Shown here piece after piece: positions 1-31,276 of a stretch of 31,276 nucleotides of DNA. How positions within the stretch are numbered: the first letter of the stretch is position 1; the number at the start of each line of letters is the position of its first letter. The translations under genes were made by a program, and so were the position numbers. The notes below the pieces were generated by a model. That model searched no databases, was not told where the DNA came from, and saw nothing but the letters and a program-made list of their open reading frames with translations. Source of the stretch: a virus; the IMG/VR virus record IMGVR_UViG_3300009161_000156, positions 1 to 31,276 of that record, one strand, 5' to 3'.

Positions 1-23
1 GATTCGTAGGTTTCTGAGGCAGC

Positions 24-200
24 ATGGCCACAAAGTCGGGTGACGTTTGCCACCACTGCCGGCGTGCACGGTTCGGCGTGTACTCGTCAGTCGAGAAGGG
101 CGACGTGTGCACGCGGTACTTGCGGTGCCCTCACTGCCGCCAGACGGCCAAGCACGTCGTGAAGTCGTGCGAGATCCGCCGCCGCTCGTTGCCTAACTAG
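24..200 (+). CDS. Small zinc-ribbon protein upstream of the capsid gene
   Basis: A 58-residue protein whose visible feature is two pairs of cysteines, CHHC at residues 9-12 and CPHC at 35-38, with two further cysteines at 29 and 49. Such spaced CxxC pairs normally bind one structural zinc, as in phage zinc-ribbon and Ogr/Delta-like regulators, but no specific family is recognised. The start at 24 follows a weak purine-rich site (GAGGC). It lies 92 bases upstream of the capsid start. The protein is basic at its C-terminus, compatible with nucleic-acid binding. Function unknown; the frame and the Cys pattern make a real gene likely. Confidence 0.7.
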   Translation: MATKSGDVCHHCRRARFGVYSSVEKGDVCTRYLRCPHCRQTAKHVVKSCEIRRRSLPN

Positions 201-292
201 GTAACGAGTTGCCATCCCTATCTGCAAGGGATACCGGCTCGGCCTCTACCGTGCGAGAAGGTCACACACCTACCGCACACAGGAGCCGACAC

Positions 293-1699
293 ATGGCCGC
301 CAGCCGCGTCAAGGAACTGCTCGACGAACTCGCCAGCACTCTCGCTGAGCTCGGCATGCTCGACGAGGAAGGGGCCGCCGAGGAGGCTACCGAGAACACC
401 GACGGCACGCCCGTCGAAGGTGGCGAGCGTTCTGCGGTCGAGGCTGTCGAAGCCCGCCAGGCGAAGTACGACGCGCTGCTCGCCAAGGCCGAGCGGATCA
501 AGGCCGCGATCTCCAAGGAAGAGGCCGCCGCGGCCCGCAAGGCCGAACTGCTCAAGGTTCTGAACCGGGCCGCGCCGGCCCCCGTGGAGACCACCGACAT
601 GAAGACTCGCATCGAGCCGGTTTCGTATCGCGGCTACAAGCCCGGTGTCTTCGAGACGCCCGAGATCGCCCATCGCTGCGGCCAGTGGCTCAAGAGCCTG
701 AACGGTGACGTGCAGGCCCGCCAGTGGTGCCGCGACAACCTCGGCATCGAGTCGCGTGATCTCGGTGGCCAGGTCAACAGCCTCGGCGGTGCCCTCGTGT
801 TCGAGGACTTCAGCAACTCGCTGATCAGGCTGGTCGAGACCTTCGGCGTGTCAATGAACCTGGCCCAGCGGGTCACCACGCAGTCGGACACGCTCTTGGT
901 GCCCAAGCGTTTGTCGGGCATCACCGGCTACTGGATCGGCGAGAACACCACGATCACCACGTCGGACCCGAGCGCCACGATGGTGCAGCTGGTGCTCAAG
1001 AAGCTGGCCGCGGCCACCCGCGTCAGCAACGAGCTGCTGGCCGACAACGCCATCTCGGTCGCCCAGTGGCTGGTCAATGAGTACGCCACCACGATCAGCG
1101 GCACCCTGGACGATGCGTTCTTCAACGGGACCGGCGCTTCCACCTACGGTGGCATCCGTGGCCTGTCGCAGATCGATGACGGCACGCACACGGCGTCGGT
1201 CGTGTCGGCCGGCTCGGGCAACACCACCATCGCCCTGCTCGACATCGATGACTACCTCAAGGCCCTCGCGGCCCTGCCCCGGTACGCCATCGGCACGTCG
1301 GCCTGGTACATGCACCCGGCGACCTACCACAACAGCGTGCAGCGGATGATGCTGTCCACCGGCACCGCCGGCTCGGGCACGATCGGGGCGCTGGCCGGCG
1401 GCAACACCGCTGCCAACCTCGCCCAGAGCACGCCGACCACGTTCCTCGGCCTGCCCGTGGTGTGGGTGCTGAAGATGTCGTCCGCCCCGACCACCGGCCA
1501 GATCGCGGCCTACGTCGGCGACCTGTCGCTCTCGTCGATCATGGCGAACAAGGGCGACATGCAGATTGCGTCCAGCACCGACCGCTACTTCGAGGTCGAC
1601 CAGACCGCGTGGAGGGTCGTCTACCGCGTGGACATCAACCACCACAGCCTCGGCACCACTTCCGAGGCCGGCCCGGTGGTCGCCCTCAAGCTCGCCTAA
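293..1699 (+). CDS. Major capsid protein, HK97 fold
   Basis: Main shell protein of the icosahedral head, 468 residues. Residues 1 to about 105 are a charged, alanine- and glutamate-rich helical region like the HK97 delta domain that acts as internal scaffold. The rest is a capsid body with typical stretches such as GGALVFEDF, TTQSDTLLVP, YWIGEN, LADNAISVAQW, FFNGTG and FLGLPVVW, matching the phage_capsid family. The frame is open from an ATG at 209, but the ATG at 293 is preceded by AGGAG at good spacing and begins the helical domain, so it is preferred. In HK97-like phages the delta domain is removed by a prohead protease; no protease gene lies in this window, so it is presumably further upstream. 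Confidence 0.93.
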   Translation: MAASRVKELLDELASTLAELGMLDEEGAAEEATENTDGTPVEGGERSAVEAVEARQAKYDALLAKAERIKAAISKEEAAAARKAELLKVLNRAAPAPVETTDMKTRIEPVSYRGYKPGVFETPEIAHRCGQWLKSLNGDVQARQWCRDNLGIESRDLGGQVNSLGGALVFEDFSNSLIRLVETFGVSMNLAQRVTTQSDTLLVPKRLSGITGYWIGENTTITTSDPSATMVQLVLKKLAAATRVSNELLADNAISVAQWLVNEYATTISGTLDDAFFNGTGASTYGGIRGLSQIDDGTHTASVVSAGSGNTTIALLDIDDYLKALAALPRYAIGTSAWYMHPATYHNSVQRMMLSTGTAGSGTIGALAGGNTAANLAQSTPTTFLGLPVVWVLKMSSAPTTGQIAAYVGDLSLSSIMANKGDMQIASSTDRYFEVDQTAWRVVYRVDINHHSLGTTSEAGPVVALKLA

Positions 1700-1728
1700 T
1701 CCTAAACCTTCCCCGGAGACTCTGAGCA

Positions 1729-2160
1729 ATGAATCACGCATCTGGCACCAAGAGCGTCACGAAGGCGGCGTCGAGCGTTGCGGCTTCGGCCACGCATTCG
1801 CACGAGATCGACTGTGCGGGGTTCAAGTACGCCGCCATCGACGTGATCTACTCGCCGTTCACGGCGGCGACCGCGTCCTACGCCAGCGTGCTGAAGGTGC
1901 AGGAGTCGGACGCCTCCGGCTCGGGCCAGACGGACATCAGCGGTGTGTCGATCACGGCGGGTGCCGGCAGCACGACCGGGGCAAACGTCGGTGCGGTCGC
2001 CCGGTTCAACATCGACCTGCGGGGCCGCAAGCGGTACCTGACGGTCGTGACGAGCCCCGGCAACACGGTGGCCGTAATGACCAACGCCCGGCTTACCAAG
2101 GCCGAGCAGTTCCCGGTCACCGCCACTGAGTCGGGCGTCAACAACGTCAACAACTCCTGA
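1729..2160 (+). CDS. Hypothetical head protein, possible capsid decoration protein
   Basis: A 143-residue protein encoded 29 bases after the capsid gene. It is rich in Ser, Thr, Ala and Gly with alternating hydrophobic residues, the look of a small beta-sandwich (for example the stretch around VARFNIDLRGRKRYLTVVTS). It has no Cys motif or membrane segment. Position directly after the major capsid gene is where many phages carry a decoration or cement protein, so that role is inferred from order only. The protein at 30232-30585 has similar size and composition. No family was recognised with certainty. Confidence 0.75.
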   Translation: MNHASGTKSVTKAASSVAASATHSHEIDCAGFKYAAIDVIYSPFTAATASYASVLKVQESDASGSGQTDISGVSITAGAGSTTGANVGAVARFNIDLRGRKRYLTVVTSPGNTVAVMTNARLTKAEQFPVTATESGVNNVNNS

Positions 2161-2163
2161 CGC

Positions 2164-2182
2164 TTGACAGCCAACGGATAAC
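2164..2182 (+). promoter_or_regulatory. Compact promoter-like element, TTGACA-N7-GATAAC
   Basis: TTGACA at 2164-2169 is followed after seven bases by GATAAC at 2177-2182. The same arrangement (TTGACR, seven bases, an AT-containing hexamer) occurs before the genes at 11489, 13851 and 23383. The seven-base gap is much shorter than the 16-18 of a standard sigma-70 promoter, so the site is a recurrent motif rather than a recognised promoter class. Confidence 0.3.
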
Positions 2183-2190
2183 GCCCAATG

Positions 2191-2219
2191 CGGGCGGCTC
2201 GGCACGCCCGGGCCGCCCG
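2191..2219 (+). terminator. GC-rich hairpin after the capsid operon
   Basis: CGGGCGGC at 2191-2198 is the exact reverse complement of GCCGCCCG at 2212-2219, giving an 8-bp all-GC stem with a 13-base loop, followed by only three T residues. It sits between the capsid-side genes and the glycosyltransferase gene. It may be a weak intrinsic terminator or an RNA-stability element; the absence of a long T run makes full termination uncertain. Confidence 0.4.
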
Positions 2220-2240
2220 TTTGGCATTGAGGGACTGTCT

Positions 2241-3008
2241 GTGAAAGTTTCCGTCGGCAACGTGCAGCACGACCTGCGAGTGGAGGCCGCGTTCAGCGTG
2301 CCTCGCTTGGGTTTTCAGGACAATTTCTTTTGCACCATGCAGAGCCTCATGCCGCTCGGCATCCGGCCGACCAAGTTCACCGGGGCGTTCTGGGAACAGT
2401 GCCTTGATCGTGTGCTGCTCGACATGATTGAACGCACCGACTGGGTGCTTGTCATCGACTTTGACAGCGTCTTTGAGGCCGACACCATCCAGCGGCTGAT
2501 GACCGCAGCCATGGTCAGCGGGTTTGACGCCGTGGCCCCGCTGCAGACGAAGCGAGACGAAGGCGTGCCCATGTTCACGCCCGAGGGGCACGACGGCACC
2601 ATCGGCCTGGTGCAGCTGCCCAATACGTGGTTCGAGGCGGTGGTGCAGCCGGTGGCGACCGCTCACTTCGGGTGCACGCTCATCCGCAGCGAGGCGTTGA
2701 AGCGCACGCCATCCCCGTGGTTCCTCGGTACGCCGCGGCCGGATGGCCACTGGGGCGATGCCCCTGCTGGCGAAGTGACTCGCGTGGACCCCGATATTCA
2801 CTTCTGGAAGCAGTTCAAGGCAGCCGGCAACACGCTGGGCATTGCCCCGCAGGTGGCGATTGGCCACGCCGAGCTTAAGTTCACGTGGCCGGGCCGCGAC
2901 TTGAAACCCGTCTACCAAACACCCAGCCACTACTGGAGTCAGGGCGGACGTCGCCCGGCCGAGGCGTGGGGATCTGTCGAGCACGGAGACGCCAGCAATG
3001 CAACCTGA
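2241..3008 (+). CDS. Glycosyltransferase-like protein in the head operon
   Basis: A 255-residue protein resembling GT-A-fold glycosyltransferases, which move a sugar from a nucleotide donor to an acceptor. The key sign is DFDS at residues 73-76 after a hydrophobic strand (DWVLVI), the place of the metal-binding DxD motif. A later segment DPDIHFWKQFKAAG followed by IGHAEL resembles the C-terminal half of such enzymes. The start is a GTG with GAGGGA upstream. It lies between the capsid and connector genes and overlaps the next gene by 11 bases, so it is probably expressed with the virion genes. Its acceptor could be a capsid protein or a host surface glycan; neither can be decided from sequence. 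Confidence 0.7.
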   Translation: MKVSVGNVQHDLRVEAAFSVPRLGFQDNFFCTMQSLMPLGIRPTKFTGAFWEQCLDRVLLDMIERTDWVLVIDFDSVFEADTIQRLMTAAMVSGFDAVAPLQTKRDEGVPMFTPEGHDGTIGLVQLPNTWFEAVVQPVATAHFGCTLIRSEALKRTPSPWFLGTPRPDGHWGDAPAGEVTRVDPDIHFWKQFKAAGNTLGIAPQVAIGHAELKFTWPGRDLKPVYQTPSHYWSQGGRRPAEAWGSVEHGDASNAT

Positions 3009-3219
3009 CCACGTCCGCCTGCGGTTCCTGCGGCCCCACGGTGCGTACCGCAAGGGCGACATCATTGAATATCCAAAGGGGCCGGCGAAGTCGCTCGTCA
3101 TCGCCGGGGCGGTCGAGATCGTCGCCGACGAGCCGCAGCTGCTCGAGGTGGCGATGGTGGAGAACCGGGCCGCTGAAACGGCCGACGCCACGCGGCGTAG
3201 AGGGAGGAAGGCCCGATGA
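2998..3219 (+). CDS. Small hypothetical protein of the head-tail operon
   Basis: A 73-residue protein whose ATG lies inside the end of the glycosyltransferase gene and whose stop overlaps the ATG of the connector gene, so it is part of a tightly coupled operon. The N-terminal half (RLRFLRPHGAYRKGDIIEYP) suggests a small beta-barrel; the C-terminus is a basic tail (RRRGRKAR). Small proteins of this type between capsid and connector genes are common in siphoviruses and have no assigned role. No family is recognised. Confidence 0.75.
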   Translation: MQPDHVRLRFLRPHGAYRKGDIIEYPKGPAKSLVIAGAVEIVADEPQLLEVAMVENRAAETADATRRRGRKAR

Positions 3220-3896
3220 GGTATCGCAGCCTGGTGCGGGCCACCGAGCCCGCCAATAACCCGGTGACGCTGGCCGAGGCCAAGCTGCACCTGCGTATCG
3301 ACAACACAGACGACGATGCGTTAATCGGCAATCTGATCACGGCAGCCACCCGGTGGGCCGAGGACTACACCGACCGCACCTTTTGCACGACGCAGTGGAC
3401 GATGCGGCTCGATTCGTTCTACGGCCCCGTGGGCAGCCCGGTGCAGTTCGGGCTGAAGGCGGATGGAAACAACATCGAAGGCCGCCAGGGCACGGTGCCC
3501 AATCTGGACGTAGAACTTCCCAGGCCGCCGATGGTGCAGTCTGGCACTGCCACGGCGGTCACGATCACCTACACGCCATCCGCTGGGGCCTCTACGGCGA
3601 CGCTGGACGCCACGGAGTACCGGGTGGACCGGCAGGCCACCCCGGGCGTCTGCCGGCCGTTGTATGGCACGACGTGGCCTTCCCACCTGGTGGACCAGAA
3701 CAGCACCACCGTGACGTGGTACGCCGGCTACTCCGCAGACGGCACAAGCGTTCCGGCCCCGGTGAAATCGGCCGTCCTCATGATCGTGTCGCACCTGTGG
3801 AGCAACCGCGACGCGGCAGCCGAGGCCGCGCTGACCGAGGTGCCGTTTGGCGTCAAGGCGATGCTCGACACCATTCGCTGGGGGAGCTACCGCTGA
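3216..3896 (+). CDS. Head-tail connector protein, gp6-like
   Basis: A 226-residue protein of the phage gp6-like/phiE125 gp8 connector group, which forms the ring under the portal and links head to tail. The diagnostic N-terminal part is VTLAEAKLHLRIDNTDDDALIGNLI followed by AATRWAEDYTDRTF (residues about 17-60), the helical core of this family. The C-terminus (PVKSAVLMIVSHLWSNRDAA) is the matching final helix. The middle is longer than in HK97 gp6 and probably adds a beta-domain, as in phiE125 gp8. ATG overlaps the stop of the preceding gene. The order connector, head closure, terminator, gp10-like supports the call. Confidence 0.88.
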   Translation: MRYRSLVRATEPANNPVTLAEAKLHLRIDNTDDDALIGNLITAATRWAEDYTDRTFCTTQWTMRLDSFYGPVGSPVQFGLKADGNNIEGRQGTVPNLDVELPRPPMVQSGTATAVTITYTPSAGASTATLDATEYRVDRQATPGVCRPLYGTTWPSHLVDQNSTTVTWYAGYSADGTSVPAPVKSAVLMIVSHLWSNRDAAAEAALTEVPFGVKAMLDTIRWGSYR

Positions 3897-4225
3897 TGCC
3901 ACTGCCAGCAGGCGACATGTGGACCCGCGTGACGATTCAGCAGGCCGCCAAGACTCAGAACGAGGTGGGCGAGACCGTGCTGGCGTGGTCTACGTTCGCC
4001 ACCGTGTGGGCATCGGTGGAGTCGCTGTCCGCCAGGGAGACAGAACGCTTTGCTGAGACCGTTGGCTTCATGACGCACCGGGTCAAGATCCGCTACTTGT
4101 CCGGCGTAACGGGTGCCATGCGGATTCTCTACCGCAACCGCGTTCTGGAGATTGGCCAGGTCATTGAGCAAGAACGGCTCTGGCATCAAGAGATCATCTG
4201 CACTGAAAAGAGGGATGACGGATGA
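3896..4225 (+). CDS. Head closure / head-tail joining protein
   Basis: A 109-residue protein matching the phage head-tail adaptor family (SPP1 gp16 / lambda FII type), which closes the connector after packaging. Typical features are the N-terminal RVTIQQ, the segment WATFATVWASVESLSARE-like around residues 29-46, and the C-terminal RYLSGVTGAMRILYRNRVLEI, the conserved strand pair of this family. The frame is open far upstream, but the ATG at 3896 shares bases with the connector stop and gives the usual family length. The stop overlaps the next ATG. Confidence 0.85.
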   Translation: MPLPAGDMWTRVTIQQAAKTQNEVGETVLAWSTFATVWASVESLSARETERFAETVGFMTHRVKIRYLSGVTGAMRILYRNRVLEIGQVIEQERLWHQEIICTEKRDDG

Positions 4226-4644
4226 GCCTGCCCGAAGCACCCGAAGCGTTTTTGTACCAGCGCCTGACGAGCCAGACGGCCGTCTCGTCGCTCATCGGGC
4301 AGCGGGTATTTCCGCTGATTGCCCCCACGGGGACGCCGTTACCGCTGGTGGTGTTTCAGCGTACGGCCGTGGAGCGTCCGCAGTCGCTCGCGGGCAACGT
4401 CGGCAATCCCGTGGTGACGATGCAGCTGACTACCTACGGGACGTCCTACACGTCGGTGAAGTCGATCGCTCGAGCTGTCCGCCTGGCGGTGGACGGGTGG
4501 ACGGGGACCACAGCCGGCGTGACGATTCAGCGGACCACGCTGCAGACCGAAGCCGATGGCGTGGACATGCCGGCCGATGACCAGATGCTGCCCTACTACA
4601 ACGTGCAGCAGACGTACGAGTTCCGCATCAATGAGGCAACGTAA
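4222..4644 (+). CDS. Tail terminator / tail completion protein (DUF3168)
   Basis: A 140-residue protein of the DUF3168 group, which caps the growing tail tube and joins it to the head. Features of the family are the N-terminal APEAFLYQRLTSQTAVSSLIGQRV, the strand PLPLVVFQRTAVERP, and the mid-segment VVTMQLTTYGTSYTSVKSIARAV. Start and stop both overlap neighbours (ATGA at 4222, TAATG at 4642), showing translational coupling. The position between head closure and gp10-like genes is the normal one. Confidence 0.85.
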   Translation: MSLPEAPEAFLYQRLTSQTAVSSLIGQRVFPLIAPTGTPLPLVVFQRTAVERPQSLAGNVGNPVVTMQLTTYGTSYTSVKSIARAVRLAVDGWTGTTAGVTIQRTTLQTEADGVDMPADDQMLPYYNVQQTYEFRINEAT

Positions 4645-5396
4645 TGATTGAGACGGCGCTTGGCGTTGCCGGTCACGCAGAGGTCCGCGCCTCGTTGGCG
4701 TCTGACGAGATCAAGAAGTTGCAGGACGAGCTGCGGACGTTTCCCGACAAGATCATGCGGCGATACGGCCTTATGGCCGTCAAGAAAGCTGCATACTGGG
4801 GCAAGTCTGCCCTTGAGCGTCAGGTGGGAAGACTTGGCAAAAAGACCGGCAACTTAGCCCGCGCCGTTGCCATGAAAACCAAGGTCTACACCCGCAATCG
4901 GATGAACATGATGGTGCCGGTTGCAGTTGTGGGATATCGCAGAAGTGGCACAGGCGATTCAAAGAAGGTGCCCGGCGGCAAGATTAAAGTCGGAAACGAC
5001 CGAGCGTTTCACTCGCACCTGGTTGAGTTTGGCACCAAGCGCCGGTTCCCCGGCAAAAGCAAGAAAGTCAAGTCTAGTCGCGCTTCCGTGAACGGGTTTC
5101 GACAGACACTGGTGCTCAGATCCAAGGAGGCCGTGGATCCCAACAAGAAAGTTGTCATGAGTTCGTACAACACAAGCGGCCCGTTCCAAAGCACCAAGTC
5201 TGGAACACAGCCGCCATACCCCTTGGCGTTCTTGGCGTCTGTTGATCCTCGCCGTGGGCTTGGTGCCATGCCGGCTTACCATCCGCTCCAAAAAGCGTTT
5301 GATTCCAGCAAATCCACGATGCAGAGCGTGCTGCTCGCTCAGCTGCAGATTGGTGTCCAGAAAGCAAAGAAAGACTTGGAAGACGGCAAGTATTGA
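4644..5396 (+). CDS. HK97 gp10-like tail component
   Basis: A 250-residue basic protein related to the HK97 gp10 family of head-tail/neck proteins. The recognisable parts are the N-terminal helix (ELRTFPDKIMRRYGLMAVKKAAYWGKSA-like, residues about 29-56), the strand GNLARAVAMKTKVY, and AFHSHLVEFGTKRR, where the family has its conserved HxxExG-type segment. It is longer than HK97 gp10 (about 140 residues) because of an insertion after residue 130. The ATG overlaps the stop of the DUF3168 gene. Base composition is somewhat less GC-rich than in the surrounding genes. Confidence 0.8.
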   Translation: MIETALGVAGHAEVRASLASDEIKKLQDELRTFPDKIMRRYGLMAVKKAAYWGKSALERQVGRLGKKTGNLARAVAMKTKVYTRNRMNMMVPVAVVGYRRSGTGDSKKVPGGKIKVGNDRAFHSHLVEFGTKRRFPGKSKKVKSSRASVNGFRQTLVLRSKEAVDPNKKVVMSSYNTSGPFQSTKSGTQPPYPLAFLASVDPRRGLGAMPAYHPLQKAFDSSKSTMQSVLLAQLQIGVQKAKKDLEDGKY

Positions 5397-5433
5397 CTCT
5401 GCAAGGATTGCCCTTTTCGCCCATAAGTTTTAA

Positions 5434-5451
5434 GTGGGGCTTAAAGCCCAC
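5434..5451 (+). promoter_or_regulatory. Stem-loop between neck and tail-tube genes
   Basis: GTGGG at 5434-5438 pairs with CCCAC at 5447-5451, with further pairs inside after one bulged G. The 77-base gap 5397-5473 is AT-richer than its surroundings and is the only long gap in the head-tail operon. The hairpin may set transcript levels before the highly expressed tail-tube genes. No T run follows, so it is not called a terminator. Confidence 0.3.
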
Positions 5452-5473
5452 GAGTCACTAGGAGATATGCCAA

Positions 5474-5800
5474 ATGGCCGCAGATTCGCAGGGCAGTAAC
5501 TTCGTTTTCGCGGGCTCGACGTACACCGTCACCAGCGTCACCGTGACGCCGGGCGGAGACCTGCTCGACAACTCGCACCTCGGATTGGCCAGCGGTGCCA
5601 ATCGCACCTATCAGTCGCCGGCGCTTATCGACAATGAGATCAGCTGCGAGGCGTACGGCGTGACGGCGGTGGCGATTGGCGCATCTGGCGTGCTGTCGTT
5701 CGCCGCCGCGACGTACACCGCCACGGTCTCGTCTTCGAGCGTGGCCTACTCTGTGGGCGAGCTGGTCAAGCAGTCCCTGACTTTCAAGGTCAAGAGCTAA
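5474..5800 (+). CDS. Tail-tube-like protein, first copy
   Basis: A 108-residue, Ser/Thr/Ala-rich beta protein placed after the neck genes and before the tail chaperones, where the major tail tube gene normally lies. It shows alternating polar and hydrophobic residues throughout (TVTSVTVTPGG, TYTATVSSSSVAYSVGE). It is related to the next gene product: both have QGS/QGT near the start, a central SPA-x-(V/I)D-x-(I)SC block, and end in SVGEL...SFKV or TFKV. It is shorter than most tube proteins, so assignment rests on position and beta character. Confidence 0.7.
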   Translation: MAADSQGSNFVFAGSTYTVTSVTVTPGGDLLDNSHLGLASGANRTYQSPALIDNEISCEAYGVTAVAIGASGVLSFAAATYTATVSSSSVAYSVGELVKQSLTFKVKS

Positions 5801-5815
5801 CGACGGGAGGCCGTC

Positions 5816-6169
5816 GTGGCAAACGTAACGCAGGGCACGACCGTCACCTGGAATGGCGTAACGCTCGGCGAGCTCGTGAGCGTCAGCGTCGATGGCATCT
5901 CGTCTGATGCCGTCGAAGTCACGCCCCGCACGCAAGCGTCTCGCATTAAGTCGTTCTCGCCTGCCGACGTCGATCTCGGCAGCATCTCGTGCACTCTTCG
6001 CGGGTCGGCCGCGATGTCCAGCACCAACGTCGGCTTGACGGCTGCGTTATCTATCACTGGCACTGGCATCTCGTTCTCGTTTTCCAAGGCCATTTTTCAG
6101 AACCTCGGATGGTCGGCAAGCGTGGGCGAGCTGCAGCTGTACTCCGTGTCGTTCAAGGTAGGAGCGTGA
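5816..6169 (+). CDS. Tail-tube-like protein, second copy
   Basis: A 117-residue beta-rich protein, apparently a diverged duplicate of the one before it. Shared blocks are an N-terminal QGT, SPADVDLGSISC in the centre against SPALIDNEISC in the first copy, and the C-terminal SVGELQLYSVSFKV against SVGELVKQSLTFKV. It begins with GTG at 5816 after a strong GGGAGG site, 15 bases beyond the first copy. One of the pair is probably the major tube protein and the other a variant tube or tube-tip subunit; which is which cannot be told. Confidence 0.7.
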   Translation: MANVTQGTTVTWNGVTLGELVSVSVDGISSDAVEVTPRTQASRIKSFSPADVDLGSISCTLRGSAAMSSTNVGLTAALSITGTGISFSFSKAIFQNLGWSASVGELQLYSVSFKVGA

Positions 6170-6170
6170 C

Positions 6171-6503
6171 GTGGGACTAGCCGACGAGATCCTGGCGGTG
6201 GACAGCGACGCGAGCGTGCGAGTTCACGTCCCTGAATGGAAGCGTGACGTGTTCATCCGGGCGTTGCCCCTTGGTGACTTGCAGGCGTGGGAGCTGGCGT
6301 GCCTGAGAGCCAAGGGTGAGGGCGTGGACGACTACCGCACCCGCTACCTGGCCAAGTGCCTTGTGGACGATCGTGGCGTCGAGATCTTCACGAGCGACCA
6401 GCTCAAGAGAATCAGCGGCACTGTCGGGGCTCGGTTGTTCAAAATCGCTCAGAAGCACAACGAGCTTGACGAGAAAGACATCGAGGAGATTGGAAAAAAC
6501 TGA
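6171..6503 (+). CDS. Tail assembly chaperone, short form (lambda gpG-like)
   Basis: A 110-residue protein in the position of the lambda G gene, which helps the tape measure protein and tail tube assemble but is not in the finished virion. The N-terminal half has RVHVPEWKRDVFIRALPLGDLQAWE, like gpG-type chaperones, and the C-terminus is acidic. It starts with GTG after AGGAG. The zero-frame stop at 6501 follows a slippery heptamer, so a fraction of ribosomes should continue in the -1 frame to give the longer GT product described separately. The tape measure gene follows, as expected. Confidence 0.85.
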   Translation: MGLADEILAVDSDASVRVHVPEWKRDVFIRALPLGDLQAWELACLRAKGEGVDDYRTRYLAKCLVDDRGVEIFTSDQLKRISGTVGARLFKIAQKHNELDEKDIEEIGKN

Positions 6504-6796
6504 TTGACCGGCCGCTGGATGCGTTCCCGCTGCTGCTGGCCGGTCACCTGGGCATGACGGTGCGGGAGCTCGGGCAACGCATGGACGTTACTGAGTATCG
6601 GAGATGGTTGGCATTTCATCGGTACGTTAATCCTTTGGGCGGCGAGTGGCGACAGACAGCACGAATCGTGGCCGCAACATTGGCCCCATATTGCGGACGA
6701 GGCAGGCCGCCGAGGGAAGACGATTTCATGCCGATTGCCAAACCGCCAATGACGCCAGAACAGATTGCAGCGGAACTCAGCAAACTCAGTCGGTGA
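6171..6796 (+). CDS. Tail assembly chaperone, -1 frameshift product (gpGT-like)
   Basis: Predicted 208-residue fusion: 110 residues in frame from 6171, then 98 residues in the -1 frame from 6500 to the stop at 6794-6796. The -1 frame is open across the junction and reads LAGHLGMTVRELGQRM and RRWLAFHRYVNP, which resembles the T part of lambda-type GT chaperones (LGMTV followed by a W-(M/L)AF-x-R block). The T part has an internal ATG at 6554 but no ribosome site before it, which supports expression only by frameshifting. In lambda, T binds the tube protein while G binds the tape measure protein. Confidence 0.8.
6494..6546 (+). promoter_or_regulatory. Programmed -1 ribosomal frameshift signal
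   Basis: The slippery heptamer A AAA AAC lies at 6494-6500, in phase with the upstream gene and directly before its TGA. Four bases later TGACCGGCC at 6505-6513 is the exact reverse complement of GGCCGGTCA at 6538-6546, forming a 9-bp GC-rich stem with a 24-base loop. Heptamer, short spacer and stable stem are the standard parts of a -1 frameshift site, and this is the known location of one in siphovirus tail operons. Confidence 0.85.
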
Positions 6797-6799
6797 CGC

Positions 6800-8485
6800 A
6801 TGGCCACGATCGGTATCGGTTTTACGCTGTCGGCTAACGCCGCCAAGATGGCTGGCGGCGTTAACGAAGCCGTTAAGCAATTGGACAAAATTGGCGACGC
6901 TGCAAAAAAGGTTTCTCGCGACGTCGGCGCTTTAAAAACTCTTGCCATTGGCTCAGTGGTGGCCAAGGGTGTCGGAATGGCAGCGAATGCGTTCACGTCC
7001 GCTGCGAGCACGGCTTTTAACTACGCATCTTCCGTGGCGTCATCTGTTGACGCCATGAACGATTTATCCGATCGCATTGGAATTGGCGTGGAATCTCTGC
7101 AAGTCTTCGACATGGCAGCCAGTCTGGCTGGCGTGGAGAACGGCGCGGCGGCGCTGCAAAAACTAACGACCGTGATCGGGCAGGCCGCCGAAAGCGGCAA
7201 CACCGAAGCGTTCACCAAGCTTGGCCTGGACTTTGAGCAGCTGCAGGCCATGTCGCCAGAGGAGCAGTTCCGAGCCATCCAGCAGGCAATCTCCGCGCTG
7301 TCGACGCCGGCCGAGCGGGCTGCGGCTGCCGTGTCCTTGTTCGGCAAGTCAGGCGTCGAGCTTCTTCCCTTGATGAACCAGAACCTGGCCGAGGTAGAAG
7401 AGCGGATGCGTCGGCTCGGTGCCGTTGTCGGTGCGGATCAAGTCGAGGCTATCGGCTCAATGAACGACGCCTTAGACATGGTGAAGGCAACCTTTGAAGG
7501 CATCGTCGGCCAGGTCGTCGGCAACCTCGCGCCGGTTGTCGAGTCTCTTGCCAATGATTTCTTGGCGTTCGTCGAAGAGTGGAACAACATCGGCGGACAG
7601 AACGGCACGATTGCCGACACGATTTCAAACGCCCTGCTGGACGTGGCCGACTACTTCGCCGGAATCTTTGACAATGCCATGGCATCGTTTGACGGGTTTG
7701 GGGTGACTCTGTCGGAAGTAGGAGCCGTGTTTGAGTTTGCGGGCAACGTGTTCACGGCCGTGGCCGAGACGCTGCGGGCAGGGTTTAACTTGTTCCAAAT
7801 CTCCGGCAACGTGCTGGCCATGGGCTTGGGCAAGTTCTTGGAAGGCATTGGCTCGTGGGTGTCGAGCGACCTTGAGCAGTTCGGCAAGGACTTGGCGGCG
7901 AATGCCAAGGAGCAGGCCGACCAGAACTCAAGGGAGATGGAAGGTGCTGCATCCAACGCAGCCACTGCAGCAGGCCGGGCCATCTTTGGCGGCAACGCCG
8001 CCCAAGGTGCCGAAGGCCCAGCGAGTCGAGCTGTTGCTAACGCACGCAATCGCATGAACGATCCGGAGGCGAAAGCGGAACGCGAGCGGGAGCGAGCACA
8101 GAAAGAGGCCGACGCGAAGGCTGCTCGTGAGGCTGCGGCGGCCAAGGCCAAGGCTGAAAAAGACGCAGCCGATGCGAAGAAACGTCAAGACGAGGCAGCC
8201 AAGAAAGCGGCCGACATTGACGAGAAGATGGTGGACAAGCAAGGGCAGATTGCAGAGATTGAGGCCGGCAAGTCGGCCGCCCTCAACGGGAAGTCCAACG
8301 AGGCCCTGAAGGCGAACGACATCCGCTCCAGTGAGGGTATGGCCCAGTTCATCGCTTTGGCCACTGGGCGTGAAGATCCAGCGATCGAAGAGAACCGCAA
8401 GGCTAATGCCAAGCTTGAGGAGATCCGCAAGGAGTTGCGGGCTCTGCAGCAGGAGAAGGTCGACATCTTGGGGGCCGCGGCGTAA
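6800..8485 (+). CDS. Tape measure protein
   Basis: A 561-residue protein that sets tail length and is ejected with the DNA. Residues 1-75 are helical (AKMAGGVNEAVKQLDKIGDAAKKV). Residues about 80-260 resemble the tape measure block DAMNDLSDRIGIGVESLQVFDMAA followed by AALQKL and AVSLFGKSGVELLPLM, well known in these proteins. A hydrophobic region covers about 290-360. The C-terminus (about 400-555) is a long charged alanine/lysine/glutamate coiled coil. It is short for the family; at about 0.15 nm per residue it would give a tail near 85 nm. It follows the chaperone gene by three bases. Confidence 0.9.
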   Translation: MATIGIGFTLSANAAKMAGGVNEAVKQLDKIGDAAKKVSRDVGALKTLAIGSVVAKGVGMAANAFTSAASTAFNYASSVASSVDAMNDLSDRIGIGVESLQVFDMAASLAGVENGAAALQKLTTVIGQAAESGNTEAFTKLGLDFEQLQAMSPEEQFRAIQQAISALSTPAERAAAAVSLFGKSGVELLPLMNQNLAEVEERMRRLGAVVGADQVEAIGSMNDALDMVKATFEGIVGQVVGNLAPVVESLANDFLAFVEEWNNIGGQNGTIADTISNALLDVADYFAGIFDNAMASFDGFGVTLSEVGAVFEFAGNVFTAVAETLRAGFNLFQISGNVLAMGLGKFLEGIGSWVSSDLEQFGKDLAANAKEQADQNSREMEGAASNAATAAGRAIFGGNAAQGAEGPASRAVANARNRMNDPEAKAERERERAQKEADAKAAREAAAAKAKAEKDAADAKKRQDEAAKKAADIDEKMVDKQGQIAEIEAGKSAALNGKSNEALKANDIRSSEGMAQFIALATGREDPAIEENRKANAKLEEIRKELRALQQEKVDILGAAA

Positions 8486-9348
8486 TGGGCATCGTCAAAT
8501 ACACCGAGCTGGCCACGGTCTCGGCAAGCCGAAAGTTCGGCGAGCCGCCTGTCTTTCAGCGCAAGTGGGTGGTCGAGGTCAATGACCCGACCACGCCGCA
8601 GACCGACATCGTTAACGCACCTGGCGTTTCGTTCCTGAACCCTCACCCCGAGGCGTTCTACTGCTTGGCGATGAATGCTTCGGTGAGCAACTACAGCGGC
8701 TCCCGTTGGCACTATGAGGTGACGTGGGACTACGAGCTGCCCAAGCAGCAGAACCCCGACCAGAACCCCTTGGCTCGGCCCGACATCTGGAAGTGGACCA
8801 CCGGTGGTCTGAGCGTGCCTGCTCTGTACTACTACGACGGCGGCACGCTCAAGCCCTTGCAAAACTCTGCGAACGATTTCTTTGAGGGGGCGACCACGGA
8901 TATTTCAACGCTGCAGGCCAGCATCAGCGGCAACCGCGCCACGTTTGACTACGGGCTTGCCCAGGCCGTGGCCAACAGCATCAACAGCGACACCTATCTG
9001 GGAGGCCCGCCAGGCACCTGGAAGTGCGGCGGTATCTCTGGTCAGCCGGCCGTGGAGGTTGTCAATGAGGCCGAGATTCGGTATTGGCAAGTCGAGGTGA
9101 GCCTGGAGTATCGGCCCGACAAGTGGAACCTGCAGCTGCCCAACGTCGGCTGGAACTATCTAGAGGGCGGCACGAAGAAGCGAGCGTACGTCGTCGATCC
9201 CGACACCAGCGAGCGGGTGCCATCAAGTAACCCGCAACCTCTGAACACAGACGGCACGATCAAGTCTGGTGCTCCCGACATCCTTGAGCGACGGGTGCAG
9301 CGAGAAGTGCCATTTAACGACTACTTCGGGCAACCAACTCAACCGTAA
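8485..9348 (+). CDS. Putative distal tail protein
   Basis: A 287-residue protein encoded directly after the tape measure gene, with ATG overlapping its TAA. It is rich in aromatic residues (Trp and Tyr), has no signal peptide or membrane segment, and looks beta-rich, for example around RWHYEVTWDYEL and RYWQVEVSLEYRPDKWNLQL. Gene order places it where the distal tail or baseplate hub protein is found. The family is not recognised from the sequence alone, so a tail role is inferred from position. Confidence 0.75.
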   Translation: MGIVKYTELATVSASRKFGEPPVFQRKWVVEVNDPTTPQTDIVNAPGVSFLNPHPEAFYCLAMNASVSNYSGSRWHYEVTWDYELPKQQNPDQNPLARPDIWKWTTGGLSVPALYYYDGGTLKPLQNSANDFFEGATTDISTLQASISGNRATFDYGLAQAVANSINSDTYLGGPPGTWKCGGISGQPAVEVVNEAEIRYWQVEVSLEYRPDKWNLQLPNVGWNYLEGGTKKRAYVVDPDTSERVPSSNPQPLNTDGTIKSGAPDILERRVQREVPFNDYFGQPTQP

Positions 9349-9357
9349 GGAGCAGAC

Positions 9358-9735
9358 ATGGCAGATATCACGTACACGATCAGCGCTGCCGTCAATCGCG
9401 GAGCCTTGTCGCAGTCGCTCGTGGCATCGGGCGTTACCGCCAGCTGTAATGCCAGCGGGCTTGCTACCTATACGCTCACGCCTGGGACCAATGCGGCCGG
9501 CACAGTGGCGATCAGCACGGCCACACTGTCGAGCGTTGGCCTGTTCTTCGCTCGCAACCTTTCGACGATCAGCACTGCGGCCGTCTCGTTCGGTCAGCTG
9601 TCGGCCGGGACGTTGGTGCCCACGGTCTCGCTTCGTGGCGGTGAAGCTGCCATCGGCCGCCTGGCGGCCGGGAACTATGCCGCCATCAGCAATGTCACCG
9701 GTACGCAGCTGGTCATCTCCATCGTCGAGGGCTGA
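9358..9735 (+). CDS. Small tail-associated protein
   Basis: A 125-residue protein rich in Ala, Ser, Thr and Gly with repeated short beta strands (ATYTLTPGTNAAGTVAIST, GLFFARNLSTIST). It has a strong ribosome site (AAGGAG, seven bases before ATG). The composition resembles structural virion proteins of the tail tip or small fibre-associated proteins. It lies between the aromatic-rich tail protein and two cysteine-rich proteins in the same operon. No known family is recognised. Confidence 0.72.
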   Translation: MADITYTISAAVNRGALSQSLVASGVTASCNASGLATYTLTPGTNAAGTVAISTATLSSVGLFFARNLSTISTAAVSFGQLSAGTLVPTVSLRGGEAAIGRLAAGNYAAISNVTGTQLVISIVEG

Positions 9736-9737
9736 CC

Positions 9738-10253
9738 ATGGCCGGCCAAGCCGCGGACAATGGACCCGGACAGGACGCCGGGCAGAAGTTCGTCAAGTTT
9801 TCAAGGCAGTCCGCTCAGCGAATCGCCAAGGTGGTGCGGCAGGTAGAGCAGGGCGACCGCGTTGAGGACGGCATACACTCCAGCCCCGACATCTATCGCG
9901 TCCCGGCCAGGCTCGCGACGTTCACGGGAACATGGCAGACGGGCTCCTTCAAAACGGTCACGCTGACTGGCACGACCAACACTGTCAGCGTCATGAACTG
10001 GACCACGCCGGTGGTGGCCACGCCAGACAATCAGTCGTGCGAACGGCATGTAGTGTTCACCAAGGCTGCTGGCAGCAATGTGGCGGTCGAGATTGAGATG
10101 CACGGGAGCTGCTTCACCTGCGCTCACACCATGGACGGCATCGACTGGACGACGCTGACGGGATACGCCGCTGAGAAGACGCAGATTCTAGGGCACGGTT
10201 CCTACGGCTGCCTGACGTGGTACGACGTGTTCACCTGCACTACGGCGTCGTGA
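9738..10253 (+). CDS. Tail-region protein with C-terminal cysteines
   Basis: A 171-residue protein. Residues 1 to about 50 are polar and helical with basic residues (KFVKFSRQSAQRIAKVVRQVEQG); residues 60-170 are beta-like with six cysteines (ESCERHVVF-type, GSCFTCAHTM, GCLTWYDVFTC). The stop overlaps the ATG of the next gene. Its last part may fold with the next, also cysteine-rich, protein. No family recognised; tail-tip function is an inference from its place in the tail operon. Confidence 0.72.
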   Translation: MAGQAADNGPGQDAGQKFVKFSRQSAQRIAKVVRQVEQGDRVEDGIHSSPDIYRVPARLATFTGTWQTGSFKTVTLTGTTNTVSVMNWTTPVVATPDNQSCERHVVFTKAAGSNVAVEIEMHGSCFTCAHTMDGIDWTTLTGYAAEKTQILGHGSYGCLTWYDVFTCTTAS

Positions 10254-10741
10254 TGCCTGACTATGTCGCTCGCACGATCGCGAACAAGGTCCGCATGCAC
10301 AAGCCGGACCCTTACACGTTCAAAGTGTTCATGGAAGAGCGCGGCGACGCCCGCAAGTTGCCATGCAAGTGCTGCGCGACTTCGTGCCCGACTCAAGTCT
10401 CAATCTCGGTGTCATTCTGCGGCATGACAGTCACGGCCACTGTGCCAATACCGGGTGTTCTTGGTTTTGCACAGGAGACCCTTCCTGACGACTCGTATCT
10501 GATCGTAAGTGCTCAGATTTCCTGCACTCCGTGCGGGTGGTTTTTTGACATGGGCGTGTGTGCCTATTGCGCGGCGACGCAACAGGCGGCCTCAGATGGA
10601 TTTACGGCCGCCATTCCATTTGCGTCCACGGCCAAGGCTGATGGAACGTACTGCCCGCGGACAGGAGCAGTAACGCTTACGTGCTTCGGAGAGCAGTTCG
10701 GCATCCCCTGCGTGACCACTCCGAGCGTGAGCATCGCATGA
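10253..10741 (+). CDS. Cysteine-rich tail-region protein
   Basis: A 162-residue protein containing at least eleven cysteines, mostly in close pairs: PCKCC and SC near residues 37-46, SFCG, ISCTPCG, GVCAYC, then single cysteines to the end. Spacing suggests zinc binding or disulfide bonds; no signal peptide is visible, so zinc is more likely if it acts in the cytoplasm. The ATG at 10253 shares bases with the previous stop and is preferred over an in-frame GTG at 10217. Family not recognised. Confidence 0.72.
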   Translation: MPDYVARTIANKVRMHKPDPYTFKVFMEERGDARKLPCKCCATSCPTQVSISVSFCGMTVTATVPIPGVLGFAQETLPDDSYLIVSAQISCTPCGWFFDMGVCAYCAATQQAASDGFTAAIPFASTAKADGTYCPRTGAVTLTCFGEQFGIPCVTTPSVSIA

Positions 10742-11454
10742 ACATCCTGACCGCTACCGCAGGCCGCCCCGAGATCGCCCGCGTGTGGTGTTCGGCCGTG
10801 TCCGCCACGCTCACGACTCCGCACGTGGCCACCGTTCTCTACACCGGGGCGGATCCGCAGTGCTCCTGCGACGTGCTCGAGGTGCCCGCCATCAGCCCGG
10901 TGATAGGCATGACCCTCGACCGGTACTGCGACGGCCCGGTACGAATGTTCCTTGAGGAAGACATGATTCCGGTGCGGCCGTGGTGTGTCGACGATTACCC
11001 CGGCCGCCTGGTGGCGGCACAGGGCAACAACCAAGGTCAGCCGTGGCCGGCGTTGACCATCATGCGGGACGTTGGCGAGCCCGCCACGGCGATCGTTCCG
11101 CAGCGGTTCGTGCGGGACGGTGGCTGCCCGGACTGGCTGCCGACCGACCTGTGCGAGCCGGCCCTGCGAGCCAACGCCAAGGTGCTCGGCCAGCACTTCC
11201 TGCACCTCGACAAGATGTACCGCCAGGACGTGCCCGAGGCCGACGCCAAGAACGAGCTGCTCGAGCTGCTACGTTCGCGGTTCGCGAATCACGAACCGGC
11301 CCGCCGCGGCTTGGGCGACATGGTGGCCGCGGGCCTCTCTGCCATCGGCATCACGCCCGAGCGTGTGAGCAGGGCTCTTGGCGTCAAGGACTGCGGATGC
11401 AAGGGCAGGGCCGAGGCTCTTAACGCACTCGGCCGCCGCATCGGGATCGGTTGA
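10738..11454 (+). CDS. Tail-operon protein with C-terminal CGCKGR motif
   Basis: A 238-residue protein that overlaps the preceding gene by four bases. The N-terminal half has the feel of a nucleotide-sugar enzyme (NILTATAGRPEIARVW, then MFLEEDMIPVRPW around residues 70-82 where a metal-binding acidic cluster could sit), but this is weak. The C-terminus ends in DCGCKGRAEALNALGRRIG, a short motif (CxC-x-x-R followed by a leucine/asparagine helix) seen at the ends of various phage proteins, preceded by a helix LGDMVAAGLSAIGIT. Function unknown; possibly a virion-associated modification enzyme. Confidence 0.7.
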   Translation: MNILTATAGRPEIARVWCSAVSATLTTPHVATVLYTGADPQCSCDVLEVPAISPVIGMTLDRYCDGPVRMFLEEDMIPVRPWCVDDYPGRLVAAQGNNQGQPWPALTIMRDVGEPATAIVPQRFVRDGGCPDWLPTDLCEPALRANAKVLGQHFLHLDKMYRQDVPEADAKNELLELLRSRFANHEPARRGLGDMVAAGLSAIGITPERVSRALGVKDCGCKGRAEALNALGRRIGIG

Positions 11455-11469
11455 CAGCCCAGCCATAGT
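11451..11469 (+). promoter_or_regulatory. Compact promoter-like element, TTGACA-N7-CATAGT
   Basis: TTGACA at 11451-11456 overlaps the end of the preceding gene and is followed after seven bases by CATAGT at 11464-11469 and then GCGGGC. The same layout (TTGACA, seven bases, GACAGT, GCGGGC) is found before the RusA gene at 23358. It precedes the accessory-enzyme genes that begin at 11489, which have their own ribosome site (AAAGGA). Confidence 0.35.
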
Positions 11470-11488
11470 GCGGGCGAAAGGACGACCG

Positions 11489-11779
11489 ATGCCCGAGGAC
11501 CACGACGTCACAATCGACGGCAAGCGGTGGTTGCTGCGGTTCACCCGGCTCAAGGGTGACGCCTGCGGGTGGACGTTTTTTGACAACGCCAAGCGTCCCC
11601 GGATTCTGATCGACGAAACCCTGACCGGTGGCCAGCGGCTCGAGACGATCCTGCACGAGATCGCCCATGCGGTCCTCGGGCCAAGCATCAGCGAGGAGAG
11701 TATCACCGAGCTGGCGCGTGTGCAGCGGCGTGTGCTCAAGATGCTTGGCTACCGGGAGTCTGACCATGAGCCTCGCTGA
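11489..11779 (+). CDS. Small HExxH metallopeptidase-like protein
   Basis: A 96-residue protein with ETILHEIAHAVLG: the HEIAH at residues 56-60 is a zincin zinc-binding and catalytic motif, followed 14 residues later by a glutamate (residue 74) that could be the third ligand. The N-terminal half is a small beta-sheet (VTIDGKRWLLRF, GWTFFDN, RILID). This layout resembles minimal SprT- or ImmA-like zincins of phages. Substrate unknown; ImmA-type proteins cut repressors and SprT types cut proteins on DNA. The start at 11489 follows AAAGGA; the frame is open upstream but without a better start. Confidence 0.75.
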   Translation: MPEDHDVTIDGKRWLLRFTRLKGDACGWTFFDNAKRPRILIDETLTGGQRLETILHEIAHAVLGPSISEESITELARVQRRVLKMLGYRESDHEPR

Positions 11780-12011
11780 CGAGATCCTGTCCGACGTCCC
11801 AAAGGTTATCGGCCGAAAGACGTGGTGGGATCGTCTGCCGCCCGAGGCCGCTGCCGAAATGCTTGATGTGAGGCAGCGGTTTCACGCCGGCGAGTACGGA
11901 ACCTTGAAAGCCCTGCAGCTGGCGAAGCTCCTGTTTGCTCGCTGCCAAGAGCATGGATGGAAAACCGCTGACCCGACGAGGCTGGCACAATGGCTGACGC
12001 CAAAAGATTGA
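11766..12011 (+). CDS. Small hypothetical protein
   Basis: An 81-residue protein whose start overlaps the metallopeptidase gene by 14 bases and whose end overlaps the metallophosphoesterase gene by 22 bases. It appears all-helical, with two tryptophan-centred helices (KTWWDRLPPEAAAEMLDVRQRF, and LQLAKLLFARCQEHGW), and ends in RLAQWLTPKD, resembling a small helix-turn-helix domain. The tight overlaps suggest it is translated together with its neighbours. No family recognised. Confidence 0.7.
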   Translation: MSLADEILSDVPKVIGRKTWWDRLPPEAAAEMLDVRQRFHAGEYGTLKALQLAKLLFARCQEHGWKTADPTRLAQWLTPKD

Positions 12012-13072
12012 GCGACGAGGTGGCCGCCGCGGCTGCTGCCCAGCAGCAGCTGCAGGCCGACGCCGAGCTCGCCCGGCTGCGGGCCGAGCTGGCCGGGCTG
12101 CGGACGAAGTACAAGGCGGCACTGCAGGCCATGGACGCCGAGCGTGAGCGGGCCGACCGTTTCACAGCGTTGCAAGGCGTAACGCCCGTGGCCTTGACCA
12201 AAACTGTCAAGGCTCACAAGAAGCGGGCTAAGCACGACGCCACGGCCATCTTGATGCTGTCCGATGTGCATGCCGAAGAGCGGGTGCTGCCCGAGACCGT
12301 CAACGGCGAGAACGACTACAGCCTCGACGTATGCCAACTGCGGATCGCCGAGATTGAAGAGCGGTTCCTCGACTGCCTTGAGCACGAGCGGAACCAGGCG
12401 GACATCCGGCGGGTCGTCATCTGGATTGGTGGCGACCTGATTACTGGCCACATTCACCCGGACTGCGTTGAGGTGGCCCAGTTATCGCCGATGAACGCCA
12501 CGCGGTGGATTGCCGAGCGGCTGCGGGCGCTGATCAACAGCGTGGCCCAGCACGCCGACGAGGTCATCGTCTGCACCAACGCCGGCAACCACGGGCGAAG
12601 CACTGAGAAAAACCGTATCGCTACCGAGCTGGATCACTCGTGGGAGCAGTTGATGTATTTCACGCTGGCCCGCGAGGAGACGAACAAAAACGTGCGGTGG
12701 CAGATCGCAGAAGGGCACCTCGGCTACGTCGACCTCGACGGGTTCCTGCTACGCACGACGCACGGCCACAGCATCCGGTACGCAGGCGGCGTCTACGGCC
12801 TGGCCCTGCCGGCGAGCAAGGCGATCGCCCGTTGGGACGCAGGACGCAAGGCTCACTTGACGATCTTCGGGCATTACCACTGCTGGGGCTGGCTGCGTGG
12901 TGCTCGCTACGTCGCCAACGGAAGCGTGATTGGACACTCGCCATACGCTGAGCGAGTCGCCTCACCGGAGCGGCCGTGCCAAGGAATGGTCATCGTGGAC
13001 CACGGGCGACAAGAGGTGACGCGGGCGTACCCGCTGTTCTGCGACCGAGACTTGCGAAAGGCGAAGACATGA
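11990..13072 (+). CDS. Metallophosphoesterase (calcineurin-like)
   Basis: A 360-residue protein with an N-terminal coiled coil (about residues 1-60, Ala/Glu/Arg-rich) and a metallophosphoesterase domain from about residue 85. All metal-binding motifs are visible: SDVH (91-94), GGD (147-149), GNHG (199-202), HGH (258-260) and GHYH (294-297). Such enzymes use two metals to cut phosphoesters; phage members include nucleases of the Mre11/SbcD type and nucleotide phosphatases, and the substrate here is unknown. The coiled coil is an extra feature that may mediate oligomers. The stop overlaps the next ATG. Confidence 0.85.
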   Translation: MADAKRLSDEVAAAAAAQQQLQADAELARLRAELAGLRTKYKAALQAMDAERERADRFTALQGVTPVALTKTVKAHKKRAKHDATAILMLSDVHAEERVLPETVNGENDYSLDVCQLRIAEIEERFLDCLEHERNQADIRRVVIWIGGDLITGHIHPDCVEVAQLSPMNATRWIAERLRALINSVAQHADEVIVCTNAGNHGRSTEKNRIATELDHSWEQLMYFTLAREETNKNVRWQIAEGHLGYVDLDGFLLRTTHGHSIRYAGGVYGLALPASKAIARWDAGRKAHLTIFGHYHCWGWLRGARYVANGSVIGHSPYAERVASPERPCQGMVIVDHGRQEVTRAYPLFCDRDLRKAKT

Positions 13073-13584
13073 GCACCACGCTCGAGGAATCCAACCAGGC
13101 ACTGCGGGCCGCCGTGAAGAACCGGCTCGACAACACCGACCCGGCCGACGAGAAGCTGATCGGCTACAAGCCGCCGCCGCTGGCAGGCTGCGAGCCGGCG
13201 CAGCAGTGTGCTGCCGCGGTGCTTTCGCAGGCGTGGCGTGGAGACTCGGTGCTGCGTGACGGCACGCACCCAACTAGCCAGGCGTTCTACGACCTGTGCG
13301 ACCGGCTGAAGGCCATGCACGCTGGCAAGTCGCAGGACTACGGCTGCCCGAGCGGCGAGGATCCGCTTCTGAACATCAGAAACGGTGCCGCGTTCGTGGG
13401 CATCGCGCCGTGGAAGGGTGCCATGGTGCGTCTCAGCGACAAGGTCACGCGGCTCGCCACGTTCAACGCCACGGGCCGGCTCGGTCACGAGGGCGTGGAG
13501 GACACGCTGCTGGATCTGGCGTCCTACAGCCTGCTGGCGTTGCTGCTGTACCAGGAGGAGCAGGGTGCCGCAGCCGCTGACTGA
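13069..13584 (+). CDS. DUF1599-type nucleotide-modification-associated protein
   Basis: A 171-residue protein matching the DUF1599 (nucleotide modification associated domain 1) pattern: HAGKSQDYG around residue 83, then NGAAFVG, VRLSDKVTRL and the acidic helix GVEDTLLDLASYSLLALLLYQEE at the C-terminus. The fold is an all-alpha, MazG/dUTPase-like arrangement, and the conserved Lys, Asp and Glu residues would bind metal and a nucleotide. In phages such proteins are linked to nucleotide pool control or base modification. It follows the phosphoesterase gene with a four-base overlap. Confidence 0.75.
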   Translation: MSTTLEESNQALRAAVKNRLDNTDPADEKLIGYKPPPLAGCEPAQQCAAAVLSQAWRGDSVLRDGTHPTSQAFYDLCDRLKAMHAGKSQDYGCPSGEDPLLNIRNGAAFVGIAPWKGAMVRLSDKVTRLATFNATGRLGHEGVEDTLLDLASYSLLALLLYQEEQGAAAAD

Positions 13585-13756
13585 AAACGACCTGGTCCGC
13601 ATGGAGCACCGGGCCCGCAAGTTCCAGGGTGCCTACACGGGCACCTGTGGCACGCTGGCGGCCGATGTGCTACGGCTGCTGGCCGAGCGAGCCCGCCTCC
13701 TGTGCGAGCTCGCCCGGGCCGAGGAGCGGATCACGTACTGGCAGGGCCGAGACTGA
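13565..13756 (+). CDS. Small helical protein
   Basis: A 63-residue protein, helical and rich in Arg, Glu and Leu (LAADVLRLLAERARLLCELARAEERI), probably a short coiled coil. The GTG at 13565 is preferred because AGGAGG lies six bases upstream; an ATG at 13601 would lose 12 residues. It overlaps the end of the DUF1599 gene by 20 bases and is the last gene before a strong hairpin. No family recognised. Confidence 0.6.
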   Translation: MPQPLTENDLVRMEHRARKFQGAYTGTCGTLAADVLRLLAERARLLCELARAEERITYWQGRD

Positions 13757-13757
13757 G

Positions 13758-13824
13758 CCGGGCGGCGGGTTGAGGCAGCGTAGGGTTTCGTCCTTTCCCC
13801 CGCGTTGCCTCCCCGCTTGCCCGG
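13758..13824 (+). terminator. Long imperfect hairpin ending the late operon
   Basis: CCGGGC at 13758-13763 pairs with GCCCGG at 13819-13824, and further inside CGGG, GAGGCA and GCG pair with CGC, TGCCTC and CCCG, giving a long imperfect stem around a T- and C-rich loop. It lies just after the last gene of the tail/accessory operon. It is probably a terminator or RNA-processing element that separates that operon from the methyltransferase gene. Confidence 0.5.
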
Positions 13825-13825
13825 C

Positions 13826-13844
13826 TTGACGGTGTCGCCAATCT
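13826..13844 (+). promoter_or_regulatory. Compact promoter-like element before the methyltransferase
   Basis: TTGACG at 13826-13831, seven bases, CAATCT at 13839-13844, six bases, then the ATG at 13851. The spacing from TTGAC to ATG (19 bases) is identical to that at the RusA gene (TTGACA at 23358, ATG at 23383). Neither gene has a recognisable ribosome site, so leaderless transcripts are possible. Confidence 0.3.
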
Positions 13845-13850
13845 GGCTGC

Positions 13851-15137
13851 ATGTCATGGACGATTCACCACGGCGACTGCCGCGAAGTCATGGCGACACT
13901 CAACGCCGAGAGCGTTGACGCGATCGTCTGCGACCCGCCCTATGGGCTGTCGTTCATGGGCAAGGGCTGGGATCACGGTGTACCTGGCCAATCGTTTTGG
14001 GCGGAGGCGTTACGAGTCGCGAAGCCCGGCGCGCACCTGCTGGCGTTTGGCGGGACTCGCACCTATCACCGGCTCGCGTGTGCCATCGAAGATGCGGGCT
14101 GGGAGATTCGGGATTGTGTGATGTGGGTGTACGGCAGCGGCTTTCCGAAGTCGCACGACGTGAGCAAGGCGATTGACAAGGCGGCTGGGGCGGAGCGGGA
14201 GACAGCCGGCCCGAAGGTGTACGCCGGCGGGCATATTCAGAATCATTCCGGCGTTGCTCACGGCGGAAGCTACTGCGGCTTCGATCACTCTGGCACCACG
14301 ATGGCAACCACCCCCGCCACCAACGCCGCCCGCCAGTGGTCCGGCTGGGGCACGGCCCTCAAGCCCGCATGGGAGCCGATCATCGTGGCCCGCAAACCGC
14401 TGCCCGGAACGGTGGCGGAGAATGTGTTGACGTGGGGCACGGGCGGGATCAATGTGGATGGGTGTAGGGTGGGTGTGCGAACACAAAATGAGAGCGGCTG
14501 GAGTAAGACCGGCAGCAAGGCCGGCGAAGATCGATCCATGAGCGGCGCGAACTACGAACGTGAAGCAAAGGACGAAGCTGGCACAGGCCGCTGGCCCGCC
14601 AACCTGATCCACGACGGCAGCGAGGAGGTGGTGGGGCTGTTTCCGGTCACAAAGAGCGGAGGCCAGAACGCCACCAGCGAATCGCAGCCTGGTTACGCAG
14701 GCGGCTGGACGCGGCCTGGTGGTAAAGGCCATCACGACTTTGGCTCCGCCGCCCGCTTCTTCTACTGCGCGAAAGCGTCGAAGGCGGATCGGGATGAAGG
14801 GTGCGAGGGGCTTCCGCAGACGATCAAGCAGAGTGTGGCCCACGGCGACAAGCGGCACGGAACGCTGCCCTACACGAACGAGCCGCGCGAGATGAAACCA
14901 CGGCCGCGAGGCAACCATCACCCCACCGTCAAGCCCACCGCCCTCATGCGTTACCTCTGCCGGCTCGTGACGCCACGCGGCGGCGTAGTGCTCGACCCGT
15001 TCGCGGGCTCCGGCTCCACGGGCAAAGCAGCCGTGGCCGAGGGCTTCCGGTTCATCGGCATCGAACGCGAGGCGGAATACGTTGAGATCGCGAAGGCGAG
15101 GATCACTGCAGCCACTCCAAAGGACACGCTGTTCTAG
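13851..15137 (+). CDS. DNA methyltransferase, beta class (N4-cytosine or N6-adenine)
   Basis: A 428-residue site-specific DNA methyltransferase using S-adenosylmethionine. The catalytic motif IV DPPY is at residues 28-31 and the cofactor-binding motif I, FAGSGSTG, near 384-391; motif IV first, motif I last with the recognition region between them defines the beta class. A typical HPTVKP segment precedes motif I. No restriction endonuclease gene is next to it, so it is probably a solitary phage methylase that protects phage DNA or alters host methylation. It starts at ATG with no clear ribosome site. Its TAG stop overlaps the integrase stop in a shared CTAG. Confidence 0.9.
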   Translation: MSWTIHHGDCREVMATLNAESVDAIVCDPPYGLSFMGKGWDHGVPGQSFWAEALRVAKPGAHLLAFGGTRTYHRLACAIEDAGWEIRDCVMWVYGSGFPKSHDVSKAIDKAAGAERETAGPKVYAGGHIQNHSGVAHGGSYCGFDHSGTTMATTPATNAARQWSGWGTALKPAWEPIIVARKPLPGTVAENVLTWGTGGINVDGCRVGVRTQNESGWSKTGSKAGEDRSMSGANYEREAKDEAGTGRWPANLIHDGSEEVVGLFPVTKSGGQNATSESQPGYAGGWTRPGGKGHHDFGSAARFFYCAKASKADRDEGCEGLPQTIKQSVAHGDKRHGTLPYTNEPREMKPRPRGNHHPTVKPTALMRYLCRLVTPRGGVVLDPFAGSGSTGKAAVAEGFRFIGIEREAEYVEIAKARITAATPKDTLF

Positions 15138-16048
15138 GTACCCGGCCCGGTCAGGTCTAGCGGCGGCAGGAAGTCGAGGGCCGACTCGACCCCGGTGATT
15201 CGCTCGTCGTAGTAGTGGGTCTCGGCCATTTCCTCAGAGGAGTGCCCGAGCTGTTTCTTGGCCGACTTGCCGGCCAGCTTGAGGTATGACGCAGTCGATT
15301 TGCGGATGCTGTGAAACGGGTGGTACGGGACCCCGGCCGTGCGGCACAGCACCTTGAGGCTGGCATAGCAGCTCAAAATCTTCCGATCCTCCAGCCAAGG
15401 CCATACCAGGGCGTCCGCCGGGCCTTGATGCACAGCCATGAGCCGGGCCAGCTCGGGCGTGATCTGCCGCGTAATCGTCTCCTGGCGGCCCTTGCGGGTT
15501 GCTGCGAGAAACGTGATGGTGCACCGCTCCAGATCGACCTCGCGCCACCGCAGGGCCAGCACGGCCCCGATACGCTCGCCGGTCTGGAACATGGCCTGCA
15601 ATTTCGTCAGCCAGTACCAGGCGGCCGGCTTGCCCGCTACGAGGCCCTTGCGATGCCGGGCGGCTCTGACCAGGGCGCTGAGCTCGTCGACCGTGTAGGC
15701 CACAGGGCGGGGCTTGGGAACGCGGGGACGGGCGTAGTCGGGGAACTCGAGCAGCTCGCCGTTGGTCTTCTTCCAGCGCTTTTTGGCGAGCCAAGTCCAC
15801 AGGCTTCGCAGGTGGGCAGAGTCTTTTGCGAGGCTCGCCGGGCTAATCATCTTGAACCTGCTATGCTGCGTCGTCTGACGCCAGCGCAGGAACTTGGCCG
15901 CGGTCAGGTCGTCGAGATCATCGACGGTCGGCTCGTGGCCCAGAAAGTCGCGGAATCGGTCGAGCGTTGCCTCGTACATGGCAACGGTCCTGTCGCACAG
16001 ATTCTTCAGCGGCGCGACTCGGTCTAGCAGTAGTTCTCGCAGGGTCAT
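15134..16048 (-). CDS. int: Tyrosine recombinase (phage integrase)
   Basis: A 304-residue integrase that inserts the phage genome into the host chromosome. The N-terminal core-binding (SAM-like) domain covers about residues 15-90. The catalytic domain has all key residues: Arg159 in TGERIGAVLALRW, Lys186 in the beta-hairpin, His246 and Arg249 in HSIRKS, His269 in LGHSS and the nucleophile at Tyr279 or Tyr280 in THYYDER. The ATG has AGGAG six to seven bases upstream. It runs opposite to nearly all other genes, and its promoter region faces the control region. The host attachment site could not be identified. Confidence 0.93.
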   Translation of the reverse strand: MTLRELLLDRVAPLKNLCDRTVAMYEATLDRFRDFLGHEPTVDDLDDLTAAKFLRWRQTTQHSRFKMISPASLAKDSAHLRSLWTWLAKKRWKKTNGELLEFPDYARPRVPKPRPVAYTVDELSALVRAARHRKGLVAGKPAAWYWLTKLQAMFQTGERIGAVLALRWREVDLERCTITFLAATRKGRQETITRQITPELARLMAVHQGPADALVWPWLEDRKILSCYASLKVLCRTAGVPYHPFHSIRKSTASYLKLAGKSAKKQLGHSSEEMAETHYYDERITGVESALDFLPPLDLTGPGT

Positions 16049-16078
16049 TCGGCGTCTCCTTTTTTGCCAAGGGACGCT

Positions 16079-16106
16079 AGTTTACGGTACGTGTACAGTT
16101 GTCCAA
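16079..16106 (-). promoter_or_regulatory. Putative integrase promoter
   Basis: On the minus strand, TTGGAC (16106-16101) is followed after 16 bases by TAAACT (16084-16079), a good match to a sigma-70 promoter. Transcription would start near 16072 and cross the AGGAGA ribosome site at 16060-16055 before the integrase ATG. The spacer contains GTAC-GT-GTAC, a small dyad that could bind a regulator. Confidence 0.55.
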
Positions 16107-16122
16107 TCTGCACCCCGTCCGC

Positions 16123-16153
16123 TGGAACAATCTGCCCTTGGCGGGCTGTTCCA
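16123..16153. promoter_or_regulatory. Inverted repeat TGGAACA-N17-TGTTCCA
   Basis: TGGAACA at 16123-16129 and TGTTCCA at 16147-16153 are exact reverse complements separated by 17 bases. Next to it the palindrome CTGTACAG lies at 16156-16163. The block sits between the divergent integrase promoter and the excisionase-like gene, where operator and recombinase-arm sites are usual. The protein that binds is unknown. Confidence 0.45.
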
Positions 16154-16253
16154 TACTGTACAGACTTTCGAGTGCGAGGGGCAATGCGAGATGCCGGCGG
16201 CGTCGTTTCGGACGTGCTGCCGGCGACGTGCGAAGAGTTGGCTTCTCGGCGGT

Positions 16254-16281
16254 TTGACTCACCTAACGCTGTCGATACATT
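16254..16281 (+). promoter_or_regulatory. Promoter A of the control region
   Basis: TTGACT at 16254-16259 and TACATT at 16276-16281 with a 16-base spacer. The expected start of transcription is near 16288, almost on the ATG at 16289, so the excisionase-like gene may have a leaderless mRNA. Bases 16263-16278 are one copy of a 16-bp element repeated at 16579-16594 and 16725-16740. Confidence 0.55.
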
Positions 16282-16288
16282 CTGGGGC

Positions 16289-16534
16289 ATGGTTGTGGCA
16301 TCGCCGGACAAAGAGTGGCTGACAGTTGCCGAGGCCGCAGAGGCCGCCGGCTGCACCGTCGGCTGGATCCGACTGCTTCTGGGGCGGGGCGACCTTGCCG
16401 GCTGGAAGGCTGGCGAGCGGGCGTGGCTGGTCGACGCGGGAGCAGCTCGAGCCCTACGCGGCTCGCTGTCCGTCCGCAGCGTAGGCCAGCGCGAGGCCCC
16501 AAAGCCCATCCGCAAACGCCGGAAATCTCGGTAG
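16289..16534 (+). CDS. Excisionase-like helix-turn-helix protein
   Basis: An 81-residue DNA-binding protein. EWLTVAEAAEAAGCTVGWIRLLLGRGDLAGWKAGERAWLVD (split here only for naming: residues about 8-48) is the pattern of MerR/excisionase-type winged helix domains, with the recognition helix at TVGWIRLLL. The tail is basic (PIRKRRKSR). Such proteins direct integrase towards excision or act as small repressors. The frame is open back to 16064; an ATG at 16184 with GAGGGG before it would add 35 residues without domain similarity. I prefer 16289 because the domain starts there and promoter A points to it. Confidence 0.65.
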   Translation: MVVASPDKEWLTVAEAAEAAGCTVGWIRLLLGRGDLAGWKAGERAWLVDAGAARALRGSLSVRSVGQREAPKPIRKRRKSR

Positions 16535-16567
16535 TCTGTGCCGTCCAAAAATCTGAGGCGGGTGTTC

Positions 16568-16597
16568 TTGACTGCGAACTAACGATAACGCTACTGT
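16568..16597 (+). promoter_or_regulatory. Promoter B of the control region
   Basis: TTGACT at 16568-16573 and TACTGT at 16592-16597, spacer 18 bases. A copy of the 16-bp repeated element (16579-16594) overlaps the spacer and the -10 region. The start point would fall near 16604, at the edge of the 17-bp palindrome. The likely target is the micro-ORF at 16648. Confidence 0.45.
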
Positions 16598-16627
16598 GCC
16601 GCTCGTCATCACGGTGATGACAGGCAC
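16596..16627. promoter_or_regulatory. Perfect palindrome GTCATCAC-G-GTGATGAC, hairpin/operator
   Basis: Bases 16605-16621 form a perfect 8-bp dyad around a single G, typical in size for a dimeric repressor site. The flanks GTGCC (16596-16600) and GGCAC (16623-16627) pair as well, so in RNA the whole block can fold as a strong hairpin. It lies at the predicted start of the promoter B transcript, where binding would block transcription. Confidence 0.6.
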
Positions 16628-16647
16628 GGCCCGACACAGGTGGTGCG

Positions 16648-16719
16648 ATGAACGCTGAGGTCTGGTTCGAGCTGTTGCTGGTAGTGCTGCGGATCTTCGC
16701 CGCGGGCCAGCTTGGTTGA
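16648..16719 (+). CDS. Micro-ORF, 23-residue hydrophobic peptide
   Basis: A possible 23-residue peptide with a hydrophobic core (WFELLLVVLRIFAA) that could be a short membrane helix. AGGTGG lies six bases before the ATG. It is placed between the palindrome at 16605 and promoter C, whose TTGAGT overlaps its stop. Peptides of this size in control regions may be leader peptides or small regulators, but the reading frame is too short to prove coding. Confidence 0.35.
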   Translation: MNAEVWFELLLVVLRIFAAGQLG

Positions 16720-16743
16720 GTGAACTAACGCTAGCGATACGGA
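16716..16743 (+). promoter_or_regulatory. Promoter C of the control region
   Basis: TTGAGT at 16716-16721, a 16-base spacer and TACGGA at 16738-16743. Its spacer contains the 16-bp repeated element (16725-16740), placed nine bases from the TTGA hexamer start exactly as in promoter A. The -10 match is weak, so the repeated element may matter more as a protein-binding site. Confidence 0.4.
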
Positions 16744-16799
16744 ATGGTGTACACGGATTCGACTTTGCAAACTCTTGTTTTGCGGCCGTTTTTGCCTGC

Positions 16800-16827
16800 T
16801 TGACTCTTCAAGGAACAGACGTACAGT
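16800..16827 (+). promoter_or_regulatory. Promoter D, before the gene at 16858
   Basis: TTGACT at 16800-16805, a 16-base spacer, and TACAGT at 16822-16827. The -10 lies inside GTAC-A-GTAC (16821-16829), a small dyad related to the TGTACAG sites near the integrase promoter. The predicted start near 16834 leaves a normal leader with AGGAGG at 16844-16849 before the ATG at 16858. Confidence 0.55.
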
Positions 16828-16857
16828 ACGCAACCCAAACCGCAGGAGGCACCCACG

Positions 16858-17220
16858 ATGAGTACCGATCCCCACCACCGCGAAGCCGCTGCCGCTGAGG
16901 CCGCTATGGCTGAGATGTACGGCAGTGTGTGGAAGCCCAAGCCCGGCGATCGCGTCCGCTGCCCGCGAGCTTTTGGCGGCGGCTACCAGGAGGGCACCGT
17001 GCATGGCCCGGAGGACGGGGCATTTCTCGTCAACACGCCCGAGGGCCGACTGCTCATGTACCTCGAGGAGCTCGAGCGGATCGTCGAGCCGTGCCGCATC
17101 AACACGCCGCTGTCCACGCCCGGGAAGCCCGGCAGTCACAACGCCGCTGCGGCCCGCAAGGCCGGCTGTGAGGACGAGCACGATAACGCCATGCGGGCTC
17201 GGTACGGCGAGGGCTGGTAA
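16858..17220 (+). CDS. Hypothetical early protein
   Basis: A 120-residue protein, first gene after promoter D, with a good ribosome site (AGGAGG). The N-terminus is an alanine/glutamate helix; the middle (KPKPGDRVRCPRAFGGGYQEGTV followed by GAFLVNTPEGRLLMYLEELERI) looks like a small SH3-like or KOW-like barrel that binds nucleic acid or protein. The C-terminal part is polar and likely disordered. No family recognised. As an early gene next to the control region it may act in host takeover or regulation. Confidence 0.72.
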   Translation: MSTDPHHREAAAAEAAMAEMYGSVWKPKPGDRVRCPRAFGGGYQEGTVHGPEDGAFLVNTPEGRLLMYLEELERIVEPCRINTPLSTPGKPGSHNAAAARKAGCEDEHDNAMRARYGEGW

Positions 17221-17250
17221 CGCACAAAACGGCTGGAATTGCTGGGCATT

Positions 17251-17265
17251 TGGCACGAGACTTGC
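17251..17265 (+). promoter_or_regulatory. Sigma-54 (RpoN) type promoter before recT
   Basis: TGGCACG at 17251-17257, four bases (AGAC), TTGC at 17262-17265: an exact match to the -24/-12 consensus TGGCACG-N4-TTGC, with ten bases between GG and GC. Predicted start near 17277, at the end of the following C tract. It lies in the 232-base gap before the recT operon. Sigma-54 promoters need an activator ATPase, none of which is encoded here, so a host activator would be required. No clear enhancer was seen. Confidence 0.6.
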
Positions 17266-17275
17266 CCCCCCCCCC
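17265..17275 (+). repeat. Poly-C tract of 11
   Basis: Eleven consecutive C residues directly after the sigma-54-type -12 element, followed by a T-rich segment and by CCCC-AAA-GGGG, a small hairpin. Homopolymers of this length are prone to slippage, so its length may vary in the population or be a sequencing error. The remaining part of the gap 17276-17452 shows no gene. Confidence 0.85.
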
Positions 17276-17452
17276 AACCTTTTTATTCTTGGCCCCCCAA
17301 AGGGGTCTGTACACAACCGCACGCCTCGCAAGAGGGAATCAACCACCACAAAAACGGAGACCCGGTGGAACCGGGGACGCAGGGACGCACAGTGCCGCTG
17401 AGCCAGGACGGTGACGCGGCTTTCCAGATTCCAGAAAACGGAAAGGACACCA

Positions 17453-18142
17453 ATGACCACACAGATCGCAACCACGCAGGACCGCAAGAGCATTTTGCTC
17501 TCAATGGCTACCAAGTTCGGCATGGAGCCGGCCGCCTTCGAGCAGACCGTCAGGGCAACCTGCGGCTGCGACAAGGCGACCAAGGAGCAGTTCGCTGCCT
17601 TCCTGCTGGTGGCTAACGAGTACGGGCTGAACCCGGTGACCCGCGAGATCTACGCCTTCCCGACGCGGGGCGGCGGCATCCAGCCCATCGTCGGCATCGA
17701 CGGGTGGATGACGATGGCGAACAACCACGCGGCCTACGACGGCATCACGTTCGTGGACCGTCTCAGCGATGACGGCCAGCTCGTCGCCATCACGGCGCAG
17801 GTGCACCGCAAGGACCGGGCCCACCCGGTCGAGGTCACCGAGTACCTGGCCGAGTGCAGGCAGGGCACGGAACCGTGGAAGAAGTGGCCGGCCCGGATGC
17901 TGCGGCACAAGGCCGCGATTCAGGCGATCCGCTACGCCTTCGGGTTCTCGGGCATCGTCGACCCGGATGAGGCCGACCGCATGCGGCCCAGCCCTAGCGT
18001 CCGCGTGACGTTCAATAGCGAGGAGCCCGCCCAGCACCGGCGCTACGCCGGCAAGCCGGCCGTTGCGGCCCTCACCGTCGAGGCCGGTGACAGCGGCACG
18101 GACTTTCCGCACGAGGCTGCCGACAGCGAGGTGACGGCATGA
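17453..18142 (+). CDS. RecT/Bet-family single-strand annealing protein
   Basis: A 229-residue recombinase that binds single-stranded DNA and anneals complementary strands during phage recombination. The Bet/RecT family pattern is clear: KEQFAAFLLVANEYGLNPVTREIYAFP at about residues 45-70, IQPIVGIDGWMTMAN at about 78-92, and WPARMLRHKAAIQAIRYAFGF followed by GIVDPDEADRM. The C-terminus is acidic and disordered. No matching exonuclease gene is obvious. ATG at 17453 follows GGAAAGGA. Transcription is probably from the sigma-54-type site upstream. Confidence 0.9.
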   Translation: MTTQIATTQDRKSILLSMATKFGMEPAAFEQTVRATCGCDKATKEQFAAFLLVANEYGLNPVTREIYAFPTRGGGIQPIVGIDGWMTMANNHAAYDGITFVDRLSDDGQLVAITAQVHRKDRAHPVEVTEYLAECRQGTEPWKKWPARMLRHKAAIQAIRYAFGFSGIVDPDEADRMRPSPSVRVTFNSEEPAQHRRYAGKPAVAALTVEAGDSGTDFPHEAADSEVTA

Positions 18143-18306
18143 GCGACCAAAACGCACTGGCCGCCCGCTCGATCGCCAAGGTGATGCGGCTTGCTTTGTC
18201 CCAGAACGAGCAGACGCCTGCTGAAGAGCTGCTGTCGTTTCGCACGCTGTGCGAAGTGGCTCTGCCTGTGCTCGAGCAGGTCGCCGCACAGGAGGAGTCC
18301 GACTGA
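18139..18306 (+). CDS. Small hypothetical protein
   Basis: A 55-residue protein whose ATG overlaps the recT stop (ATGA) and whose stop overlaps the next start. It is predicted helical: SIAKVMRLALSQ, then EELLSFRTLCEVALPVLEQVAAQEE. No motif is visible. The coupling to recT suggests a role in recombination or simply co-expression. No family recognised. Confidence 0.65.
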   Translation: MSDQNALAARSIAKVMRLALSQNEQTPAEELLSFRTLCEVALPVLEQVAAQEESD

Positions 18307-18548
18307 TGGCGATCTACGTGAACACCACCGAGAGGCTGACGCACGAAGACGTTGCCAAACGGCTGGCAAGCATCGGGCAGCCGAAGCTGGCAACCGCCGT
18401 CAGGCGGCTTGGCGAGGACGCTGACGACCAGGCGAGCCGGTACGCCAGCCTGCTCAGCGAATACACGCGAATCGTCAACAGCATGGCCGGGCCACGGCCA
18501 TCGACGCTGCCAGTGTCATACAAACCCGGACCAATGAGCGACGGCTAG
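18306..18548 (+). CDS. Small hypothetical protein
   Basis: An 80-residue protein starting at the ATG that shares bases with the previous TGA. The N-terminus (MAIYVNTTERLTHEDVAKRLASIGQ) and the following helix (ATAVRRLGEDADDQASRYASLLSEYTRIV) suggest a small alpha-helical fold; the C-terminus is proline-rich. No motif or family recognised. It is the last gene before the 135-base gap that holds the tRNA-like sequence. Confidence 0.65.
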   Translation: MAIYVNTTERLTHEDVAKRLASIGQPKLATAVRRLGEDADDQASRYASLLSEYTRIVNSMAGPRPSTLPVSYKPGPMSDG

Positions 18549-18596
18549 CAGACAAACCGCTGCGCCGCGTGTTGCTTCCACGCTGGCCGCAGCTGA

Positions 18597-18661
18597 CTCA
18601 CGAGCGAGTGCGGAGGCGGGCTCATAACCCGCAACTCGTCGGCGCGACTCCGGCGGCGTGA
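18597..18661 (+). tRNA. Degenerate initiator-tRNA-like sequence (anticodon CAT)
   Basis: The block keeps the hallmark of bacterial tRNA-fMet: an anticodon arm with stem GCGGG/CCCGC (18616-18620, 18628-18632) and loop CTCATAA, including the three G-C pairs specific to initiator tRNA. A five-base variable loop and a T stem GTCGG/CCGGC (18638-18642, 18650-18654) follow, identical to the T stem of E. coli tRNA-fMet. The T loop is CGCGACT rather than TTCRANY. CTCACG (18597-18602) can pair with CGTGAG (18657-18662) as an acceptor stem. Only about 13 bases separate this from the anticodon stem, so the D arm is missing. Probably a remnant or a tRNA mimic rather than a working tRNA. Confidence 0.45.
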
Positions 18662-18683
18662 GCTTGAACCAAGGATGGCAATC

Positions 18684-18995
18684 ATGAGCGACTACTACAG
18701 CGAGAGCGTGGCGGATCTGCCGCTCTTCAGGCGCACCGATCCGGTGACGTCGAAGATCGCCGGCACCATGGCCCGCGAGTTTCGCGGCGACCATGAGCGG
18801 AAGATCCTCGAGGCGCTGGCCGCTGGGCCGGGAACCAAGGACGAGATCGCCGGCCGCTGCGGGTTGAGCGAGCAGCAGGTCGCACGTCGCATGCACGGGC
18901 TCGCACGGGCCGGGCTGGTGGAGACGACGGGCACGACCAGGCCGAGCGCGAGCGGAAGGCCGGAGCGGGTGTGGAGGGCAAGGGCATGCCGTTAG
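18684..18995 (+). CDS. Winged-helix DNA-binding protein
   Basis: A 103-residue protein with a winged helix-turn-helix. The segment FRGDHERKILEALAAGPGTKDEIAGRCGLSEQQVARRMHGL (residues about 32-72) has the helix-turn-helix with recognition helix SEQQVARRMHGL, and RAGLVETTGTTRPSASGRPERVWR is the wing. This DPVTSKIA...GPGTKDEIA pattern is common in phage early regions and probably controls transcription or replication. ATG 18684 is preferred over 18675 because AAGGA lies eight bases before it. It follows the tRNA-like sequence by 22 bases. Confidence 0.75.
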   Translation: MSDYYSESVADLPLFRRTDPVTSKIAGTMAREFRGDHERKILEALAAGPGTKDEIAGRCGLSEQQVARRMHGLARAGLVETTGTTRPSASGRPERVWRARACR

Positions 18996-19663
18996 TGATC
19001 GCCGTCTGGCCGAACAACACGATCAGCATACTTCGCGCTCCTTTCGGGTTCACCATGCTTCATTTGTTTGCGTTGATAGACCACGAGGCAAGTCCATTGG
19101 ACGCGACCTGTTATCAGGTTGCCTCCGATGATGATGGGATGCACATTACTTTTGATTGGAAGCATTTGGATGACGGCACAAAAGTCACACCAGATTCTTC
19201 TGACGTGGTGATAGGGAAACTGTTTGGAAAAATCAAAAAGTTGCCTTGGCCTGATGACATTCTGAAGCAATGGATGCGCGAACTGTCGCACAACTCAAGA
19301 CGTCAAGACCATATGGAGAGATCGCGGTTTTTGTTTGCTGACGAGATACCAAAGTTTCCGTCCGCTCCAACGCCTACGCACAGCGTTTGCGATGTGCGAC
19401 GAATGCGTCCGTTCTGTGGCGTTTACTTCGCGTTTAACGAAGACGGCAGTTGCCATTACGTTGGCGAGTCAGAAGACGTAACAAAGCGTGTTAGCAAGTC
19501 TCGTCCTGAAATTGCAGACAGGATGATTGGACTGATCGAGTGCATGCCGCACGACAGGAAGCGAATCGAAGCCTACTTCGTGGCATTGCTCGATCCGCCT
19601 GGGAATGCCGCTTCGTCGCATCGCATGAAGCAGAAGGAGGCCACGGATGGCACGGAAGCCTGA
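18986..19663 (+). CDS. GIY-YIG nuclease-domain protein
   Basis: A 225-residue protein. The C-terminal domain has the GIY-YIG elements: GVYF (145-148), HYVGES (157-162), Arg168 in VTKRV and Glu195 in RIEAYFVALLDPPGN, the pattern of the catalytic Arg and Glu. GIY-YIG enzymes cut DNA and include homing endonucleases and repair nucleases. The N-terminal 130 residues are not recognised. The DNA of this gene is clearly richer in A and T than its neighbours, suggesting recent transfer. It starts at ATG 18986 with GAGGGCAAGG before it and overlaps the genes on both sides. Confidence 0.72.
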   Translation: MPLVIAVWPNNTISILRAPFGFTMLHLFALIDHEASPLDATCYQVASDDDGMHITFDWKHLDDGTKVTPDSSDVVIGKLFGKIKKLPWPDDILKQWMRELSHNSRRQDHMERSRFLFADEIPKFPSAPTPTHSVCDVRRMRPFCGVYFAFNEDGSCHYVGESEDVTKRVSKSRPEIADRMIGLIECMPHDRKRIEAYFVALLDPPGNAASSHRMKQKEATDGTEA

Positions 19664-20390
19664 TAGCCACCACGTCCTTCCGCTGTGGTGCGACGATCTA
19701 ATCGCGTCAACCGTGGACATGACTCCAGCGTGCTTCGGCGCGTACATGCGGCTGCTCTGCTACGCCTGGACACGGGGCGGCATCCCCGATGACGAGGCTG
19801 CCTGCAGCCGCATCTCTGGCGGTCTCGAGTCTGGCGACTGGCAGTCGATCCGCGGTCGTCTCATGCAGCTGGATGACGGCAGGCTGACGCACCAGCGGCT
19901 AGAGCTCGAGCGTCTGGCAGTTGCAGAGATCCGAGAAAAGCGGTCGCTTGCTGGACGAATGGGCGGCAGGCCGAAAGCAAACGAAAAGCAAAACGAAAGC
20001 AAAACGAAAGCCCCTAATCCTTCCCCTAGCCTTCCCGTAAGAGAAAACACACACACACACACACCGGCCGGGCAGGATGACTTTCGCAAGCCAGGCTGGG
20101 CAGCCGACGAGTGGGAACGGTTTGCGGCCGCCTGGAACCTCACGCAGCGGGCTGAGCCGTGGCCGCACCTGACGGCCCCTGATGGCTGGGCCGACCTGGC
20201 CGCCACGCCTGGGTGGCTGCAGCGAGCCGGCGAGGCGCTGGCCCGCCTGCCCAGCCGCCAGTACTTCGACCGGCCGCTGCCGGTGACGAGGTTCTTTGAC
20301 TACGTGGACAGGATCAGGGCCGGCGAGTTCGCCGACCCCAAGACCAATGCTCGAGCCCGTGGCCGTCAACCAGCAGGAGGGAACCTGTGA
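19647..20390 (+). CDS. DUF1376-type protein, possible replication initiator
   Basis: A 247-residue protein whose N-terminal 100 residues match DUF1376 (YdaU-like): HHVLPLWCDDLIASTVDMTPACFGAYMRLLCYAWTRGGIPDD region, then LMQLDDGRLTHQRLELE. Such proteins occupy the place of replication initiators in many temperate phages. The middle (about 105-150) is a low-complexity linker encoded by iterated repeats and an AC tract. The C-terminal part (WERFAAAWNLTQ, RLPSRQYFDRPLPVTRFFDYVDRI) is a second domain seen in related phage proteins. AAGGAGG lies upstream of the ATG. Confidence 0.78.
   Translation: MARKPDSHHVLPLWCDDLIASTVDMTPACFGAYMRLLCYAWTRGGIPDDEAACSRISGGLESGDWQSIRGRLMQLDDGRLTHQRLELERLAVAEIREKRSLAGRMGGRPKANEKQNESKTKAPNPSPSLPVRENTHTHTPAGQDDFRKPGWAADEWERFAAAWNLTQRAEPWPHLTAPDGWADLAATPGWLQRAGEALARLPSRQYFDRPLPVTRFFDYVDRIRAGEFADPKTNARARGRQPAGGNL
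19972..20012 (+). repeat. Iterons CGAAAGCAAAA inside the DUF1376 gene
   Basis: Tandem direct repeats of about 11 bases: CGAAAGCAAA (19972-19981), CGAAAAGCAAAA (19982-19993), CGAAAGCAAAA (19994-20004) and the partial CGAAAGCC (20005-20012). Iterons inside a replication initiator gene are the layout of the lambda origin in gene O, so this is a candidate replication origin. Confidence 0.55.
20047..20064 (+). repeat. Dinucleotide repeat (AC)9
   Basis: Nine copies of AC, encoding alternating Thr-His in the linker of the DUF1376 protein, 34 bases after the iterons. An alternating purine-pyrimidine tract is easily distorted and could add to DNA unwinding at an origin, or be simple linker expansion. 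Confidence 0.9.
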
Positions 20391-20857
20391 GAACGTGGGA
20401 CGAAAACCGTGTGGCCATAAACCAGCTGTGGCCAAAGTGCGAGTGGACTGATGAAGAGCGGAAGCTGATGCACGATGACCTTGAGCCTCTTGATCAAGAC
20501 TTGCTGTACGACGCAATACGTAACGTCAAGCGGAACAACGACACGCTGTACCCACAGTTGAAATGGTTCCGTGAAGAGTACCGGCATCTTGAGCGACTTC
20601 GCCGATTCCACGACAGCCGCAAGGTGAAGGGTTCAGACGAGCAGCGTGACGTGACTCGAATCGACAAGGCCGCTGACGAAAAGATGGCGGCCGATATCCG
20701 CGCTGTCATAGAGACGCTCATTCCATCTCAGTGGCAAGAGGGCGTGGACTTGATCGCCCAGAAGGCGCACGACAAGCAGATTGAGCTGGCTACTGCATAC
20801 AGGCTTGGCCGCTACCTCAATGAGCGGCTCGGAATGAATCAAGGGGGGAGCATCTAG
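20387..20857 (+). CDS. Hypothetical replication-region protein
   Basis: A 156-residue protein starting with GTG after AGGAGG, overlapping the DUF1376 stop. The N-terminal half has spaced tryptophans and acidic residues (INQLWPKCEWTDEERKLMHDDLEPLDQDLLYDAI), a pattern found in phage proteins located after replication initiators. The C-terminal half is helical and charged. Position suggests a helicase-loader or replication accessory role, which cannot be shown from motifs: no Walker box is present. Family not recognised. Confidence 0.72.
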   Translation: MRTWDENRVAINQLWPKCEWTDEERKLMHDDLEPLDQDLLYDAIRNVKRNNDTLYPQLKWFREEYRHLERLRRFHDSRKVKGSDEQRDVTRIDKAADEKMAADIRAVIETLIPSQWQEGVDLIAQKAHDKQIELATAYRLGRYLNERLGMNQGGSI

Positions 20858-21096
20858 TGAGCAACACCGAGACCGCAACCGAGCCGCTGCCTATTACCGC
20901 TCGCCAGCGTGAAGTCTTGGACTTCATTGTGGCAAACAGGCAGTTCTACAGTTCGACCGTCAGAGAGATCGCCGCAGCGCTTTCGATCAGGTCGCCTAAC
21001 GGCGTGATGTGCCACCTGAGGGCACTGGAGCGCAAGGGCCGCATCCGGCTGGCGAAGGGCAAGGCCCGTGGGATTGAGGTGGTCCATGCAGACTGA
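20857..21096 (+). CDS. LexA-type DNA-binding domain without peptidase domain
   Basis: A 79-residue protein corresponding to the N-terminal winged helix of LexA: LPITARQREVLDFIVANRQFYSSTVREIAAALSI, then SPNGVMCHLRALERKGRIRLAKGKARGIEV. Full LexA is about 200 residues with an S24 peptidase domain that allows self-cleavage; that half is absent, and the downstream frame holds a different gene. The protein could bind SOS-like operators without being removed by DNA damage. GTG start with GGGGGAG before it; the stop of the preceding gene overlaps the start. Confidence 0.8.
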   Translation: MSNTETATEPLPITARQREVLDFIVANRQFYSSTVREIAAALSIRSPNGVMCHLRALERKGRIRLAKGKARGIEVVHAD

Positions 21097-21328
21097 CAAC
21101 CCGTACCCGGCCCCGGCACCGCTGGTGCTCGCGAAGCTGTGCAAGAAGGCCGCTTGGCGTGACGACATCGACGACGAGGTGCGGAAGCTCTTGGAGTGGA
21201 CGTCCGAAACGCTGCCCGAGCTGGTCAGGAAAGGGCACCGGCTCAGCCACCAAGTCGAGCAGCTTGAGGGCGACAACGCCCTGCTGTTTCAGCTGCACTA
21301 CGGGCCGCAGAAGGGCGGTGCGTCGTGA
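21086..21328 (+). CDS. Small hypothetical protein
   Basis: An 80-residue protein overlapping the LexA-domain gene by 11 bases, with GAGGTGG before its ATG. It has a proline-rich start (NPYPAPAPLVLAKLCKKAAW) and helical, charged remainder (DDIDDEVRKLLEWTSETLPELVRKGHRLSHQVEQLEGDNALLFQL) that could form a coiled coil. No motif is recognised. Its stop overlaps the GTG of the next small membrane-protein gene. Confidence 0.65.
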   Translation: MQTDNPYPAPAPLVLAKLCKKAAWRDDIDDEVRKLLEWTSETLPELVRKGHRLSHQVEQLEGDNALLFQLHYGPQKGGAS

Positions 21329-21498
21329 CCGTCTCCGAGATCACCTGCATCGCCCTCGGGATGCTGTTCAACGTACTGACGTTTTTCCTCGGCACCGCCG
21401 TGGGCGTCTCCCTAGTGAAGAGAAAGGACTCTCACAATGACCGCGACCGCTACGAAACCGAAGGTTTCCAGTACTACAATCCGCCTTCCGAGAACTGA
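21325..21498 (+). CDS. Single-pass membrane microprotein overlapping dnaN
   Basis: A 57-residue protein starting at GTG 21325, which overlaps the previous stop. Residues about 6-30 (TCIALGMLFNVLTFFLGTAVGVSLV) form one hydrophobic transmembrane helix; the remainder is a short polar tail. Its last 62 bases run into the sliding clamp gene in another frame. The start overlap and the clear helix support coding. Function unknown. Confidence 0.55.
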   Translation: MTVSEITCIALGMLFNVLTFFLGTAVGVSLVKRKDSHNDRDRYETEGFQYYNPPSEN

Positions 21499-22552
21499 GC
21501 TGGAGGCGGCGCTCATGGCCATCAAGCCGGCGACGCCGGCCAGGCCGTCCAAGCCCATCTTGGCCAACTGCCGGATCGGTGACGGTCTAATCACGGGCAC
21601 GGACCTCGAGGTGCGGATCGACCGTGCCATCAGCGAGCACTGCGAGGCGTTCCTCGTGCCGCACGACCGGCTTCTGCAGATCGTGAAGGCCGCCAGCGGC
21701 GACGACGTGACGCTGAAGGCGAGCGGCACCACCGTCAGCATCAAGTGCGGCGGCGGATCGTGGACGCTGCCCACGGAGGACGTGGCCGAATACCCGACGT
21801 GGGAGCCGGCCGATCTGAAGGCTGTGTGCCGGCTGCCGGCGGACCAGTTCGCTAGGGCTGCCAAAAACACGACGTACGCCACAGACATAAAGTCGAGCCG
21901 CTACGCTCTTGGAGGTGTGCTCATCGAGGTCGCCGGCGGCAACCCGACGTGGGTCGCCACGGACGGTCATCGGCTGTCGTGCGTCGAGACCGAGACCGAC
22001 CAGGCGGTGGACGACCGGCAGACGCTGGTCCCTTGCCGGGTGCTCGACATTGTGGCCGGCATGGCCACGGGCGACGGCAGCGTACAGGTCGAGGCCAACG
22101 CCAAGGAGGTGCGTTTTGACCTGGGCGGCACGACCGTCACGGGCCGGCTGACCGAAGGACGTTTGCCTTCTAGTTGGCGTGATCTGATCAGGGCAAAAGA
22201 CAACGAGCAGGCCACCGTGCTCAACGTGCGCGAGCTGGAGGCCGCGGTGCGGTCGGCCGCGATCGTTACGAGCGAGCAGAGCAAGGGCGTGGACTTGGCG
22301 TGGACGGCCGACACGCTGGTCATCTCGGGCCGTTCGTCGGAGTACGGCGAGTCAACCGTGAAGTGCCCGCTGGTGGCCGCCGGTTCGACAAGCACAACTT
22401 ATGTTGACCCGCGCTACGTGGTTGAGTTCCTGAAGTCGATCCCGGCCGACGAGGAGCCGCAGGTCGACGTCTACGCCACGGATCCGCAGAGCCGGGTGCT
22501 TCTGAAGTGCGGCCCGTACACGGGCGTGATCATGCCACTGGCGAAGGAGTAA
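21437..22552 (+). CDS. dnaN: DNA polymerase III beta subunit (sliding clamp)
   Basis: A 371-residue protein, the normal length of bacterial DnaN, which forms a ring around DNA and holds the polymerase. Visible family features are LPRTELEAALMAIKPA at the start, RYALGGVLIEV and WVATDGHRLSCVET (the highly conserved ATDGHRL block), and the C-terminal GPYTGVIMPLAKE resembling the YxYVVMPM end of DnaN. The phage has no polymerase gene in this window, so the clamp probably recruits host polymerase to phage DNA. ATG at 21437 follows AGAGAAAGGA. The next gene starts three bases after the stop. Confidence 0.88.
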   Translation: MTATATKPKVSSTTIRLPRTELEAALMAIKPATPARPSKPILANCRIGDGLITGTDLEVRIDRAISEHCEAFLVPHDRLLQIVKAASGDDVTLKASGTTVSIKCGGGSWTLPTEDVAEYPTWEPADLKAVCRLPADQFARAAKNTTYATDIKSSRYALGGVLIEVAGGNPTWVATDGHRLSCVETETDQAVDDRQTLVPCRVLDIVAGMATGDGSVQVEANAKEVRFDLGGTTVTGRLTEGRLPSSWRDLIRAKDNEQATVLNVRELEAAVRSAAIVTSEQSKGVDLAWTADTLVISGRSSEYGESTVKCPLVAAGSTSTTYVDPRYVVEFLKSIPADEEPQVDVYATDPQSRVLLKCGPYTGVIMPLAKE

Positions 22553-22554
22553 CC

Positions 22555-22923
22555 ATGCGACGCGGGAAGAACAAGATCGAGGTCGACGTGCCGCTGATGT
22601 TCAAGTTGTGGAACGACGACACGCTCAGGACCGAGGACGTGGCCATGCAGCTCGGGATCTCGACGAACACGCTGCGGAAGATCGGACGCCGCCACGGGCT
22701 CCTACATCGGGTGTCGCCAATGGTGAACGAGGTGCACGGTGCACCGTCAGACGCTGAGGATCTGCTGTCTCGTGACTCGCTGGCGCTGTCGCCTTGGGTC
22801 GCGGCTAGGGCCGAGATGTTCCGCCGGCAGAAGGAGCAGCAGGGCGAGCCGGCCCGCGTCGAGGTCGGCGTTGTGACGATGGTGATGACCGGGCCGCGGC
22901 GGCGGATGGCTAGGGTTGAGTAA
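22555..22923 (+). CDS. Helix-turn-helix regulatory protein
   Basis: A 122-residue protein with a homeodomain-like helix-turn-helix near the N-terminus: LMFKLWNDDTLRTEDVAMQLGISTNTLRKIGRRHGL (residues about 10-45), recognition helix STNTLRKIGRRHGL. The rest is helical, then a variable basic tail. Such proteins in replication operons act as transcription regulators or small packaging-type DNA-binding proteins. AAGGAG lies before ATG 22555, three bases after the clamp gene. Confidence 0.72.
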   Translation: MRRGKNKIEVDVPLMFKLWNDDTLRTEDVAMQLGISTNTLRKIGRRHGLLHRVSPMVNEVHGAPSDAEDLLSRDSLALSPWVAARAEMFRRQKEQQGEPARVEVGVVTMVMTGPRRRMARVE

Positions 22924-22958
22924 GAACACGCAGGATCAGGAGCGGCGAGGAGAAGACC

Positions 22959-23225
22959 ATGAACAAACCAAACGACACTAACGAGCCGTCTCCTGCATCC
23001 GCTGGTTCTCAGCCAGTGGCTGTGTCGGTGCATATCGACAACTCGGCTTGCGCGTTTCCTGACATCCGCCCGCTGCGGAGGCCGCGACTTCTGACCAACG
23101 ATGAGGAGGAGGCAATCAGGGGGGCTTTGGGGTGGCTGCTATGGTGTGACCAGAACAGCCATCTAGGAGACGCTGGCAGGAAGGATATTGCGACACTTCG
23201 CGGCCTACTGGAACAACTGGGCTGA
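22959..23225 (+). CDS. Small hypothetical protein
   Basis: An 88-residue protein preceded by GAGGAG. The first 45 residues are polar and low-complexity; the C-terminal half is helical (DEEEAIRGALGWLLWCDQNSH, GRKDIATLRGLLEQLG). No motif is recognised. It is the last gene before a 157-base gap that carries a hairpin, a dyad and the RusA promoter-like site. Confidence 0.65.
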   Translation: MNKPNDTNEPSPASAGSQPVAVSVHIDNSACAFPDIRPLRRPRLLTNDEEEAIRGALGWLLWCDQNSHLGDAGRKDIATLRGLLEQLG

Positions 23226-23271
23226 GAACCAGTGTTTCTGCCGTCTGCATATCGCCGGGGCGTGCGGCATA

Positions 23272-23301
23272 ACGGCCCGCCGTTTTGCGCCGGGCGGCCG
23301 T
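23272..23301 (+). terminator. GC-rich hairpin before the RusA gene
   Basis: ACGGCC at 23272-23277 pairs with GGCCGT at 23296-23301, with additional GC pairs inside around a TTTT loop. It follows the replication operon and may reduce read-through. No T run follows it. Confidence 0.4.
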
Positions 23302-23318
23302 GAAACCAGAAAGTTGCA

Positions 23319-23341
23319 GCGTTACGCTGTCGGCATAACGC
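23319..23341. promoter_or_regulatory. Dyad GCGTTA-N11-TAACGC upstream of RusA
   Basis: GCGTTA at 23319-23324 and TAACGC at 23336-23341 are exact reverse complements with 11 bases between them. The half-site TAACGC also occurs in the repeated element of promoters A and C, and the spacer contains ACGCTGTCG as in promoter A. It lies 17 bases before the TTGACA element at 23358. Confidence 0.45.
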
Positions 23342-23357
23342 GCTCCGCCTGCTTCGC

Positions 23358-23376
23358 TTGACAAGCCCGCGACAGT
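23358..23376 (+). promoter_or_regulatory. Compact promoter-like element before RusA
   Basis: TTGACA at 23358-23363, seven bases, GACAGT at 23371-23376, then GCGGGC and ATG. GCCCGC and GCGGGC around GACAGT also form a 6-bp dyad. No ribosome site is visible before the ATG at 23383, so a leaderless mRNA is possible. Confidence 0.35.
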
Positions 23377-23382
23377 GCGGGC

Positions 23383-23790
23383 ATGGCGATCACGTTCAGC
23401 GTTCCGGGCGACCCAGTGCCGCAGCCGCGGGCCAGGGTTGTCGTTAGGCAAGGCAAGCCGCACGGCTATGTGCCAAGTGAGCACCCGATTCACGCATATC
23501 GCGCCGCAATAGCGGCTGCGGCAATCGCCGCCGGTGCCAAGCCGATTGAAAGAGCTCCGTTGACGATGGTCATTGATTGGGTTTTTGTGCGTCCTAAAAG
23601 TCACTTCAACAAGGATGGCACGCTTAAGCCTGGAAAGCCGATCATGCCGCGTGCAGACAACAAAAACTTACTGAGCGGTGTTGAGGACGCACTGAACGGC
23701 ATCGCCTACCAGGACGATGGCCAGATCGGAAGGCACGTCATGGAACGCACGTGGGGAACCCAGGGACGCACGACCGTGCGAATCACATGA
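23383..23790 (+). CDS. rusA: RusA-family Holliday junction resolvase
   Basis: A 135-residue endonuclease that cuts four-way DNA junctions. Family features are the start ITFSVPGDPVPQPRARV, the acidic metal-binding set around RADNKNLLSGVEDALNGIAYQDDGQI (Asp92, Asp102, Asp111 and Asp112), and the usual length. It would resolve branched DNA made by RecT-driven replication before packaging. Its TGA overlaps the ATG of the radical SAM gene, so the two are co-translated. No ribosome site is visible at its start. Confidence 0.88.
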   Translation: MAITFSVPGDPVPQPRARVVVRQGKPHGYVPSEHPIHAYRAAIAAAAIAAGAKPIERAPLTMVIDWVFVRPKSHFNKDGTLKPGKPIMPRADNKNLLSGVEDALNGIAYQDDGQIGRHVMERTWGTQGRTTVRIT

Positions 23791-24638
23791 AGCTCGTCTG
23801 GTTCCCCGCGTGGACGTGTCAGAACTACGGGCCGAGCGGCACGAGCTTCGGTCCTAAGTGCCCCTACTGCCCGTACGGAATCGACAAGGCAACCAAGCGT
23901 CTGGTGTTTGAGAACCGCATCACCTCGTCAGACGAGCGTGCCGATGCGGCGGCGCTCATCGAGTTCTTTAAAGCGAACCACGACGCCATGGGTGGGCACC
24001 TCGAGATCAGCGGCGGCGAAGCCCTGATGCGGCAAGACCTGCCCGAGATCCTAGCCGCGATCCCGCACCGCTGGGCGATCACGTCCAACACGCTCATGTC
24101 CACCGCGATCCAGCGGATGATCGAGAACTGGTCGCTCGCTAGGTGCGTGGCGTGGACCGCGAGCTGGCACCCGTGCAGCGGCATGGAGACCTCGTTCGAG
24201 CGATCCATTCGCATGCTGGCCGAGTGCAACCGGCACGCCCGGGTCACGGTCGTGATCGCCGACGCCACGATCGGCCGGCTGCGAGAGACGCTGGAGTTCC
24301 TTGAGACGCTGCCGCTGGCAGGCGTAAACTTCCACCTCGACACGCACGGGCAGTCCGACGTCTCGCATCTCAAGGCCGCGGCGGACGAGATCCTCGGGCC
24401 GGGCGCTGTCTACCTCGCTGGGCCGCCGCCGCAGGGCAAGATGTGCAACCGGCACGATGGGCTCATGGCGGTCGGGGCGGACGGCTCGCTGTACCAGTGC
24501 GTCACGTTCGCTTATCAGGACATCGAGCCTATCTGCCAGGTTGACGGCAGCGTTCTGCTGGATCAACTGCCGCGTCGCGTCGAGCGGTGCGACGCCGTTT
24601 GCTTCGCCTGTTGTGACCACATCAAACACATGCCATGA
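23787..24638 (+). CDS. Radical SAM protein, atypical cysteine motif, SPASM-like tail
   Basis: A 283-residue protein that appears to be a radical S-adenosylmethionine enzyme. The cysteines of the iron-sulfur cluster site are spread: Cys11, then CPYC at 25-28, that is C-x13-C-x2-C instead of the usual C-x3-C-x2-C. GHLEISGGEALM (GGE at 76-78) is the SAM-binding motif. Near the C-terminus MCNRHDGLMAVGADGSLYQC and later CDAVCFACC resemble the cysteine-rich SPASM extension that holds extra clusters. Substrate unknown; candidates are a peptide, a modified base or a sugar. Start and stop overlap RusA and the glycosyltransferase gene. Confidence 0.75.
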   Translation: MKLVWFPAWTCQNYGPSGTSFGPKCPYCPYGIDKATKRLVFENRITSSDERADAAALIEFFKANHDAMGGHLEISGGEALMRQDLPEILAAIPHRWAITSNTLMSTAIQRMIENWSLARCVAWTASWHPCSGMETSFERSIRMLAECNRHARVTVVIADATIGRLRETLEFLETLPLAGVNFHLDTHGQSDVSHLKAAADEILGPGAVYLAGPPPQGKMCNRHDGLMAVGADGSLYQCVTFAYQDIEPICQVDGSVLLDQLPRRVERCDAVCFACCDHIKHMP

Positions 24639-25540
24639 ACATCACGCACGCTGATCTCGCCGCCCATAATCCCGACCAACTGCATCCCGCGGTGAGCCGC
24701 GAATGTGCGCCGCTCTACTGGGACGCAGTCGCCAGCGGCGAAGAGATTGCGAGTCGCACCGACGTCACGATCGTGGGTCTCTGCCGCAACTCGCAGCCGT
24801 GGATTCAGTTCAACACCCAACGCATCGAGCAGCTCGGCGAGCGTTTTGCCAACTGGCGGGCGTTCGTCTACGAGAACGATTCCGAGGACGGAACCGCCGA
24901 GTTCCTGCGGGAGTGGGCGGCGTCCTGTAAACACGCCAGCGTCGAGACCGTCACGCACAACCGGCCGATGCTGTCATCGGAGAAGACCCGCCGGCGGACG
25001 GTCGCCCTCGCTGAATACAGGGCACGCTGTCAGGCGTGGGCGCGGGACAACAAGCCAGCGGGCCTGCCGCACCGGGTCATCGTCATCGATCTGGATACGT
25101 GGGGCGGCTGGTCGGACCACGGCGTCATGACCGGGTTGTTTCACCTCGAGGACCGGCCGGGGGCCGCGGGCATGGCGAGCGTATCCAGCATCGAGGTGCC
25201 GGTGTCGTCTGCCCCGTCAGGCCGGCTGCGAATCCACTACGACGCATGGGCATACCGGGCGAACCACTGGGCCGAGCACGACATGAACTGGTTCCCGCAC
25301 TGGTGGCCGCCGGTGGGCAGCGATCCGCTGCCCTGCCGCTCGGCGTTCGGAGGGCTCACGATCTACCGGCCCGAGGCGTTCTTCGCCGGCACGTACAGCG
25401 GCGAGGACTGCGAGCACGTCACGTTTCATCGGAGCATCCGTGAGGCCAGTTTGCTCGGGATGTTTTTGAACCCGAGCCAACGAATGGTCATGAACTGGAT
25501 GGAGCCGGCAGATGCGGGGCACAGTCTCGACGGCGTGTAG
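24635..25540 (+). CDS. Glycosyltransferase-like protein coupled to the radical SAM gene
   Basis: A 301-residue protein resembling GT-A-fold transferases of the CAP59/Anp1-like type. The signs are TIVGLCRNSQPWIQFN, FVYENDSEDGTAEFLREW (residues 78-94), VIVIDLDTWGG with the metal-binding DLD at 152-154, and a C-terminal GEDCEHVTFHRSIRE block. It starts at an ATGA overlap with the radical SAM gene, so both should be made together in fixed ratio. The acceptor is unknown: DNA base, peptide, virion or cell-surface sugar. It is separate in sequence from the GT-like protein at 2241. Confidence 0.75.
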   Translation: MNITHADLAAHNPDQLHPAVSRECAPLYWDAVASGEEIASRTDVTIVGLCRNSQPWIQFNTQRIEQLGERFANWRAFVYENDSEDGTAEFLREWAASCKHASVETVTHNRPMLSSEKTRRRTVALAEYRARCQAWARDNKPAGLPHRVIVIDLDTWGGWSDHGVMTGLFHLEDRPGAAGMASVSSIEVPVSSAPSGRLRIHYDAWAYRANHWAEHDMNWFPHWWPPVGSDPLPCRSAFGGLTIYRPEAFFAGTYSGEDCEHVTFHRSIREASLLGMFLNPSQRMVMNWMEPADAGHSLDGV

Positions 25541-25898
25541 CACGTTTCAGGCGACGCTGCGTAAGGTCTGGTCATCCGGCTCGACGTACGCCGAGATGAC
25601 GCAGTTTTTCGGCGTCACGAAAGACCAGATCTTTCGGCTTCGCGACCGATTGAAACTGCCGCTGCGTCTGGACCGCAGCACCCGCAAGAAACCGCCGCGG
25701 CACAAAGACCCGACGCCCGAGGAAATCGCCGCTGCCTGTGCCGCCCTGCGGGAGAAGCACCTGGCCGACAGGCGAAACGAGCCGACGTCGCGATCGTACC
25801 GCACCACCGAGCTGGATCTGATCTCGTTCCGGTTTCAACGCTCGCACGACATCCAGGCCGACTCGATCGAGCAGCTCATCGACGACTTGAGGGAGTGA
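25512..25898 (+). CDS. Helix-turn-helix protein
   Basis: A 128-residue protein overlapping the glycosyltransferase gene by 29 bases. TLRKVWSSGSTYAEMTQFFGVTKDQIFRLRDRLKLPLR (residues about 15-52) is a helix-turn-helix of the GcrA/resolvase-like type with recognition helix TKDQIFRLRDRL. A basic linker and a charged helical C-terminus follow. In phages such proteins regulate late transcription or resemble small terminase subunits; the distance from the genome end makes the first more likely. Confidence in DNA binding is moderate. Confidence 0.7.
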   Translation: MRGTVSTACSTFQATLRKVWSSGSTYAEMTQFFGVTKDQIFRLRDRLKLPLRLDRSTRKKPPRHKDPTPEEIAAACAALREKHLADRRNEPTSRSYRTTELDLISFRFQRSHDIQADSIEQLIDDLRE

Positions 25899-26176
25899 TG
25901 GCAGCCGCTGAAAAGGACGAGATGGTGCGGCGGGTGGTGGTCGAGTACGGGCACCACTACGCCTATTGCTACCTGACGGACCAGAACGGTCGCGTGTTAC
26001 AGGAGGAGGCTTTCAAGCAACCTTTTCGCCTGGAAAGAAAAGACGTGCACGAGGAAGCAACCGAGTGCTGGCAACAGATTTACCAGTGGTTACAGGACAC
26101 CGTGCTGTGGTACTCGACTGCAAGGGATGACGATCCGCCGTCAGAATCGCAGGAAGACGAAGCCACCGAGGAGTGA
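25898..26176 (+). CDS. Small acidic hypothetical protein
   Basis: A 92-residue protein starting at ATG 25898 (a GTG one codon earlier is also possible); GAGGGA lies before it. It has a beta-like first half (VRRVVVEYGHHYAYCYLTDQNGRVLQEEAF), an aromatic helix (ECWQQIYQWLQDTVLWY), and an acidic tail ending in a run of Glu and Asp. Such acidic small proteins are sometimes DNA mimics or inhibitors of host enzymes, but no motif proves it. Family not recognised. Confidence 0.68.
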   Translation: MAAAEKDEMVRRVVVEYGHHYAYCYLTDQNGRVLQEEAFKQPFRLERKDVHEEATECWQQIYQWLQDTVLWYSTARDDDPPSESQEDEATEE

Positions 26177-26180
26177 CGCC

Positions 26181-26480
26181 ATGCCGGCCTACGAAGCCAC
26201 GCCCGAGGAGATGCAGAATTACGGTGCCGGGCTGAACATCTGGCAGCAACTGCAGCTGCTCTCGGCCTGGTCGCCGCTCATCGGATTTGGCCAGCGGTTC
26301 GTTCAGGAATCCGATCCGTTTAAGAAGGGGCTGATCGTCGGCGAGGCCGCCGAGTGGATGGCGAGCAAGACCGACAGCACGGTGGACGATCAGCTCGTCC
26401 GCAAGCTCGTCGCTGTCGCCGCCACGAAGGAGGGCGAGGAGCTCATTCGATTCTGCCTGAGTCTCGCGAGCGTGAAGTGA
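26181..26480 (+). CDS. Small hypothetical protein
   Basis: A 99-residue helical protein with GAGGAG upstream. Segments are EMQNYGAGLNIWQQLQLLSAWSPLIGFGQRFV, DPFKKGLIVGEAAEWMASKT, and DQLVRKLVAVAATKEGEELIRFCLSLA. It is moderately hydrophobic but has no clear transmembrane helix. Its TGA overlaps the ATG of the membrane protein that follows. No family recognised; position suggests the start of the lysis and late accessory operon. Confidence 0.68.
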   Translation: MPAYEATPEEMQNYGAGLNIWQQLQLLSAWSPLIGFGQRFVQESDPFKKGLIVGEAAEWMASKTDSTVDDQLVRKLVAVAATKEGEELIRFCLSLASVK

Positions 26481-27085
26481 TGGATCGTGACGCACTCCTA
26501 CGCACCATCGCAGTCGGGGCGGCCGTGGCGATCCTGGCCGCGCCGTATCGTCGCTTGGTGGTGGACGCTCTCAAAGCGGGAATCGCCGCCGCCCAAGCCC
26601 ACGCCTACACCCTCGGGCGGTTCGCCGCCGCAGGGCTGATTCTCGCAGCCGCGTGGGGCAAGGTGCCGATGCCCGACTTCTACCCGGTCGTGCCGGCCGT
26701 CAGCATTGACGTGCCCGAGCCGAGCCCCGAGCTGCGGACGGCCGTGGAGCCCGTGCAAAAAGCGTTGGCCACCCTGTCGCCGGCCGACCGTGCCCTGTGG
26801 GCTGCGACCTGGGCGAAGGCCGCCATCGTGGTGGAGGCGGACGGCACCTCAAGCGTGGAGGCGTTCCGCGACACGGCCGCGCTGCGGCTGTTCACGACAG
26901 TGGCCCTGGACATCGCGTGGCGTCGGCTTGGTCGGCACCAGCCGGGCAGCGTGGACGGGCTCAGGGAAGGCGTGGAGGCCGCCATGCGGTCAGTGCTCGG
27001 CCTCGACGCCGTGCCCGTTACGCCGCAGATGCGGGGCTCGTACGCCAACGTGGCACGAGCGATTGCGTGGGCCGGCTTGAGGTGA
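26480..27085 (+). CDS. Membrane protein with two predicted helices
   Basis: A 201-residue protein. Hydrophobic segments at about residues 6-22 (LLRTIAVGAAVAILAAP) and 43-60 (LGRFAAAGLILAAAWGKV) could cross the membrane; a proline-rich linker follows and then a soluble helical domain (about 85-200) with several conserved-looking tryptophans. The layout is two helices, then a periplasmic or cytoplasmic domain. It may be a holin or anti-holin-type protein or a superinfection protein; which cannot be decided. The next gene starts three bases later. Confidence 0.68.
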   Translation: MDRDALLRTIAVGAAVAILAAPYRRLVVDALKAGIAAAQAHAYTLGRFAAAGLILAAAWGKVPMPDFYPVVPAVSIDVPEPSPELRTAVEPVQKALATLSPADRALWAATWAKAAIVVEADGTSSVEAFRDTAALRLFTTVALDIAWRRLGRHQPGSVDGLREGVEAAMRSVLGLDAVPVTPQMRGSYANVARAIAWAGLR

Positions 27086-27088
27086 GCG

Positions 27089-28015
27089 ATGGCTGAACCT
27101 CACGCCTTTGGCTATTTGCCCGACCCGGCTGGCGCTGATGCCTTCGTGGCCACGCTGCCGCACCCGACGCTGGCGTCGGCGGCCCCCGGCTTCACGCCTG
27201 ACGAGCGGCGTGAGGTGATGCTGTACCCGGCTCTGTTGCAGTGCCTGCCCGGCTGGCGGCGCGGTTCGCAGGGTTCTGTCGGGAGCTGCGTCGGCTGGGG
27301 CTCAAGCCTCGGGGTCGACTTCGTCGCTGCCTGCGACGTCGTGCACCGCCAGGAGCCCGAGGTCGTGCGGGCTCGCACCATCGAGAGCAGCCTATACGGA
27401 TTCTCTCGCGTGGAGGCCCGCGGCCAGCGGTCGAACGGTGGAGGCGACGGGTCCACGGGTTTCCACGCGGCCAAGGCCATCCGTGATTACGGGTGCCTTC
27501 ACTATGGCATCGACTACGGCGGCATATTAATCCGTGAGGAAAACAAGCAGCAGCGAGACCGGGACTGGGGCCGCAACGGTGTGCCCGACGAGCTCGAGCC
27601 GTACGCCAAGCTGCGGCGGTGCAGCGAGACGACGCTAGCCATCAACTTCGAGCAGGCGGCCGCTGCGATCCAGAACGGATACCCGGTGGTGGTGTGCTCG
27701 GGCCAAGGGTTCAGCATGGCCCGGGACGAGGACGGGTTCTGCCGGCCTGGTGGTGTTTGGTGGCACTGTATGTGCCTCTGTGGTGTCAGGTGGGGCAAGC
27801 GTCCTGGCCTCTTATGCTGCAACAGTTGGGGAGAGAGTAATACAGTCGGGCGGCACTACCCAGAGACGATGCCGCAGTCAGTACGCAATTGCTCCTTTTG
27901 GATCGACGCGGCCACGTGCACCAAGATGCTCTCGGGCCGTGACTCCTACGTCTACGCCGGCTACAGCGGCTTTCAGCCCACGCAGCTCCCCGACTGGACT
28001 GGAGGTGTGCTGTGA
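27089..28015 (+). CDS. Papain-family (C1) cysteine protease-like protein
   Basis: A 308-residue protein with the full papain catalytic set: Gln61 and Cys67 in GSQGSVGSCVGWG, separated by six residues as in papain; His226 in GVWWHCM; and Asn245 in NSWGE. The order Gln, Cys, His, Asn and the NSWG motif are diagnostic of C1 peptidases. There is no signal peptide. It precedes a lipoprotein and two membrane proteins, so it could be an unusual endolysin-like or lysis-linked protease, or act on host proteins. Phages commonly use CHAP or NlpC/P60 enzymes for lysis, so a true C1-type is uncommon. Confidence 0.75.
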   Translation: MAEPHAFGYLPDPAGADAFVATLPHPTLASAAPGFTPDERREVMLYPALLQCLPGWRRGSQGSVGSCVGWGSSLGVDFVAACDVVHRQEPEVVRARTIESSLYGFSRVEARGQRSNGGGDGSTGFHAAKAIRDYGCLHYGIDYGGILIREENKQQRDRDWGRNGVPDELEPYAKLRRCSETTLAINFEQAAAAIQNGYPVVVCSGQGFSMARDEDGFCRPGGVWWHCMCLCGVRWGKRPGLLCCNSWGESNTVGRHYPETMPQSVRNCSFWIDAATCTKMLSGRDSYVYAGYSGFQPTQLPDWTGGVL

Positions 28016-28266
28016 GGTTTGTGATCCTCCTGCTCATCGCTGTGGCCGGCTGCATCGCTACGCTGCCTGACGATGCCACCATCTCCGCGGATCTCGCCTG
28101 CGAGACGGCCCGGGCCGTGGTGCTCGAGCGAGCCCGGCCCGACGTGCCGGATGACAAGCCCAAGCCGGGCGACAAGTGCCCCAACTGCCAAGGCCGCGGC
28201 TATGTCGGCGACGGCACGGTCAAGGTGAAGTGCCAGCCGTGCGACGGCAGCGGGAGGGTCAAGTGA
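28012..28266 (+). CDS. Lipoprotein with two DnaJ-type zinc motifs
   Basis: An 84-residue protein beginning at GTG 28012, with GGAGGTG before it. Residues 3-13 are a hydrophobic signal ending in VAGC: Cys14 would be lipidated by the host. After a short helical region, CPNCQGRG and CQPCDGSG are CxxCxGxG motifs, as in the zinc domain of DnaJ, which bind one zinc. A lipid anchor plus zinc domain in a lysis region resembles an outer-membrane spanin only in location. Gene order suggests a late envelope role. Confidence 0.72.
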   Translation: MRFVILLLIAVAGCIATLPDDATISADLACETARAVVLERARPDVPDDKPKPGDKCPNCQGRGYVGDGTVKVKCQPCDGSGRVK

Positions 28267-28622
28267 CGCCCGCCGATCTGCAGCAACACGTCTGGAAGCA
28301 GCTCGGGCCGCGGAAGTGGCTCGTGGGCCGTTCGCAGATCGACCTGCTCACGCAGCTGGCCGTGGAGAACTGGCAAAGCGACTTCATGCAGGCCGCCGAC
28401 AGCGACCTTGAGCGGCAGATCGTCGCTCAGGCGACGCTGGCCGACATTAAGCGGATGCACCAGGCGGTGGGCGGCTACGGCGACCGCGAGTACGGCATGA
28501 TCTGGACGCTACTGCTGTCCGCTGTGGCCAGTGCCATCATTCAGGTCATGATCAAGTGGTGGCTAGAGCGGCGGGCCAACCGGGTCATGCTGATGGTGTG
28601 GCAGCAGGAGGGCATGCGGTGA
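28263..28622 (+). CDS. Membrane-anchored hypothetical protein
   Basis: A 119-residue protein starting at GTG 28263, overlapping the lipoprotein stop. The first 80 residues are soluble and helical (ADLQQHVWKQLGPRKWLVGRSQIDLLTQL); residues about 81-103 (GMIWTLLLSAVASAIIQVMIKWWL) form a transmembrane helix; the end is basic. Topology is a C-terminal tail anchor. It may be part of the lysis cassette with the next gene. No family recognised. Confidence 0.68.
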   Translation: MTPADLQQHVWKQLGPRKWLVGRSQIDLLTQLAVENWQSDFMQAADSDLERQIVAQATLADIKRMHQAVGGYGDREYGMIWTLLLSAVASAIIQVMIKWWLERRANRVMLMVWQQEGMR

Positions 28623-28897
28623 CGGCAGAAACCAAAGACACGCTGATGGGAATCATGGAGCGGTGGGGATTTCCCACTTTGGTCGCAGTGGGCTTGGCGT
28701 TTTTCATCCGCCAAGACCTGCTGATGCCGCTGCTCGAGGAGCACCGCTTGACGCTCAAGGAGGTCCGCGAGACGCAGCGGGAGATCGCCGACGCCGTGAA
28801 CGATCAGACGCGCTTGCTCATCGCGATACAAACAGGCAAGCCGGTGCACGGGCTGCGGACGGTTGACGTGAAAGAGCTCGAAGACGGGCAGAACTGA
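28619..28897 (+). CDS. Holin-like protein (BhlA/UviB-type topology)
   Basis: A 92-residue protein starting with GTG 28619. A single hydrophobic helix (WGFPTLVAVGLAFFI, residues about 14-28) is followed by a charged coiled coil (LLEEHRLTLKEVRETQREIADAVNDQTRLL). That order, short N-terminus, one membrane helix, then heptad helix, is typical of BhlA/UviB holin-like proteins, which make the membrane hole at lysis. Assignment rests on topology and neighbours. It ends 11 bases before the lectin-like gene. Confidence 0.6.
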   Translation: MTAETKDTLMGIMERWGFPTLVAVGLAFFIRQDLLMPLLEEHRLTLKEVRETQREIADAVNDQTRLLIAIQTGKPVHGLRTVDVKELEDGQN

Positions 28898-28908
28898 GGG
28901 CAACGCAC

Positions 28909-29691
28909 ATGGCGATGAACAACCGGACGCTGCGACCTCGAGTCAGCGGCTTCAGTCCGAAAAGCATCAGCAATCTGGAGCTCTGGCTTGATGCGGATGA
29001 CTCGTCGACGCTGACGACTTCCGCGTCGGCTGTCAGCGAGTGGCGGGACAAGTCGTCATCCGCCCGAGTGTTCTCGCAGTCCACGGCGAACAATCGGCCG
29101 GTGCTCACGACCAACGTGATCGGCGGCAGAAGCGCGGTTCGTTTCGACGGGGCCAATGACGTGCTCGTCAGCACCCCAAATGCGGGCTCACTGATTCTTC
29201 CATCAACGGTGTTCATTGTGGCCAATAAGCCGACAAACACGGCGGACGGCGGTCTACTGACGCATCAGAAGAACGGCGAGGATTCGTACAACAGCGACTC
29301 GATGTATTGCATCACTACAAACTCCAACGCCGCGGGTATTCGTGTGCTGGGCGGCGCAAGCACGACGCTGTTCCCAGGAGTGCAGGCCAGTACGGCAGTG
29401 CTCGGCTCGTTCATCATGTCGCTGACCATCTCGACCAACTCAGGCATTCTGCGTAACCTGACCGCAGGCGTTTCTAATACGGACTCGTCGTTCACGTTCT
29501 CCGCGACGCCGTCCAACAACGGTCTGGCTCTGGGCGTGATTGCGACGTGGAATGGTGCGGCAATCACATACATTCACTACCTGACAGGCGATATCGCGGA
29601 AGTCATCGGCTACTCGAAGGCGCTGAGTGCATCTGAGGCGTCGCAGGTTGGAGCCTATCTCGCCAAGAAATACGGACTGACGCTCGCATGA
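28909..29691 (+). CDS. LamG/lectin-like protein, receptor-binding candidate
   Basis: A 260-residue protein with the concanavalin/LamG-type pattern: ISNLELWLDADDSSTL at about residues 24-39, VSEWRDKSSSARVFSQSTANNRPVLTTN, RSAVRFDGANDVL (about 79-91), and the C-terminal GDIAEVIGYSKALSASEASQVGAYLAKKYGL. Such jelly-roll domains bind sugars and are frequent in phage tail fibres and tips. It is not in the tail operon but after the lysis genes, a position often used by fibre genes. ATG 28909 follows GAGGG; ATG 28915 is an alternative. Confidence 0.75.
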   Translation: MAMNNRTLRPRVSGFSPKSISNLELWLDADDSSTLTTSASAVSEWRDKSSSARVFSQSTANNRPVLTTNVIGGRSAVRFDGANDVLVSTPNAGSLILPSTVFIVANKPTNTADGGLLTHQKNGEDSYNSDSMYCITTNSNAAGIRVLGGASTTLFPGVQASTAVLGSFIMSLTISTNSGILRNLTAGVSNTDSSFTFSATPSNNGLALGVIATWNGAAITYIHYLTGDIAEVIGYSKALSASEASQVGAYLAKKYGLTLA

Positions 29692-29969
29692 GATTTTTCT
29701 GCACCTCAGATCCCGCGCTGTACGAGTCAGTCCGTTCGCAACTGGATGCGGCGTGGGGCCATCCCACAGCAGACGGCAAGACAATCACCTGCTTCGACCC
29801 GGCGGCCGTTGCCCCGCGTGACTCGTCAGGAAGGGTGCTGCTGGCCGTTCATGATGAGTTCCCGACGTGGGAGCCTGCCGCTACGCTGCTGCCGCAGCTG
29901 CTCGCCAGTGGTGCGGTCCAAGAGATCGATGAGCAGCAATACCGCTCAGCGTTCCCGAAGGTGCGGTAA
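29688..29969 (+). CDS. Small hypothetical protein
   Basis: A 93-residue protein whose ATG overlaps the stop of the lectin-like gene. It has mixed alpha/beta character (MRFFCTSDPALYESVRSQLDAAWG, KTITCFDPAAVAP, GRVLLAVHDEF, PQLLASGAVQEID). No motif recognised. Coupling to the lectin-like gene suggests a fibre-associated or chaperone role, which is inference. Confidence 0.65.
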   Translation: MRFFCTSDPALYESVRSQLDAAWGHPTADGKTITCFDPAAVAPRDSSGRVLLAVHDEFPTWEPAATLLPQLLASGAVQEIDEQQYRSAFPKVR

Positions 29970-29973
29970 CGCC

Positions 29974-30180
29974 ATGCACGGCATCGAGCTCATCAACCAC
30001 CTGCGGCTGCTGTCGGGCTACCACATGGGCACCGATCTGATCGACCGGCTGACAGCAGCCGAGCGGTGCCAGCGTCAGCAACGCGAGGCACTCGCCCAGG
30101 CGGCTGACGAGATCGAGCGGCTGACGGCCGAGGTCACGCAGTTGCAGAAGAACTGCAAGAAGGTCGCAGACGCGGTGTAG
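29974..30180 (+). CDS. Small coiled-coil protein
   Basis: A 68-residue protein. After a short start (HGIELINHLRLLSGYHMGTDLIDRL), residues 27-65 form a regular coiled coil (AAERCQRQQREALAQAADEIERLTAEVTQLQKNCKKVADAV). The frame is open upstream, but the ATG at 29974 gives the coherent protein. Such small coiled-coil proteins are frequent among late phage genes and have no assigned role. Confidence 0.6.
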   Translation: MHGIELINHLRLLSGYHMGTDLIDRLTAAERCQRQQREALAQAADEIERLTAEVTQLQKNCKKVADAV

Positions 30181-30199
30181 TGTTACAGCAGGCCACGAA

Positions 30200-30214
30200 T
30201 CGGGCACGACCCGA
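30200..30214 (+). promoter_or_regulatory. Small hairpin before the gene at 30232
   Basis: TCGGG at 30200-30204 pairs with CCCGA at 30210-30214 around a five-base loop, in the 51-base gap between two late genes. Too short for a confident terminator; it may act in RNA stability. Confidence 0.25.
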
Positions 30215-30231
30215 GCCACCAGGAGAGAGCC

Positions 30232-30585
30232 ATGAGCCAGGTAAAGATCAAGCGTCTGTTTCGCGTCGTCGCGGCTACGGTCACGACTGCCACCAGCACC
30301 TGCACCACGCTGCGGATGGATGACATGGCAGGGGCCGTGGTCGAGCTGCCGACCATCACCACCAATGCCGCCACCATTCAGGTCTGGGGGAATGACACCG
30401 ACACCGGCTCGTTTTGCCAGCTCTACGGCTCCGACGGTGCCGCTGCCAGTATCACGCTGGCACCCAGCACGACCAACCGGACGGCATATGCCCTGCCCGA
30501 CGCAGCGTATGCCATGCCGTATGTGAAGCTGGTGGCTGCCAACACCAATGCCACGGCGGCCGTCACCGTGGTCATGAAGTCCTGA
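30232..30585 (+). CDS. Hypothetical beta-rich structural protein
   Basis: A 117-residue protein rich in Thr, Ala and Val with alternating strands (RVVAATVTTATSTCTTLRM, AGAVVELPTITTNAATIQVWG, AVTVVMKS). It has a strong AGGAGAGAG site before the ATG. Size, composition and strand pattern resemble the protein at 1729-2160 after the capsid gene, so a small virion decoration or fibre-related role is possible. The similarity is seen by eye only. No family recognised. Confidence 0.68.
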   Translation: MSQVKIKRLFRVVAATVTTATSTCTTLRMDDMAGAVVELPTITTNAATIQVWGNDTDTGSFCQLYGSDGAAASITLAPSTTNRTAYALPDAAYAMPYVKLVAANTNATAAVTVVMKS

Positions 30586-30903
30586 ATGCCCACCCGCATC
30601 CCTGCTCACAGGCCGATCCGGCTCTGCTCGTCACGCAAGCGAGACGACAGCAACCGGCCTAACGCGGCACAGCGGGGCTACTGCGACAAGGCACACAGGG
30701 CGTGGCGGCAGGCGGTGCTGACCCGGGACGCATGGACCTGCCGCGACTGCGGCCGCGTCTGCAGCGACAAGCGTGAGGCTCAGGCGGACCACGTCAGGCC
30801 GATCAGCCAGGGCGGGGCGCGGTACGACGTTGAGAACGGGCAGACGCTCTGCATCGCGTGCCACGCGAGGAAGACAATGAGGGAGCGTGCTACCGCCCTG
30901 TGA
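30586..30903 (+). CDS. HNH endonuclease
   Basis: A 105-residue nuclease. The zinc pair CRDC (52-55), catalytic DHV (68-70), Asn84 and the second pair CIAC-H (89-93) are the complete HNH motif. In HK97-like phages a small HNH nuclease next to the terminase genes helps packaging at cos sites. Its place at the right end, with terminase missing from the window, fits packaging genes lying just beyond. It overlaps the opposite-strand gene that follows by 14 bases. Confidence 0.88.
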   Translation: MPTRIPAHRPIRLCSSRKRDDSNRPNAAQRGYCDKAHRAWRQAVLTRDAWTCRDCGRVCSDKREAQADHVRPISQGGARYDVENGQTLCIACHARKTMRERATAL

Positions 30904-31186
30904 CCTGTGAGATCATGGCCGACACGTCGCCCTTGCTCATGCCAGGCACAACCTCAATACCGAGAGACTCTGCGTACTTGAGTTGCTTGGCTGTCGGTGG
31001 ATCACGCTTCCAAGCGTTTGGCATGCGTGGCAGTGAGAACAACCCGGCTAGCCCAAACACCGCTGCCATGCCGCCAATCAATGCCTTGTCCTTGGTGGTA
31101 AAGAGAAACACAAAGAGCACAAGTGCAGTCAGCAGCATGAACCACGAAGCAGCCGACCGAACGAGCCAAATAGCCCAGGACGCCAT
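30890..31186 (-). CDS. Membrane protein on the opposite strand, possible lysogenic conversion gene
   Basis: A 98-residue protein with two transmembrane helices near the N-terminus (about residues 10-30, AASWFMLLTALVLFVFLFTT, and 36-52, LIGGMAAVFGLAGLFSL) and a C-terminal motif PPTAKQLKYAESLGIEVVPGMSKGDVSAMI, which resembles a short helical repeat found in various phage and host proteins. AGGAGG lies six bases before its ATG. As one of only two genes on the minus strand, at the end of the late genes, it may be expressed from the prophage and alter the host envelope or block superinfection; this is inference. Confidence 0.72.
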   Translation of the reverse strand: MASWAIWLVRSAASWFMLLTALVLFVFLFTTKDKALIGGMAAVFGLAGLFSLPRMPNAWKRDPPTAKQLKYAESLGIEVVPGMSKGDVSAMISQVTGR

Positions 31187-31204
31187 GCGTCACCTCCTTT
31201 TGGG

Positions 31205-31220
31205 TGGCATGATACCTGCC
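31205..31220 (+). promoter_or_regulatory. Second sigma-54-type element near the right end
   Basis: TGGCATG at 31205-31211, four bases (ATAC), CTGC at 31216-31219: a near match to the sigma-54 consensus and closely similar to the site at 17251 (13 of 17 positions, including the spacer). Because GGCA and TGCC are complementary it can also be read on the minus strand towards the gene at 31186. Read to the right it would drive genes beyond the contig end. Confidence 0.4.
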
Positions 31221-31229
31221 GAAAATCCG

Positions 31230-31276
<47 letters not shown>

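Follow-up and report, generated by a model that had tools for sequence, protein, structure and literature searches.

The locus at 23787–25540 of a phage genome, in which a radical SAM (rSAM) gene overlaps a glycosyltransferase (GT) gene, raises the question of whether the two enzymes act together and, if so, on what they act. The sequence analysed here (the window) corresponds to an entire IMG/VR virus record, 31,276 bases long. Pfam and PHROG searches identified genes for a major capsid protein, a tape-measure protein, an exonuclease, a DNA methylase, an integrase (15134–16048, minus strand), RecT, a sliding clamp and RusA, and this gene set marks the source virus as a probable temperate tailed phage. 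Its clamp homologue (DNA polymerase III β subunit, 21437–22552; PF02767, E = 5e-17) is encoded by a small temperate phage. A 308-residue protein encoded at 27089–28015 has papain-like features by eye and keeps its position in relatives, with no Pfam or PHROG match. GT relatives occur in metagenome-assembled (MAG) contigs named Planctomycetota and in four of 294 sampled genomes, and capsid relatives reach only about 30% identity, so that Planctomycetota is only suggested as the host phylum.

Gene layout and conservation

The upstream neighbour of the pair encodes a RusA-like Holliday junction resolvase (23383–23790, plus strand; PF05866, E = 7.6e-19; phrog_140, E = 6e-23) and ends in TGA. The rSAM gene (23787–24638, plus strand, 283 residues) begins with an ATG at 23787 that overlaps this stop codon as ATGA, and its own TGA (24636–24638) overlaps in the same manner the ATG (24635) of the GT gene (24635–25540, plus strand, 301 residues). 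The end of the GT gene is in turn overlapped by a small HTH-like gene (25512–25898, plus strand; recurrent cluster 2). Overlap through ATGA at each end of the rSAM gene, with RusA upstream, had been noted in the original prediction and is present as described; as the genes overlap, rSAM and GT are probably co-transcribed. Both flanking genes are fixed: RusA also precedes the cassette in the related loci L189 and L003, and the HTH-like gene keeps its place downstream of the GT in L003, L005 and L189. The cassette lies beside replication and recombination genes and apart from the structural genes. Neither a nucleotide-sugar synthesis gene nor a membrane transporter or an acceptor was seen in the 31-kb record.

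Two close relatives of the window were available. L002 is a near-identical record (99.99% over 9,095 bases) with an intact rSAM gene and the first 82 residues of the GT, after which the contig ends. L003 is 77% identical in DNA over the locus and carries both genes. Over the open segments shared with L003, dN/dS is 0.07–0.08 for the rSAM and 0.09–0.10 for the GT; both are thus under strong purifying selection and both proteins are maintained. At 7150–8906 the L003 contig, which appears error-prone, has several frameshifts in otherwise conserved genes, and these scattered frameshifts look like assembly errors.

The glycosyltransferase

The GT contains the motifs ENDSEDGT and DLDTWGG, on which a GT-A assignment had originally been based; ENDSxDGT arose in none of 100 shuffled sequences. 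Family loci were collected with the degenerate pattern YENDSxDGT, and searches with the window GT recognized the family in 77 loci, or 62 without duplicates. Across an alignment of 45 sequences (A4), residues Y79–S83, D85–T87, D152 and D154 are invariant. An AlphaFold (AF2) model based on this alignment has a pLDDT of 93.2 and superimposes on Mnn9 (Z = 19.1) and COLGALT1 (Z = 18.1) over 235 residues each and on GalNAc-T2 (Z = 16.1) over 225 residues. The model and the structure comparison show a GT-A fold with a DxD motif, and the product of 24635–25540 is predicted with high confidence to be a GT-A glycosyltransferase. The fold does not allow the acceptor to be inferred. The match to PF11735 (CAP59/GT69; 18.8 bits, E = 0.0014) lies under the curated cut-off of 28.8 bits, which places the protein outside that family. 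No relative of either the GT or the rSAM was found in an annotated phage collection or in a single-sequence search of the PDB, and scans of viral contigs with the patterns DLDTWGGW and CPYCPYG returned almost only unrelated frames. The family as a whole is a large one of mostly uncultured phages.

The radical SAM protein

All three features originally predicted for the rSAM, namely a SAM-binding GGE motif, a C-x13-C-x2-C cluster motif and a cysteine-rich SPASM-like tail, can be located in its sequence. The GGE lies within HLEISGGEALM; the predicted [4Fe–4S] motif (C11-x13-C25-x2-C28; residues 11–28, plus strand, 23817–23870) aligns with the CX3CX2C motif of relatives; and the tail comprises C-x17-C enclosing G-x4-C, followed by CDAVCFACC. 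Since about ten extra residues separate cluster cysteines 1 and 2 when the protein is aligned with these relatives, CX13CX2C is read as the usual motif enlarged by an insertion, on the same scaffold. The SPASM/twitch pattern CX9–15GX4C with further cysteine at the C-terminus was recognized by eye, in alignment with relatives; PF13186 and TIGR04085 gave no match to the protein.

The window rSAM scores 14.6 bits against PF04055 (E = 0.038), under the curated cut-off of 29.5 bits, which is a threshold of detection, and its superfamily membership rests on homologues, of which the rSAM of L194 reaches 40.3 bits. The best curated match is the STM4011 rSAM family (NCBIfam NF038073; E = 6.6e-7, residues 24–280), at 28.9 bits against a cut-off of 200 bits, and the protein is accordingly a distant relative of that family and no member of it. 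Profile–profile comparison with STM4011 proteins (hhalign) gave E = 1.2e-5, and BLASTP against the L189 rSAM gave E = 4e-5 at 22% identity, with GGE, SWHP, FHxD and C..GxxxxC blocks in common. A profile built from alignment A5 matched MoaA with E = 1.4e-7. The AF2 model, obtained from a six-row alignment, has a pLDDT of 49.8, too low to show the partial TIM barrel expected of the superfamily. The sequence comparisons support the assignment of the product of 23787–24638 as a divergent radical SAM protein. Viperin was considered as a relative and rejected: the matches, which include PADLOC pVip for protein P0004, span only about 90 residues of the rSAM core in P0004, L194 and L222, and the window rSAM has none.

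The window rSAM is seldom encountered: it has a single near-identical record and a single relative at 82–90%. None of its type was found among 392 genomes of Planctomycetota (the phylum of L303) in a search that had no positive control. Tandem pairs of STM4011-like rSAM genes occur in genomes of the L303 phylum (L473/L476 in G217 and L474/L477 in G244), and their products are closer to the rSAM of phage L189 than is STM4011 proper, L476 being the best. A literature search found no paper on STM4011, and homology therefore gives no indication of the rSAM substrate.

Recurrence of the pair

The co-occurrence of rSAM and GT extends well beyond the window. In L189 the order is RusA, an FkbM-like methyltransferase, rSAM, GT and the HTH gene, with all junctions overlapping or abutting. 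The L189 and window GTs are 61% identical, whereas the rSAMs share only about 22–26%; the pairing has therefore outlasted the divergence or replacement of the rSAM. Marine phages likewise carry the GT family paired with rSAMs of other lineages (L194 and L222; L182 and L154; L211 and L221). The marine GTs are only about 26–30% identical to that of the window, and for this reason their functions may differ.

An rSAM gene is present in 11 of the 46 GT-family virus records (nine with PF04055 matches, together with the window and L003). In nine of these 11 the two genes are no more than 2 kb apart, where random placement would predict 1.2 (P about 4e-8); when each rSAM lineage is represented by one record, the count is five of seven (P about 2e-4). 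For both figures the 2-kb limit was set after the data had been seen, and the records are fragments, some of them related. Conserved co-occurrence of the pair, for which the original prediction had proposed a neighbourhood search, is thus evident across phages. Among 120 phage stretches selected by the rSAM motif CNYxCxYCW, none carries this GT, and the rSAM class at large therefore has no tendency to accompany the GT; the association can be seen from the GT side only.

Two further sets of contigs bear on the distribution of such pairs. L433 (3256–4873) has the two genes side by side in reverse, the GT leading, and the SPASM portion of its rSAM falls in a different frame. L300 (1039–3302) and L262 carry phage cassettes in contigs binned as SAR202 and Alphaproteobacteria; both the GT and the rSAM of L300 score exactly as in phage contig L194, and L300 and L262 are probably phage contigs in bacterial MAG bins.

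An exchangeable slot and its possible function

In most other members of the family the slot is occupied by an FkbM methyltransferase (PF05050, E = 3e-15), a class I methyltransferase, or a GT34/8-like or GT2 glycosyltransferase, and in L005 the GT stands with neither an rSAM nor any other partner. The GT is thus accompanied by sugar-type tailoring enzymes in an exchangeable slot. Read from sequence, some marine relatives also have putative genes for a UDP-sugar dehydrogenase, a CMP-sugar synthetase, a sialyltransferase-like protein, sulfotransferases and more GTs beside the pair. These glycan-type neighbours favour modification of a surface or virion glycan. A literature search found no paper on phage FkbM cassettes. 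Upstream of RusA, an 88-residue ORF (22959–23225) has conserved ends (EPSxASAGSxPVAWA at the N-terminus and LTDEERxAI...LLERL at the C-terminus) around a variable middle; its family occurs at about 24 GT-phage loci, with or without an rSAM.

On balance, we consider it somewhat probable that rSAM and GT form an interchangeable glycan-tailoring cassette, housed in a variable slot between RusA and the small HTH gene, that alters a host surface glycan or, less likely, a virion glycan. The GT would transfer a sugar from a host-supplied nucleotide-sugar using a DxD-bound metal, and the rSAM would introduce a radical change (epimerization, dehydration, oxidation or formation of a C–C or C–S bond) in the sugar or the acceptor. 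Such a change to the surface glycan, in an infected cell or a lysogen, could then lead to superinfection exclusion or to a change of the seroconversion type; a glycan on the phage's own virion is the less likely target. As the phage is temperate and its cassette is separate from the structural genes, we rank the host envelope as the likeliest target, in line with the proposal made for pelagimyophage glycosyltransferases (PMC7029224), the virion second and DNA third. Against the glycan reading stand the lack of a nucleotide-sugar synthesis gene, transporter or acceptor in the record, the solitary GT of L005 and the low identity between marine and window GTs.

Decoration of a capsid or tail protein by the pair is an unlikely alternative. 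Capsid glycosylation is known in siphoviruses and offers a precedent, and the fold neighbours of the GT include the protein glycosyltransferases COLGALT1 and GalNAc-T2; against this, a common GT-A fold does not set the acceptor, the polysaccharide enzyme Mnn9 ranks first among the matches, and the cassette adjoins replication and recombination genes at a distance from the structural ones. That same position would suit DNA hypermodification, in which the rSAM would alter a base and the GT glucosylate it, protecting phage DNA from restriction. Radical SAM/GT pairs occur near TET/JBP genes, such a gene is present in one phage of the GT family (L147/G006), and the window encodes a DNA methylase, as originally reported (PF01555, E = 6.9e-30), which looks like an ordinary N6/N4 enzyme. 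The lack of a TET/JBP gene in the window had also been pointed out, and the record indeed gave no TET/JBP match; nor does it contain a thymidylate-synthase/hydroxymethylase gene or a confident DUF1599, the DUF1599 protein named earlier being a weak match (E = 0.029) that scores 15.2 bits where the cut-off is 25 bits. Among 38 GT-family records Tet_JBP and thymidylate synthase each occur in one, the TET gene of G006 is 7 kb from the family GT and adjoins another GT, and the neighbours across the family are sugar-type enzymes, so that we regard DNA as an unlikely target, slightly less probable than the virion, although a base modification of a new kind would be compatible with all of these findings. 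In G006 (L442) the TET/JBP dioxygenase (9221–10162; PF12851, E = 3e-23) is followed by a GT-B-like gene (10012–11106), and the two are likely to be a separate DNA-modification pair. Of the nucleic-acid or virion modification first envisaged, the enzyme classes, their coupling and the general idea therefore stand and the virion option keeps some probability, whereas the nucleic-acid reading finds no support, given the lack of TET/JBP and thymidylate-synthase-type genes in the window and their rarity in the GT family.

SPASM/twitch rSAMs with cysteine-rich tails often mature peptides, and RiPP-maturase models match the window rSAM weakly, which raises the prospect of a modified-peptide pathway with an rSAM that cross-links a small peptide and a GT that glycosylates it. 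Here the pair has no precursor-like ORF next to it (the 88-residue ORF close by belongs to a general, rSAM-independent family), no RiPP exporter was seen, and neither L003 nor L189 showed an obvious short conserved ORF accompanying the rSAM; we consider this pathway very improbable. We give equally little credence to the view that two unrelated cargo genes overlap by chance: the GT lacks a detected rSAM in 35 of the 46 records, as that view would allow, but several rSAM lineages adjoin the GT family far above random placement, and purifying selection acts on both genes.

The glycan-tailoring reading connects an extensive GT family of mostly uncultured phages with rotating tailoring enzymes, radical SAM included. 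It points to glycan chemistry as a possible means by which phages compete with one another or counter the surface defences of their hosts; it also provides a small two-gene system for testing rSAM chemistry on a glycan. More speculatively, and with rather low expectation, the rSAM with its lengthened cluster motif might catalyse a radical reaction of a new kind, either on a glycan specified by the phage or, with no TET/JBP step, on glycosylated DNA, the GT family being a platform for swapped tailoring enzymes of unrelated chemistry.

Comparison with known systems

Phage glycan cassettes are already known, as are rSAM cassettes in the GT-bearing regions of pelagimyophages. What appears to be new is that a small temperate phage encodes an STM4011-like rSAM with a lengthened motif, together with evidence that one phage GT family is recurrently partnered with rSAMs of different lineages. 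The STM4011 family is the best curated match of the L189 rSAM as well as of the window rSAM, covers both over nearly their full length and shares with them the CPY/FC...GEAL, [ST]-x-HP and C-x..GxxxxC blocks; the window protein differs in its score far below the family cut-off, in the ten-residue insertion in the cysteine motif and in its phage rather than chromosomal setting. Mnn9 (GT62) and COLGALT1 (GT25) have the GT-A fold in common with the window GT but are only 12–13% identical to it, and their acceptors are not transferable. The clusters linked to TET/JBP resemble the locus in that an rSAM adjoins a GT, and differ in the TET/JBP gene itself, which is absent from the window and generally from the GT family. 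In pelagimyophages, a host-recognition cluster contains radical SAM cassettes together with glycosyltransferases, and the latter were interpreted by the authors as modifying the O-chain (PMC7029224). Theirs are T4-like myophages with the genes in the tail-fibre region and an rSAM sequence very different from that of the window, a small temperate phage whose cassette lies beside RusA. In both, nevertheless, a phage carries rSAM and GT genes within a hypervariable region, and the marine GT-family members L194, L222 and L211 look to be of the same kind as the pelagimyophage cassettes.
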